DNA from: an uncultured Flavobacteriales bacterium
GTDB lineage: Bacteria; Bacteroidota; Bacteroidia; Flavobacteriales_D; Sanyastnellaceae
Length of the DNA: 52,740 nucleotides
NCBI GenBank assembly: GCA_905478325.1
Contig: CAJQIB010000031.1
Coordinates: 1-52,740 of the forward strand
Reading direction: 5' to 3'
Position 1 is the first letter of the stretch. Every line of letters begins with the position of its first letter. Shown here in pieces: positions 1 through 52,740 of this stretch. A program made the translations under genes and the position numbers. The notes below the pieces were generated by a model. That model made no database searches. It was given only the letters and a program-made list of their open reading frames with translations, and was not told the DNA's origin.

Positions 1-326
1 TGTCCATTGTGGTCAAAGAACGAACCGTCGAAATTGGAGTGCGCAAGGCATTGGGTGCGACTTCAGGCAGCATTGTCACCCTCATTGTGGTGGAAGCCAT
101 TGCCTTGACAAGTATCAGCGGGATTTTAGGAATGATCGCTGGTGTGCTGACGTTGGAGTTTGTGGCACCCTTTGCGGAACACGATTATTTCAGCAATCCC
201 GCCGTCAACCTCAACGTCACAATCACCGCCCTCGGTGTGCTCATTCTTTCTGGCGCGCTGAGCGGTTTGGCCCCAGCCTTGCGTGCCGTGCGCATTCGTC
301 CCATTGAAGCTTTGCGTTACGAATGA
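1..326 (+). CDS. ABC transporter permease, MacB/FtsX type, C-terminal part (5' truncated)
   Basis: The reading frame is open from the window edge, so the true start lies upstream. The visible part opens with VVKERTVEIGVRKALGAT, the signature of the cytoplasmic loop after the periplasmic domain in MacB/FtsX permeases. Two hydrophobic segments follow, and the end (RAVRIRPIEALRYE) is the usual family C-terminus. Such permeases pair with an ATPase and a membrane fusion protein to export peptides, lipoproteins or drugs across the envelope. The stop overlaps the next permease start (ATGA at 323-326), so the two are co-transcribed and probably form a heterodimer. The ATPase gene is not visible and presumably lies upstream. 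Substrate unknown. Confidence 0.93.
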   Translation, partial: SIVVKERTVEIGVRKALGATSGSIVTLIVVEAIALTSISGILGMIAGVLTLEFVAPFAEHDYFSNPAVNLNVTITALGVLILSGALSGLAPALRAVRIRPIEALRYE

Positions 327-1591
327 GAGCCTTTGATCCCGACCGCCTCATTGAACTTGTGCAAGTGATTGTGCGCAATCCCATGCGCGCTTTTTTATCA
401 TCTCTGGGGGTGGGTTGGGGATTGTTTATGATCATCATCACCGTGGGCTCTGCTCGCGGACTGGAGAACGGGGTAAGGGCGGATATGGGGAATGATGTTG
501 CCAACAGCATGTTCATGTGGGCACAAAGCACAAGCAAGCCATACAAAGGTTTCCAACGTGGGAGGTCATTGGAACTCAATCTCGCCGATGTCGCATGGCT
601 GGAAGAAAACACACAGCACTTAGACCTCATTGTTCCTGAAATTCAACTAGGCGGATATCGCGGCAGCAACAATGTCACCCGCGCGGCACATACGGGCGCT
701 TTCGATGTCCATGGAGTGGATGAGAATTATCCCCAAGTCAACCCGTTTCGAATAACGCGCGGCCGTTTTTTGAATCCGGGTGATTTGAATGCGCAGCGGA
801 AAGTTTGTGTGATTGGTAGCCGCGTCGAAACGGTCTTGTTCGATAAAGGGGAAGATCCGTTGGGTGAGATGATTCAAATCCAAGGAGTCCTTTTCCGAGT
901 CGTGGGCGTTTACAAACCCAAGGGTACCGGAGAAGATGCCGAAAACGAAGCCGAGAGCATCTACATCCCCTTCACCACCTTTGGAAAAGCCTTCCAGACC
1001 GGTGACCGCGTGGAGTGGCTATCGGTGCTGATTCGTCCCAATGTGGATGCCGCAGAAGCCGAACAGGCGACGAAGGATTTGCTGCTACTCCGTCTCAATG
1101 CGCATCCCGACGATAAGCGCGCGATTGGAGGATGGTCTATGGCCGAAGAATTTCAACAAGTGGAATCCGTCTTCGGCGCCATGCGGCTCGTTTCGTTACT
1201 TTTTGGTGCCTTGGCTCTCTTGGCCGGAGTGATTGGCATCACCAATATCATGCTCATTTCGATTAAAGAGCGCACCAAGGAGCTCGGCATTCGACGTTCT
1301 CTTGGGGCCACTCCACAGCGCATCATTCAACAGATTCTAGGGGAAACATTGTTTCTCACCATCCTAGCCGGTTTGTGCGGATTGATTTTGGGAGTCGGCT
1401 TGTTGGAATTGCTGGATGGTTTCATTGAGGACGGCGGCGATGCCGGTGTTTTTCGCCATCCCGAAATCGACCTTAAAACTGTGCTCAACGTTTTGATCAT
1501 CTTACTCGGAATGGCCCTGTTAGCGGGTATCTTGCCCACGCTAAGAGCACTTTCCATCCGTCCAGTTGTCGCACTGCGATCTGAAGGGTAA
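323..1591 (+). CDS. ABC transporter permease, MacB/FtsX type
   Basis: A 422-residue protein of typical family length. It has an N-terminal membrane segment near residues 20-45 (FLSSLGVGWGLFMIIITVGS), a periplasmic MacB_PCD-like domain at about 50-270, then three membrane segments in the last 140 residues. The loop ISIKERTKELGIRRSLGAT near residues 312-330 and the C-terminus RALSIRPVVALRSEG repeat the pattern of the preceding permease, so the two are paralogous subunits. The start is fixed by the ATGA overlap with the upstream gene. The membrane fusion protein follows 36 bp downstream. Together they form a tripartite MacAB-like efflux or lipoprotein-handling system; the substrate cannot be told. 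Confidence 0.95.
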   Translation: MRAFDPDRLIELVQVIVRNPMRAFLSSLGVGWGLFMIIITVGSARGLENGVRADMGNDVANSMFMWAQSTSKPYKGFQRGRSLELNLADVAWLEENTQHLDLIVPEIQLGGYRGSNNVTRAAHTGAFDVHGVDENYPQVNPFRITRGRFLNPGDLNAQRKVCVIGSRVETVLFDKGEDPLGEMIQIQGVLFRVVGVYKPKGTGEDAENEAESIYIPFTTFGKAFQTGDRVEWLSVLIRPNVDAAEAEQATKDLLLLRLNAHPDDKRAIGGWSMAEEFQQVESVFGAMRLVSLLFGALALLAGVIGITNIMLISIKERTKELGIRRSLGATPQRIIQQILGETLFLTILAGLCGLILGVGLLELLDGFIEDGGDAGVFRHPEIDLKTVLNVLIILLGMALLAGILPTLRALSIRPVVALRSEG

Positions 1592-1627
1592 ACTCATTAT
1601 TCGAACTTAGAAAAACGATTCAGAAAC

Positions 1628-2731
1628 ATGAAAAAAGGCCGTCTACTCCCCTTGTTTCTTTTTGTCACCCTCGTGTTGGCTGGTGCGGTGTACACCTTGA
1701 ATCACTTGTACGTAAAAGAACAAGCACCGCAAGCACGTTTCAATGTTGAAACCCCGCGAATCGGTGACATTGTGCTCAAGACTGTGAGCTCTGGCACAAT
1801 CGGTCCACGGAAAGAAATCGCCATCAAACCACAGATTAGCGGTATCGTGGATGAGTTGTATGTCGAGGCCGGTCAAACCGTTATCAAAGGCCAGCAGCTG
1901 GCGAGAGTTCGGGTCGTACCCGACATGGCGCAACTGGCGTCCGCCCAAAGTCGTGTCGAACGCAGTCGCATCACGCTGGAAAACTCAAAAAATCAATTTG
2001 AACGACAGGAAAACTTGCTTAAATCAGGTGTGATTTCGGCACAAGATTTTCAAATCACAGAGACATCTTATCTCCAAGCACAGGAAGAAAAGCTCGCGGC
2101 AGAAGACAACCTACTTATCGTCAAAAAAGGCGCAGCAAATCGAGCTGGAGAAACAACCAACACGTTAATTTCCAGCACCGTTGACGGCATGGTACTCGAC
2201 GTACCCGTTGAAGTTGGGAACCAGGTGATTCAAGCGAATACGTTCAATGAGGGTACCTCCATTGCGAGCGTGGCTGACATGTCCGACCTCATTTTCCGAG
2301 GCAAAATCGACGAAAGTGAAATTGAAAACCTCCACGTCGGGATTCCTTTGATTCTGTCCATTGGTGCCATGCCGGGGCGAAAATTCAATGCCACTTTGGA
2401 GTACATCGCCCCGAAGGGCATGCCGGAGAACGGCGCGGTCCAATTTGAGATTCGTGCAGCAGTCGAACTTGCTGAAGATGACTTCATTCGAGCAGGCTTC
2501 AGCGCAAACGCAGATGTCGTGTTGGATCAACGAAAGCAGGTCCTGTCGATCAGCGAATCTTTGGTGCAATTCGATGGTCCCACCACATTTATTGAGATCC
2601 AGACCTCATCGCAACAATTTGAACGACGTGAGGTGACCCTTGGACTTTCTGATGGTCTCACCGTTGAAGTGTTGGGGGGCGTTTTGATTGAAGATTCCAT
2701 CAAACGATGGAATCAACCGATTTTCGAATAA
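1628..2731 (+). CDS. HlyD/MacA-type periplasmic adaptor (membrane fusion protein)
   Basis: A 367-residue protein with one N-terminal membrane anchor (about residues 5-24). A split biotinyl-lipoyl domain follows (PQISGIVDELYVEAGQTVIKGQQLARV near 65-95, completed near 185-205 by STVDGMVLDVPVEVGNQV). Between the halves lies an alpha-helical hairpin (about 100-170), and a beta-barrel domain follows. This is the standard adaptor layout that bridges an inner-membrane ABC permease to an outer-membrane channel. The 36-bp gap to the permease indicates one operon. No TolC-like gene is present in the window, so the outer channel must come from elsewhere. Confidence 0.93.
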   Translation: MKKGRLLPLFLFVTLVLAGAVYTLNHLYVKEQAPQARFNVETPRIGDIVLKTVSSGTIGPRKEIAIKPQISGIVDELYVEAGQTVIKGQQLARVRVVPDMAQLASAQSRVERSRITLENSKNQFERQENLLKSGVISAQDFQITETSYLQAQEEKLAAEDNLLIVKKGAANRAGETTNTLISSTVDGMVLDVPVEVGNQVIQANTFNEGTSIASVADMSDLIFRGKIDESEIENLHVGIPLILSIGAMPGRKFNATLEYIAPKGMPENGAVQFEIRAAVELAEDDFIRAGFSANADVVLDQRKQVLSISESLVQFDGPTTFIEIQTSSQQFERREVTLGLSDGLTVEVLGGVLIEDSIKRWNQPIFE

Positions 2732-2753
2732 GTGGAATCGGAACCCCACTTCG

Positions 2754-2782
2754 TTGAGCCTACAGAATATCCGCTAACTTGA
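2754..2782 (+). promoter_or_regulatory. Candidate Bacteroidota promoter for the DUF4153-like gene
   Basis: TTG at 2754-2756 and TAACTTGA at 2775-2782 are separated by 18 bp, which fits the TTG-N17-23-TAnnTTTG pattern of Bacteroidota primary-sigma promoters except for an imperfect -7 box. The ATG at 2788 lies only 5 bp further on, so the transcript would have little or no leader. Confidence 0.35.
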
Positions 2783-2787
2783 CGACC

Positions 2788-4086
2788 ATGTTGCCTCAAG
2801 ACCCCTCGGAAAGAGAATCACTCTATCGTCGCAATCCCGACGCATTCCGAAAAGCTTGGGAGCAGGAAACTTCGGAAGGCCGGAGCACTGACCTCCGCGC
2901 TGCTTGGGAAGCGCGATTCGAAATCGACATGCCGTCAGACGCTCCGCTTCTTGAACAAAGCACGCGTCCATTTCGTTTCCCGATTGCCGCCTCGCTCTTC
3001 ATTGCTGTGATCCTGCTCATCCCTTATTGGAGGACGGGAACATTCGATCTCGAATGGGCCGTGCCCTATTTAGCGACGCTTGCCTTCGGCCCTTTCTTAT
3101 TTTATTATGGATGGGGGCATGTCCGCTTTTTAGCCCTCAGTGCTAGCATGGCTGGTTTGTTGGCTCTTTTCTGGTTTGGGTTTGAGGACTGGCTCCTTTT
3201 GGATGTCCTCGAATCAGGTGTAGACAAAGGCCTTGATGTGGGAATCGCGCGGCAAATGGCTGCACAATCCGGCCGGCTGATGTTGCTTCATTGGCCCATT
3301 CTTTTGTTTGGATTGACCGCGAGCATTTGGGTTTCGAAAACTCCCGGAATGCAACGGGTCGATTTCATTCACCACGCGATTCAAGTCGCCATCCATTGTG
3401 CCATCATTGTTGTGACGGGGTTTGCGTTGACGGGATTGACCTACATGCTCATCGACGTCCTGCTCGGGTTCGAATACACGGAAGAACTCATGACCCACTT
3501 GATGACGTGGGGAGCCTCGGGTGCTTTGGTGTTTGGGCATGCCGTGTGGCGGAGTCACCCCACCGCTTTGGATCGAATCTTGCCGCTGATCGCCCGCATT
3601 TTCATCCCCTTATTTTGTCTTTTAGAGGTGGGATTTCTCAGCGTGTATGTCGGAAAAGGGCTGGCCATTTTAAGCCATGATCGCGAAACACTTTTCATCA
3701 TGAACTTGCTCCTCTTGGCCGTTCTGATTCTGGTGATTTTGCATGCCGCATTTGAAACCATACAATCCCGGTTCAACCAAATACTGCTCTATGCCATTGT
3801 CTCATTGGGCGTTGTAGCCGGACTCATTGGCATCGTGGCGATCGCATCTCGCTTGTGGGAATTTGGCCTCACACCCAACCGTTTGGTCGTATTCATCTCC
3901 AACATCCTCTTAATCGGGACGTTGGGTTCCTTGCTCTGGAGCATGGCCCGCAATCCATCCAAGGATTCCACGCAAACAGTGCGGCTTTCACTCAATCAAT
4001 CCCTGCCCATTTTCATCGCCTGGGCAGCCGTGGTGACATTCCTGTTTCCTCTCCTATTCGGATTGCCTGTCGTGTTCGGTCAGTAA
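2788..4086 (+). CDS. Polytopic membrane protein, DUF4153-like
   Basis: A 432-residue protein when started at the ATG at 2788; a TTG at 2779 would add only three residues. It has a charged, soluble N-terminus of about 65 residues and then roughly ten to twelve hydrophobic segments running to the C-terminus. Length and segment spacing resemble the DUF4153 family of bacterial inner-membrane proteins of unknown function, but this is an impression of the overall pattern rather than a motif match. It lies 56 bp after the efflux operon and may have its own promoter. It converges with the lectin gene, 92 bp away. Confidence 0.75.
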   Translation: MLPQDPSERESLYRRNPDAFRKAWEQETSEGRSTDLRAAWEARFEIDMPSDAPLLEQSTRPFRFPIAASLFIAVILLIPYWRTGTFDLEWAVPYLATLAFGPFLFYYGWGHVRFLALSASMAGLLALFWFGFEDWLLLDVLESGVDKGLDVGIARQMAAQSGRLMLLHWPILLFGLTASIWVSKTPGMQRVDFIHHAIQVAIHCAIIVVTGFALTGLTYMLIDVLLGFEYTEELMTHLMTWGASGALVFGHAVWRSHPTALDRILPLIARIFIPLFCLLEVGFLSVYVGKGLAILSHDRETLFIMNLLLLAVLILVILHAAFETIQSRFNQILLYAIVSLGVVAGLIGIVAIASRLWEFGLTPNRLVVFISNILLIGTLGSLLWSMARNPSKDSTQTVRLSLNQSLPIFIAWAAVVTFLFPLLFGLPVVFGQ

Positions 4087-4178
4087 TGGCCTTCCAATGG
4101 CAGCATGTACTCTTATTCATGCGACAGGAAGCATCGCTTGGATTACAAGGAGCACCCGTGTCAATTGCACTAACAGCG

Positions 4179-7100
4179 TCAGCGAATGACAATCACCGTT
4201 CCTGAATACTCTTGAAGGGGCGGTGCAAACAATTCGCCTTCATCAAAGGCCACCTTCAAACGCCAAACGTAGAGACCGTCTTGAGCGAAATAACCGCTGT
4301 GGGCGGATAACGCAGGATCACCTTCGACCTCTCCAATCCAACCCATCGTTGGGTCAGAGGAAGCGAAAACAAGTTCACCCCACGTGTTCCATATTTCAAA
4401 TGTGTAGTTCAGAGGCTCGCAAGCGATGACAGGCCGAAACATGTCATTGTGGCCATCATTGTCTGGAGAGAATGCGCTTGGCACATACGCTTCACACCCG
4501 CATGGGATGAGCTTGATTTCAAATCCATCGGAGACGGATTCACACACATTGCTCACTTCCACTTCAAACAACCCCGAACGCTCCAATGCAATGGAGGGCG
4601 TGTTTTGCCCCGTGCTCCAGGCATAGGAAATGGGGAAAATACTGACGGGGTTCGCAGCCGTTACCGCAAGCTCTTCACCCTCGCACAACTCATAGAGCGC
4701 CTCCAATGAAACGACAAGAGGCGCCGCTTTGGAGACATGAACGGTATCGGTCCATGTGCAGCCATTGATGAAAGTGGTGGCGGAATACATGCCGGGGATG
4801 CTCACGTCAATATCAGACGTTGTTTGGCCGGTGCTCCAGGCAACCGTAGCTCCGTCTAACATCGGGTAGACAAACAAAAATGCAGATTCGTTCGGACACA
4901 GTAGACGGTCTTCATCGAGATCAAATACAGGCAATTCCTGGACAGCGACGTTTACCGTGTCAAAGCTTGAACACCCATCCTCCGTGACGACAACCGAATA
5001 CGTCCCCGCATCTCCAGTCTCTAACTCCTGCGCCAAGGAACCCGTGGACCATTGCGTTTGATCAGCCAATGGCAATTGGGTATTCAGGGCAACTTCTTGC
5101 CCCTCACATAGCTGCACATCAGGGCCAAGATTCAATACAGGAAGCGGAATGTTCAGAACACTCACCGATGTCTCATAAGCGCACCCTTGAATCGGCGTAC
5201 TCAACGTGTAGATTCCTGGAGTGGTAATCCAAACGCTCGAATTGATTTCACCCGAACTCCAAGTGTATTGAGGAGCCCCACCTGCAGCTGAAACAAGCAC
5301 ACTATCTCCGTTGCACAACGAAATGGATTCCGGAATGTCCGCATCGAAGAAAGGAGCATAATCCACTTCCAACGTATCGCTTGACTGACAAACTCCAACC
5401 ACAACTTCCACGATCACAGTCAGGTCTTCGCCTCCGACATTGATTTCACTCAAGCCTAGCACCGGATCTCCATTGAGCCACCACTCGGTTTCATCGGCGG
5501 CGTAACCGCTTATTACATCCAGCGATTCATTTTCACACAAGACCACATCGACACCCAAATCCACCCCCGTATTTTGAGAAGGAACCACTTCCGTCGATTG
5601 CTCAAACACACAACCGAGCAATGGGGTGCTCAACACATAGGTTCCTGCAGCATTGACCCATTGGCTCTCTTGACTGACTCCATTGTTCCAAGCATAGCTT
5701 TCAGCTCCCGGCAAGGCGTCCAGATACAGGCTGTCCTCCAAACACAGCGCCAGGCTTACTGGCAACCCTGCATCAAAGAAGGGCACGTGACTGTACGACA
5801 CCGTATCGTACGTTGAACAAGCTCCTATCGTGACCTCTACGATGGCATTTACCGCTTCGTTTTCAATGGTTACAAAGCTTGATGACAAGCCAGCCAAATC
5901 GCCATTCAAGAACCACAGAGTCTGCATGGCATTGTATCCGCTACTGAGTGTCACTGATTCTTGATCGCACAAAATCCCGTCCGCTCCCAAATCAACGCCC
6001 GCATTCAATGAATTCACTGCATTCACGGTCGAAGAGAAGGTACACGCCTCTGGGGTCGTCGCTGTGACCGTATACACGCCCGGTTCGCTCACCGTCAAGT
6101 CAGAACCGACCGTCCCATCCTCCCACACCAAATCAACGTCACCTCCTGTCCAATTTGCATCTGCAGCTTGGATTACTTGCTCTTCATTAAGACACAGTAC
6201 AACAGGGTTCACCGCCCAATCGACTCCATAGATCGGATGCAGTAAAACGCTCACGGTGTCGGATTCCTGGCATCCCAGTTGTTCCCATGTTACCCACACC
6301 TCGCCAGCGTCCGCAACTTCAATGGAACTTCCATTCGTTGCATTGCTCCACACGACATTGACATCGTTGAGCACACCGGCATGATCAAACACGGCGCTAG
6401 ACCCGGGACAAATTGAAACGTCTTCACCCAAGTCAAAGGCGGGCAAGGACAGTGCATTGACCGTCATGAAGTCCGTCGAAGCACATCCTGCCGACGAATT
6501 GAGCGTCAAACTGTATTCTCCCGGCGTGGTGATTTCGCGACTCAAATCGGAAGAACCATCTTCCCACATGCCCGAAAACCCTTCAGGCCAGGGGCCGTTG
6601 GAAAATGTCAGAATGCCTTCATCACAAAGAATCGTATCCTCGGGCAGCTCGGTAGAAGGAAATTCAATGACCGCCAATTCAACCGACTCCGATTGCTCAA
6701 CACCACAGATGTCATCATAGCTGACAGTATAGGTCGTCGCAGCGTCCACGGTCGCGTCCACTGAATATCCGCTTGTGGATGAAAGCCCTTCCGATGGGGA
6801 CCATGTCGGACTGATGGCTTCGCTATCCACCGTCAGCTCAACTGGCAGCCCAGGACAAGCCACCACCTCATCCTCTGCCATGCCCTGCGGCCAAGCAAAC
6901 CATTCCATATTTTTAACGCGTTGGATGTTGGAAGCTCCACCGGTAGCTGCCGTGAATCCCCAAATGCCCTCCGACGCATCCAGGACATCCTCCAAATCCA
7001 CCGTTCCAACCAACCGCTGAACGCAATTGAAATAAACGACCATTTCATTCGTAGTCGCATCGTAGGTCACCCGCAAGTCATGGTACGTATTGTTCTCGAT

Positions 7101-7586
7101 GTTGTTGTTCCATCCTGTGATGGCTGCAATGGGACCCGCAATGCTGTTTCCCCCGAAGTGAGAAACACTTCCGTTTTTCTGTATGCCCAAGTGATCCGAA
7201 TTGATATCCCCGGTGGAAGGCCAATTCGTGCCGTAATACGTATCCATTTCAACTCCTATACTCTCATCGATTCCGCCAAAGCCCATGTTCGCTCCGTTTC
7301 CTCCAAGATCATCCGATGATGCATTGCGGACAACAAAGGCCATCCCGTCCGCCCCTCCATTGTTTCCACCAAGGTTCACTTCAGCCCGCATCTCCCACGA
7401 TTCGTTGACAGCCACCGCATCATCCATCCACACTGCGCCGATTTGGCTCGCTGCATTGGTTGTCAATCGATAGGTTCCCGGAACAATTTGCACCGCATCA
7501 CCGACAAGGGTTTGCGCCTGTAACTGACACACGGTCAGGATTACAAAGCAAAAAACATACAAGAATTTGAACTGTCTCATCTGCAT
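4179..7586 (-). CDS. L-type lectin-domain adhesin with PKD-like repeats and T9SS type B sorting domain
   Basis: A 1135-residue secreted protein. Residues 1-25 are a signal peptide ending LQAQ; a start two codons later (MRQFKF, 7580) is equally possible. Residues about 26-235 resemble a legume-type lectin domain (QIGAVWMDDAV, GADGMAFVVRN, GVEMDTYYGTNWPSTGDINSDH). A long run of Ig/PKD-like modules follows, each with a 'DLGxDxxLC' strand and a 'W(S)xG' strand, as in SprB-like gliding adhesins. The C-terminus (VPSAFSPDNDGHNDMF ... FEIWNTWGELVF) is the T9SS type B sorting domain, so the protein should cross the outer membrane and be displayed or released. Likely role: binding surface glycans or polysaccharide. 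No operon partner is visible; the Kazal gene diverges from it. Confidence 0.9.
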   Translation of the reverse strand: MQMRQFKFLYVFCFVILTVCQLQAQTLVGDAVQIVPGTYRLTTNAASQIGAVWMDDAVAVNESWEMRAEVNLGGNNGGADGMAFVVRNASSDDLGGNGANMGFGGIDESIGVEMDTYYGTNWPSTGDINSDHLGIQKNGSVSHFGGNSIAGPIAAITGWNNNIENNTYHDLRVTYDATTNEMVVYFNCVQRLVGTVDLEDVLDASEGIWGFTAATGGASNIQRVKNMEWFAWPQGMAEDEVVACPGLPVELTVDSEAISPTWSPSEGLSSTSGYSVDATVDAATTYTVSYDDICGVEQSESVELAVIEFPSTELPEDTILCDEGILTFSNGPWPEGFSGMWEDGSSDLSREITTPGEYSLTLNSSAGCASTDFMTVNALSLPAFDLGEDVSICPGSSAVFDHAGVLNDVNVVWSNATNGSSIEVADAGEVWVTWEQLGCQESDTVSVLLHPIYGVDWAVNPVVLCLNEEQVIQAADANWTGGDVDLVWEDGTVGSDLTVSEPGVYTVTATTPEACTFSSTVNAVNSLNAGVDLGADGILCDQESVTLSSGYNAMQTLWFLNGDLAGLSSSFVTIENEAVNAIVEVTIGACSTYDTVSYSHVPFFDAGLPVSLALCLEDSLYLDALPGAESYAWNNGVSQESQWVNAAGTYVLSTPLLGCVFEQSTEVVPSQNTGVDLGVDVVLCENESLDVISGYAADETEWWLNGDPVLGLSEINVGGEDLTVIVEVVVGVCQSSDTLEVDYAPFFDADIPESISLCNGDSVLVSAAGGAPQYTWSSGEINSSVWITTPGIYTLSTPIQGCAYETSVSVLNIPLPVLNLGPDVQLCEGQEVALNTQLPLADQTQWSTGSLAQELETGDAGTYSVVVTEDGCSSFDTVNVAVQELPVFDLDEDRLLCPNESAFLFVYPMLDGATVAWSTGQTTSDIDVSIPGMYSATTFINGCTWTDTVHVSKAAPLVVSLEALYELCEGEELAVTAANPVSIFPISYAWSTGQNTPSIALERSGLFEVEVSNVCESVSDGFEIKLIPCGCEAYVPSAFSPDNDGHNDMFRPVIACEPLNYTFEIWNTWGELVFASSDPTMGWIGEVEGDPALSAHSGYFAQDGLYVWRLKVAFDEGELFAPPLQEYSGTVIVIR
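5140..6000 (-). repeat. Tandem duplication of a ~144-residue module inside the lectin adhesin
   Basis: Two adjacent units, about 6000-5568 and 5567-5140, share the same order of landmarks: GVDLG, then an LC with acidic residues, SGY, a W-LNGD strand, IVEV-GxC, PFFDA, and a closing YxLSTPxxGC. They look like diverged copies of a two-Ig-fold module, most similar at the strand motifs. Boundaries are approximate because they were set by eye. Confidence 0.7.
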
Positions 7587-7629
7587 TGCATCATTCAGGC
7601 TATGGTCTATCGAAAGGATAGTGAAGGAA

Positions 7630-7637
7630 CAAAAGTA
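7630..7637 (-). promoter_or_regulatory. Candidate -7 box upstream of the lectin adhesin
   Basis: On the minus strand this reads TACTTTTG, an exact match to the Bacteroidota -7 consensus TAnnTTTG, 43 bp before the adhesin start codon. No well-spaced TTG -33 element is obvious, so the call rests on the -7 box and position only. Confidence 0.4.
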
Positions 7638-7846
7638 GAACAGTTACAAACAACATTTCGTTGCATCCTGTATACACCACACAAGTCGATTGAACGCAAC
7701 AGTCAATTCGTATTGCGCACGCTTCAAATCACGGCAATCGATCCCGTGTTACTTTACAACAGTATATTTAGCACGAGCCGAAAGAATCCCCGTATCCCAC
7801 ATGAGGACTTTTGTTGAAGCGAACTTCAAAACCAAAACACCATCCA

Positions 7847-8803
7847 ATGAAGCCTTTTTCATTCTTGTCTTACGCCTTTGTCCTTGCAGGAATAATGACT
7901 GCAGCGAGTGCATACTCTCAAGCATGCGTTGATTCTACCTTGATTGACCCCAACGCCATCTGCCCCGCCTTGTGGGCACCGGTTTGCGGTTGTGACGGGA
8001 TCACGTATGGCAATGATTGTGAAGCCGTGAACATGGGAGGGATGACCTCTTGGGTGGATGGAGAATGTACGGGCACATCGCAAGATTGCTTGGATTTGGG
8101 CGGTATCGACTTCGGGGCTTGTGACATGGCAATGGGCGTTGTTTTGATCAATGGCAGTTGTCAGTTCCTTTCGGGATGTGGCTGGGAGGTCGGAGGAGTG
8201 GACTACAGTCCTTACTTCTTTGTCAGCGAAGAAGAATGCACCTCGAACTGTGGAAGTGAGGTCGAGTGTATTGACCCTTCGTTAGCCGACCCACTGGTTG
8301 ATTGCGATATTTTCGACCCCTCGCCTGTTTGCGGGTGTGATTCCATCACGCACTTCAACGAATGTGTCGTGACCTATGTGGATTGGGTTTCCGAATACAG
8401 CCTCGGTGCATGCCAGGGAGATTGTTATGACGCGTCACGGATCGTGGAAGGAATGAATTGTCCTGAGGAAAGTGACCCCGTGTGTGGTTGCGATAGCGTG
8501 AGTTACAACAACGCTTGCGAAGCGTGGTACTTGGGAGGCTTGGCCCAATGGACGGAAGGACCTTGCGAGACCAGTGGCATCATCCAACACACCGCTTCAA
8601 CACGCTTGCACGTCGCTCCCAACCCCAGCAATGGCGTATTCCTGATTTCAGAACTCCACCCTGCTGCTCCTTGGCAAGTATACAATGCGACAGGAACTCT
8701 CGTGCTTCAAGGAAGAGGCCCTCTTGTAAACGCATCCTTATCTGCAGGGTGTTACATCCTGCATTCTGAAGGTTTTTTACCGACTCGATTGGTCGTTCAT
8801 TAG
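7847..8803 (+). CDS. Secreted triple Kazal-type protease inhibitor with T9SS type A sorting domain
   Basis: A 318-residue protein when started at the ATG at 7847, which gives a clean signal peptide (MKPFSFLSYAFVLAGIMTAA, cleaved after YSQ). The upstream in-frame TTG at 7811 would add a charged extension and is unlikely. Three cysteine-rich modules each carry a Kazal-like core: PVCGCDGITYGNDCEA, PVCGCDSITHFNECVV and PVCGCDSVSYNNACEA. Kazal domains inhibit serine proteases such as subtilisin- or trypsin-like enzymes through a loop near the PVCG strand. A different cysteine-containing segment separates modules one and two. The C-terminus (LHVAPNPSNGVFLI ... ending LPTRLVVH) is a T9SS type A sorting domain. 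Possible role: protecting the cell from its own or foreign exoproteases. Confidence 0.88.
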   Translation: MKPFSFLSYAFVLAGIMTAASAYSQACVDSTLIDPNAICPALWAPVCGCDGITYGNDCEAVNMGGMTSWVDGECTGTSQDCLDLGGIDFGACDMAMGVVLINGSCQFLSGCGWEVGGVDYSPYFFVSEEECTSNCGSEVECIDPSLADPLVDCDIFDPSPVCGCDSITHFNECVVTYVDWVSEYSLGACQGDCYDASRIVEGMNCPEESDPVCGCDSVSYNNACEAWYLGGLAQWTEGPCETSGIIQHTASTRLHVAPNPSNGVFLISELHPAAPWQVYNATGTLVLQGRGPLVNASLSAGCYILHSEGFLPTRLVVH

Positions 8804-8907
8804 ATCCACTCTCAGTAAATCCACTTTCCAAGCGTTCGTTTTGTTAAAAAGCATGGGGCGATATTCCTTATCGCAACACAAATAGACGATTCGGTGTAGA
8901 TTCGTGC

Positions 8908-10827
8908 ATGCAAAAAATTGAAATTGCGGCATTTTTTGTCGCTCGTTTGTGCGCACCTGCAATTCTTCTACTTTGCGGAAACACCCTGTTTGCTCAAAGT
9001 TGGACATCTGTTGAGCCCTTACCGGACAACTTTCGCAGTGACCACAGCTACGGTTTTTCCATCGATGGCATAGGGTACTTGGTAGCCGGTCAAACGAATA
9101 ATGGGTACAGCGATGCCTTTTACAGCTATGATGCCACGGCTGACGCGTGGACAGCTTTGGAAGATTTCCCTGGCGACGCTCGTGGGTATGCCATTGGCGA
9201 TGACTGGGATGGTAAAGCGTGGTTCGGTTTTGGACAAGGTACCAATGGTATTCTCAATGATTTATGGGTATTTGATCCGGCGACTGGAAGTTGGGAAGAG
9301 AAAGCATCATGTCCGTGTGACGCCCGCATGCACCCTGCTTTTGTTGCCATTGATGATCACATCTATGTTGGGCTTGGGAATTCAGCTTCGGGAGACTTGA
9401 ATGACTGGTGGGAATATGACATGGAGTCCGACACATGGTCGGAAAAACCAGCATTCCCTGACACGCAACGCCACCATCCGTATCAATTTGGAATCGATGG
9501 GCAGGTGTACGTTGGCTTCGGTCATCACAACACCGAAATCTTCAATGAATGGTACCGGTATGACCCTGCAGGTGAGAGTTGGATGGAAATGACCACGTTG
9601 CCAGACCAAGGTCGCGTCGCTGGCGCCCAATTTGCTCATAATGGAATGGGCTACGCCTTGAGCGGAGACGGAGAAGGCCACACCTCCATGCCTACCGGTG
9701 AGTTTTGGCAATTCGACCCCTTGAACGATTCGTGGATGCAATGGCCTTCTCATCCGGGCATGTCCCGTTGGGCTCCTTCTTCTTTTGTCATCAACAATGA
9801 AGTCTACCTCATCAATGGTATGAGCATGGATCCGGGAACATTTGATTACATGGATACCAATTGGAAATTGGCTATGACACCGGCAATCAGCCATGATGCC
9901 GGCATCTCTGAGTACTTGGGCGAAACGGTCATTTGCGATGCAGAGCCACTGAACGTCGCCGCATCTTTGACCAACTGGGGTAGCGACGAACTCACCAGTG
10001 TCCAACTGGAATTGGTCGTCGATGGTTCAGTCGTTTTGGAACAAACATGGGAAGGGAGTTTGGCATCATACCAATCGGCAATCGTTGAAATGGGCACCTA
10101 TTCTTTTGAAGCTGCAACCACAGTAAACGTTCAAATTGCAACCCCGGATTTGAACCCGCTCAATGATGCCATTTCCGCATCCATTACGTCATCACCTGAA
10201 GGTACAACCCAATGGCTCATCACGTTGAACACAGACAACTGGGGCGATGAAACCAGCTGGGAGATTCGCGATGAAGGAGGTTCTCTGGTTCAACAATCCG
10301 GACCCAATGCCTACGACAATCAAACGGAATATGAAATTGGGGTGACCCTTCCAAATACGGGGTGCTTCACATTTACATTGATGGATGATTATGGGGACGG
10401 GATGAACGGGTCTCAATTCAACGGGGTGGACGGGTCCTGTAGCATTCAAGCTTTGGATGGAGCGGAGGAACCGATCGCTGTAATCTTTGATTATGATGGC
10501 TCTTTCCCTTTCTTTGAGCTCGACCATCAGGTCAATGTCAATGCCACTGTGGGCTTGAACAGCGTTGAGTGGGACGAACAAGCCATCGCATTTCCCAATC
10601 CATTCTCGGATGTTCTTTTCATAGGAAACATTGCTTTTGACGGAAACGAGACCACATCCATTCAGGTATACAACGCTTTGGGAGAGCTCGTCGATCAGCA
10701 AAACATCCAATTGAACAATTCTAACTCGTTTGGTCCTTTGGAAACCGCGTCATGGAAGCCAGGGATTTATTCTATTCGGATTGAACAAGGCACTCAAACC
10801 CGCGCATTTCGCGCTGTTAAAAACTAA
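8908..10827 (+). CDS. Kelch-repeat surface protein with T9SS type A sorting domain
   Basis: A 639-residue protein with a signal peptide (residues 1-30, cleaved near LFAQ). About residues 30-330 hold roughly six Kelch-type blades with recurring patterns such as FYSYDATADAWTAL, LWVFDPATGSWEEK, WWEYDMESDTWSEK and WYRYDPAGESWMEM, which predicts a beta-propeller. Residues about 330-410 resemble a CARDB/Ig-like module (HDAGISEYLG). About 425-530 hold a beta-rich module ending in DDYGDGMNGSQFNGVDGSC, which recurs in T9SS proteins. The tail (FPNPFSDVLFIGN ... GIYSIRIEQGTQTRAFRAVKN) is a type A sorting domain. Function unknown; Kelch propellers bind proteins or sugars. The ATG is preceded within 12 bp by TAGATTCG, a possible -7 box. 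Confidence 0.9.
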   Translation: MQKIEIAAFFVARLCAPAILLLCGNTLFAQSWTSVEPLPDNFRSDHSYGFSIDGIGYLVAGQTNNGYSDAFYSYDATADAWTALEDFPGDARGYAIGDDWDGKAWFGFGQGTNGILNDLWVFDPATGSWEEKASCPCDARMHPAFVAIDDHIYVGLGNSASGDLNDWWEYDMESDTWSEKPAFPDTQRHHPYQFGIDGQVYVGFGHHNTEIFNEWYRYDPAGESWMEMTTLPDQGRVAGAQFAHNGMGYALSGDGEGHTSMPTGEFWQFDPLNDSWMQWPSHPGMSRWAPSSFVINNEVYLINGMSMDPGTFDYMDTNWKLAMTPAISHDAGISEYLGETVICDAEPLNVAASLTNWGSDELTSVQLELVVDGSVVLEQTWEGSLASYQSAIVEMGTYSFEAATTVNVQIATPDLNPLNDAISASITSSPEGTTQWLITLNTDNWGDETSWEIRDEGGSLVQQSGPNAYDNQTEYEIGVTLPNTGCFTFTLMDDYGDGMNGSQFNGVDGSCSIQALDGAEEPIAVIFDYDGSFPFFELDHQVNVNATVGLNSVEWDEQAIAFPNPFSDVLFIGNIAFDGNETTSIQVYNALGELVDQQNIQLNNSNSFGPLETASWKPGIYSIRIEQGTQTRAFRAVKN

Positions 10828-10960
10828 GAAATACAGCCTTTTGCGACGGACTCAGCCGTTGCGATCTCTAAAACCAGAGGCCTGAAAAAACGGCTTTTAC
10901 AATCGTACGTGAACATTTTCACACTGTTCGCAGTTTTGTATTTCATTGAACCCCAAGAAA

Positions 10961-12058
10961 ATGAAACGTATTCTTCTCATTGGATTGCTTTTGCAATCCG
11001 TTTTCATTCTGCATGCTCAATATGGAGATTTTGGCATGCCAGAACAACCCAATGACATGGATGCCGTGGATGACCTCATCTTTTATGGAGATCTGAATGA
11101 TTTGTCAGGCGGCTACAACGTTGGAGATACCGTCTTCAACTTTACCGTATACGATTTCAATGGCAATTCGATAGAATTGTATGAAGAACTCGCCGGTGAG
11201 AAACCAGTAGTCATCATCAATGGATCCGTTTCTTGTTTGCGTTTCCGGAATGCCTTCAACTCTCTTGAAAGCCACCAATCCTACTTTGTCGTCAGTGAAT
11301 TCATTGAAAATACGCAGGATATGTTCAATTACATCTTCGTGTATGGCATAGAAGCCCACCCGACAGATGGCAATTGTCCGAGCAATTGCCCTCCAACGAC
11401 TTCGACCGATACAACCGTTGTCCAATCGGCCGATTACGCCTATCGTCGTTGGTCTCTGGATTCTTGGAATAGCGCTCCTGAATTCAATTTTCCGTACAAC
11501 TTGTATGCTGACAACCCAGACAATGCGGTCTACAACAATTTCTTTCAACGTCCCTTCGGATTCTTAGGCATTCAATGCGACGGAACGGTGGCCTTTAGAG
11601 GGGATTGGGTCTTCAATTTTTTACTGGAAGGCAACAATCAAGAACAACTGTTAGCATGGCAGAATTCCTTTGAAACATGCAGCATTGATTGGCCTGGAGA
11701 AGCAGACGGAAATGACGACGACGACGGAAATGACGACGACGGGAATGACGACGACGATTTGTTCGATCTCCCTTCACATGCATTTGAAGGTATGGAATCT
11801 GGAGGAGCGAATGCAACTGCGAACTATTCCAACCAGGAGATTCGAGTTTATCCCAATCCAGCGAACGCAAACCTGACCATTGCATCGTCAGGACCGATTG
11901 AAGCGGTGGAGTGGTTCAACCTCAGCGGACAACGGTTGGATATTTCCGCATCCAATACCAGCACAGATACGTGGCAATTCGAAGTCGTTGGCTTGGAGCC
12001 CGGGATTTACCTCGTTAAGATTGACGGTGCGATCCACCGGGTTGCCGTCAGTCGATAG
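10961..12058 (+). CDS. Secreted iodothyronine deiodinase-like thioredoxin-fold protein with T9SS type A sorting domain
   Basis: A 365-residue protein from the ATG at 10961; the in-frame TTG at 10946 would precede the signal peptide. A signal peptide covers residues 1-20. Residues about 52-240 form a redoxin-like domain with two landmarks of the iodothyronine deiodinase family. The first is GSVSCLRF (Cys92), which lines up with the GS-x-T-U-PPF active site where vertebrate enzymes carry selenocysteine. The second is FVYGIEAHPTDG (about 126-137), matching the family's YIEEAHxSDG. An 18-residue Asp/Gly/Asn linker (249-266) leads to a type A sorting domain (RVYPNPANANL). Bacterial relatives are known, but their substrates are not; a general secreted redox or dehalogenation role is inference. 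A perfect terminator palindrome follows. Confidence 0.82.
   Translation: MKRILLIGLLLQSVFILHAQYGDFGMPEQPNDMDAVDDLIFYGDLNDLSGGYNVGDTVFNFTVYDFNGNSIELYEELAGEKPVVIINGSVSCLRFRNAFNSLESHQSYFVVSEFIENTQDMFNYIFVYGIEAHPTDGNCPSNCPPTTSTDTTVVQSADYAYRRWSLDSWNSAPEFNFPYNLYADNPDNAVYNNFFQRPFGFLGIQCDGTVAFRGDWVFNFLLEGNNQEQLLAWQNSFETCSIDWPGEADGNDDDDGNDDDGNDDDDLFDLPSHAFEGMESGGANATANYSNQEIRVYPNPANANLTIASSGPIEAVEWFNLSGQRLDISASNTSTDTWQFEVVGLEPGIYLVKIDGAIHRVAVSR
11705..11758 (+). repeat. Microsatellite-like repeat encoding an acidic linker
   Basis: Near-perfect repeats of an Asp-Gly-Asn-Asp-Asp-Asp coding unit (gac gga aat gac gac gac, with one ggg variant) encode an 18-residue acidic spacer between the redoxin-like domain and the sorting domain. 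Such tracts can change length by replication slippage and may bind calcium. Confidence 0.85.
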
Positions 12059-12162
12059 ACTCGAAAGTACAGAAGACTGAAAGTGCTAGAACCATCTTCG
12101 CTTGAATTGTCTCGGTCTGTTAGATGACTCGAGACACAACATGACAAGTTCTTAGCCCTAAA

Positions 12163-12188
12163 AAAGGGGAGGCATATGCCTCCCCTTT
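12163..12188 (+). terminator. Rho-independent terminator after the deiodinase-like gene
   Basis: A perfect 26-bp palindrome (AAAGGGGAGGCAT and its complement) lies 104 bp after the stop and is flanked by A and T runs. It would form an 11-bp GC-rich stem and, being symmetrical, could act in either direction. Confidence 0.8.
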
Positions 12189-12288
12189 CTTATTTCAGAT
12201 AGAAAAATTAGGTCCGGAATAAATGGATAAATTACTTTGTTCTCATCTACTTTTACTGCACTTTACATTTCAATAGCTCCCAGCATTG

Positions 12289-15200
12289 ATGAAGACGATT
12301 ATTCTAATCCTCGCGATGATAGCAGCTGGTCACATGGCATGCCAAGTGACCATAAACGAATTCGTTGCATCCAATTCATTGGGAATTGAAGACTCCGAAT
12401 TTTCTGACAATTCCGATTGGATGGAATTGTACAATGCGGGCGTCAACGAAGTCAACTTGAGTGGCTGGCACTTTACAGACAACTTGAACGACCCCACCAA
12501 ATGGACCTTCCCTGCGGAGTCGACCATTGCCCCCGGTGGATTTCTAGTGGTTTGGTGTGATGGCGAAGACACTGGACTTCATACGTCCTTCAAATTGAGC
12601 CGAACGGGAGAGGAACTCGGACTTTACACCCCCGATCTGATTCTTCAGGACAGCCATGTTTTCGGGGAGCAAAACACTGACATCAGTAGAGGCCGGAGTC
12701 AAGATGGCATGGCATCTTGGGCCTACTTCGACGTGCCCACCCCTGGAACCTCTAACAATGTGTCGACAGCTTATGAAGGGATTGTCCATTACCTGCCTCA
12801 CTTCTCAAGTATTGGTGGCTTTTTTGAATCGGCATTCGAGTTGGAGTTAACAGCACTGTCTGGGACCATTCGATACTCAACCGATGGACGTGAGCCAACG
12901 GTGAATTCACCTCTATTTGAAGATGCACTTGCCATCAACAGCACTGCTTTCATCCGCGCCCGTGTATTCATCGACAACCACATCCCCGGTCCGACGGTCA
13001 CGCATAGCTTTTTCTTTGAGCCGACATTTTCAGAGCGACCACTCCCTGTTTTCTCTTTGGTGACAGACCCTGACCATTTCTGGGATGCTGACACAGGGAT
13101 CTATGTGCAAGATTTTAAACCAGAGTGGGAATGGCCTTTGAATGTTGAGTTTTTTGAAAATGACGGAAACAACGAAGCCGCATTCAATGAACGAGCTGGG
13201 GTCAAAATCAATGGACAAAACAGCTGGGTACTTCCTCAAAAGATGTTGGGCATCTATTTCAGAGGAGGCTACGGCTCTGGTTCGTTGGATTATCCCTTGT
13301 TTCATGACCGCGACCGTACCCAATTTGATGACTTCGTACTGCGAGCAAGTGGAAGCGACTGGGCCTATACCCTGATGCGGGATGGGATTGGGCAATCTCT
13401 TCCCCAAGACAACGCCCCCGTGGGATTGCAAGGTTTTCGACCAAGCATCGTATTCATCAACGGAGAGTACATGGGCATCCACAACATCCGGTCACGCGTT
13501 GACGAAGGCTTTATTGAAGAGAATTACAATCTCAGCTCAGGCTCCTATGACTTGATTACGGACGATGGTCAAATTGAGGAAGGCGATGGGGCTGCGTATG
13601 CCCTGATGGATGAGTTAATGAATGAAGACCTTTCCGTGCAAAGCAATTTCGATGCGGCTGCCGCTGTAATGGATTTCCAGGGGTTTGCCGATTATTGGGC
13701 CACTGAAATCTGGTCTAGTAATAGCAGTTGGGGTCACAATGTCGTCCTTTCAAAGCCTACTGATACAGGACGCTGGCGTTTCATTTTCACAGACCTAGAC
13801 CGAGGGTTTTCTGGCTCCACCAATGACGATATCGGAGAGTTTACCGCAGTGCAGAATGACAGCTATGACTACGCCCGCAATTGGATCCGGCACGCTCTGG
13901 AAAACACGGACTACGCCGCATTTTTCGCTCAACGGTTTACAGACCACTTACACACCTCTTTTCATCCTCAACGTGTAAACGGTGTTATCGAAGCTTTCGC
14001 AGACCGCATCGAAACGGAGATTCCGTTTCATGTGGGACGCTGGGAAGGAACCACCTCATCCTATGGAGATGGTATTGAAAGTGTGGGGTTTTGGGAAGAA
14101 GAGGTCGAGAAACTTCGAACATTTGCAAATCAGCGCTCACCGCATATGCTTGAAAACCTGGCGGACGAATTCAACCTCGAGCCGAGCGTTAATTTGCGCA
14201 CCCACAACCTGCCCTCAGGTTCGGGGACCATTCGGCTAAACACCTTTGAAATACCCGGTAGTCCATGGGATGGAGATTATTTTCCGGACATGCCATTCGA
14301 GTTAACCGCCCAACCGCTTCCAGGTCAGCAATTCATCGGGTGGTCACAGATGGAATCATCGCAGTTCATCCTTCCGGGGTCCACTTGGCGTTTTTTGGAT
14401 AATGGCAATCCGCCACCAACTGATTGGACAACTTCGGCATTCGATGAGGCCGATTGGCAGACTGGAGAGGCCGAATTGGGCTATGGAGATGGGGATGAGG
14501 CGACAACTGTGTCCTATGGTGGCAGTGCGAATGATAAACACATTGCAACGTATTTCCGGCATAGTTTCAATGTTGACAGCGATGAGACACAAACGCTACC
14601 TGGACTCTTGCAAATAAGAAGAGACGACGGCGCCGTGGTCTACCTCAACGGGGAGGAGCTATTTCGAAGCAATATGCCAACAGGGCCAATTGATTTTGAA
14701 ACTACGGCAAGCGATGTCGTTGGAGGTGCCGCCGAATCCAATTGGAATGACGTTTCCTTGGAGATTGAGCTGAATCCTGGGGTCAACACGATTGCGGTTG
14801 AGATCCATCAATCTTCCAGTACCAGTTCCGACATCAGTTTTGATTTAACGCTTTCCGTTTTGACTGCTTCCGATGAAGTCTTCTCTTCCGAAAACCCCTT
14901 GTCGGTGAATCTCTCTCAAAGTGCAGGATATGCTGCACGGTACGCCCCCAATGGAGCATGCACCCTGCCTATGGAGATCTTCGAAGACTTGACGTTGGAG
15001 CTCGCATGCTCTCCATATTTAGCCATCGGCACTTCTCACGTTTTACCGAATGTCACCTTGACCATTGAGCCGGGTGTCGAAGTCTTGTTTCCTTCGGATG
15101 CCAGCTTGATCATTGAAGGGAATCTGCATGCAGAAGGGACCGCCATCGAGCCCATTCGATTTGGGTTGAATCCGGACGATGAGAGCCCTTGGGGACATCT

Positions 15201-16752
15201 GAAGTTCCACGAAAGCACCGGACCAAATCTGATTCGACATGCCATTGTAGAAGCCGCCTCCGATGGGGACCATCCCGTTCACGATCGGGCAGCCATTGCC
15301 GTTTGGTTCAGCGATTTAACCCTGGACCACGTGGAATTGACCAACAACTACAGCAATCCAGTCTACTCAGATTACGGCAACATGGTTCTGACGAATAGTA
15401 CCTTGCATTCAGACGTTACTGGCGACTTGATCAATGTGCGCCACGGTTCTGGCTTCATCGATTCGTGCACATTCATTGGCAATGACGCTCCTGATACGGA
15501 TGCCATTGATTACGACCAGGTGGAAGGCGGATCAATTCTTCATTGCACCATTCACTCTTTTCATGGCGAGAACAGTGATGGCATCGACCTTGGCGAAGAA
15601 AGTGAATCCATCCTCATTGAAGGCGGGTTGATTCACCACTGTACAGACAAAGGCATTTCCATTGGACAAGCTTCAAATGCCACCATCCGCAATATGACCA
15701 TTGCGCACTGCGCACTGGGTGTCGCGCTGAAAGACCAAGGCGCGGCCGACCTAGATCACATCACGTTTTACGGGAATCAAACGGCCGTGAGCGCCTATGA
15801 GAAAAACGCGGGACGCGGCGGTGGATGGGGCACAGTGCAAAACACACTGCTTTCAAACTCCAGTGATGCTCCGTTGACAAGTGACTCCCTCTCTTCTTTG
15901 CTCGTGATGAATTCAACCTGTGATACGGATAGCCTGGAGGACCCTGAAGTCAATTGGGTCAACCCCCTGTTCGCCGATCCCGATGGGTTTGATTTTACAT
16001 TGCTAGAAAGCTCTCCCGCATTGGGTGCCGCGAATGACGGCTTGGACTTGGGCACTCTCAACCATTGGCCGAGCAGCCTAAGAAATATAAAGATTATAGA
16101 GATTGGCTATGCTGGTATTGAAAACCCGAACAAAGAGTGGATTCGCCTTTTCAATCCAAGTGCTGAATCGGTGGATATGACTGGGTATACGCTGAGTGAC
16201 GCGATTCAATGGACACTGACCGAGACCTTTGTTCTTGAACCCGGTGCTTCATTGTGGGTGGTTCGCGACGGAAGTTTCTTCGAAGACTCACAAGATGCGG
16301 TCTTCCAATGGCAAACAGGCCAACTGGCAAACGAAGGGGAACGCATTGTGTTATCCAACGCAGACGGGATGGTCATGGACTTTGTGCGCTATGCTCCGGA
16401 AGCTCCATGGCCCGTTCCACAGGCTGGTGCAGAGGCCTTGCACCTCGTATCCACACTTCTTGACAACCACTTCGCTTCAAGTTGGACTTTGGGAACGTTG
16501 CAAAACGACAATGAGGTCTCTTCCACTGCGGATTTCCGAGTCTATCCCAACCCAGCCAACGATTGGATCAACGTGACTGCAGACAGGCCCATTCTCTCCT
16601 GCACGCTTTTCAATCTGACCGGGCAAGGCCTAACCATTCCTTGGCAAGGACGTGGCATGACACGCGCAAAATTGGATGTATCCGCTGTGCCTCCCGGTCT
16701 CTATATCGTGCGAGTCAACGAAACTTCGTTGCCTTTCATGGTGCACCATTGA
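12289..16752 (+). CDS. Giant lamin-tail / CotH-kinase / beta-helix surface protein with T9SS type A sorting domain
   Basis: A 1487-residue protein from the ATG at 12289, with a short signal peptide ending near residue 18. Domains by eye: lamin-tail domain (about 20-155; ITINEFVASNS-like start, LYNAGVNEVNLSGWHFTDN); a chitobiase C-terminal-like Ig module (about 165-250; IRYSTDGREPT); a CotH-kinase domain (about 255-640) with IRSRVDEGFIEENYNL near 400 and RFIFTDLDRGFSG near 500, the CotH catalytic-type Asp motif; a beta-sandwich with DDGAVVYLNGEELFRSNMP (about 700-880); a right-handed beta-helix (about 905-1220); a second lamin-tail domain (about 1268-1385); and a type A sorting domain. CotH proteins are atypical kinases that phosphorylate secreted proteins in spore coats. 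Lamin-tail domains occur in bacterial surface proteins and may bind polysaccharide or DNA. Substrate unknown. Confidence 0.9.
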   Translation: MKTIILILAMIAAGHMACQVTINEFVASNSLGIEDSEFSDNSDWMELYNAGVNEVNLSGWHFTDNLNDPTKWTFPAESTIAPGGFLVVWCDGEDTGLHTSFKLSRTGEELGLYTPDLILQDSHVFGEQNTDISRGRSQDGMASWAYFDVPTPGTSNNVSTAYEGIVHYLPHFSSIGGFFESAFELELTALSGTIRYSTDGREPTVNSPLFEDALAINSTAFIRARVFIDNHIPGPTVTHSFFFEPTFSERPLPVFSLVTDPDHFWDADTGIYVQDFKPEWEWPLNVEFFENDGNNEAAFNERAGVKINGQNSWVLPQKMLGIYFRGGYGSGSLDYPLFHDRDRTQFDDFVLRASGSDWAYTLMRDGIGQSLPQDNAPVGLQGFRPSIVFINGEYMGIHNIRSRVDEGFIEENYNLSSGSYDLITDDGQIEEGDGAAYALMDELMNEDLSVQSNFDAAAAVMDFQGFADYWATEIWSSNSSWGHNVVLSKPTDTGRWRFIFTDLDRGFSGSTNDDIGEFTAVQNDSYDYARNWIRHALENTDYAAFFAQRFTDHLHTSFHPQRVNGVIEAFADRIETEIPFHVGRWEGTTSSYGDGIESVGFWEEEVEKLRTFANQRSPHMLENLADEFNLEPSVNLRTHNLPSGSGTIRLNTFEIPGSPWDGDYFPDMPFELTAQPLPGQQFIGWSQMESSQFILPGSTWRFLDNGNPPPTDWTTSAFDEADWQTGEAELGYGDGDEATTVSYGGSANDKHIATYFRHSFNVDSDETQTLPGLLQIRRDDGAVVYLNGEELFRSNMPTGPIDFETTASDVVGGAAESNWNDVSLEIELNPGVNTIAVEIHQSSSTSSDISFDLTLSVLTASDEVFSSENPLSVNLSQSAGYAARYAPNGACTLPMEIFEDLTLELACSPYLAIGTSHVLPNVTLTIEPGVEVLFPSDASLIIEGNLHAEGTAIEPIRFGLNPDDESPWGHLKFHESTGPNLIRHAIVEAASDGDHPVHDRAAIAVWFSDLTLDHVELTNNYSNPVYSDYGNMVLTNSTLHSDVTGDLINVRHGSGFIDSCTFIGNDAPDTDAIDYDQVEGGSILHCTIHSFHGENSDGIDLGEESESILIEGGLIHHCTDKGISIGQASNATIRNMTIAHCALGVALKDQGAADLDHITFYGNQTAVSAYEKNAGRGGGWGTVQNTLLSNSSDAPLTSDSLSSLLVMNSTCDTDSLEDPEVNWVNPLFADPDGFDFTLLESSPALGAANDGLDLGTLNHWPSSLRNIKIIEIGYAGIENPNKEWIRLFNPSAESVDMTGYTLSDAIQWTLTETFVLEPGASLWVVRDGSFFEDSQDAVFQWQTGQLANEGERIVLSNADGMVMDFVRYAPEAPWPVPQAGAEALHLVSTLLDNHFASSWTLGTLQNDNEVSSTADFRVYPNPANDWINVTADRPILSCTLFNLTGQGLTIPWQGRGMTRAKLDVSAVPPGLYIVRVNETSLPFMVHH

Positions 16753-16875
16753 GCATAAGGTGCCTCAAAAACAAAGAGATTTCATTGATTATGGACTCGC
16801 TTTGGATCACTTGGAAACGTGCCTCCAAGAACTATCTTTCGACCTCTTAAAACGCGTCCTAAAACGACTGATTGC

Positions 16876-17628
16876 ATGGCATTGATTGAAGAGTTGGAAC
16901 GATCTGGAAATTGGCTTTTTAAAGGCCGTTCATATTTCCCATTGGCATTGTATGGACTTATCGCTGTCGTCATTGGCATGGAATGGGACCCTCATTTTCG
17001 AGAATTTGATGTCACAAGCGCCAGCATTTGTTTGGGTGTTTCCATGTTCGGTTTGCTCATCCGTTCACTGACGATCGGCTTCACACCCCGTGGAACATCA
17101 GGTCGCAATACCAAGGACGGTCAGATCGCCGAAGTTTTGAACTCGAAAGGCATGTACAGCTTGGTACGGCACCCACTGTATCTCGGTAACTTTTTCATGT
17201 GGCTCGGGATCATGATCTATGTGGGAAACGTCTGGTTCACCATCGTCTGCTGTCTGCTCTACTGGCTTTACTACGAGCGCATCATGTTTGCGGAAGAAGC
17301 CTTTCTGCGTAAGCGATTTGGCGATGCTTATTTGGCATGGTCTGAGTACACTCCCGCATTTTGGCCACGCAATTTGAAATGGAAAGGTCCCGATGTCTCC
17401 TTCTCCTTGCGCAATGTGTTGAAACGCGAATACAATGGTTTCTTCGCGGTATTCGTGAGCCTCGCACTAGTTTCCGTAGGAAAGAACTTTGTCCACCACG
17501 ATGCAACGACAGTCGATAGCCTACTCGATCCCTTTTGGATGTGGAGCACCGCTGGAGCATTCGTGGTTTTTATCGTGCTGCGCAGTCTGAAGCGCTACTC
17601 ACGCGTCCTTCACGTCGAAGGGCGGTAA
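16876..17628 (+). CDS. Isoprenylcysteine/phospholipid methyltransferase-family membrane protein (lipid A phosphate methyltransferase-like)
   Basis: About 250 residues from the ATG at 16876; an in-frame GTG at 16819 would add 19 polar residues. There are five or so membrane segments. The core LVRHPLYLGNFFMWLG (about 96-111) followed by YYERIMFAEEAFLRKRFGDAY is the ICMT/PEMT methyltransferase signature: RHPxY plus a paired Glu that binds S-adenosylmethionine and substrate at the inner membrane. The length, the FGDAYxxWxxxTPAFWP ending of the core and a C-terminal membrane pair resemble LmtA-type lipid A 1-phosphate O-methyltransferases. The exact acceptor is inferred. A long inverted repeat overlaps the stop codon and faces the convergent CDGSH gene. 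Confidence 0.8.
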   Translation: MALIEELERSGNWLFKGRSYFPLALYGLIAVVIGMEWDPHFREFDVTSASICLGVSMFGLLIRSLTIGFTPRGTSGRNTKDGQIAEVLNSKGMYSLVRHPLYLGNFFMWLGIMIYVGNVWFTIVCCLLYWLYYERIMFAEEAFLRKRFGDAYLAWSEYTPAFWPRNLKWKGPDVSFSLRNVLKREYNGFFAVFVSLALVSVGKNFVHHDATTVDSLLDPFWMWSTAGAFVVFIVLRSLKRYSRVLHVEGR

Positions 17629-17656
17629 GACTAAATAAATTAGCCTACCGCCCTTC
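17617..17656. terminator. Terminator-like hairpin between convergent genes
   Basis: GAAGGGCGGTA (17617-17627) pairs perfectly with TACCGCCCTTC (17646-17656). An inner CTAA/TTAG pairing extends the stem. It overlaps the methyltransferase stop codon and lies 33 bp from the CDGSH stop, so it probably ends both transcripts, although no strong T-run follows. Confidence 0.6.
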
Positions 17657-17688
17657 CGTGTCGTTATCCGTTTAGCAATGCTAAGCCA

Positions 17689-17928
17689 TCACATCGCCCG
17701 ATGTGATCCATCGCAAAATGGAGGATTCTTTGTCAATTTACAGGTGCACATGGCAGCCTGCTTGGATTCTTCTGCTTTGAAGACCTTGGGCTGAAACGAA
17801 GTGCCGGAGTGCGCTCCATTGCACCACGGTTGGTTTTCAGACAGTCCGCAAGAACACCAAGCATAGGTCTTCCCTTCTTCTAACGGCTCCATTTGCGGAG
17901 CACTTCCGGCTGACTTTGGCTGATCCAT
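17689..17928 (-). CDS. Dual CDGSH iron-sulfur domain protein
   Basis: A 79-residue protein with two CDGSH-type motifs: CSCGLSENQPWCNGAH (about 25-40, with Asn in place of the usual Asp) and CTCKLTKNPPFCDGSH (about 61-76). Each should bind a redox-active [2Fe-2S] cluster through three Cys and one His, as in mitoNEET-like proteins. There is no signal peptide, so it is cytoplasmic. The start lies 5 bp after the YceI stop, so it is translated from the Crp-YceI-CDGSH operon. The context suggests a role in redox or iron-sulfur stress. Confidence 0.92.
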   Translation of the reverse strand: MDQPKSAGSAPQMEPLEEGKTYAWCSCGLSENQPWCNGAHSGTSFQPKVFKAEESKQAAMCTCKLTKNPPFCDGSHRAM

Positions 17929-17933
17929 GATCT

Positions 17934-18515
17934 TTACTGAATTTCGAGGTGAACAGCCAGAGCAAACACATCTTTGATCGCGCCGTCACCAAGATCATTG
18001 AAGAATGACGGTGAACCGTATCGCACATCAAACTTGGAACGGTCAACGTTGAGCGTAGCATCAAACGCATTGCCCTTTTTTTCTACCACAAACTCAATGG
18101 ATTCCGAGTGGCCTTTGATTGTCAATTCCGCCTGTACTGTTGCCTTCCCTTTCTTAAAGGACGTGCTGCTGAGCAAAACCAAACGTGCTTGAGGAAATTT
18201 AGCAACGCTAAAGAAATCGTCAGAATTCAAATGACCGACGAGCTTGTCACCATATTCTCCACCGATATCCTCATTGGTAATGGTCGTCATGTCGATGGCG
18301 AAATCTCCTGAAGCAATTTTGTTATCCTCCAATGTGATTTCTCCTTTGGCCAACTGCAGCGATCCGTAATGCGGGTCTCCAATGACTTTACCTGCTTCCC
18401 AACGAATGTTGGACTTGGCGGCATCAACACTCAATGATTGAGCGCAGATAGGAGCGAGAAATAACACGTGTAGTGCTAAACTCGATAAGACTTTGTTAAG
18501 AGTACTATTTTTCAT
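17934..18515 (-). CDS. YceI-family periplasmic lipid-binding protein
   Basis: A 193-residue protein with a signal peptide (residues 1-25, cleaved after CAQ). The mature part shows the YceI lipocalin-like barrel: SVDAAKSNIRWEAGKV at the start, a GDFAIDMTTIT strand, the KLVGHLNSDDFFSVAKFP turn typical of the family, and TIKGHSESIEFVVE. YceI proteins bind isoprenoid or other long lipids in the periplasm and are often induced by stress. It sits between the Crp/Fnr regulator (35 bp upstream) and the CDGSH gene (5 bp downstream), probably one operon. Confidence 0.93.
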   Translation of the reverse strand: MKNSTLNKVLSSLALHVLFLAPICAQSLSVDAAKSNIRWEAGKVIGDPHYGSLQLAKGEITLEDNKIASGDFAIDMTTITNEDIGGEYGDKLVGHLNSDDFFSVAKFPQARLVLLSSTSFKKGKATVQAELTIKGHSESIEFVVEKKGNAFDATLNVDRSKFDVRYGSPSFFNDLGDGAIKDVFALAVHLEIQ

Positions 18516-18550
18516 CCTGCAAACATGTCCCTCGTTTCACGGAGAACCCT

Positions 18551-19075
18551 TCACATAGATTCATTTCGAGAACTTTGCTTGCCCACCCGTTCTGCTCTTA
18601 ATGCACTCAAGCGTTGAGGCGTAATGCCCAGGTATGAGGCGATTTGCTTTTGCGTCAATCGCGGACTTATATCTGGATAGGTTTTCAAAAAATATTCATA
18701 CCGTTCCAATGCACTTGTACTCATCATCATCAGGACACGTCGCTGCAAACTTCCTGCGCGGCGCATCATCCGCATAAATTCGAGTTCACGATCTTCCGAA
18801 TCCAAGACCAATTTCCCTCCTTTTTTAAAAGGCACAACCTCTATATGCGACCGTTCTAACGCCTCAATACTCAACGCGCATGGCAAGCCAAACCCAATGG
18901 CATCAAGATCCGCCACGATCCATTGTTCCGGAGCAAACATAAACACATGCTCCTTCCCCATTTCGTCCACAAAAAAAGAGCGTAGCAAACCACTTTTCAC
19001 TTTGAAAAGAAACCTCACTTCATCCCCTTGTCGTTGGATTATTTCTCCTCTCTCTACGATGCGAACTTGGGTCAT
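18551..19075 (-). CDS. Crp/Fnr-family transcriptional regulator
   Basis: About 174 residues from the ATG at 19075 (MTQVRIVERGEIIQRQGDE); an upstream in-frame ATG at 19126 would add 17 residues that do not fit the family. It has an N-terminal cupin-like sensor domain (RFLFKVKSGLLRSFFVDEMGKEHVFMF) and a C-terminal winged helix (RLTQKQIASYLGITPQRLSALRAER). It has none of the four cysteines of true FNR, so it does not carry an oxygen-sensing cluster of that type. It heads a minus-strand run with yceI and the CDGSH gene and diverges from mbnP across 125 bp that contain a paired direct repeat. It may regulate both directions. Confidence 0.9.
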   Translation of the reverse strand: MTQVRIVERGEIIQRQGDEVRFLFKVKSGLLRSFFVDEMGKEHVFMFAPEQWIVADLDAIGFGLPCALSIEALERSHIEVVPFKKGGKLVLDSEDRELEFMRMMRRAGSLQRRVLMMMSTSALERYEYFLKTYPDISPRLTQKQIASYLGITPQRLSALRAERVGKQSSRNESM

Positions 19076-19155
19076 TGATGTAAAAATCACACCTTTTGAG
19101 TGAGAATAAAAACCAATGAATGCCAACGCAAATCAGTGAGATGTTAAAGCCCGCA

Positions 19156-19184
19156 AACTTTCTAGCGATATCATTAACTTTCTA
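19156..19184. promoter_or_regulatory. Paired direct repeat, candidate operator between the Crp/Fnr gene and mbnP
   Basis: AACTTTCTA occurs at 19156-19164 and again at 19176-19184. The copies start 20 bp apart, about two helical turns, 17 bp before the mbnP start. The spacing would suit a dimeric regulator or two adjacent sites. Candidate regulators are the divergent Crp/Fnr protein or a copper sensor elsewhere. Confidence 0.4.
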
Positions 19185-19200
19185 AAAATCTTATGTTGCA

Positions 19201-20151
19201 ATGAAAAGCTATCAACTCTTCCTACTCTGTCTGAGCGTTCTTGCTCCCCAGGTTGTGCAAGCCCAAAATGCCATTCAACTGAATTTGCAGCATGTGCTCA
19301 ATGGCGCTCCTTTGCAATTCCAGTCGTCTGTTGATGTTTTTGGCACGAATCTCGAATTCGATCGCCTCCAATACTATGTGTCTGATTTCGTCATCACCCA
19401 TGACGGTGGCCAAGAGACAGCCCTTTCCGACGTCTTTTTACTCGTGGATGCATCAGAAGGAGCTTCGATCCACCCATTGGGCGAATGGGACATCAATGCC
19501 GTCGAGGCCATGGCTTTCAGTATCGGCGTAGATGAAGCGTACAACCACCTCGACCCAACCCTGTATGAAGCGGGACATCCGTTGGCTCCTCAAAGCCCCA
19601 ACATGCACTGGGGATGGGCCAGCGGCTACAAATTCGCGGCATTGGAAGGGACTTCTGAAGGCAATAGCACCTTTGAAATCCATGCGCTTGGTGACGATAA
19701 CTTCTTCCAACAATCGCATGCCTTCAGCGAAGAAGCTGTTGATGGAACTGTCAACCTGTTCATGCGTGCCAATTGCGAAAGCCTGTTTATCCAAATCGAC
19801 GTTTCCGGCGGCCTGATTGAACATTCTACCGTAGATGAAGCGGCCACTTTACTGAATAACCTGCGCGACTTTGTTTTCGAGCCACTTCAAGGCTCCGTTG
19901 GAATCGAGCAAACCGGTGGTGCAACGTGCTCTTTGTTTCCCAACCCATCCGCTGGCCGTGTTCAGCTCAATTGGGGAGTGGAAGCCGTAGGGGCCACGTA
20001 TGCCCTTCTCGATGCAAGCGGCCGGATATGCCGGAGTGGAACCGTCACCCAAAGCACTGATGTCTGGAACACGAGCGAACTGCTTCCTGGCTTGTATCTG
20101 CTCGTTGGGCACGGGCCAGCAACATTTCAGCAAAGACTCATCATCCAGTAA
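19201..20151 (+). CDS. mbnP: MbnP-family copper-binding protein with T9SS type A sorting domain
   Basis: A 316-residue protein with a signal peptide (1-22, ending VQAQ). About residues 24-225 match the MbnP family: a beta-sandwich starting IQLNLQHVLNGAPL, LEFDRLQYYVSDF, FLLVDASEG and the conserved NMHWGWASGYKFAALEG (Trp137 and Trp139). In methanotroph MbnP a tryptophan is oxidised to kynurenine by the partner MbnH, creating a copper site. The MbnH-like gene starts 5 bp downstream. Unusually, a type A sorting domain (SLFPNPSAGRVQLN ... GLYLLVGHG) is fused at the C-terminus, which predicts transport across the outer membrane. Role inferred: surface copper capture or storage. Confidence 0.88.
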   Translation: MKSYQLFLLCLSVLAPQVVQAQNAIQLNLQHVLNGAPLQFQSSVDVFGTNLEFDRLQYYVSDFVITHDGGQETALSDVFLLVDASEGASIHPLGEWDINAVEAMAFSIGVDEAYNHLDPTLYEAGHPLAPQSPNMHWGWASGYKFAALEGTSEGNSTFEIHALGDDNFFQQSHAFSEEAVDGTVNLFMRANCESLFIQIDVSGGLIEHSTVDEAATLLNNLRDFVFEPLQGSVGIEQTGGATCSLFPNPSAGRVQLNWGVEAVGATYALLDASGRICRSGTVTQSTDVWNTSELLPGLYLLVGHGPATFQQRLIIQ

Positions 20152-20156
20152 GCCCC

Positions 20157-21173
20157 ATGCTCTGTGCCCGATTGCACCTTGTTTTTGTGTCATGCATCGT
20201 GCTCATCGGCTGCAAAAAACCTGCGGATTCAGAACCCTCTGTTGTTTGGAATGTTCCCGAGACTCCACAACACTTCGGAGCGCAATTCATCCCGAACGAC
20301 AATCCGTTGAGTGCTTTGAAATGGGAGTTGGGACGCCAGCTTTTTTTTGACCCGCAGCTTTCGAGCGACGGCTCGACCAGTTGCTCCTCCTGCCATCTTC
20401 CTTCTCATGCCTTTGGCGGATCCTCTCCCACCGCACCAGGAGTGGGCGGCGCATTGGGAACCCGTAACGTCCCTGTGTTGAGTAACATCGGATGGCATCC
20501 CTATTTCACCCGAGAAGGCGGTGTGCCGACACTTGAAATGCAAGTACTCGTCCCCATTCAAGAAACAAATGAACTCAATCACAACATCGTTCTGATTGCC
20601 GAACAATTGAACAGCGACTCCCTTTACATCAAGATGACTCAGGATGCTTTTGGTGTGGATCCCAGCCCGTATACCATCACCCGTGCTTTATCCGCATTTG
20701 AACGCACGTTGATTAGCGGAACTTCAGCTTACGACCGCTGGCTTGAAGGAGATGCATCCGCCCTGTCTCAGGCGGCCTTGCGCGGACAGGATGTTTTTGA
20801 ATCCATCGGATGTGGCCAATGCCATTCCGGGCCGCAATTTTCCGATTTCGAATTACGAAACAATGGCTTGTTTGTCGTTTACCCCGATTCAGGATTGTAT
20901 CGATTGACGCTAAACCCCGATGATATTGGGAAGTTCAAAACAGCGAGCCTGCGGAACCTTTCCTATTCTGCCCCCTACATGTTCGATGGTTCTGTTGCCA
21001 CGTTGGACGACGTCATCAACCAGTATGCGCAAGGTGGATCCAACCATTTCAATCAAGCCGCAGCCATTCAACCATTTGAAATCACCGCCGCCGAACGCAT
21101 GGATTTAAAGGCCTTCTTAGGTGCTTTGGACGATCCACAATTCGTAGCATGGGGTGAAACTTTGGCGCCTTAA
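20157..21173 (+). CDS. mbnH: MbnH-like diheme cytochrome c peroxidase-family lipoprotein
   Basis: A 338-residue protein with a lipoprotein signal (VSCIVLIGCKK, lipid on Cys19). Two c-type heme motifs are visible, C76-SS-C79-H80 and C219-GQ-C222-H223, as in bacterial diheme peroxidases and MauG/MbnH enzymes. The TREGGVPTLEMQVLVPI and PYMFDGSVATLDDVI segments are family landmarks. MbnH reaches a bis-Fe(IV) state with peroxide and oxidises a tryptophan in MbnP. The 5-bp gap after mbnP makes this pairing much more likely than general peroxide detoxification. It is anchored in the periplasm, so it would have to act on MbnP before T9SS export or at the outer membrane. Confidence 0.88.
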   Translation: MLCARLHLVFVSCIVLIGCKKPADSEPSVVWNVPETPQHFGAQFIPNDNPLSALKWELGRQLFFDPQLSSDGSTSCSSCHLPSHAFGGSSPTAPGVGGALGTRNVPVLSNIGWHPYFTREGGVPTLEMQVLVPIQETNELNHNIVLIAEQLNSDSLYIKMTQDAFGVDPSPYTITRALSAFERTLISGTSAYDRWLEGDASALSQAALRGQDVFESIGCGQCHSGPQFSDFELRNNGLFVVYPDSGLYRLTLNPDDIGKFKTASLRNLSYSAPYMFDGSVATLDDVINQYAQGGSNHFNQAAAIQPFEITAAERMDLKAFLGALDDPQFVAWGETLAP

Positions 21174-21186
21174 CCCTGTACGTGAG

Positions 21187-21876
21187 TTAGGTCAAGCGAT
21201 TGGAATTTTTCAATTCATGAGACATGGCTTCAACGGCTGCTTGCGTGGCATTCGTAATCTCATCCACACTTTCGTTTGAAAACACCAACGGCTTTCCTAC
21301 CAACAGGGTTCCACCAAACGGCACGATCATGCTGCGTCCCTTGGGTAAATTGCGGTACAAGCCATCCAAGTATATTGGAACGACTGGAATGCCCGGGTGA
21401 CGCGATGCCAAATGACCTACCCCGCGCTTAAAATCCCCCATTGAACCTGGAACTCCACGGGTTCCTTCTGGGAATAAGATGAGGCTGCGGCCCGCGACGA
21501 GCATGGCGTCGAGTTGTTCAATGGGATCCTCTCCATTCTCTTTTCGACTCCTCGAAATCAACACCGCATTGACCAAATGGAGCATGCCCCAACGCTTGAA
21601 ACCCGAACCAAAAAAATCCTGAGCGGCGACCGAATGGGTCAAATGGATCCGGGGACCAGGGACCACAGTCATAAGGGCCATTGCGTCGAGGTGACTGTTG
21701 TGATTGGCCACATAAATGACCGGACCATCCAAAGAAGCCGTGTCCTGCCTGATGTACTTGAGTCCAATGATCAGACCAAACACCATCCTCCAAAACACCT
21801 TGTAAAGCAGCACAAACAAGATGTGCTTCCCAAGAGATGGACGCTTTAGCCTTTTAGAGTGATTCAAATCCGACAT
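21187..21876 (-). CDS. PlsC-type 1-acylglycerol-3-phosphate acyltransferase
   Basis: A 229-residue protein of usual family length. Motif I is NHNSHLDAM (HX4D, about residues 57-65), the catalytic His/Asp pair; motif III is LFPEGTRGVPG (about 138-148), which binds glycerol phosphate. One N-terminal hydrophobic segment anchors it to the inner membrane. It transfers an acyl chain to lysophosphatidic acid or a similar lysolipid. It is the last gene of a minus-strand operon, 21 bp after the YnbB-like CDP-diacylglycerol synthase, so it may supply or remodel the acyl part of the lipid made there. It may be dedicated to this module rather than being the housekeeping PlsC. Confidence 0.92.
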   Translation of the reverse strand: MSDLNHSKRLKRPSLGKHILFVLLYKVFWRMVFGLIIGLKYIRQDTASLDGPVIYVANHNSHLDAMALMTVVPGPRIHLTHSVAAQDFFGSGFKRWGMLHLVNAVLISRSRKENGEDPIEQLDAMLVAGRSLILFPEGTRGVPGSMGDFKRGVGHLASRHPGIPVVPIYLDGLYRNLPKGRSMIVPFGGTLLVGKPLVFSNESVDEITNATQAAVEAMSHELKNSNRLT

Positions 21877-21897
21877 TGGTCAGTCAACAACAATCCA

Positions 21898-22854
21898 TTA
21901 ACTGGCACTACTGAAAAAGTAGATCAAATGAAAAAAGGGCGCTGCCGCTGCAGAAAAACCGTCCAAACGATCCAAGTATCCTCCGTGACCCGGGATGGCG
22001 TTGCCCGAATTCTTCACTCCAACGTCCCGCTTGATGCCCGACGCAATGGCGTCCCCCATAAATCCTGCGACCGCGACACAAAACCCCGTGAATGCCGCTT
22101 CCCAAATCCCCAATGGAGTCAGAAAGCGCAAGCCGATTGCCAGCAGCGTTGTGGATAGCACCCCTCCGATGAGTCCCTCCCAGGTTTTATTGGGACTGAC
22201 GCGTGGCAATACCGGGTGTTTTCCCAACGTTTTTCCCCACGCGAATTGCAGGACATCGTTCATTCCTACCAAGAAAATGAGGTACAAAAGCAACCCCTCA
22301 GGACCCGCGGTGAATCCTGGTATTTCCGGCATTTGGAACAGCAGTGCGAGGTGACTCATGCCATAGACCCACGCAACGAGTGAATAGGGCAGCAGCGAGA
22401 TGGAACGAACGAGCCCTTGTGTTTCACCCCGCGTCACCAAAACAAACGGGATGATCACAAACATGAAAACAGGAATGAAAGCGAGGAAAATTTCGGTTTT
22501 GCCATAGTATGCTAAAGCATATTGAACAGGAACCACTGCGTAGCAAAGCAAGACCACGTTGCGCTCTCTCAGGTCCAACTTCAAGAGTGGGTACATCTCA
22601 CGCAACAAGGCATAACTCAAGAATGCCAAACCAAGGTGGGTAATGAGCGGGTGTACGACGGTCGATAGAATGAAACAGACACACATGATCCACCACGACC
22701 GCGTTCGCACTTGCAGCTCTGTGGCCAATTTGGAAGGCTTTATTTTACCCAGGATATACCATGCTGTGGAACTAAAAACGAGGATGCACAGAATGATGAA
22801 AATCACCCATTGAACTTCAGCATTCATGCCCCACGCATCGATTAACTTGTTCAT
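21898..22854 (-). CDS. ynbB: Phosphatidate cytidylyltransferase, YnbB type (CdsA family)
   Basis: 318 residues from the ATG at 22854, which overlaps the upstream stop (ATGA). Upstream in-frame starts lie inside the preceding gene. The protein has about eight membrane segments. The CdsA signature is complete near the C-terminus: VSPNKTWEGLIGG, then SGIKRDVGVKNSGNAIPGHGGYLDRLDGF with the metal-binding Asp pair. It makes CDP-diacylglycerol from phosphatidic acid and CTP. The N-terminal LQVRTRSWWIM segment and the direct pairing with a YnbA-type transferase match, from memory of the family, the E. coli YnbB branch rather than housekeeping CdsA. Confidence 0.88.
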   Translation of the reverse strand: MNKLIDAWGMNAEVQWVIFIILCILVFSSTAWYILGKIKPSKLATELQVRTRSWWIMCVCFILSTVVHPLITHLGLAFLSYALLREMYPLLKLDLRERNVVLLCYAVVPVQYALAYYGKTEIFLAFIPVFMFVIIPFVLVTRGETQGLVRSISLLPYSLVAWVYGMSHLALLFQMPEIPGFTAGPEGLLLYLIFLVGMNDVLQFAWGKTLGKHPVLPRVSPNKTWEGLIGGVLSTTLLAIGLRFLTPLGIWEAAFTGFCVAVAGFMGDAIASGIKRDVGVKNSGNAIPGHGGYLDRLDGFSAAAAPFFHLIYFFSSAS

Positions 22855-23456
22855 GGTTTGACTGTTTTTTTGATCCGAATGGCCGTGCTCAAAATCAAGC
22901 ACAGAAAGACAACACAAAGCGCAATCGGCAACCACTCGCTGACATCGGCTTCAAAACCAAGGAACAAGCAGAGGACACCCCAAGCCAATGTGCGGTCACT
23001 TTTGCCCATGGGACCATCGTAGCGTCGCTCGCCATTGAGCCACCCGCCAAGAACTCCGGACAATTCGTTGACCGCAGACAGCCACAGCAAAACACCCACC
23101 CATCCTGCATGCATACCAGGCAGCAGCGCTAGAGGCCACATCACAAGGGCATCACTGACCACATCGCCCAATTCATTCAAAACTGCGCCGCCTTTGGTTG
23201 CCATGTCGTGAGATCGGGCCATTATGCCATCCAACGCATTCAAAATCATGCGCAACAGCAAAGACAACACGATGATACAATACCACACCGGTTGCTCCTC
23301 TCCCTGAACAAACATCCAACCCATCACACCAGACAGCACCAAGGCTGACCACGTCAATCCATTTGGCGTCACCCCTACCCTGCACAAGAAACCCACGATT
23401 GGATTCAGTAACCGCTGGAATGCCGGCTTGAGCGCATATGTACTCGGCATCTTCAT
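22851..23456 (-). CDS. ynbA: CDP-alcohol phosphatidyltransferase, YnbA type
   Basis: A 201-residue protein with about six membrane segments. The CDP-alcohol transferase motif is present in an altered form: N73-x2-D76-G77-x2-A80-R81-x8-G90-x3-N94-x3-D98, with Asn replacing the first and third of the usual four Asp residues. The same pattern (LNALDGxxAR ... LNExGDVxSD) and a later NGxRxYxGPxGKSDR segment are recalled from E. coli YnbA, so it looks like a family trait. It would join an alcohol head group to CDP-diacylglycerol; the alcohol is unknown. It is translationally coupled at both ends by ATGA overlaps (23453-23456 and 22851-22854). Confidence 0.88.
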   Translation of the reverse strand: MKMPSTYALKPAFQRLLNPIVGFLCRVGVTPNGLTWSALVLSGVMGWMFVQGEEQPVWYCIIVLSLLLRMILNALDGIMARSHDMATKGGAVLNELGDVVSDALVMWPLALLPGMHAGWVGVLLWLSAVNELSGVLGGWLNGERRYDGPMGKSDRTLAWGVLCLFLGFEADVSEWLPIALCVVFLCLILSTAIRIKKTVKP

Positions 23457-24271
23457 TCGGGAATGGGCTGATGTTTATCGAATGGATGATCCGTCAACCG
23501 TCCCCGCGATACGCCTTCGGGAAAAACACCGTGTGCAAAAAAGTGCAAGAATGGTGCGCCTAAGATGTCCCATCGTGTGTACATCATGTCATGATCCAAA
23601 GCCACATGAAATGCGTCTGAAGCGTTGCTGTCTATTTTTTTCCAATCGAACTCGAACGGACCCAACGCCTCCGCTTCATCTTGTAGCCAACGCATGAGGC
23701 CCGTTGCCCGGTTTTCAATGGCAAGTCCTGTGATAACAGACGGAGAAACGATGGGTGCAGGCCACACTGCTTCACTTAAGTCTTTCAATACTTTCCCTTT
23801 CATCCATGTACCCAAAACAGGAATTGCCGTCATCACAGCTTGGGGCGCCCGCTCTTGGATTGGACTTCGATCATAAATAACATATCTGAGGTTGGGAAGC
23901 GCGTGCGATTCGAGATACGTATGGAGTAAGAAAGCCCCTGCGATGTAACAAATTGATCGCACCTCTGCATACTCGGTAATGCCATATTCTGCTATGAATT
24001 CCTCCATTGCAACCGAGCTAGACTCAAGCGATGGTCGAAGCAAAACTTCTGGAATGAAGACGTCCATCCCCTGTTCCTTCCAAAATGCAAACTGGGCTTT
24101 GCAGGCGGATTTGCTCCCGCCAAAGCCATTCATGATGATCAAGGCCGTTTTTTGGCTCGGAGATCGTTCTGAGTCTTGATACACCCAATGATCTGCACAT
24201 ACGGGATTGAATGCCAGTATGAACGCAACCCCGAATATTCCATTCCATAAAAAGACCTTCACGGAGGACAA
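23453..24271 (-). CDS. Secreted alpha/beta-hydrolase-like protein of the YnbA/YnbB operon
   Basis: A 272-residue protein with a signal peptide (1-26, cleaved near VCA-DHW), so periplasmic. IIMNGFGGSKSACKAQFAFW (about 45-64) looks like the first strand and oxyanion loop of an alpha/beta hydrolase. The expected nucleophile elbow is not canonical: RSICYIAGAFLLHTYL (about 105-120) has no G-x-S-x-G, and none was found elsewhere. It may be inactive, use another residue, or belong to a different fold. It is the first gene of the operon and overlaps the YnbA-like gene by ATGA. E. coli ynbC, in the comparable operon, also encodes a hydrolase-like protein. Function unknown; lipid binding or head-group handling is a guess. 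Confidence 0.65.
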   Translation of the reverse strand: MSSVKVFLWNGIFGVAFILAFNPVCADHWVYQDSERSPSQKTALIIMNGFGGSKSACKAQFAFWKEQGMDVFIPEVLLRPSLESSSVAMEEFIAEYGITEYAEVRSICYIAGAFLLHTYLESHALPNLRYVIYDRSPIQERAPQAVMTAIPVLGTWMKGKVLKDLSEAVWPAPIVSPSVITGLAIENRATGLMRWLQDEAEALGPFEFDWKKIDSNASDAFHVALDHDMMYTRWDILGAPFLHFFAHGVFPEGVSRGRLTDHPFDKHQPIPE

Positions 24272-24428
24272 TTTACAAAATACCTTTGACGCGAGTATCT
24301 TGCGGTTTGAGGTGCGTATACCATTTAAAATAAATTCAATTCCACACCGCTTCAGTCATCAGGGTTGTAGCGGATTTAATCCTTTTTGAATCCGACAGGG
24401 CATGTCGAAAGCACCAATTTCAACCTGA

Positions 24429-26108
24429 ATGCGAAACATCACAACACTCATACTATTCCTGGGAGTATTTCTGAGAATTGGAATGGCCCAAACACCCACG
24501 ATTGGACTCATTCAGAACACGCCTGAATCATTTGATGGGTACACACTCGTATCCGCAAACTCCGCTACGCAAAGTCATTTGATTGACAATTGTGGAAGGG
24601 TGATCAACCAATGGGAAAGTGATTACAGGATGGGAGAATCTTCTTACCTACTAGAGGATGGGTCGCTTTTGCGTACTGCGCGCGTCGCCGGATCGGTGTT
24701 TTTTGGAGGAGGCATCGGGGGAAGGCTGGAACGGTTTTCTTGGGATGGTGCGCTCGAATGGTCCTTTGATTATGCATCGGAGGAAGCCCACCACCATCAT
24801 GACATGGCGGTTTTGCCCAATGGCAACATTCTATTGATTGCGTGGGAATACCATTCCAATGAGGAGGCGCAGGCGCTCGGTCGCCTCGGGGACTCCCCTC
24901 TTTGGCCACCTCAGATTGTAGAGATTGAGCCCGTCGGCACGAATGGTGGCAACATTGTTTGGGAATGGCATGCCTGGGATCATCTCATTCAAAATGTTGA
25001 TCCAAATCTACCGAACTATGGAGAGCCCGCTGATTTCCCCCACCGTTTCGACATCAATTACGAAAGCCCTGGTGGTGGAGGACCGATGAGCCAAAACAGC
25101 GGTGATTGGTTCCATTGCAATGCCATTCATTACAATGCGACATGGGATCAAATCATGCTCAACAGCCGTCGCTGGAATGAGTTTTACGTCATTGACCACA
25201 GCACCACTTCAGACGAAGCTGCCAGCTCATCGGGAGGAGCCGCAGAACAAGGAGGCGACGTATTGTACCGCTGGGGAAATCCAGAGGCATATGGTCGAGG
25301 AGAGGTCGAGGATCGTCAACTGTTCGGTCAACATGACCCCCATTGGATTCATTATGAAGAAGGCGGAGGTAGCGAATCCACTTCATCTACCGTTCTGCTG
25401 TTCAACAACGGAGCGAGTCGTCCAGGCGGGCCGCGCAGTTCAGTGGATGAATTGACATTGCCCCTGCTAGATGACGGGACGTATTTGCTGCTGGAAGGAG
25501 AGGCCTTTGGCCCTTCTGACTTTGACTGGACGTACCCCGCCGTATTGGACCCCGATTTTTACAGTTCATTTATAAGCGGCGCACAGCGCTTACCCAATGG
25601 AAACACTCTTGTTTGCGAAGGAGACGATGGCAAACTATTCGAAGTGACTGCCACAGGGGAAAAGGTTTGGGAATACATCACCGCGACCAGCCAGTTCGGC
25701 CCCAACACGCAAGGCAATGAACCGTTAGAAAACGGTACATTCAGGGCCTACCGTTACGGACCCGACTACCCTGGTTTGGCAGGAAGAGACCTCACTCCCG
25801 GAGAGCCCGTAGAATTGTCCCCGTACCCGTCAGATTGCACAACCACGTCAGAGGGGACTCGCTTGCCGAATGACGCCGAGCTACCTGCGATTTCATTCGG
25901 TCCGATTCCCTTTTCAGACCATTTTAGCATTCAGGCAAACCGTCCAACTCACATTGCCTTGTTCGATGCGATGGGACGATCATTGCTGCGCGAAAACATC
26001 CACGAGACCATGACCTACACTTGGGGATATCTTCCTGCGGGGAGTTATATTCTTCGGTGGGAAGATGCCATTGGAAACGTTGGGAGTACCGTAATTTTGA
26101 AATTATAA
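24429..26108 (+). CDS. Arylsulfotransferase-like beta-propeller protein with T9SS type A sorting domain (copy 1)
   Basis: A 559-residue protein with a signal peptide (1-20, cleaved near GMAQ). About residues 20-460 fit the arylsulfotransferase (ASST) family: repeated blades such as DGYTLVSANSATQSHLI, CGRVINQWESD, EAHHHHDMAVLPNGNILLIAWE, IVWEWHAWDHLIQ, QHDPHWI and AQRLPNGNTLVCEGDDGKLFEV. Family members transfer sulfate between phenolic compounds through a catalytic His; the HHD and QHDxHW histidines are candidates. The tail (FGPIPFSDHFSIQ ... AGSYILRW) is a type A sorting domain. The second copy starts 2 bp after this stop, so the two are co-expressed. Whether they act on sulfated aromatics is inference. 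Confidence 0.85.
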   Translation: MRNITTLILFLGVFLRIGMAQTPTIGLIQNTPESFDGYTLVSANSATQSHLIDNCGRVINQWESDYRMGESSYLLEDGSLLRTARVAGSVFFGGGIGGRLERFSWDGALEWSFDYASEEAHHHHDMAVLPNGNILLIAWEYHSNEEAQALGRLGDSPLWPPQIVEIEPVGTNGGNIVWEWHAWDHLIQNVDPNLPNYGEPADFPHRFDINYESPGGGGPMSQNSGDWFHCNAIHYNATWDQIMLNSRRWNEFYVIDHSTTSDEAASSSGGAAEQGGDVLYRWGNPEAYGRGEVEDRQLFGQHDPHWIHYEEGGGSESTSSTVLLFNNGASRPGGPRSSVDELTLPLLDDGTYLLLEGEAFGPSDFDWTYPAVLDPDFYSSFISGAQRLPNGNTLVCEGDDGKLFEVTATGEKVWEYITATSQFGPNTQGNEPLENGTFRAYRYGPDYPGLAGRDLTPGEPVELSPYPSDCTTTSEGTRLPNDAELPAISFGPIPFSDHFSIQANRPTHIALFDAMGRSLLRENIHETMTYTWGYLPAGSYILRWEDAIGNVGSTVILKL

Positions 26109-26110
26109 TC

Positions 26111-27787
26111 ATGCGATACCAAACCACCATGCGTCCTGCTTTTCTAATCTTATCTATGTGTCTCGTATTGGTCAAGATGTACGGTCAAAACACCGTTGGC
26201 ACCATTGCCTATAATCCCGACCTGTTCACGGATGGATACACGCTTATTTATCCGCACAACCAGCACAGGGCCATGTTACTCAATGGGTGCGGTGAAGTCG
26301 TTCATCAATGGGAAATGGACTCCCTCAGACGGCCAGGAAACACTTGTTACCTCCAGCCCGACGGGGACATTATCATCACTTCTCGCCCTGCATCCGCAGG
26401 TAACGCTACCATTTGGGCTGGCGGAGCCGGTGAGACCATCGAGCGCCGCACGTGGGACAATGACGTGATCTGGAGCTACACGACGGAAAGTGATTCGCTG
26501 CGTCTCCATCACGATATGACCGTAACACCAAACGGCCATGTCATCGCGATCTGCTGGGAAGCCATCGATAGCTTAGAATGCATTGAAAACGGTCGGAATC
26601 CGGCATTGCTGGAGGCGGGCGTGCTGTGGAGTGACAAACTCATTGAGTTGCAACCCAACGGAAATGGGGGTGCCGATGTTGTTTGGGAATGGCGCGCTTG
26701 GGATCATTTGGTCCAGGATTTTGACAGCACAAAATTGAACTTTGGCGTTGTCGCTGACCATCAAAACAAAATCGACGTCAACTTTGGATCCGTTAGTAGT
26801 CAACCTGCCGATTGGCTCCACATGAACTCCATCGACTACTATCCATTTTATGATAGCGCCGGACAAATTGTAGTGAGCATTCCCACCTTCAATGAAGTGT
26901 GGACCATCTGGCACGACTGGTCGTTTAGCGACGATTTGATCTGGCGTTGGGGCAATCCCATTGCCTACGACCGTGGAGACAGCAGCGATCAACAACTCTT
27001 TTACCAACATGACATCCATTGGGGAAATGGTCCGTCTGTGCAACCGGGGAACCCCGATTTCGTCAAGTTCTTTGTCTTCAACAACCGCGTGCCCGATAGC
27101 CTCGGAACCCACAGTGAGGCGGCCATTATCAACCCCATATTTGACGAATACGAAGGAGGGTACGAATTTGACGAAACGACCGGCCGTTGGGGACCTGAAA
27201 CATTTGAATGGACCTACACACAGCCCGGATTGAGCAGCAGTGGATTGAGTTCCTTTCAGCGTTTGGGCAATGGAAATAACCTGATTTGTAGCGGTCGTAC
27301 CGGAGAGATTTTTGAGCTGACCGAAGACGCGGAGTTGGCTTGGCAATACCGTACGCCTCTATTGGGCGGCGCTCCTGTAGAGCAAGGTGTCGAATTGAGT
27401 ATGAACCAGAATCTCACCTTCCGAGCGGAACGCTATCCTGCCAATTTCGCTGCTTTCGAAGACCACGATTTGTCCTCCGGTACGGTCATTGAAGTCAATC
27501 CTGTCCCGCTCGAAATCTGCGTTCCCAATGTAGGACTCGGAAAGGAGGTGGCCTTGGAGTTTTCACTCCACCCAAACCCTACCAATGGTCCGGTGATTTT
27601 GCAGTTAGAGCAATGGGAAGGTGTCGATGTACGCTTGTTTGACTTCAGCGGGCGCCAAGTTTTTGCTCGTCAAATTTTAGGCCAATACACCCCGTTTGAC
27701 CTTTCCAATTTAGCCAAGGGCACTTACTTTCTGAAGGTTCAATCCGCGCAAGGGCAAGGAGTTCAACGCATTGTCGTATTGCGATAG
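26111..27787 (+). CDS. Arylsulfotransferase-like beta-propeller protein with T9SS type A sorting domain (copy 2)
   Basis: 558 residues from the ATG at 26111; an ATG at 26129 is an alternative, and upstream codons lie within copy 1. It has a signal peptide (ending KMYGQ) and the same blade order as copy 1: DGYTLIYPHNQHRAMLL, CGEVVHQWEMD, LHHDMTVTPNGHVIAICWE, VVWEWRAWDHLVQ, QHDIHWGNG and FQRLGNGNNLICSGRTGEIFEL. It ends with a type A sorting domain (LHPNPTNGPVILQL ... KGTYFLKVQ). The two proteins are clearly paralogous but well diverged, an old tandem duplication rather than a recent one. Different substrates are possible. Confidence 0.85.
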   Translation: MRYQTTMRPAFLILSMCLVLVKMYGQNTVGTIAYNPDLFTDGYTLIYPHNQHRAMLLNGCGEVVHQWEMDSLRRPGNTCYLQPDGDIIITSRPASAGNATIWAGGAGETIERRTWDNDVIWSYTTESDSLRLHHDMTVTPNGHVIAICWEAIDSLECIENGRNPALLEAGVLWSDKLIELQPNGNGGADVVWEWRAWDHLVQDFDSTKLNFGVVADHQNKIDVNFGSVSSQPADWLHMNSIDYYPFYDSAGQIVVSIPTFNEVWTIWHDWSFSDDLIWRWGNPIAYDRGDSSDQQLFYQHDIHWGNGPSVQPGNPDFVKFFVFNNRVPDSLGTHSEAAIINPIFDEYEGGYEFDETTGRWGPETFEWTYTQPGLSSSGLSSFQRLGNGNNLICSGRTGEIFELTEDAELAWQYRTPLLGGAPVEQGVELSMNQNLTFRAERYPANFAAFEDHDLSSGTVIEVNPVPLEICVPNVGLGKEVALEFSLHPNPTNGPVILQLEQWEGVDVRLFDFSGRQVFARQILGQYTPFDLSNLAKGTYFLKVQSAQGQGVQRIVVLR

Positions 27788-27874
27788 CAGCCCTGCATTG
27801 CGATCTAATTAACCAAGCTAAATTCGGCCCCAACGAACGTGTAAAGAGCCTTCACAGATTAACTTCAGTCCGTG

Positions 27875-27908
27875 TTGTTTCAGGTTTACAATAAAACCGC
27901 TACTTTTG
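27875..27908 (+). promoter_or_regulatory. Promoter of the tRNA-Arg gene
   Basis: TTG at 27875-27877 and TACTTTTG at 27901-27908 are spaced 23 bp apart, matching the Bacteroidota TTG/TAnnTTTG pattern. The mature tRNA begins 10 bp later at 27918. Confidence 0.65.
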
Positions 27909-27917
27909 CGCCCGATT

Positions 27918-27991
27918 GGCCCCGTAGTTCAACTGGATAGAATATCAGATTTCGGCTCTGATGGTTGGAGGTTCGAACCCTCCCGGGGTCA
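27918..27991 (+). tRNA. tRNA-Arg (anticodon TCG)
   Basis: A complete cloverleaf. The acceptor arms GGCCCCG (27918-27924) and CGGGGTC (27984-27990) pair with one G-T. The anticodon stem TCAGA/TCTGA encloses the loop TTTCGGC, giving anticodon TCG, which reads CGA and other CGN arginine codons. The T arm carries GGTTCGAACC. The discriminator is A at 27991. The CCA end is not encoded. It has its own promoter and a terminator starting 2 bp downstream. Confidence 0.95.
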
Positions 27992-27992
27992 C

Positions 27993-28027
27993 AAAGCACC
28001 ATTCCAAATAGGTTTGGTGCTTTTTTT
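27993..28027 (+). terminator. Rho-independent terminator of tRNA-Arg
   Basis: AAAGCACC (27993-28000) pairs with GGTGCTTT (28016-28023) and is followed by a run of seven T from 28021. It starts directly after the tRNA. Confidence 0.85.
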
Positions 28028-28285
28028 ATTTTATTGACTGATTCCAACCGTCTGAGGACAGTCGTTTCCATCTGGGGCCACCAATGGCAGCATGAACTGA
28101 GCGTCGCTGATTAGCTGGTGCATCAACACATCCCGTTTCTTCCAACAATGCGGCAGAATACAACTCCCATTCATCGGCAATACCAATGGCCGCTTGAGGG
28201 TCATCAAGAATCCCCGTCTTCGTCACCAATGCCCCGTAGGGATAATCGATGGCCATGCATTCGTAATCACATTCCGATTCTACAG

Positions 28286-29284
28286 TTAGCGGGTTTCACC
28301 CCGACAAACAACCTGAGAAGTCACGTGAGAATCAATCCGCACTGATACAATCGCGCAGTCCCCAGACCACGATGTCCACGGTACGATCATGCTGGACGAA
28401 GGACTCGAGGATTCGAATACTTGTCGACCGTCAAGGCCAAACATTTTCACGTGCAGGCGTCTCGTTTCGAAGTCAGAAGAAACGACCTCAAGGCCTTGGG
28501 ATGTCGAGAGGAATTTTACCTCGTTTTGATTCTCAACTTCTTGGAGGTTCGACGTGACGACCTGCTCAATGAAAACCTCATCCAAGAAGTAAAACGCTCC
28601 ATATGTGCTTACCGCTCCTGAATAGGTGGGGTTGGGTGCCAACAAGGTCTGTTCATCGGTCTTGAAATTTCCGATGGTGATGAAGTCAACGGCACCTTCA
28701 AAGGTCAACGTGTCCACAATCAAGGTCCACCCTTCTACATCATCAACGATCTCTTCTGTATAGACCTGCGGCTGCGCCTCGATGACCCCGTCACTATTGA
28801 GATCAACCGGCCCAGCAGTTAACAAGGCCTGCAACCCTGTAGACGAGAATTCAATGTAATCCGCCAGAGAGACATAGAAACCAATCGCATATGCCTGCCC
28901 CGGAATCAGCGGCACATCCAGTTCTGCCTGCACATAATGTCGCTGATTGAATCCTTCAATGGTATAGGCATACAATCCCGCCATGGCTTGCCCTTGGAAT
29001 GGCAACTGGGTGCCACGGATTCCAATCGGTCCTGAATACGTGCTGACAGGTTGCGCGTTGTAACACGACTCGTCAGCATCGGTAAAGAACATTTGGGGAG
29101 TGCCAAGTGTCGGGCTCACCCAATCAAATAAGGTGTTGGTGAAATCATTGGGGCCCATGATGCCGCAAAACGGGGCTTCGACCGCTTCAAATCCCGGATC
29201 TGGAATGATATTCTGCGCGACTGCCTGAGACGCATATGCCATTCCAACTAAGAGCATAAGAGGCCACATTGTCTTTTTTATCAT
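28286..29284 (-). CDS. Secreted protein of unknown function with T9SS-type C-terminus
   Basis: 332 residues from the ATG at 29284 (MIKKTMWPLMLLVG), which places a clean signal peptide ending AVAQ. The mature start NIIPDPGFEA and the beta-rich body (YVQAELDVPLIPGQAYAIGFYVSLAD) resemble carbohydrate-binding, jelly-roll modules that often follow a 'NPGFE' start in Bacteroidota, so sugar binding is possible. The last 75 residues (LHVKMFGLDGRQVFES ...) have the strand order of a type A sorting domain but lack the clear YPNP opening and end in RGETR, so export by T9SS is likely but not certain. It stands alone on the minus strand and diverges from the IgGFc-binding-like gene across 152 bp. Confidence 0.7.
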   Translation of the reverse strand: MIKKTMWPLMLLVGMAYASQAVAQNIIPDPGFEAVEAPFCGIMGPNDFTNTLFDWVSPTLGTPQMFFTDADESCYNAQPVSTYSGPIGIRGTQLPFQGQAMAGLYAYTIEGFNQRHYVQAELDVPLIPGQAYAIGFYVSLADYIEFSSTGLQALLTAGPVDLNSDGVIEAQPQVYTEEIVDDVEGWTLIVDTLTFEGAVDFITIGNFKTDEQTLLAPNPTYSGAVSTYGAFYFLDEVFIEQVVTSNLQEVENQNEVKFLSTSQGLEVVSSDFETRRLHVKMFGLDGRQVFESSSPSSSMIVPWTSWSGDCAIVSVRIDSHVTSQVVCRGETR

Positions 29285-29436
29285 ACTGTTTACGTTATGC
29301 TGTTTGAACTTTTTATTGAATGGATGAAGATACATCAGGTCTCAACCGGTTTATTTCTCCACTCTTCCAATCATTCCTTAGATTTAGAATTGTTTAAGCC
29401 GCTCTCCAGCACCAACATAACCATTAGACCGCCCAT

Positions 29437-31782
29437 ATGCTTCAGTCCATCATTCAAGGTGTTTTGTTGTTGACGGCTTGTTTCGTCAGTCTTGGATCGT
29501 GGAGTCAATTGGACACCATCCATTGGGTGCCGCCACTGCATAGTCGAGATACAGGACAGATCAATGACCATTACTTGTACTTGTCGACACCGAGTGTCGA
29601 CCCGGTGGAAGTCACCATTCGCGATGGTTCCGGTGCGTCTTTTGGAGATTCTCCTTACACGGTTCAAAATGGCGCTCCACTGGAGATTTACGTAGAAAAC
29701 GGACAAACTTCTGGCAGCAAGTTGATGGTGGCAGAGAACGAGTTGAACACCACTCTTGACAACCGCGGCCTGATCATAGAGTCGACCGAACCCATTTTTT
29801 GCAATGCACGCTACCGGAGCAATTGGCAGGCCGAAGCGCTCACTTCCAAAGGATCGAAGGCCAAGGGGACGACGTTCCGATTTGGGGCGATGCCCATTTC
29901 CAATCAAGCCGGAATTCGGTCCTTTGTGTTCGGTATTATGGCGACCGAAGAGGCCGTTCAGGTGCAGGTTTCCAATTACAATCCCCAAGTTGTTTTCGCA
30001 GGAATACCCACCGTTAATGACGACAACTTGTCCTTTACACTCAATGCAGGTGAATGCCGTGTCTACTCAGGCTATGCCAATTCCGATGCCAATCTTGCCG
30101 GCATGATCGGCGCGCTGATTCAAAGCTCTGGAGACATCGTCGTGAACATTGGCAATTGGTGCGGATCGATCGGTACGGGCGCAGGCAATCAGGACATCGG
30201 AGCCGATCAAATTGTCCCTGTACCGTATCTCGGACAGGACCACATTTTGGTGGAAGGCATTGGAGACTCTTCGCAGGAACGCGGATTGGTTGTTGCGCAT
30301 TATCCCAATACTGCGGTGTACTTGAATGGATCGGCAACCCCTTCGGTAACCCTGCAGCCTGGAGAATGGTATCTGACACCCAACAGCGCTTATACAGGAA
30401 CGCCACATTCGAACGTGTACATCCGCTTGTCTGAACCGGCATACGTCTATCAATTCTTGGCAGGCAGTAGCAGCCAATCCACTCCAGGATTGAACTTCAT
30501 CCCCCCCATCTCTTGCGGGATGCCGCATTCTGTGGATGAAATCCCGAGCATTCAATCCATAGGTTCCACGAACTATTCAGGAGGAATCTTTGCCATTACT
30601 GAGGAGAATGCGACCCTGACCATTGATGGCGTGGTGTATGGTGGCGGTGTGGTGGTGGACGGGTTTGACGGGTGGGAAACCTACCGCATCCTCAACCTCA
30701 CTGGGGACATCACCGTTGAATCTTCTGGGCCCGTCGCGGTCGGACTTTTCGGTAGCAGCGCCGACGCAGGGTTTTCGGGATATTACTCGGGGTTTTCATT
30801 GAACATCGATGCGGCATTTGAAGCACCTGACTTCGTCTGTTGGGGCGATGACGCCACTTTCGAATTCAGCGGAGACACCCTGGGCGGAGGAGTCTTGGAT
30901 TGGGATTTTGGGTTGCTCGATTTCGAAGATTTCGGTGATGACCTGTTTGTGGCCAGTGATGTCGATCCGGGAAGCTATGATGTGAGCCTACATGTTACGG
31001 GCGATTTGTGCGCAGACAGCAGCTTTCATACTGTTACGTTCTACCCGCCGTATTCAGGTCAAAGCGCCGCCAGTGCTTGCGAATCCTACGTTTGGAATGG
31101 GAACGCGTACTCCAGCACAGGGATCTTTCTGGACACGTTGACCAGTGCCACGGGATGCGACAGTTTGGTCGAGTTGGACTTGAACATCATGCCGTTGCCC
31201 GACCCGATGCTGGTAGATTGGATGAGCGATACCTTGGTCTATTGCCCGGTACCCGGCTCTTTGTTGTTTGGCGTGGAGGCCGACCCGTTGTATCAACTGA
31301 GTTGGACATTCTGGGCGGAAGGATCCAACGATTCCATTCCGCTTCCCAGCCCCATTGCCGCTTCTGCTTACTACGGCCCGGGACTTTACCAAATCATCTA
31401 TGCGACGGGTGCACCTTGCTATTTTTCTGCTACAGGAACCATTGCTGTTGAAATCGAAGATTGCAGCATCACCATCCCCAACGTATTCTCGCCCAATGGC
31501 GATGGCAAGAACGACCGGTTTTATGTGGACGGCTTGTTCAGCATCCAGAACGCGCGCATGCAAATATTCAATCGCTGGGGCAACCTGATGTTCAATGATG
31601 ATGACTTTGGGTCCAGTGCAGGTTGGGATCCGCGACTAACCGCATCAGAGGGCACCTACTATTACATCTTAGAAATCCCCATCCTGACCGAAGAATTGGC
31701 CATCACGGGGATTGGAGGTCCTGAAATTGTAGAAGGCCCTCAAACGGTCATTTATCAGGGGAGTTTAACCTTGGTGCGATGA
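29437..31782 (+). CDS. IgGFc-binding-domain-like adhesin with PKD-like module and T9SS type B sorting domain
   Basis: A 781-residue protein with a signal peptide (1-24, ending SWSQ). Residues about 30-450 resemble the IgGFc-binding N-terminal domain found in bacterial and animal adhesive proteins: HYLYLSTPSVDPVEVTIRDG, RGLIIESTEPIFCNARY, GADQIVPVPYLGQDHILVEG, EPAYVYQFLAGSSSQSTPGLNFIPPISC. A PKD-like module follows (about 465-535), then a short cysteine-paired module (SACESYVWNGNAYSSTGIF). The end (IPNVFSPNGDGKNDRFYV ... MQIFNRWGNLMF) is a type B sorting domain. In bacteria the N-terminal domain does not imply antibody binding. Likely a cell-surface or released adhesin. A strong terminator follows. 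Confidence 0.88.
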   Translation: MLQSIIQGVLLLTACFVSLGSWSQLDTIHWVPPLHSRDTGQINDHYLYLSTPSVDPVEVTIRDGSGASFGDSPYTVQNGAPLEIYVENGQTSGSKLMVAENELNTTLDNRGLIIESTEPIFCNARYRSNWQAEALTSKGSKAKGTTFRFGAMPISNQAGIRSFVFGIMATEEAVQVQVSNYNPQVVFAGIPTVNDDNLSFTLNAGECRVYSGYANSDANLAGMIGALIQSSGDIVVNIGNWCGSIGTGAGNQDIGADQIVPVPYLGQDHILVEGIGDSSQERGLVVAHYPNTAVYLNGSATPSVTLQPGEWYLTPNSAYTGTPHSNVYIRLSEPAYVYQFLAGSSSQSTPGLNFIPPISCGMPHSVDEIPSIQSIGSTNYSGGIFAITEENATLTIDGVVYGGGVVVDGFDGWETYRILNLTGDITVESSGPVAVGLFGSSADAGFSGYYSGFSLNIDAAFEAPDFVCWGDDATFEFSGDTLGGGVLDWDFGLLDFEDFGDDLFVASDVDPGSYDVSLHVTGDLCADSSFHTVTFYPPYSGQSAASACESYVWNGNAYSSTGIFLDTLTSATGCDSLVELDLNIMPLPDPMLVDWMSDTLVYCPVPGSLLFGVEADPLYQLSWTFWAEGSNDSIPLPSPIAASAYYGPGLYQIIYATGAPCYFSATGTIAVEIEDCSITIPNVFSPNGDGKNDRFYVDGLFSIQNARMQIFNRWGNLMFNDDDFGSSAGWDPRLTASEGTYYYILEIPILTEELAITGIGGPEIVEGPQTVIYQGSLTLVR

Positions 31783-31820
31783 CCTTATGGTCGCCAATTT
31801 CAGATTATACATTCAATCAA

Positions 31821-31864
31821 AAAACCGCCGCTGAAGGAGAGAGTCCTTGGCGGCGGTTTTTTTC
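31821..31864. terminator. Bidirectional terminator between the adhesin and porin genes
   Basis: AAAACCGCCGC (31821-31831) pairs with GCGGCGGTTTT (31850-31860). An inner AAGG/CCTT pairing lengthens the hairpin. It has an A-run on the left and a T-run on the right, so it can stop the plus-strand adhesin transcript and the minus-strand porin transcript. Confidence 0.88.
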
Positions 31865-31896
31865 TGAAATGTTTCTCGGTAATCCTAACTGGCTGC

Positions 31897-33108
31897 TCAA
31901 AAAGCCATCTCCACCTGGAAACGGAAGAGCATATCGAATTCTTGATCGAAGCTGAATTCGGCGTTTTCGTCTATGAAGCTCAGGTCGGTTTGAACCTTCA
32001 AACTGTGCCCTACAACATACTTGGACAATCCGAACGTGTACATGCGCTGCGCATCACGATCGGAGATCAGACCCGCTGCTTCCGGGGTAATGGATGTATA
32101 GCGGAATGCCGGCTCCACGTTGTTTTCAAACAAATAGCCTAATTGTACATTGATGCCTTCGCCCGTGTAGTAGTTGCTCAAAAATTCTTCCCCCGCTCCT
32201 TCATCTATTTTGATGCGATCACCCAAGGCTTTCTTATTCGCGTATTCACCGGCGACCACCCACCCTTTGTACTTGAACATGAAATCCGCCAGGACGGTCT
32301 GCAAACTATTGTAAGCCGTATCCGCCACGTAGCTTCCGAGGTTACCACGTTCTCGTGCGGCATTCATGTTGTGGTCAAAGGTCACTCCGATGGATAACTT
32401 GGGAGTCTGCTCTCGCTTCAAATCCGAGCTGATGTAGTCGCCCTTGCCAGTGAAGGCACCCATCGGCAAAAACTCCAATCGACCGGTATACTCCAACCCA
32501 CCGTCATTGCCAGCCGTGCGGTTTCGGCCTTCGCCTTGAGAAAACGCCAATGCCTCATTGATGATCATCCCTCCAATGGTGTGCTTGTTGCGAAACTGAA
32601 TGCCCATGTCACGGTCAATGTTGAAGCGTGAATTGACCAAGCTTCGGTCCACGAATTGCAACTTCTGCGAGGAAATAACCCGCTCACGATTGCCTGGCAA
32701 TTTGGTCTGTCCCACCCATACCTCAAAATTACCGGCTACTTTCCAGCGCACAAACGCATCGAGGATCAGGTTGGAGGTGTTGTTGGTTTGTTGCATCTCG
32801 CCCCCATGGTCACGGTTGGAAAGGCCCAACTCAATCTTGTACTGCAGGTTGGGGTGGTGAGCGAATCCCGAGAATTTAAGTCGTGAACGACGGATTAGCC
32901 AATTGGTTTCGACCGCATTGAAATCCATGCCCGGCACTTCCGTGATAAACAAGCTCTGAACACGAGCATTGAATTTCATGGAGAAACTTTCGTCTGCTGC
33001 AACAACGGTAACGCCCTTTCCGAAAGTACTTTCGATCGTCTGCTGACCCATGAGCGGGCTGCTAATGGCCAAAAAGCCAAAAATTAAGGCGTGAATAGAA
33101 TACTTCAT
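31897..33108 (-). CDS. OprO/OprP-type outer-membrane porin (phosphate-selective porin family)
   Basis: A 403-residue protein with a signal peptide (1-22, ending LMGQ). The mature part has the porin O/P layout: SFSMKFNARVQSLFITE at the start, WLIRRSRLKFSGFAHHPNLQYKIELG, an alternating amphipathic barrel pattern throughout, and a terminal aromatic (FRFQVEMAF) as needed for BAM-dependent insertion. Family members form trimeric anion channels, some selective for phosphate or polyphosphate. It lies 49 bp after the PiT transporter in the same direction, which supports phosphate as the substrate. Confidence 0.88.
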   Translation of the reverse strand: MKYSIHALIFGFLAISSPLMGQQTIESTFGKGVTVVAADESFSMKFNARVQSLFITEVPGMDFNAVETNWLIRRSRLKFSGFAHHPNLQYKIELGLSNRDHGGEMQQTNNTSNLILDAFVRWKVAGNFEVWVGQTKLPGNRERVISSQKLQFVDRSLVNSRFNIDRDMGIQFRNKHTIGGMIINEALAFSQGEGRNRTAGNDGGLEYTGRLEFLPMGAFTGKGDYISSDLKREQTPKLSIGVTFDHNMNAARERGNLGSYVADTAYNSLQTVLADFMFKYKGWVVAGEYANKKALGDRIKIDEGAGEEFLSNYYTGEGINVQLGYLFENNVEPAFRYTSITPEAAGLISDRDAQRMYTFGLSKYVVGHSLKVQTDLSFIDENAEFSFDQEFDMLFRFQVEMAF

Positions 33109-33157
33109 GGTTCAATTGTTCTCGAATAGTTCGTGAAAAGTGTAAATCGGTTTGTTT

Positions 33158-34216
33158 TTAGTCCGCAATCAAGTCCGTTGGAATCACCTGAACATCGGCG
33201 GACGTCTCTGCTGAGGCAGGAGCAGCTACTTCCTCCGTGCTCGCTGGAGATGCTCCGTCCATATTGGCTGCATCTTCACCGTAATGAATGGCCAAGACAA
33301 TGGCTACACTCACCAAAAGACCGACGATTAGCTTCAAGAAATCCTTTGCCACAATGGGGAAAATAGATTTCAAATTACCCTTCTTGGTCAAGCCCGTATT
33401 CAACGCAAGTTCACGGCCACAGAGCAATCCCACAAACACCCACGTCGTGGACATGGGGATGTTGTTCATCTGCTTGAAATAGAGCAATAAGAATGCATAG
33501 ACCAAATCGATCATGGTCGCAGACCTCACATATTTGGTGCTCTGCTTTGCCAGAACAATTTCCTGGATCTTTCCACCACGTTGATAGAAAATATAGCCTA
33601 GACCCGCAATAAAAAATACGATGACCAAGATCAGCTGCATCACGGTTAGCTCACGCGGCAAAAAGACGGCGATATTTGCCACGTCATGCGAAAGCCAAGT
33701 AAACCATAAGAATCCTGTGGAACACCATTGCATCACACGCCACACCTTTCTTGATTTTTCGCTCACATCATCCTTCTCATCCACAATTTTTGAGATGAGC
33801 AGCCACAACGCATAAGCCACCACAGCGGCCAATCCATATCCCATGATGCTTTTCATCAGCATCTTCTCCAGAACGAACGTGCTTGCAAACGCAGAAAGCA
33901 CTAGGAAAGAAGTGGAAACCGGAATGCCCTTGCGGGTAAGCAATACGAGTGCGAGAGGAGCGAGTGCGTGGTACCACTGTGGTTCTTGGTAAGGAATCTT
34001 GGTCAATCGGCCGAATGAAATATCTCCATTTCCTGATGAAACCCAGCCGTATACCAAGGTGAATACCAAAACAGCGGAAGCTGCTGCCCACAGGGTGGTC
34101 CATTTGAACTTGTCTCGGTTCGATGCAATCCAAGTTCCGAGGGTCTGAACGCTATCATTTGCGATGACTGAAAAGCCTGCTAAGCAAAATCCAACTAAAG
34201 TAAAGAGTTCTAACAT
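33158..34216 (-). CDS. PiT-family inorganic phosphate transporter
   Basis: 352 residues from the ATG at 34216; codons upstream to 34318 give a polar extension and are unlikely. There are about ten membrane segments. VIANDSVQTLGTWIAS near the N-terminus corresponds to the GANDxxNxxGT motif of PiT transporters, and GIPVSTSFLVLSAF to the second conserved repeat. The C-terminus is a short acidic, Ala/Ser-rich tail. PiT proteins take up phosphate (as metal phosphate or with a cation) at the inner membrane. It probably forms a two-gene operon with the porin downstream, giving outer- and inner-membrane steps. Confidence 0.88.
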   Translation of the reverse strand: MLELFTLVGFCLAGFSVIANDSVQTLGTWIASNRDKFKWTTLWAAASAVLVFTLVYGWVSSGNGDISFGRLTKIPYQEPQWYHALAPLALVLLTRKGIPVSTSFLVLSAFASTFVLEKMLMKSIMGYGLAAVVAYALWLLISKIVDEKDDVSEKSRKVWRVMQWCSTGFLWFTWLSHDVANIAVFLPRELTVMQLILVIVFFIAGLGYIFYQRGGKIQEIVLAKQSTKYVRSATMIDLVYAFLLLYFKQMNNIPMSTTWVFVGLLCGRELALNTGLTKKGNLKSIFPIVAKDFLKLIVGLLVSVAIVLAIHYGEDAANMDGASPASTEEVAAPASAETSADVQVIPTDLIAD

Positions 34217-34455
34217 CAGTGATGGTTTATGGTCCTTTCGGCGTGTTAAGCAAAAGTTACCCGTATGTTTCGTGCCACAAAAGTTGAGTATGAAGCCAAG
34301 GTTATCTCTATGTTTCATATTATGAGATTGTTAACATTGCGTCATCATTCGCTTTGAGCGCAATAACACTCACTTTTTTTAGCCTCAAGAAGATTTGATG
34401 GCAGTATGATTTTGTCGTCCGGCGCTATATTCGCACACTAATTAGCAGACGGCTC

Positions 34456-35163
34456 ATGTCTCCCTATCTCGGCGAATTTCTTGGCACTTTTCTACTCATT
34501 TTGATGGGCGGAAGCGTAAATGCGAATCTAGATCTGGCCAAAACCAAAGGTTCCGGCAGCGGTTGGCTTTTGATGTCTTGGGGGTGGGGAATGTCGGTAT
34601 TCCTTGGTGTTTACACAGCCCTCGAATTGGGCGGAAGTGGACATATCAATCCCGCCATTTCAATCGGAATGGCTGCTTTTGGGAAACTTGACAGCACATT
34701 GCTCTTGGGTTATGTGTTCGCTCAGATGGCCGGTGCTTTTTGTGGGGCAGTGGTCACGTGGGCGGCGTTTCGAATGCATTTCGAGGCCACTGAAAACGCC
34801 GACCGCAAGCTGGGGGTATTCAGCACATCCCCTGCCATCCGACATACCTTTTCGAATTTCCTAACCGAGCTCATTGGCACATTTGTACTCGCCTTTGGTG
34901 CATTGGCAGCATCAGCGCCGACCAATTCGCTTGGCGCCCTTGACGCACTGCCCGTAGCACTGCTTGTGGCCGGAATAGGAATGGGATTGGGCGGACCAAC
35001 CGGCTATGCCATCAATCCGGCGCGGGACCTTGGACCCCGCATTGCCCACTTTGTATTGCCGATTTCGGGCAAGCGAGACAGCGATTGGTCCTACAGTTGG
35101 ATTCCTGTCATTGGGCCCATCACAGGCGCTTTGTTGGGTGTCGGTCTCTATAGCCTTCTTTAA
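34456..35163 (+). CDS. glpF: Aquaglyceroporin (MIP family)
   Basis: A 235-residue channel with six membrane segments and two NPA motifs: GHINPAIS (about 58-65) and YAINPARDLGPR (about 184-195). The Asp after the second NPAR is typical of glycerol facilitators (GlpF) rather than water-only channels. It diverges from the PiT transporter across 239 bp and converges with the TonB receptor 60 bp away. No glycerol kinase is nearby, so the solute could be glycerol, another small polyol or water. A diverged C-terminal fragment of a similar gene lies at 40221-40370. Confidence 0.92.
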   Translation: MSPYLGEFLGTFLLILMGGSVNANLDLAKTKGSGSGWLLMSWGWGMSVFLGVYTALELGGSGHINPAISIGMAAFGKLDSTLLLGYVFAQMAGAFCGAVVTWAAFRMHFEATENADRKLGVFSTSPAIRHTFSNFLTELIGTFVLAFGALAASAPTNSLGALDALPVALLVAGIGMGLGGPTGYAINPARDLGPRIAHFVLPISGKRDSDWSYSWIPVIGPITGALLGVGLYSLL

Positions 35164-35223
35164 AGCGAAGTCCAAACAATGCAGCGCGCCCAGCGGGGAT
35201 CATCGCACTCAGAGAATCGCTTC

Positions 35224-38200
35224 CTAAAGCTCTTTCGTGAAGTTGTAGGACACCCCGAGTGAGAACGTTCTTCCCAAATTGAAGCTCTGAAAATTGTACT
35301 CCTCTCCCTTGAATGAGTAAGACCTTCGGAAGTCTGAATCCATCAAGTTTCTGCCCTGCACCTTCACTACCAAGCGATCACCAAACGACTTATTTATGCT
35401 CACATCAAGCGCTGCTCGGGGCTGATCGTACACATCGGGTGTACCACCTGGGGTGATCAAGACGAGCTTGGGACCGCTGATGTTGAAGCCGGCGTTCATA
35501 CTCAAGCCTCCGTCCGCATGGGTGTAATTCAGAATGCTATTGATGATGTAGGGTGACTGGCCGTACATCGGACGCGTTTCGGCGTGGTCTGGATGGGTGG
35601 CGCGAATCTCCATCAGTTCGTCTTCCGCAATGCTCGTGGCACTTTGGATGTAAGTAGCGTTGAAAGCTAGGTTGAAAGCACTCAGTCTTTCGCTCAAAAA
35701 TCCCAAGTTCTTCTTTGTTTCGAATTCCAAACCAAAGAGCTGGGCTTGTTCCACGTTTTTCCACGTGATCTCCGTATTCGCCGCAGTAGAAATGATGACC
35801 TGCTCGATCGGATCATTGAAATGCTTGTAAAACGCACTCAAAGAGAGCAATTCACGCAAGCGAGGAAACACTTCGAGGCGACCGTCGATGTTCACGATTT
35901 TGGTTCGATTCAAGTCCGTATTGCCTGTTTGCTGTTCTTGGATTTCAAAATCAAACACCGAGAACGGTGCCTTTTCTCGAAACAACGGACGTGCCACACT
36001 CTGACTTGCAGAGAACCGGAGGTTGGTGCTGCTGTAATCTTCCTCTCGCAATTTGAATGTTATGTTCAAGGACGGCAGGACGTCCACCACATTCAAGGTG
36101 CCCAAGAAATTTTCTTGGAGCGCAGGCAGCAACGTTTCATCTTTCAGTTTATCGCTCTCCAGCAACATTTCCGTGACCTCTAAGCGCACCCCTCCGTTCA
36201 ACATGAACTTCTCAGTCGGCGCAACGTTTACCATGGAATAAATACCCAACACAGACTCGCTGGCTTCATAGCTGTTCTGGATTTCCGTGTCGTCTCGCAA
36301 GTAGAGGTAATTCGTCGCCTCTGCAGACGTGCCCGGAATCACGTTCATGTTTTCGTGACTGAAATAGTCGTTGGGGTTTCCGTTGTACTCAACACCTTGA
36401 GAAACAAAGCTGTAGCGGTTTTCGGAATAATCGCGTGTGCGACGGACCAATGAAGCCCCAAACATCAATTTATTGTCCTCGCCCCAATCACGCGCAATCG
36501 GCTGTTCATGGTTCAGTTTTAAATCGAGCGTTGTGTTGTGCATTTGTCTAAAAAAGCGCGTCGGCGACGGATAGAGGTTGTCCTGAATGCTGTAGTACAA
36601 TTCATTGGACTCCTCTTCGGCCACGGTATAATTGGGGTAGTATTCCGTCAAGTTCTCGCCGTCTGCGAGCAGGCTCAACGCATCCCCGGTGACGTCATTC
36701 CCTTCGGCATCGGAGTATACAACACCTCCTGATAGCTCCTCAAAGCTGTTGATGAAAAGCCTCAAGTCCGGCGTTGTTTGTTTTCCAACGGTGTACGAAG
36801 AACTCCAGGTAACCTTGTGGTTGCGCTGATCGCTCAACCTATGCTCGCCGCGCAATTGAAAGATGTTCATCCCACGCTCGAGATAACGCTGCTGACGCTG
36901 TTGTTGTCCCAAACCGACCGCATCGCTAGGATTGATGCCATCTTGATTGCGCGCATCGTTGATCCCTGATGCGTTCGGCATGAACGTAAAGCCAATTTTG
37001 CTATTGCGGCTCCAGTCATACCCGAGGTTGAATAAAGCCGACGTGTAAACGGACCGTGTGCCCTGTACATCAGAAAACTGACGCTGCACGTCCAGTTCAC
37101 TCTTTTCCGCTGTAGATCCAGTGAGCAAGAACCGGCTAGTCTGGCCGTTCTCGTACAACTCATTGTTCGTTTTGTATTGAAATCCAAAATTGTACCCCAG
37201 GGAGCGGCCAAAGAGTTGAGTGACGTTTCCGAAAGCGATGCTCTTCGAAAGGTTTAGTGGCGCCGCGATCTTCAGCGGCTGCCATGTATTTCCGAAGGCT
37301 TGCGTTTGTTGAGACAATCGCTGGTTTTGCTGCTCTCGGATGGCCGTCATAAATTCATTGTTGACCTGACTCACGTTGTCAATCCCTTCAATCGCGTCCA
37401 CAATGCTAGAAATGGAAGTCTGTCCCTCTCCCGAACCAATGTCGGCTGGCGATAACACGCCCATATCATTCAATTCGTCTCCAAAACGGGCCAAGACCAA
37501 AGCGTCATAATAATTAGAATATTGTGGCGACAGAATCTCCTCTCCCAAGACACCCTCTGGAATGTCGAGCGCTCCGTTGTCCCAGCCCAAGGCTTGGGTG
37601 TTGCCTGCGTAGCTGGTGATGAAGTTGTCGTTGAACGTAGCATTCGTATTGAACCCTGTTGATGTGGAATAGTTGAAGGTGAAGCTGTCCGGAAAATCCT
37701 TGGTGAGAACGTTAATGTATGCCCCCGAATAATTGGACGGCAGGTTGGCGTTCAGTGTTTTGACAACGACCAGGTTGTCAACCAGGTTTGTAGGAAAGAG
37801 GTCCATGGACACAGAACTCCTTTTGGGGTCCAACGATGGAATCTCCGCTCCATTCAATGCTGTTCGCACATACCGATCGCTCAGCCCTCTCACCACCACA
37901 AAGTTGCCCATGGTGTATACCCCACTGACGCGTTTGATCGCGCTGCTCACGTCGCTGTCGCCATTCTTTTGCATGTCTTGAGAAGAGACATAATCGATCA
38001 TGGAAGTCTCCTTCTTCTTCACATTTTCCATGTAAACCGCACTCGAGCGATTTTGCCGTACGGCAACAATAGCCTCATTTTCAATGGCAATGACCGCAGA
38101 TTCCATGGCAAAGTCCAAGACAATGGTTTCGTTGTCACCCACCACCACTTCCTGTTGGATGGAATTGTATGCGATGAACCGGCCAACCACCCTATACGTT

Positions 38201-38412
38201 CCTGCTGACAATCCCGTAAGGGCATAGTTACCATCGAAATCGCTCATGGTGCCGTTGCTGTTGGATTCCAAAATAATGGTGGCCCCCAACAGGAGTTCGC
38301 CTGTAGCTTTGTCCGTGACCTTGCCCTGGATTGAGCTCTGATTCGTGCCTTGGGCTGCGGCTGCAAACCCTGCGAAAATAGAGAGGGCAAAGACGAGATG
38401 GTTCTTGTACAT
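35224..38412 (-). CDS. TonB-dependent receptor with carboxypeptidase-regulatory-like domain
   Basis: 1062 residues from the ATG at 38412 (MYKNHLVFALSIFAG), giving a signal peptide ending AAAQ. Residues about 27-110 are a CarboxypepD_reg-like Ig domain (SIQGKVTDKATGELLLGATIIL, DFDGNYALTGLSAGTY), usual for Bacteroidota receptors. The plug follows (about 140-240; VSSAIKRVSGVYTMGNFVVVRGLSDRY, NLVVVKTLNANLPSNYSGAYI), then a 22-strand-type barrel ending FSLGVSYNFTKEL. It imports a ligand through the outer membrane with TonB energy. The T9SS beta-helix protein is 57 bp upstream, so they are a two-gene operon and the beta-helix protein is probably the surface partner. There is no SusD-like gene. Ligand unknown; phosphate transport genes nearby hint at an organophosphate. 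Confidence 0.93.
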   Translation of the reverse strand: MYKNHLVFALSIFAGFAAAAQGTNQSSIQGKVTDKATGELLLGATIILESNSNGTMSDFDGNYALTGLSAGTYRVVGRFIAYNSIQQEVVVGDNETIVLDFAMESAVIAIENEAIVAVRQNRSSAVYMENVKKKETSMIDYVSSQDMQKNGDSDVSSAIKRVSGVYTMGNFVVVRGLSDRYVRTALNGAEIPSLDPKRSSVSMDLFPTNLVDNLVVVKTLNANLPSNYSGAYINVLTKDFPDSFTFNYSTSTGFNTNATFNDNFITSYAGNTQALGWDNGALDIPEGVLGEEILSPQYSNYYDALVLARFGDELNDMGVLSPADIGSGEGQTSISSIVDAIEGIDNVSQVNNEFMTAIREQQNQRLSQQTQAFGNTWQPLKIAAPLNLSKSIAFGNVTQLFGRSLGYNFGFQYKTNNELYENGQTSRFLLTGSTAEKSELDVQRQFSDVQGTRSVYTSALFNLGYDWSRNSKIGFTFMPNASGINDARNQDGINPSDAVGLGQQQRQQRYLERGMNIFQLRGEHRLSDQRNHKVTWSSSYTVGKQTTPDLRLFINSFEELSGGVVYSDAEGNDVTGDALSLLADGENLTEYYPNYTVAEEESNELYYSIQDNLYPSPTRFFRQMHNTTLDLKLNHEQPIARDWGEDNKLMFGASLVRRTRDYSENRYSFVSQGVEYNGNPNDYFSHENMNVIPGTSAEATNYLYLRDDTEIQNSYEASESVLGIYSMVNVAPTEKFMLNGGVRLEVTEMLLESDKLKDETLLPALQENFLGTLNVVDVLPSLNITFKLREEDYSSTNLRFSASQSVARPLFREKAPFSVFDFEIQEQQTGNTDLNRTKIVNIDGRLEVFPRLRELLSLSAFYKHFNDPIEQVIISTAANTEITWKNVEQAQLFGLEFETKKNLGFLSERLSAFNLAFNATYIQSATSIAEDELMEIRATHPDHAETRPMYGQSPYIINSILNYTHADGGLSMNAGFNISGPKLVLITPGGTPDVYDQPRAALDVSINKSFGDRLVVKVQGRNLMDSDFRRSYSFKGEEYNFQSFNLGRTFSLGVSYNFTKEL

Positions 38413-38469
38413 AGCGAACGAATTCAGGGGAGATTCAAGCAAAAAAATGATGGGCGCTTTGATTTAAAC

Positions 38470-40119
38470 TCATTCGATGATGAGACGCGCATGCGATGTT
38501 TCAGAACCTTTTTCAACGCTCATGATGAACATCCCTGAAACCGCATCGGCAGCATTCAATTCTACCACGCTGCCTTTTGCAGCATTCACGGTTTGACTGA
38601 GAACCAGCTTTCCGGTCAGGTCGACCAATCGCATCACAGCATCGTCCATATTGGCTTCGAAGCGAATGCTGAACGTACCATTGGATGGATTGGGATAAAT
38701 CTGGAACGTAGAAACCTCTGCCTCTTTAATGTTGGTGCTGCATCCAATAAACCCTCGGGCAGATAGCATCGACCAACCGTCCAGCCAAGTGCACTCCTCA
38801 GACGAGTCAAATGCACCCGCATAATCCACTTGATCAAACCAAGGATTCTCTGCTGCGGTGCCTCCAGGAAGCGCTGCGCTGGGAACAAGATCCAGCAGCC
38901 CCGAACCCTCACTGATGACATAACTCAAACCCGAATTCATCACCACATTGCTGTTTCCCGCAAATGAAGCTTCGAATGCGGCCGCTGATGCAATTGCAGC
39001 TTCCGTTGAATCTGCAGCGCTCGACCAACCTGAACCCATGGTTATGGTGAACAAATCGCTTGCTGCTGCATCCAATCCAAGGCCCGTACACCCGTCGAAC
39101 ACATTGCCTACAAACGCAATTTCGTTGTTGGCAAAACGCTCATAGGAATCTTCTCCAGAAGCGAGCTTTTCGATATCAATACCTCTGCCCCAGTTGTAGA
39201 AAATAGAATTGTGGTATTCTCCTCCTGCATTGTCCCTGAGCGTCAAAGCTCGGCGACCGGCATCCGATCCTCGGCCAATGTATGTGGCGTTGTAGATAAC
39301 AGGATGTGCATACGGCAACCCATCTTCCGGATCTGTGCCACCATCGTGCTCTCCACCGCGGTCACCTTCACCTTCCTCTTGTACTATGCACCAGAATTGT
39401 CCATATCCTCGCCATCCCTCGTCATAATCGAACGAATCATCTGCACAAAAAGCGGTGACCACGTGTTTGATGGACGCGGTGCCTCCGAAAAACTCGACTC
39501 CGTCGTCTGCATTGGAAATGACTTCGATGTATTCCAAAGTCGTTCCTGCACCTACACCTCCCAATGTCAAACCATTGATCTCATTGCCTGCACCGATGTC
39601 AGTTCCTCCGTGGCGAATCGACACGTATGTCATCGTTCCACTGCTGTCTTCGTCCTCGTTCCCTCCGTATCGGCCACGCGATTCAGTATCTGGAATGCCC
39701 TCGATTTGTGTTTCGCCGGGCGAAGAGTTCAACTGGGCCTTGCCCAAAACAATCACGCCACCCCACTGGCCGCGAACATTAAATGGCGTGGATCCATCGA
39801 GCGCGTCTGCTTCAAAAGTGAACACAATGGGAGCATCTGCTGTTCCGTGGGCTTGAATTTGTCCCCCCCGAGCCACCACCAAGGCCGAGGCATCAGCACC
39901 TGAACCGGTTTGACCTTTGATGACCGTTCCAGGCTCAATCGTGAGCACGTCGCCTTCATTCACAAAAACAAAACCATCCAAGATGTAGGTGTTGTCGTTC
40001 GTCCATGTGGTTGTACCTGTGCCCGAACCATCATCAGTAATGATGACTTGTCCGGAAGCAGAGAAATCCGTGAGAAACAGGAAGAGAAAAGCCGCAACAC
40101 AAGAGGTAAAATGTTTCAT
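38470..40119 (-). CDS. T9SS beta-helix surface protein paired with the TonB receptor
   Basis: 549 residues from the ATG at 40119 (MKHFTSCVAAFLFLFL), signal peptide ending ASGQ. The body is beta-helix-like: NEGDVLTIEPGTVIKGQTG, ALVVARGGQIQAHGTADAPIVFT, NGLTLGGVGAGTTLEYIEVISNADDGVEFFGG. The middle part is rich in acidic residues and His (EEGEGDRGGEHDGGTDPEDG), suggesting metal or cation binding. The tail (FQIYPNPSNGTFSIRF ... SHARLIIE) is a type A sorting domain. The position directly before the TonB receptor suggests a ligand-capturing or degrading lipid-free partner displayed by T9SS, which would replace a SusD lipoprotein. No enzyme active site was recognised. Confidence 0.82.
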   Translation of the reverse strand: MKHFTSCVAAFLFLFLTDFSASGQVIITDDGSGTGTTTWTNDNTYILDGFVFVNEGDVLTIEPGTVIKGQTGSGADASALVVARGGQIQAHGTADAPIVFTFEADALDGSTPFNVRGQWGGVIVLGKAQLNSSPGETQIEGIPDTESRGRYGGNEDEDSSGTMTYVSIRHGGTDIGAGNEINGLTLGGVGAGTTLEYIEVISNADDGVEFFGGTASIKHVVTAFCADDSFDYDEGWRGYGQFWCIVQEEGEGDRGGEHDGGTDPEDGLPYAHPVIYNATYIGRGSDAGRRALTLRDNAGGEYHNSIFYNWGRGIDIEKLASGEDSYERFANNEIAFVGNVFDGCTGLGLDAAASDLFTITMGSGWSSAADSTEAAIASAAAFEASFAGNSNVVMNSGLSYVISEGSGLLDLVPSAALPGGTAAENPWFDQVDYAGAFDSSEECTWLDGWSMLSARGFIGCSTNIKEAEVSTFQIYPNPSNGTFSIRFEANMDDAVMRLVDLTGKLVLSQTVNAAKGSVVELNAADAVSGMFIMSVEKGSETSHARLIIE

Positions 40120-40220
40120 TTCGATTGTTGATAAATGTTCAGAGCCAAAGGTCACGAGCGGGTTCTGCTCGGCGATTAAGCCAACGTTATTTCAACATTA
40201 AAAAAACATCATGAAGAGCC

Positions 40221-40370
40221 TTGCACGGCAGTAGCATCAACGCGCCCGCAACATTGAATGCACTGTTCGTGGCGCTTCTAGTCTCCGGAATGGGATTAGG
40301 ACTGGGCGGACCTACCGGATACGCCATCAATCCTGCCCGGGGTTTAGAGCCGAGATTGGCGGATAGGCCG
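40221..40370 (+). pseudogene. Aquaporin relic (C-terminal fragment)
   Basis: The frame from 40221 reads APATLNALFVALLVSG, then MGLGLGGPTGYAINPARGL, which aligns without gaps to the C-terminal part of the intact aquaglyceroporin (APTNSLGALDALPVALLVAG ... GPTGYAINPARDLGPR). It is closed upstream by TGA at 40212, has no start or first half, and diverges after the NPAR motif (EPRLADRP). Many synonymous sites differ from the intact gene, so it is not a fresh copy. It lies in the same orientation as the intact gene, on the far side of the TonB receptor/beta-helix pair. Confidence 0.85.
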
Positions 40371-40383
40371 ACTATTAACAAGT

Positions 40384-40414
40384 CAAAACCCCCGCTACCA
40401 ATGGCAACGAGGGT
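40384..40414 (-). terminator. Terminator of the SulP transporter gene
   Basis: TGGCAACGAGGGT (40402-40414) can pair with ACCCCCGCTACCA (40388-40400) in the minus-strand transcript, using three G-U pairs in the stem. On the minus strand the hairpin is followed by TTTTG. It lies 40 bp after the SulP stop, just beyond the aquaporin relic. Confidence 0.6.
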
Positions 40415-40454
40415 CTTTAGACGTTCAATTTCCTCACATCATCTTGGATGGAAT

Positions 40455-42020
40455 TCAACTCGATTTCTTGTAAAACGAGGATAAAATCCACGTTTCATTC
40501 GCGTCTTCTGGTGACAGTAAATCCAAGCTGATATCCTCTTCGATCGCGCGGTTTTTAAAATCTTCAATGACATCGCGGACATCCACATCCATGCGAAGTG
40601 TTCGCGAAGCATCCAAAACAACATGACCACCAGGCTTCACCCGCGAAAGCGCCTGCCGCAATCCTGCTTTGTGAAGAAACGTGACATCTTCACTCAACTG
40701 CAGTTTCCACGTACCCGGTTGACCATCCACACCATCCTCTTGATGAAAATCCACGAATGGACGCTGGTAATGATCCAACAAAATGCTCACGATGCTCACG
40801 GCCAAGCCAATTCCAATTCCAATCAACAGGTCCGTAAATACAATGGCCAATACGGTCACAACGAATGGGACAAACTGACGCCCCCCATCCTTGAACAACT
40901 TCACAAACGTTTGAGGTTTGGCCAACTTGTATCCCACAACCAATAAAATCGCCGCAAGGCTGGATAGGGGAATCAGGTTTAGCACGTTTGGAGCCAACAA
41001 GAAGAAGCCCAACAACCATACTCCATGAAGAATGGCACTTGCTTTTGTTCTTCCTCCCGATTGGATATTGGCCGATGAACGCACGATCACTTGCGTAATT
41101 GGGAGCCCCCCGATGAGACCACTCACCGCATTGCCCACCCCTTGAGCCACCAATTCTCGATTGGTTGGAGTCATGTGCTTGTGAGGGTCCAGCTTGTCGG
41201 TTGCCTCCACACAAAGCAACGTCTCAAGACTCGCTACAATGGCGATGGTGACACCAAGGATCCAAACTGACTTGTTGCCAATAGCACTGAAATCAGGCAC
41301 AGTTAGGAGATCTCCCAATTCACTAAAGTTCAGCACAGGGAGTTGCACAAGGTGGTCGCTACTCAGTCCATTCTCTCCACGTGTCAACACATGAATCCCC
41401 ACCCCTAAAAGCACTGCAACCAAGGATCCTGGCAAAAACTTAATCAGCGCAAGACGCTTCATAAAGGGCCGTTCCCAAAGAATCAAAACGACCAAGCCCA
41501 AAGACGAAATCAACACCGCGATTGGCTGGATATCAGAAAGCATCGCAATGAGTTCGCTGAACGTGTTCATTCCATCAGACTGGACAAATTCAAGATCTCC
41601 TTCTGGGTCCGAATCATAACCTAAGGCGTGAGGAATTTGTTTGAGGAAAATGATAATCCCGATGGCAGAAAGCATTCCCTGGATCACGCTAGACGGAAAG
41701 TAAAGTCCAATAATTCCTGCACGCAGAACTCCCAGCAGAATCTGAACGAAACCGCCGATCACAACAGCAAGTAAAAACGTTTCGTAACTGGGAAGAGATT
41801 GAATGCCATTGAAAACAATGACGGCCAAGCCCGCAGCAGGCCCAGAAACGCCTACATAACTTCCGGAAATGGGACCGACCAGGATTCCTCCTAAAATTCC
41901 GGCGATGAGTCCGGCAAGTGGGGGCGCCCCAGAAGCCATGGCAATGCCAAGACAAAGGGGGAGTGCGACAAGAAATACAACAATGGAAGCAGGTAAATCC
42001 TGCTGGATGTGCTTAAACAT
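40455..42020 (-). CDS. SulP-family anion transporter with STAS domain
   Basis: 521 residues from the ATG at 42020 (MFKHIQQDLPASIVVFL); upstream in-frame codons are less likely. The first 400 residues carry 10-14 membrane segments with family motifs: ALPLCLGIAMASGAPPLAGLIAG near the start, GPISGSYVGVSGPAAGLAV, and IVASLETLLCVEATDKLDP (about 270-290). A cytoplasmic STAS-like domain follows (about 420-520; GHVVLDASRTLRMDVDVRDVIEDF). SulP proteins move sulfate, bicarbonate or similar anions, usually with sodium or protons. Substrate is uncertain; bicarbonate is common in marine Bacteroidota. A small hypothetical gene 78 bp upstream may share its transcript. Confidence 0.92.
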   Translation of the reverse strand: MFKHIQQDLPASIVVFLVALPLCLGIAMASGAPPLAGLIAGILGGILVGPISGSYVGVSGPAAGLAVIVFNGIQSLPSYETFLLAVVIGGFVQILLGVLRAGIIGLYFPSSVIQGMLSAIGIIIFLKQIPHALGYDSDPEGDLEFVQSDGMNTFSELIAMLSDIQPIAVLISSLGLVVLILWERPFMKRLALIKFLPGSLVAVLLGVGIHVLTRGENGLSSDHLVQLPVLNFSELGDLLTVPDFSAIGNKSVWILGVTIAIVASLETLLCVEATDKLDPHKHMTPTNRELVAQGVGNAVSGLIGGLPITQVIVRSSANIQSGGRTKASAILHGVWLLGFFLLAPNVLNLIPLSSLAAILLVVGYKLAKPQTFVKLFKDGGRQFVPFVVTVLAIVFTDLLIGIGIGLAVSIVSILLDHYQRPFVDFHQEDGVDGQPGTWKLQLSEDVTFLHKAGLRQALSRVKPGGHVVLDASRTLRMDVDVRDVIEDFKNRAIEEDISLDLLSPEDANETWILSSFYKKSS

Positions 42021-42098
42021 GATGGAAATAAAACAGAGAGATAACACCAATAGCGTCAGGACGTTCCTAACGTTTTTTGTCTTGGGCTGTAGCCCGTG

Positions 42099-42467
42099 TT
42101 ATCCCATTTCTGGAGGTTCCCAGATCCGAGCTGCAGCCAAAGCCAAGCTGCTCGAAGAATTCCCGAGGCGATGCCCCGATTTTAACTGCACATTCCGTGC
42201 ATTTTCCGATCCAAAAGCATCGCAATCATCGACTTCCAGAACCTTTTTCTTCTTCGACTCCTTGGACTCGTTCTCCTCTCCTGATTTCGATTCCTTTTCA
42301 GACTCACCTTCCTCTTGATGCGGATTGCAGGGGAAGTCCGCTGCCAATTCGAACTCACCAAAATCACTTCCGATGAACACCTGCGCAGAACGAACAAAAT
42401 CCATCATGCCAAAAAAGGCGATCAGGATACTGAAAATCATGATAGCGGGGAGTTGAACTTTGCTCAT
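42099..42467 (-). CDS. Small membrane-anchored, highly charged hypothetical protein
   Basis: A 122-residue protein with one N-terminal hydrophobic segment (MSKVQLPAIMIFSILIAFFGMM), which could be a membrane anchor or uncleaved signal. A strongly charged stretch (EEGESEKESKSGEENESKES then KKKK, about 53-75) lies in the middle. No family was recognised. It lies in the same direction as the SulP gene and 78 bp upstream, so a common transcript is possible. A good -7 box lies 16 bp before its start. The charged stretch is low complexity, so homology searches may mislead. Confidence 0.55.
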   Translation of the reverse strand: MSKVQLPAIMIFSILIAFFGMMDFVRSAQVFIGSDFGEFELAADFPCNPHQEEGESEKESKSGEENESKESKKKKVLEVDDCDAFGSENARNVQLKSGHRLGNSSSSLALAAARIWEPPEMG

Positions 42468-42483
42468 CTAGACGTTGAAGAAA

Positions 42484-42491
42484 CAAAAATA
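42484..42491 (-). promoter_or_regulatory. Candidate -7 box for the small hypothetical/SulP unit
   Basis: The minus strand reads TATTTTTG, an exact TAnnTTTG match, 16 bp before the start codon at 42467. No properly spaced -33 TTG is evident. The photolyase operon diverges from the same intergenic region (42468-42638). Confidence 0.4.
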
Positions 42492-42638
42492 GACTGTAAA
42501 TGGTCAAGTCACGCTGCGATCTCTCTCAGTTCCATTGACCTTTCATCTTTCTTAACCACCATTAACAAGCTTCATCATCTAAGCTACAGGTTTCATGATG
42601 AGAGGAAAACATCTCTGCACCCTATGGGTTAAACCCCT

Positions 42639-42782
42639 ATGCAACGCAAAAACTTTCCTGCAGATCGCATGTGCACAACATGCCTCAGGCCATTTTCTTG
42701 GCGGAAAAAGTGGGAGGATTGCTGGAACGAAGTGAAGTATTGCTCGGAGCGATGCCGTAAAGCAAAAACAAACGCAACATGA
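42639..42782 (+). CDS. DUF2256 zinc-ribbon-like small protein
   Basis: A 47-residue protein. It shows the DUF2256 pattern: RMCTTCLRPFSWRKKWEDCW then VKYCSERCRKAK, with two CxxC/CxxxC-type cysteine pairs (Cys12, Cys15 and Cys35, Cys39) that should bind zinc, plus conserved RPFxWRKKW. Genes of this family are commonly found beside photolyase-related genes. Its stop overlaps the start of the iron-sulfur photolyase gene (ATGA, 42779-42782), so it is the translationally coupled first gene of the operon. Its molecular role is unknown; nucleic-acid or protein contact is a guess. Confidence 0.9.
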   Translation: MQRKNFPADRMCTTCLRPFSWRKKWEDCWNEVKYCSERCRKAKTNAT

Positions 42783-44377
42783 AGGAATTGGACATTCCAG
42801 CAATGGAAGAACTGCAAACGCTCGTAAAGGCTCGAGAAGTTCGCCTGATTCTCGGAGACCAGTTGAACTTTGGACATGATTGGTTCACATCCAATCCAGA
42901 CCCTGAGATCACCTTTGTTCTGATGGAAGTGCGCTCCGAAACCGACTATGCGCGCCACCACATTCAAAAGGTCGTATCCTTTTTTGCCGCTATGCGTCTG
43001 TTTGCAATGGACTTGCATCAACAAGGCCATCGCGTTCTGTATCTTACACTAGACGACCCAAGGAACCTTCATTCCATTCCGGACAACTTGGAATGGATCT
43101 GTTCAGAAGCAGCAGCTACTCAATCGGCTTGGCAACAGCCCGATGAATACCGCATGGATGAAATACTCGCGAAATGGAGCGCCATTTGCGACCGTCGGGG
43201 TTGGGATTGGAGCATTTCAGATTCGCAACATTTCTTCACCCAGCGCGAAGAATTGGCCACCTTTTTCAAAGGCAAAAAGACGTATCGCCTCGAGACGTTT
43301 TATCGGTACATGCGGAAAAAGCACAACATTCTCATGACTTCGGCGATGGAGCCCGAATGTGGGGAATGGAATTTTGATGCGTCCAACCGTCAAAAACTCC
43401 CCAAAAACCACACGCTTCCTCCTCCCAAACTGTTCCAAAGAAATGTCAGCACTCTGGTCGCGCTTTTGGAATCCAGCGGGGTGGAAACGATTGGGCGGAT
43501 TCGGGCGGATGCCTTTCCATGGCCATTGACTCGAGTGGAAGGCCTCGAGATGTTGCAGCATTTTGCCGAAGAATTGCTCCCGTTTTTTGGTGACTTCCAA
43601 GATGCCATGACCACCGAATGCTGGACCGTCTATCATTCACGATTGAGTTTCTTGATGAATGTCAAACTGATTTCGCCTTATGAAGTCGTTCAAACGGTTG
43701 AGCAAGCCTGGCGTGATGATCCTGAGCGGGTGCACATCTCTCAAGCCGAAGGATTCATTCGTCAAATATTGGGTTGGAGAGAGTACATGAGAGGCGTGTA
43801 TTGGGCGGAGATGCCGACTTACGAAACCCTGAATTTCTTCGACCACCAGCAGCCGCTCCCATCGTGGTTTTGGACAGGAAAAACCAAGATGAAATGCCTC
43901 TCGCATTCGATTGACCAAACGCTCGAACACGCTTACGCTCATCACATCCAACGTCTGATGGTCACAGGCAATTTCGCCTTGCTCGCAGGCGTTCATCCCG
44001 ATGCGGTTGACGCTTGGTATTTGGGCGTTTACATCGATGCCTTGCAGTGGGTGGAAATCACGAACACACGTGGAATGAGCCAATTTGCAGATGGAGGCAT
44101 TGTAGGCTCGAAACCATACGTGAGCAGCGCACAGTACATCAAAAAAATGGGCCCCTATTGCGGCAGTTGCCATTACCGTGCTCAAGACAAAACCGGGGCC
44201 TCCTCCTGTCCGTTCAACAGTTTGTACTGGGACTTCCATGTGCGCCATCGCAGCAAATTGGAACGCAATCCCCGCATCGGCATGGCCTACCGCACGTGGG
44301 ATAAGATGGACCCCGCGAAACAGCAGGCGCTCCTCGAAACCGCAGCACACCATCTGGACAACATCGAATCCCTATGA
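42779..44377 (+). CDS. phrB: Iron-sulfur photolyase/cryptochrome (FeS-BCP, (6-4) photolyase type)
   Basis: A 532-residue protein of the deoxyribodipyrimidine photolyase-related family. The N-terminal Rossmann domain starts near VRLILGDQLNFGHDWF, and the C-terminal domain holds the FAD pocket (ILGWREYMRGVYW, HHIQRLMVTGNFALL, YLGVYIDALQWVEITNTRGMSQFADGG). Four cysteines sit at 373, 461, 464 and 477, with spacing 88, 3 and 13. This is the same spacing as the [4Fe-4S] ligands recalled for Agrobacterium PhrB (350, 438, 441, 454). PhrB repairs (6-4) photoproducts with blue light. The gene is coupled by ATGA overlaps to the DUF2256 gene upstream and the DASH gene downstream. Confidence 0.94.
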   Translation: MKELDIPAMEELQTLVKAREVRLILGDQLNFGHDWFTSNPDPEITFVLMEVRSETDYARHHIQKVVSFFAAMRLFAMDLHQQGHRVLYLTLDDPRNLHSIPDNLEWICSEAAATQSAWQQPDEYRMDEILAKWSAICDRRGWDWSISDSQHFFTQREELATFFKGKKTYRLETFYRYMRKKHNILMTSAMEPECGEWNFDASNRQKLPKNHTLPPPKLFQRNVSTLVALLESSGVETIGRIRADAFPWPLTRVEGLEMLQHFAEELLPFFGDFQDAMTTECWTVYHSRLSFLMNVKLISPYEVVQTVEQAWRDDPERVHISQAEGFIRQILGWREYMRGVYWAEMPTYETLNFFDHQQPLPSWFWTGKTKMKCLSHSIDQTLEHAYAHHIQRLMVTGNFALLAGVHPDAVDAWYLGVYIDALQWVEITNTRGMSQFADGGIVGSKPYVSSAQYIKKMGPYCGSCHYRAQDKTGASSCPFNSLYWDFHVRHRSKLERNPRIGMAYRTWDKMDPAKQQALLETAAHHLDNIESL

Positions 44378-45681
44378 CATCGACGATCCAACGCGGACTG
44401 TACTGGTTCCGGAACGACCTAAGGCTGGATGACAACTCGGCCCTGCACGCCATGACCCAGAATGTGGAATCCGCTGCGTTTGTTTTTATCATCGATGAGC
44501 GCTGGTTTGACGCGTCAGTCCATGGGTTTGACCGGATGGGACCACATCGTATGCAGTTCATGGTACAATCGGTTCTCGCCTTGGAACAGGCCTTGCTTGA
44601 GCGGGGTCATGAGCTAGTGATTTTAACCGGCGACCCCGCCACGTGTATTCTCGAGGCAGCAAACATGCTGGGCTGCTCTCAAGTCTTTGGTCAAAAGGAG
44701 CATACGCAGGAAGAAACAGAAGCTGAGAATCGAATTGAATCCGTGATTTCGGCGCATTGGATTGAAGGCCAGACGCTCCTCCATCCGGAAGACTTGCCCA
44801 TGTCCTTGAACGACTTACCCGAGGTGTTCAGCCGATTCCGAAATAAAGTTGAAAAAGGAGGTTTGAAGATTCGTCCTCTCGTCCACGTGGAGCAATGGCC
44901 CACTCCCATTCAAGTGAACGCACTCCTTGTTACCGGTTGGTTGCAGCGTTGTGAATCTGTCCTTTGCCCACCCGTTGTGCCTGGCGCCATGGTGTTTGAA
45001 GGAGGAGCCTTGGCAGGCAGGAAACGGCTCGATGCATATCTGTGGGACACCCGGTTATTGAGTCGCTACAAAGAGACGCGCAACGGGCTGTTGGGATACG
45101 ACTATTCGAGCAAATTCAGTCCGTGGCTCGCCTGGGGATGCCTCAGCGCTCGGCAAATCCACTCTGAGGTTTTGCGCTATGAACATGAAATCGAAGCCAA
45201 TGAAAGCACATACTGGCTGATTTTCGAGCTACTTTGGAGGGACTATTTTCGCTTCATCGCGATGCAGCACGGAAATCGAATCTGGAGCGAGTTTGGGATC
45301 AAGGGGAAAGCGGCTCATTTGCACATGAAACCCCATGAATCCAGTTGGCAAAACTGGATCAACGGCACCACCGATGACGACTTTGTCAACGCCAACATGC
45401 GCGAATTGCGCGCCACCGGTTTTATGTCCAACCGTGGCCGTCAAAATGTAGCGTCGTATGCCATCCATGACCTCGGGTTGGATTGGCGTCCGTGTGCTGC
45501 TTGGTTTGAACGCGAACTCATCGACTATGATCCGTGCAGCAACACAGGAAACTGGCTTTACGTTGCGGGATTGGGCAACGACCCGCGCCCCAATCGCAAA
45601 TTCGATCTCCAATGGCAAACGCAACGGTATGATTCCGACGGACATTACCGCGCATTTTGGAATATCCCCTCGAGACCATGA
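44374..45681 (+). CDS. DASH-family cryptochrome/photolyase
   Basis: A 435-residue protein. The N-terminal antenna-binding domain starts GLYWFRNDLRLDDNSALHAM, and the FAD-binding domain includes YKETRNGLLGYDYSSKFSPWLAWGCLSARQI, WLIFELLWRDYFRFIAMQHG and ATGFMSNRGRQNVASY, followed by NTGNWLYVAGLGNDPR, which are typical of DASH cryptochromes. DASH enzymes repair cyclobutane dimers, mainly in single-stranded DNA, and may also signal. The start overlaps the upstream stop (ATGA, 44374-44377), and its own stop overlaps the start of the next gene. Co-expression with the iron-sulfur enzyme would cover both main UV lesions. Confidence 0.93.
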   Translation: MTSTIQRGLYWFRNDLRLDDNSALHAMTQNVESAAFVFIIDERWFDASVHGFDRMGPHRMQFMVQSVLALEQALLERGHELVILTGDPATCILEAANMLGCSQVFGQKEHTQEETEAENRIESVISAHWIEGQTLLHPEDLPMSLNDLPEVFSRFRNKVEKGGLKIRPLVHVEQWPTPIQVNALLVTGWLQRCESVLCPPVVPGAMVFEGGALAGRKRLDAYLWDTRLLSRYKETRNGLLGYDYSSKFSPWLAWGCLSARQIHSEVLRYEHEIEANESTYWLIFELLWRDYFRFIAMQHGNRIWSEFGIKGKAAHLHMKPHESSWQNWINGTTDDDFVNANMRELRATGFMSNRGRQNVASYAIHDLGLDWRPCAAWFERELIDYDPCSNTGNWLYVAGLGNDPRPNRKFDLQWQTQRYDSDGHYRAFWNIPSRP

Positions 45682-46160
45682 CACGCCATCACACCCCCAT
45701 TCCGTTTTGGAATTTGACCTACAACGACCCCAACCGATGGAAAGAGGTCGAAGCCATTTGCGGAAGGCGCATGACCGCTTGGCAAGGCATTCGAGAGTCT
45801 ATCAAAGGTCGCCCGATAGGGAGTCCTCGTGCAACGCTGATCGCTTGTTCAGGCAATGAAGCATTGCGGGCCATCCTGGAATCACAATCTGAACGGCGCA
45901 TCATCAACTTTGAACAAACTTCCGGGGGGGTGATTGCCTATTTTAAAGTCCGATTGGAACTTTACGGGATTCCATTTCGACGAGGAGAATGGGTTGGCAG
46001 CCAAAAAGCGCATCGTAACGGAAGTCTTTCCACATATGACCTCACATTTCAGCGGGAAGGCGTCGCGTTCGTCTTTCAAACCGACGCTCCTGAGTCCACC
46101 ATCAGCCAATTGCAGGGGTGGTTGGACCAGTGCTTGAATCAGTCCGCGTCTACATCCTAG
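45678..46160 (+). CDS. Uncharacterised protein of the photolyase operon
   Basis: 160 residues from the ATG at 45678, chosen because it overlaps the DASH stop (ATGA), like the other two junctions of this operon; an earlier in-frame ATG at 45657 is less likely. No signal peptide or membrane segment, so cytoplasmic. Composition is that of an ordinary folded alpha/beta protein: FWNLTYNDPNRWKEVEAIC, RATLIACSGNEALRAILES, IINFEQTSGGVIAYFKVRLE, LYGIPFRRGEW. No family was recognised. Strict coupling suggests a role with light, flavin or DNA repair. Its 3' end overlaps the convergent neighbour by 4 bp. Confidence 0.8.
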   Translation: MTRHHTPIPFWNLTYNDPNRWKEVEAICGRRMTAWQGIRESIKGRPIGSPRATLIACSGNEALRAILESQSERRIINFEQTSGGVIAYFKVRLELYGIPFRRGEWVGSQKAHRNGSLSTYDLTFQREGVAFVFQTDAPESTISQLQGWLDQCLNQSASTS

Positions 46161-46684
46161 CGTCCCAACTCCACTTCACGTGCCAACTCATTGTAGCGAA
46201 ACTCCATGATGCTACCCACCAATGTGGAGGTATCCGCTAAGAAGTAATGCACTTCTCCTGTCGAAAATTCGGTCATCTCCAAGTCAATTTGCTGGTAATC
46301 GTCATCGGCAGACCAATCGTCCTTGAATTCCAAATGGTATTCGGCATTCTGGTAGTGGAGCGAGTTCAAATCCAGGCCCGCATTGGAAGTCCCCCCTCCG
46401 CGTAAGTAGTAACCATAGCTCAAGAGCGTATCCGTATCCTGCAGCAAGTCAACCAGCTCAAGGACCAATGAATCTCGCTTGACCCATCGAATTACGATGG
46501 CTTCACGCCCGCCCTCAGCAACAATTTGCCACGCATCACCTTCTTCGGATTCAAAGCCGAACAACAGGCGATCAGGCTCCTGTGCTCGAAGCGACAGTGG
46601 TGTCAGGAGCAGCAGAAAAAGTGGTGTCCACAACGACATTTGCGCGGCGTGAGTTCCAATGGATTTTAAGGAAATAAATTTCAT
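46157..46684 (-). CDS. Secreted protein of unknown function
   Basis: 175 residues from the ATG at 46684, with a long signal sequence (MKFISLKSIGTHAAQ then SLWTPLFLLLLTPLSL, cleaved near LRAQ). The mature part is small and beta-rich: DRLLFGFESEEGDAWQIVAEGG, IRWVKRDSLVLELVDLL, HYFLADTSTLVGSIMEFRYNEL. No family was recognised and no sorting domain is present, so it is probably periplasmic. The start overlaps the stop of the upstream 68-residue reading frame in an ATGA arrangement. It overlaps the photolyase-operon gene tail to tail. Confidence 0.7.
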   Translation of the reverse strand: MKFISLKSIGTHAAQMSLWTPLFLLLLTPLSLRAQEPDRLLFGFESEEGDAWQIVAEGGREAIVIRWVKRDSLVLELVDLLQDTDTLLSYGYYLRGGGTSNAGLDLNSLHYQNAEYHLEFKDDWSADDDYQQIDLEMTEFSTGEVHYFLADTSTLVGSIMEFRYNELAREVELGR

Positions 46685-46887
46685 GATTGAATGCGACATC
46701 TATGACTTCTCACCCTTAAAAAACAGGAAACCAGGTATGCGAAGAATGACAATCTTCCTGAAAAACGAGCTGTTAGCCGAAGCGTTTCCAAATCGGATCC
46801 TGTTTCTAGACTGGAAAACCACCAAATACTCCCCTCCAAAAGCAAGCCCAATGCAAGCAAGCCAATGATGTGACCACCTCGTATCAT
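46681..46887 (-). CDS. Possible small membrane protein (68 residues), perhaps a truncated heme-binding membrane protein
   Basis: The protein starts MIRGGHIIGLLALGLLLEG and has LTARFSGRLSFFAYLVSCFL at 38-57. This order (one membrane helix, an ARxSxRLSF turn, a second helix) resembles the N-terminus of ferric-reductase-like membrane proteins of about 200 residues, which would make it a truncated remnant. Against decay, its stop overlaps the next start (ATGA, 46681-46684), as in a coupled operon. Both readings are open. Confidence 0.4.
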   Translation of the reverse strand: MIRGGHIIGLLALGLLLEGSIWWFSSLETGSDLETLRLTARFSGRLSFFAYLVSCFLRVRSHRCRIQS

Positions 46888-47117
46888 GGTTCAAAATTAC
46901 AACTCCACAAGGAATCGGCCTTCTTCAAACGCCACCAGCGATGGCAATCGGATTTAGCCCTACCAAAAAAACAGTTTCAGTCCTTGAGAAATCAACACAA
47001 CATTCATTTTTCAACAAAAAAAAATAGATTAGACCGATGTGTATCAAAAGGCACCCTCCGCATCAAAGCCAAGTCGTTTCTTTTCTGCAATTCACCATTT
47101 CCTCCCTATCCCCAATC

Positions 47118-49190
47118 ATGAAATACCTTTTGCTCCCGCTAACATTTATTTTTTCATGCACACTTGGTCATGCTCAATTGAATGTTTTTGAAATTGTATC
47201 CAGTAGCTCTTCTACCAGTCATATGGTTCAAATCGCGGTCAATTTCGACCTCGCCAGCACCTTGCAAGCATCAGAAGATGTTTCCTTGTTTGCCCCATCC
47301 GATGCGGCCATTGAAAGCTATGCTACTGAATTGGGCATGGATTTGGAAACCTTCCTCACTTCGGACCAGGCCTATGACCTCATTCAATATCACCTAACGA
47401 TTGGTGAAACCGTCTTATTCAGTGATTGGGAGAACGGCAATTCCATTGTTACTCAATTGGGTACGAGTATGTCCTTGACCTTTACAAATACCGCTCAATT
47501 TGCCAACAACAATTCGATGGTCGCCGCAGATTTCCTCGCGTCAAATGGTGTCGTCCATCTGACCGATGGTGTGATCATGCCTGTTAACACCGTTTCGGAA
47601 TGGCTGAGCGCAAGCCCAAGTCACAACTATGCCAACATCGCTCTAGAAAACTCTGGGCTCGTCGAAGAGTTCGAGGAATTGGGAACGTTAACCTTCTTTG
47701 CTCCGACCGACGCTGCCATTCTTGATTACATCGATGAGAACGACATGACAATTGTCGACCTGCTTTACGGGGATGGTCTGGAGGATTTCATTCGGATTCA
47801 TTGGGTGGAAAACTCCCTGATCGCTGCTCTTGACCTTCAAGAGGGAGCAATGGTTGAGGCATCCTCCGGTGATGCCCTTTACGTGGCCATCGGAGCGAAC
47901 GGTGAAGTGAACGTAAACAACGCACAAGTGCAATCTGTTGACATCCTCATTCACAACGCAATGGTCCATACGGTTGACGCCGTGATTCAACCGAGCTACT
48001 TCCTTTCAGATGCTTTGGAAGATCAAGAGCTCACGATTCTCAATACACTTCTAGAGGCGATGGGGCTTTTGGAGACACTGGCAACCCCTGGAGCCATGAC
48101 CTTATTCGCACCAACAGATTCCGCTTTGCTCACCTTCCTCGATTTAGCTGGATTGGAATTGGCGGATGTATTGGCTGATACGGAGGGAACTACAGAGGGT
48201 CTATTGTATCATCTCACACAAGGCCTGTACATGGCGTCTGACTTAGAAGATGGGATGTCATTGACCATGGCGAGCGGCGAGTCACTGGAAGTCTCGCACG
48301 TTGGAGATAGCATATACGTCGCCAATGGATTGGTTGTCGAAGCTAATTTTGAAACGGATAATGGGTATCTCCACATCGTCGACGCCGTGCTTCTGCCACC
48401 CGTGGAGGGATGCATGGATGATACGGCATGCAACTATGATTCCGAAGCTGTTCTTGATGACGGCTCTTGCTATTCTCTTGACGTCACCTACGAAATCACC
48501 AACAACGTTTGTGTCGATGGCATGGATGGAACAATTGAAATTCAAACAATTGGCATAGAAAGTGGATTAAGTTTCTCTCTCGATGCCTCCGACGGAACGG
48601 AACCGATGGTCAATACAACGGGAAGTTTCGATGCCTTGGAAGCTGGTGAGTACGGAGTCACGGTGACGGATTCGCTGGGTTGCTCTACCAGCTGGACGGT
48701 GGATATTACATCACCCGACGGAGATCCTTTGGTTCTGAACACCAACATTACGGGCAATGACGGAAGCCTTGAGATCACAGGCGGGTCTGAGCCTTATGAG
48801 GTTACGTGGTATGTACTCGGCACATTGGAAGTGGTCGCCCCTGAAGATTTAGTGGCTGGAGATTATTTAGTTGTCGTATTTGATGCTTTGGGCTGCAAAG
48901 TGACCGATGATGTGAATATAGAACCCCTCTCTGACGTCTTCGACGCAGAGGTACTTTCAATGACATTATTTCCGAATCCAGCCGAAGACGTCATTCAAAT
49001 CGGCAACATGGACGTCGGGTTTAAATCCATCGATGTCATCCATTCCAGCGGACAAAAGGCTATGAGTCAATCGAGTGTCACAAACACTTCCATAGACTTG
49101 AACCTGAGTGCACTTTCACCTGGTTTGTATCTCATTCGGGTGCAATCTGCCACTTCTACGCAGTTTCGGAGAGTAATCCTCACCAATTGA
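47118..49190 (+). CDS. Fasciclin-domain surface protein with T9SS type A sorting domain
   Basis: 690 residues from the ATG at 47118 (MKYLLLPLTFIFSC), giving a signal peptide ending GHAQ; the longer frame from 47037 would hide it. Three FAS1 domains are seen at about residues 22-155, 160-300 and 305-440. Each has a FAPSDAAI/FAPTDAAI/FAPTDSAL box and an H-box such as GVVHLTDGVIMP, AMVHTVDAVIQP or GYLHIVDAVLLP. A short CMDDTACNYDSEAVLDDGSC module follows, then a SprB-like Ig module, then a type A sorting domain (LFPNPAEDVIQIGN ... GLYLIRVQ). FAS1 domains mediate cell or matrix adhesion. It appears monocistronic. Confidence 0.92.
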   Translation: MKYLLLPLTFIFSCTLGHAQLNVFEIVSSSSSTSHMVQIAVNFDLASTLQASEDVSLFAPSDAAIESYATELGMDLETFLTSDQAYDLIQYHLTIGETVLFSDWENGNSIVTQLGTSMSLTFTNTAQFANNNSMVAADFLASNGVVHLTDGVIMPVNTVSEWLSASPSHNYANIALENSGLVEEFEELGTLTFFAPTDAAILDYIDENDMTIVDLLYGDGLEDFIRIHWVENSLIAALDLQEGAMVEASSGDALYVAIGANGEVNVNNAQVQSVDILIHNAMVHTVDAVIQPSYFLSDALEDQELTILNTLLEAMGLLETLATPGAMTLFAPTDSALLTFLDLAGLELADVLADTEGTTEGLLYHLTQGLYMASDLEDGMSLTMASGESLEVSHVGDSIYVANGLVVEANFETDNGYLHIVDAVLLPPVEGCMDDTACNYDSEAVLDDGSCYSLDVTYEITNNVCVDGMDGTIEIQTIGIESGLSFSLDASDGTEPMVNTTGSFDALEAGEYGVTVTDSLGCSTSWTVDITSPDGDPLVLNTNITGNDGSLEITGGSEPYEVTWYVLGTLEVVAPEDLVAGDYLVVVFDALGCKVTDDVNIEPLSDVFDAEVLSMTLFPNPAEDVIQIGNMDVGFKSIDVIHSSGQKAMSQSSVTNTSIDLNLSALSPGLYLIRVQSATSTQFRRVILTN

Positions 49191-49540
49191 TTACAGGAAT
49201 CCAGCCAGTTTCTATTTGCTAGATGAACCTGCTATACTCTCGTTTTTATTGAAGACTTCGTGATTCAACCACACGAAACATACTGACATGCGGACACACG
49301 AAATAGAGTCCGCATGTCACTGTGAATAGACCATCGACAATTAAATACTACGGCCTGACCCTTACAAAGCACGCCTGATCTGTGATCGTTATCGTTCGAA
49401 AATAACAGCAATTTCGCACGCTCTCCCCGCCCATTATGCGTGCGTCACTAGCTCACTTTAAGCGGATTATTCTTTATTAGACAAGTCTTTCCAAGCATTT
49501 CTAGCCGAACTGATGGATATTTGCAGCAAGTATAGAATTA
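49191..49540. other. 350-bp intergenic region before the DEAD-box helicase
   Basis: No convincing reading frame. It contains a perfect 12-bp inverted repeat (49284-49319, listed separately) and two copies of CACACGAAA (49270-49278 and 49295-49303). The rest probably holds the helicase promoter and a long leader, but no good TAnnTTTG/TTG pair was found. Confidence 0.6.
49284..49319. repeat. Perfect 12-bp inverted repeat (hairpin) downstream of the fasciclin gene
   Basis: TGACATGCGGAC (49284-49295) and GTCCGCATGTCA (49308-49319) are exact complements around a 12-nt loop. It is 94 bp after the fasciclin stop and about 220 bp before the helicase start. No T-run follows, so it is either a weak terminator, a transcript-stabilising hairpin, or a protein-binding palindrome. 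Confidence 0.7.
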
Positions 49541-51307
49541 TTGGAATCATTTGATCACCTAGGCCTTTCGGCCCCGATCCTCAAAGCCATCGGTCAACTC
49601 GGTTTTGAAACTCCCACTGAAATCCAAAACCAAGCCATTCCAGTTCTACTGGAAGGCAACCGGGATTTCATTGGTTTGGCTCAAACGGGAACAGGTAAAA
49701 CTGCCGCGTTTGGACTGCCCCTTTTGGATCTTCTCGACCCGAAAGAGAGCCACGTTCAGGCGCTCATTTTAGCGCCAACCCGGGAGTTGGGCCAACAAAT
49801 TGCCCAGCAAATGGCCTTATTTGCTGGCAACATTAAGGGCCTCAAGACCGTCGCTGTTTATGGCGGAGCCAACATCAGCGAACAAATGCGCCAGTTGCGT
49901 GGTCCATGTCAAGTCGTGATTGCCACACCCGGTCGTCTCATTGACTTGGCCAAACGAAAGGCTTTGAAGCTAGACCAGATCAAGTACCTCGTATTGGACG
50001 AGGCCGATGAGATGCTCAACATGGGATTCAAGGAGGAACTCGATACCATCTTAGAATTTACTCCAGACACCAAACAAACCTGGTTGTTTTCTGCTACTAT
50101 GCCTCGCGAGATTCGCAGGTTGGTAAAGGAGTACATGGAGGACCCGTTTGAAGTCCGTATTGATCCAGGAACCTCGGTCAACGTTAACATTGAACATCAG
50201 TATGCTTTGGTCCGCCACACGGATAAATTCGAGGCCATGTGCCGCTTTCTCGACCTTGATCCTGACTTGTATGGTGTCGTGTTTTGCAGAACGAAACGGG
50301 ACACACAAAACCTCGCGGAAGACCTTTTGAAAGAGGGATACCGAGCGGATGCGCTTCACGGCGACTTATCCCAACACCAACGGGATCGCGTTATGCAACG
50401 TTTCAAACGACGTGAATTGCAGGTGTTGATTGCCACCGATGTTGCCGCTCGAGGAATCGACGTCAACGATCTTACGCACGTATTCCACCATTCGTTGCCC
50501 GACGACAAAGCCTATTATACTCACCGATCAGGACGAACAGCGCGTGCTGGGAAAAAAGGTGTTTCTCTGGCCTTCATCAACAAGAAAGAAAAGGGACACA
50601 TCAATCGCTTCTCTCGTGACTTGGACATTTCCATGGAACAAATCCTTGTTCCAGACGCGACGACTATCGTGCAGACCCGCCTGAAAAATTGGGCAACGGA
50701 GTTGCGCGATCAACCCGCCGCTGTGGGAATCGCTTCCGAACATCTTGAACTGGTCGATGAGCAACTTGCTGACCTCACGAGAGAAGAGCTTATTGCCCGT
50801 CTCGTTGCAGGCGAAATGAAACGTCTCAACTTGGATTCAAAGACTGATTTGAACAAACGAGCGAATGCCGAACCGGATAAGCCTTACCGCAAGGAAGGGT
50901 TTAGTCGCGGTGGATATGGCGGCCGTTCAGGAGGTTATGGAAACCGCAGGGACTCGGACAGCCGCGGTGGCTCGGGTGGTTACGGAGGCTCAGGCGGTTC
51001 AGGTCGCTCAGGTGGGTCAGGTAGATCGGGTGGATCGGGTGGCTACAAGAAAAAAGAAGGTTTTACCAAGAAGTGGAATTCTGACGGGGATGACCGCCCC
51101 AAGCGTTCGGATAGTCCAGGTAGCTTCCCAAAAAAAGAGAGCTACGGACAACGCATCAGCACGGATCGTCCTGGCAGTTTCCCTAAAAAGGAGGGCTATG
51201 GTAAGAAGCGCAGATCAGACCGTCCAAGTGGTGACAACTCATCCAAGTCAGGAAATACGAGCGGAGGACGTCCAAGTTTTGGCTTAAAACGAAACAAACG
51301 ATCTTGA
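49541..51307 (+). CDS. DEAD-box ATP-dependent RNA helicase with long low-complexity basic tail
   Basis: A 588-residue protein. No ATG fits: the frame is closed by TGA at 49511, and the Q-motif region begins at once, so TTG at 49541 (MESFDHLGLSAPIL) is the best start. Motifs: TPTEIQNQAIP (Q motif), AQTGTGKT (about 46-53), PTRELGQQ, LVLDEADEML (about 150-159), FSATMP (about 183-188) and HRSGRTARAG (about 328-337). Residues from about 460 are Gly/Ser/Arg/Tyr-rich, then Lys-rich with repeated RPGSFPKKEGYGKK-like units. The enzyme unwinds RNA, probably in ribosome assembly, RNA decay or cold adaptation. The tail likely binds RNA and could drive condensate formation. Long 5' leader, as in other cold-responsive helicase genes. 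Confidence 0.93.
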   Translation: MESFDHLGLSAPILKAIGQLGFETPTEIQNQAIPVLLEGNRDFIGLAQTGTGKTAAFGLPLLDLLDPKESHVQALILAPTRELGQQIAQQMALFAGNIKGLKTVAVYGGANISEQMRQLRGPCQVVIATPGRLIDLAKRKALKLDQIKYLVLDEADEMLNMGFKEELDTILEFTPDTKQTWLFSATMPREIRRLVKEYMEDPFEVRIDPGTSVNVNIEHQYALVRHTDKFEAMCRFLDLDPDLYGVVFCRTKRDTQNLAEDLLKEGYRADALHGDLSQHQRDRVMQRFKRRELQVLIATDVAARGIDVNDLTHVFHHSLPDDKAYYTHRSGRTARAGKKGVSLAFINKKEKGHINRFSRDLDISMEQILVPDATTIVQTRLKNWATELRDQPAAVGIASEHLELVDEQLADLTREELIARLVAGEMKRLNLDSKTDLNKRANAEPDKPYRKEGFSRGGYGGRSGGYGNRRDSDSRGGSGGYGGSGGSGRSGGSGRSGGSGGYKKKEGFTKKWNSDGDDRPKRSDSPGSFPKKESYGQRISTDRPGSFPKKEGYGKKRRSDRPSGDNSSKSGNTSGGRPSFGLKRNKRS

Positions 51308-51355
51308 TCTAAGTTGTCGTCTTTTTGTTCTCAGAAGGCTAATTTCACTCCTGAA

Positions 51356-52138
51356 ATGAGTGCGATGAAAACACAACTGAAAACAAGACGTTCAGATCAA
51401 CTTGGATTCCTATACTTTCTAGATTTCTTAGTTGTATTTCTGGGTATTTCTGTGTCATTTTGGATGAACGAATGGAATTCGGATCGAAAAAATAACAGCC
51501 TTCACCATGTGGATATCCATGCCTTATTGGTCGACTTGGAGCATGATTATCAGAGTCTAAATCTTGTCTACGACCGCATTCTAGAAGGAGATGCAAAGGC
51601 CTTTAGACTGCTCGAAGTCATTCAAAATCGACGTGCACAAGCGCTGCCATATGATGCCTTTGTTGACAGTCTAATCTCCATTGGATATGTCTACAACTAT
51701 TCCACCTTTTTCATGGTAGATGCTACCTACAAGTCATTGGTCAATTCAGGACGGATACAATCCTTCCCCGTTGAAGTCAACATGAAACTACGCGATTACT
51801 ATGAAGCCGTAGCCAAACAAGTGGACGACAACAATCATCTCGTAGACGGTGTCGCGATGAATTACTACAACGAAGCCCACCCCTTTTTGAATTATATGTT
51901 AATGGACACGAACTCCATTGAAGAAAACAGATTGTTTTTTAAGGATGAAGCCATTCGGCAACATTATTCAAACCTCCAATTCTACTTTCGAACATTGGCA
52001 CTAAAAGACCGCATCAAACTTCACCAGAGACAGGTCGTTGTGTACATGGCCAAGTTGAATCAATTGGACAGCCTTGTTCGATCTCATGCTGCTCTGGAGG
52101 GTGCCATTGAAACCACCCCCGACCAGAATAACCATTGA
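51356..52138 (+). CDS. Membrane-anchored protein, DUF6090-like
   Basis: 260 residues from the ATG at 51356; ATG at 51365 and an in-frame TTG at 51314 are alternatives. One membrane helix near the N-terminus (FLYFLDFLVVFLGISVSFWMNEWN) is followed by a long, mostly helical domain of about 210 residues (DIHALLVDLEHDYQSLNLVYDRIL, YKSLVNSGRIQSFPVEVNMKLRDYY). The membrane segment followed by 'NEWN' and the 'YKSLVNSG' strand match the general layout of DUF6090 proteins common in Bacteroidota, whose function is unknown. It lies 48 bp after the helicase and could be read through from it. Confidence 0.7.
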   Translation: MSAMKTQLKTRRSDQLGFLYFLDFLVVFLGISVSFWMNEWNSDRKNNSLHHVDIHALLVDLEHDYQSLNLVYDRILEGDAKAFRLLEVIQNRRAQALPYDAFVDSLISIGYVYNYSTFFMVDATYKSLVNSGRIQSFPVEVNMKLRDYYEAVAKQVDDNNHLVDGVAMNYYNEAHPFLNYMLMDTNSIEENRLFFKDEAIRQHYSNLQFYFRTLALKDRIKLHQRQVVVYMAKLNQLDSLVRSHAALEGAIETTPDQNNH

Positions 52139-52247
52139 CGTTTAGTGTCATAAGACGACCTCTTACAAGCGTCTACCAAGGTTGACCTCGATCAAATTGA
52201 GGCGATTCTACATCCATTCTTTCGCTCTCTTTTTTTACCTTCACATC

Positions 52248-52740
52248 ATGCAGAATACATTGATGGTATTTGGTAAGAGAACTCTATTTTTCTCGCTGTT
52301 AATGTGTCTCCCAGCACTAATTACTGCTCAAAACCTGACCGTATTTGACCCACAGAGTCATTATGACGCAGCGGGAGGCTTGTATGACCCTAGTTATTTG
52401 CGTCATCTGCACATCGATTTCGAAGACCCTGCATACAATGACATTTTAGGTGAGTCATTTTTCACCGACCCGTCGTTTCGACTTCCGGCTACCGTGACAT
52501 TTGACGGCATCGTTTTGGACAGTGTCGGTGTTCGTTACAAAGGAAATTCTACTTTCTGCTTGCCGCACGAGCAAGGCAGTGTCAAGGTGCCCTATAACTT
52601 GGATATGAACTACTGGATTTCGGGGCAAAAACTCATGGAATACAACAAGGTCAAGTTGGCCAATGCCTGGTTCGACCCGACGTATTGCAAGGAGTACATC
52701 GCGAGTCGCATCTATCGGAAATACCTTCCCACCCCTGAAA
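52248..52740 (+). CDS. CotH-kinase family secreted protein (3' truncated by window end)
   Basis: The ATG at 52248 opens a frame that runs off the window; 164 codons are visible. A signal peptide is present (residues 1-28, ending LITAQ). It continues with SYLRHLHIDFEDPAYNDIL, VTFDGIVLDSVGVRYKGNSTF and VKLANAWFDPTYCKEYIASRIYRKYL, which match the N-terminal part of CotH-kinase proteins (the GVRYKGNST strand and the helix that precedes the nucleotide-binding core). It is a second CotH protein in this window but lacks the lamin-tail domain of the first. TACCTTCA at 52236-52243 may be the -7 box. The catalytic Asp and any sorting domain lie outside the window. Confidence 0.85.
   Translation, partial: MQNTLMVFGKRTLFFSLLMCLPALITAQNLTVFDPQSHYDAAGGLYDPSYLRHLHIDFEDPAYNDILGESFFTDPSFRLPATVTFDGIVLDSVGVRYKGNSTFCLPHEQGSVKVPYNLDMNYWISGQKLMEYNKVKLANAWFDPTYCKEYIASRIYRKYLPTPE

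Follow-up and report, generated by a model that had tools for sequence, protein, structure and literature searches.

The four-gene locus

Four coupled ORFs, all on the minus strand, lie at 21187-24271 of the window (the whole 52,740-nucleotide stretch that was analysed) and encode HYD, YnbA, YnbB and PlsC (Table 1). The tight packing described in the initial annotation is present: the HYD stop and the YnbA start share an ATGA overlap, the YnbA stop and the start of YnbB, directly downstream, share another, and 21 bp separate the YnbB stop from the PlsC start. The overlapping ATG at 22854 is a more likely start for YnbB than the GTG at 22935 of the mechanically called ORF; judging by its signal peptide, HYD may start at GTG 24262 instead of TTG 24271. 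Promoter and terminator scans yielded nothing beyond what shuffled sequences give.

Table 1. Features of the operon, with the basis of each assignment
Feature	Coordinates	Strand	Basis
HYD, protein with a predicted alpha/beta-hydrolase fold, probably exported and lacking the usual nucleophile	23453..24271	-	AF2 model, PDB match, alignment (n=28)
HYD Tyr109, lone residue linking strand 103-108 to helix 110-122	23945..23947	-	Alignment, DSSP of model
YnbA (201 aa), YnbA-clade homologue of CDP-alcohol phosphotransferases	22851..23456	-	Identity to E. coli YnbA, tree, structure match
YnbA Asn73 (canonical D1)	23238..23240	-	Alignment
YnbA Asn94 (canonical D3)	23175..23177	-	Alignment
YnbA Arg155 in GKSDR, aligned to PIP synthase R155	22992..22994	-	Alignment; GKSDR in 80/80 loci
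YnbA Arg194, aligned to PIP synthase R195	22875..22877	-	Alignment
YnbB, CDP-diacylglycerol synthase paralogue	21898..22854	-	Identity to E. coli YnbB, tree
YnbB Asn at the position of the initial CDS-signature Asp (KN for KD)	22009..22011	-	Motif comparison
PlsC-type acyltransferase, motifs NHNSHLD and FPEGTR	21187..21876	-	Sequence, Pfam, motif scan

Family placement of the enzymes

YnbA matches the Pfam CDP-OH_P_transf profile at 36.5 bits (cut-off 22) and is 41% identical to E. coli YnbA over 157 aa. In a quick tree of 44 rows, built with no bootstrap, 30 rows that include the window protein and E. coli YnbA form a clade (SH-aLRT 98) apart from PgsA, PssA and the PIP synthases (PIPS), the last of which stand nearest to it (support 87, long branches). 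A PIP synthase is also the top match of the YnbA model among solved structures (Z 18.3), with a cholinephosphotransferase and AF2299 close behind in the fold comparison. The top NCBIfam matches, archaetidylinositol phosphate synthase at 63.9 bits and PIP synthase at 42.8 (PIPSynth; cut-off 170), both fall far below their cut-offs; the PgsA model TIGR00560 gives 14.5 bits against a cut-off of 109.1, and YnbA does not group with E. coli PgsA.

YnbB scores 177 bits with Pfam CTP_transf_1 (cut-off 24), is 35% identical to E. coli YnbB over 276 aa, and groups with it apart from CdsA (SH-aLRT 98) in a tree that holds just two CdsA rows (E. coli's and the genome's own), both long. It departs from the CDS signature KDX5PGHGGX2DRXD by KN for KD, the remaining motif being intact; this KN is confined to close relatives (the window's genus, genus g3 and locus L057). 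E. coli YnbB is reported to make CDP-DAG in vitro, yet not to replace CdsA (PMC7018664, PMC6362211). The YnbA/YnbB type first proposed for the two central enzymes is thus borne out by both trees, in which they fall beside their E. coli namesakes and not with PgsA, PssA or CdsA. The initial annotation had added that housekeeping grouping, together with a lack of other copies in the genome, would make the operon ordinary phospholipid synthesis. The trees separate the two enzymes from the housekeeping ones, and the genome carries separate PssA-like, CdsA-like and PlsC-type genes elsewhere, the PssA-like gene being its sole other CDP-OH_P_transf gene; this check therefore did not overturn the YnbA/YnbB assignment.

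PlsC reaches 77.6 bits with Pfam Acyltransferase (cut-off 23) and has both acyltransferase motifs, NHX4D and FPEGTR; with NCBIfam TIGR00530 it scores 62.3 bits, below the cut-off of 102.95. Because the triad PlsC proteins sit on long branches and do not form one clean group in a tree, no distinct PlsC clade is claimed.

Metal site and acceptor site of YnbA

YnbA does not conform to the class I signature D1xxD2GxxAR...GxxxD3xxxD4 of CDP-alcohol phosphotransferases: D1 and D3 are Asn in all 32 aligned YnbA sequences, which span 12 phyla by NCBI titles, and Asp in 14/14 references. We therefore file YnbA as an altered-site homologue rather than a canonical enzyme. N73 and N94 also recur in the 18 family rows whose sequence covers N94, with or without N73 (L049 begins after N73), the search query having been the window's own protein. 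A literature search on Asn at D1 or D3 returned nothing among the matches listed. PIPS activity is reported to be nearly abolished by a D4-to-N change (PMC4634129), and with D1 and D3, half of its metal-binding Asp quartet, replaced by Asn, YnbA could have lost catalysis. All 32 sequences keep D2, D4 and the Arg pair Arg155/Arg194, plus the YnbA-only residues R144, K152, S153 and D154.

The Arg pair is also present in 4/4 PIPS-type references and in none of the other 10 (nine of which have a letter there); in M. tuberculosis PIPS these arginines are described as binding the phosphate of inositol phosphate (PMC4634129). Because YnbA resembles PIP synthases and retains both phosphate-binding arginines, a phosphorylated alcohol is the likeliest acceptor, though probably one other than inositol phosphate. 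R94, described as conserved among inositol-phosphate users and crucial (PMC6506517), is R in all four PIPS-type references; each of the 32 YnbA sequences has V or I instead. Two further PIPS acceptor-site positions, S132 and K135, are S in 3/32 and K in 0/32 YnbA, and since 0/4 PIPS-type references show them in this alignment the stretch may be misaligned. Inositol-phosphate synthase (PF01658) was found in 0/20 HYD-type genomes and in 2/4 others, in a set of 24 genomes of which nine are <90% complete. Inositol was accordingly rejected as the likeliest head group, on the lack of that synthase in 20/20 HYD-type genomes and of R94; inositol phosphate taken up from outside could conceivably still serve as a source of acceptor.

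HYD

HYD has no match in Pfam, NCBIfam or PHROG up to E 1, and its best E in a sequence search against solved structures is only 0.046. Its AF2 model (pLDDT 93.4; best PDB Z 14.5) predicts an alpha/beta-hydrolase fold. Residue 109, at the place of the hydrolase nucleophile, is Tyr in 27/28 aligned sequences and Phe in the other (alignment A2), and residue 110 is Ile in 28/28; the catalytic residue therefore seems to be missing. Residue 108, adjoining the elbow, is Cys in 13, Ser in 11 and Ala in 4 of the 28, and the nucleophile might conceivably have shifted there, to the Cys or Ser of 24/28 sequences, which makes us less sure of the reading proposed below. The earlier designation "hydrolase-like" thus stands for the predicted fold and fails for the usual nucleophile. 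An N-terminal hydrophobic stretch appears in 28/28 HYD sequences in a simple hydropathy window, and HYD is probably exported.

Distribution and conserved neighbourhood

YnbA is present in 19/101 genomes of the window's family, so the operon is not a chance arrangement. HYD occurs in exactly the same 19 (though in G077 only 44 residues of it are present, where a contig breaks off). The order HYD-YnbA-YnbB-PlsC recurs in 14/18 loci from the other 18 YnbA-bearing family genomes, counting one whose PlsC is cut at the contig end (L040) and one in which ~500 bp separates HYD from YnbA (L048, genome G003); the remaining four loci (L034, L035, L039 and L049) reach a contig end. Across the window's phylum YnbA was found in only 7/395 genomes and HYD in 3/395, each also with YnbA.

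Farther afield, the 80 closest YnbA relatives were kept out of at least 473; they cover 13 NCBI phyla, were picked by similarity to the window, and 45/80 are Bacteroidota. Loci L058 to L061 repeat the contigs of loci L033, L036, L037 and L041, each being counted once within the 80. YnbB adjoins YnbA in 73/80 loci, which with the family loci bears out a conserved gene order, and a YnbD-like gene is present in 15/80. YnbC-like genes and HYD share a locus in 0/80. The operon does have its own acyltransferase with motifs kept, as was noted at the outset, but this is not peculiar to it: PlsC lies <=5 kb from YnbA in 57/80 loci. The scan patterns for this set contained LNALDG and Y[DE]GPMGKS, so that counts of N73 and GKS are partly selected; N94, R155 and R194 lie outside the patterns.

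A proposed pathway and its alternatives

The four-gene operon probably yields a membrane phospholipid. Our tentative reading is of an accessory phospholipid module with a phosphorylated, probably non-inositol acceptor, in which HYD handles lipid, probably without hydrolysing an ester. What the data show are gene order, family membership, residues, co-occurrence and predicted folds; from these we infer what each enzyme uses, makes and catalyses, and where HYD fits in. PlsC would acylate lysophosphatidate to phosphatidate, YnbB would convert this to CDP-diacylglycerol, and YnbA would move the phosphatidyl group from CDP-diacylglycerol onto the acceptor, the first product being a phosphatidyl-X-phosphate. 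In ynbABCD-type operons YnbD, a phosphatase-domain protein, would then strip the phosphate; none of the four genes here encodes a phosphatase, which counts against the pathway, and here phosphate removal would fall to another enzyme or the step would be omitted. HYD, probably exported and with a conserved pocket, would bind or handle the completed lipid from the periplasmic side. The route from lysophosphatidate to a phospholipid proposed in the initial annotation is thus favoured by the family types and the gene coupling, and sits less well with Asn at D1 and D3 of YnbA, KN in YnbB and an HYD lacking a recognisable nucleophile.

Alternatively, the operon's product might be a glycolipid anchor akin to GlcNAc-PP-DAG, the precursor of the E. 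coli glycolipid MPIase. YnbB, alone or together with YnbA, would then couple a sugar phosphate to CDP-diacylglycerol. Overproduction of YnbB is reported to raise the level of MPIase, and to restore MPIase and not bulk phospholipid, and a review interprets the broad occurrence of YnbB as pointing to a backup role in MPIase synthesis (PMC6362211, PMC7018664); MPIase is, however, described as not significantly changed in a ynbB knockout (PMC6362211). The phosphate-binding acceptor site of YnbA would fit a sugar phosphate as well. We nevertheless regard the anchor as unlikely: YnbA, in only 7/395 phylum genomes, is too patchy for an essential factor, although a backup may be patchy. Beyond E. coli and its relatives, no MPIase is known. 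Rather less likely is a catalytically dead or regulatory YnbA in an operon that just tunes the supply of phosphatidate and CDP-diacylglycerol or their acyl make-up; the altered residues of YnbA, YnbB and HYD would all fit, but what YnbA keeps in 32/32 sequences (D2, D4, the Arg pair and its four private residues) is what one would expect a working active site to keep. Ordinary phospholipid synthesis, with YnbA standing in for PgsA to yield phosphatidylglycerol phosphate, is improbable even though a search of the genome for pgsA at E 0.001 came back empty and its sole other CDP-OH_P_transf gene is PssA-like, for YnbA lies apart from PgsA in the tree, a genus mate (G039, 99% complete) lacks both YnbA and pgsA, and the two occur together in G153, G176, G199 and G242 and in E. 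coli.

Under the accessory-module reading the head group becomes something that can be tested: the acceptor should be phosphorylated and other than inositol, and used by an enzyme with an unusual metal site. A broader proposal, more doubtful than the module itself, is that YnbA is a distinct class of CDP-alcohol phosphotransferase, in which Asn is substituted into the metal site and the acceptor is phosphorylated but not inositol-based, making an undescribed class of phospholipid across a dozen or more phyla including E. coli, and that in Bacteroidota an exported former hydrolase is its dedicated binder, carrier or sensor. If so, a membrane lipid of many phyla has been overlooked so far, perhaps through poor non-acidic extraction of phosphorylated lipids; for Bacteroides PIP-DAG, poor extraction without acid has been suggested (PMC9246714). 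With HYD comes a family of probably exported proteins, of predicted alpha/beta-hydrolase fold, linked to a single lipid pathway.

Comparison with known systems

YnbB aligns with T. maritima CdsA (4Q2E/4Q2G) over ~240 residues (E 5e-18), whereas the E. coli and own CdsA form a separate group and the first signature Asp of the window protein is Asn. Bacterial PIP synthases (R. salmoninarum 5D92, M. tuberculosis 6H53) are the best structure matches to the YnbA model and share its Arg pair; YnbA differs in N at D1 and D3 and in having no R94, and no inositol-phosphate synthase was found in the window's genome. The inositol-lipid cluster BT_1522-1526 of Bacteroides likewise has a Bacteroidota CDP-alcohol phosphotransferase using a phosphorylated acceptor, but is described with a canonical DX2DGX2AR...GX3DX3D, its own MIPS and a PgpA-type phosphatase (PMC9246714); NF052561 gives 28.2 bits on window YnbA against a cut-off of 350.

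The closest likeness is to E. coli ynbABCD, for which, in agreement with the initial annotation, no settled product was found in the open literature searched, nor any activity of YnbA; that literature includes work on YnbB and a c-di-GMP screen that lists ynbA in its table, while PMC5885033 is, by its title, about Bacillus subtilis. The two operons share a YnbA of equal length, the order ynbA-ynbB and an alpha/beta-hydrolase-type protein. The E. coli operon lacks PlsC and HYD, and the window lacks YnbD (in L085, YnbD matches PAP2_3 and PAP2 above cut-off and DSPc below). HYD was considered as a form of YnbC and rejected, there being no profile similarity (probability 1%). YnbC has a fused methyltransferase, and its hydrolase part, unlike HYD, keeps Ser115, Asp230 and His260 in 10/10 sequences, presumably as a triad. 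Loci L133 and L134 carry methyltransferase-only proteins. The operon is a variant of the already known ynb type, and the YnbA family is widespread.

The operon and the housekeeping lipid genes

The four minus-strand genes announced in the initial annotation are present in the window, as sequence, junctions and Pfam matches agree: a hydrolase-like protein (HYD), a CDP-alcohol phosphotransferase homologue (YnbA), a CDP-diacylglycerol synthase paralogue (YnbB) and an acyltransferase (PlsC). HYD/YnbA and YnbA/YnbB are joined by ATGA overlaps, and a gap of 21 bp separates YnbB from PlsC.

Genes of the operon in the window
Gene	Position	Strand	Family match
HYD	24271-23453	minus	no family match
YnbA	23456-22851	minus	Pfam CDP-OH_P_transf above cut-off
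YnbB	22854-21898	minus	Pfam CTP_transf_1 above cut-off
PlsC	21876-21187	minus	Pfam Acyltransferase above cut-off

Directly next to the operon, on the opposite strand (19201-21173), lie genes for an MbnP protein with a weak T9SS tail match and then a di-haem CCP_MauG cytochrome c peroxidase. Tandem genes for two proteins of the arylsulfotransferase family, with a T9SS sorting tail on the second, diverge from it (24429-27787), and a PEMT-type methyltransferase is encoded 3.5 kb away on the opposite strand (16819-17628).

A quick tree (SH-aLRT without bootstrap) of 44 CDP-alcohol phosphotransferases places YnbA in a clade with its E. coli namesake and 28 further sequences, away from PgsA and PssA (support 98); nearest to this clade are PIP synthases (87, with the tool's long-branch warning). 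YnbB stands apart from CdsA (98, with two CdsA rows, both long). Elsewhere the window's genome (2.4 Mb, 98.9% complete) holds one other CDP-OH_P_transf gene, which is PssA-like (TIGR00473, 69 bits, below the cut-off of 107), one further CTP_transf_1 gene and four further Acyltransferase genes; a search of it for a pgsA match found none. The operon is thus unlikely to be the ordinary phospholipid synthesis that the initial annotation had weighed, in which both central enzymes would group with PgsA/PssA and CdsA and have no other copies: the trees separate them from the housekeeping enzymes, and the genome has further copies.

Active sites of YnbA and YnbB

Class I CDP-alcohol phosphotransferases have four Asp, of which the PIP synthase of M. 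tuberculosis uses D68, D71 and D89 to bind Mg-1 and D89 again for Mg-2 (PMC6506517). The D68 and D89 positions are Asn in 32/32 aligned YnbA, as against Asp in all 14 references, and likewise Asn in E. coli YnbA, which lies outside the 32. The motif N..D...N...D recurs in 79 of the 80 best loci of YnbA relatives; the remaining locus keeps the two Asn, with LS replacing AR. The Arg pair with which PIP synthase (R155 and R195) holds the phosphate of inositol phosphate (PMC4634129) is retained as R155/R194 in all 32 YnbA, as it is in 4/4 PIPS-type references, and is found in none of the 10 others (one gapped there). At position R94, an arginine associated with inositol phosphate, all 32 YnbA have V or I. 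Positions S132 and K135 are mostly changed, which says little about YnbA because the PIPS-type references of the same alignment lack them too. Structural comparison of the YnbA model (pLDDT 87.5) ranks PIP synthases first (Z 18.3, rmsd 2.9, 189 residues); this likeness of fold is not decisive by itself, since cholinephosphotransferase 8ero (Z 17.3) and AF2299 (Z 17.1) follow near by. Inositol-phosphate synthase was absent from 20/20 HYD-type genomes tested (G095 left out; several incomplete) and present in 2/4 others. The open-access literature searched, of partial coverage, yielded no description of either the Asn/Asn site or the PIPS-type Arg pair of YnbA.

E. coli YnbB makes CDP-diacylglycerol in vitro and does not replace CdsA; when overproduced it supports synthesis of the glycolipid MPIase (PMC7018664 and PMC6362211). 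In the window's YnbB, Asn replaces the first Asp of the CDS signature (KD to KN, 22009-22011), as in 18 further rows from close relatives, 4 of these being duplicate contigs; among the rows read, the change is limited to the genus of the window, to genus g3 (L040, L041) and to locus L057. Among the remaining 77 rows Asp is shown by motif in 63 (one being the genome's own CdsA) and by eye in 11 more; 3 are unreadable. By 4Q2G numbering (offset 20), the changed position would not be one of the two metal-binding Asp, both of which are kept.

A conserved pocket in HYD

For the window's HYD, Pfam, NCBIfam and PHROGs hold no match, and by these family libraries it counts as new. Among 28 HYD proteins scanned singly, two touch Hydrolase_4 (best E 0.0009) and one Abhydrolase_1 (E 0.03). 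The high-confidence model (pLDDT 93.4) has an alpha/beta-hydrolase fold, its best structure match (Z 14.5, rmsd 3.0, 201 residues, 10% identity) being tied with many. Tyr109, between strand 103-108 and a helix starting at 110, is predicted to occupy the place of the hydrolase nucleophile; it is Y in 27/28 and F in one, followed by I110 in all. Glu186 at the acid position and His227 at the histidine position are each invariant (28/28), as are G49, G51, Y133, R135, S136, Q139, E140, D228 and Y231, and the model's DSSP line places the invariant residues at strand ends lining the pocket. The pocket is therefore conserved and the usual nucleophile is not, which would favour binding or unusual chemistry over a standard esterase. 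A nucleophile shifted to 108 is still conceivable, since that residue is Cys (13) or Ser (11) in 24 of the 28 and Ala in 4. Export of HYD is likely, because hydropathy marks a hydrophobic N-terminal stretch in 28/28.

Distribution and operon forms

Within the window's own family 19/101 genomes carry YnbA, and the same 19 carry HYD (G077 as a fragment where its contig stops); under independence the chance of such full overlap would be 6e-21, kinship making the genomes non-independent. Across 395 genomes sampled from the phylum, 7 have YnbA, and 3 of these 7 are the ones with HYD. At least 473 YnbA relatives are found in genome_contigs (84,980 species); the best 80, many from MAGs, form the locus set. 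NCBI titles assign 79 of them to 13 phyla, if Balneolota and two candidate phyla are counted, and 45 of them to Bacteroidota. YnbB adjoins YnbA in at least 73/80 (a floor, as some contigs stop there); PlsC lies within 5 kb in 57 and immediately after YnbB in 50. HYD is present in 24, all with PlsC, YnbC-like proteins in 19 (L133 and L134 having the methyltransferase part only) and YnbD-like ones in 15; no locus of the 80 has both HYD and YnbC-like. A second operon form, YnbA-YnbB-patatin-SDR-YnbD-YnbC, accounts for 15 loci, some lacking one or two genes, its patatin and SDR being identified from one scanned representative each.

In Pseudanabaena (L133 2932-3840; L134 10242-11231) the fourth gene after YnbA-YnbB-PlsC encodes Methyltransf_20 as a separate protein; in E. 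coli this part forms the C-terminal half of YnbC (L133 was scanned, and L134 is 89% identical to it). At L073, L097, L109 and L125 (also L091) a small membrane protein, all of one cluster, adjoins the YnbA-YnbB-PlsC triad; the one scanned, from L097, scores 32.1 bits for VTT/DedA, barely below the cut-off of 33.9, and a lipid flippase is possible. At L144 (G416:C8) the HYD copy has one in-frame TAG, and the contig carries a split pgsA-like match.

Proposed pathway and known systems

The best-supported pathway is one in which PlsC would form phosphatidate, YnbB would convert it to CDP-diacylglycerol and YnbA would make a phosphatidyl-X-phosphate, X being other than inositol; HYD would then act on the product outside the cytoplasmic membrane. 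In the second operon form YnbD fits as the dephosphorylating step: the one scanned exceeds the PAP2 cut-off (DSPc 25.2 bits, below 33.5), and E. coli YnbD is annotated as a phosphatase-domain protein. Such a step would resemble that of the Bacteroides PIP pathway (PMC9246714).
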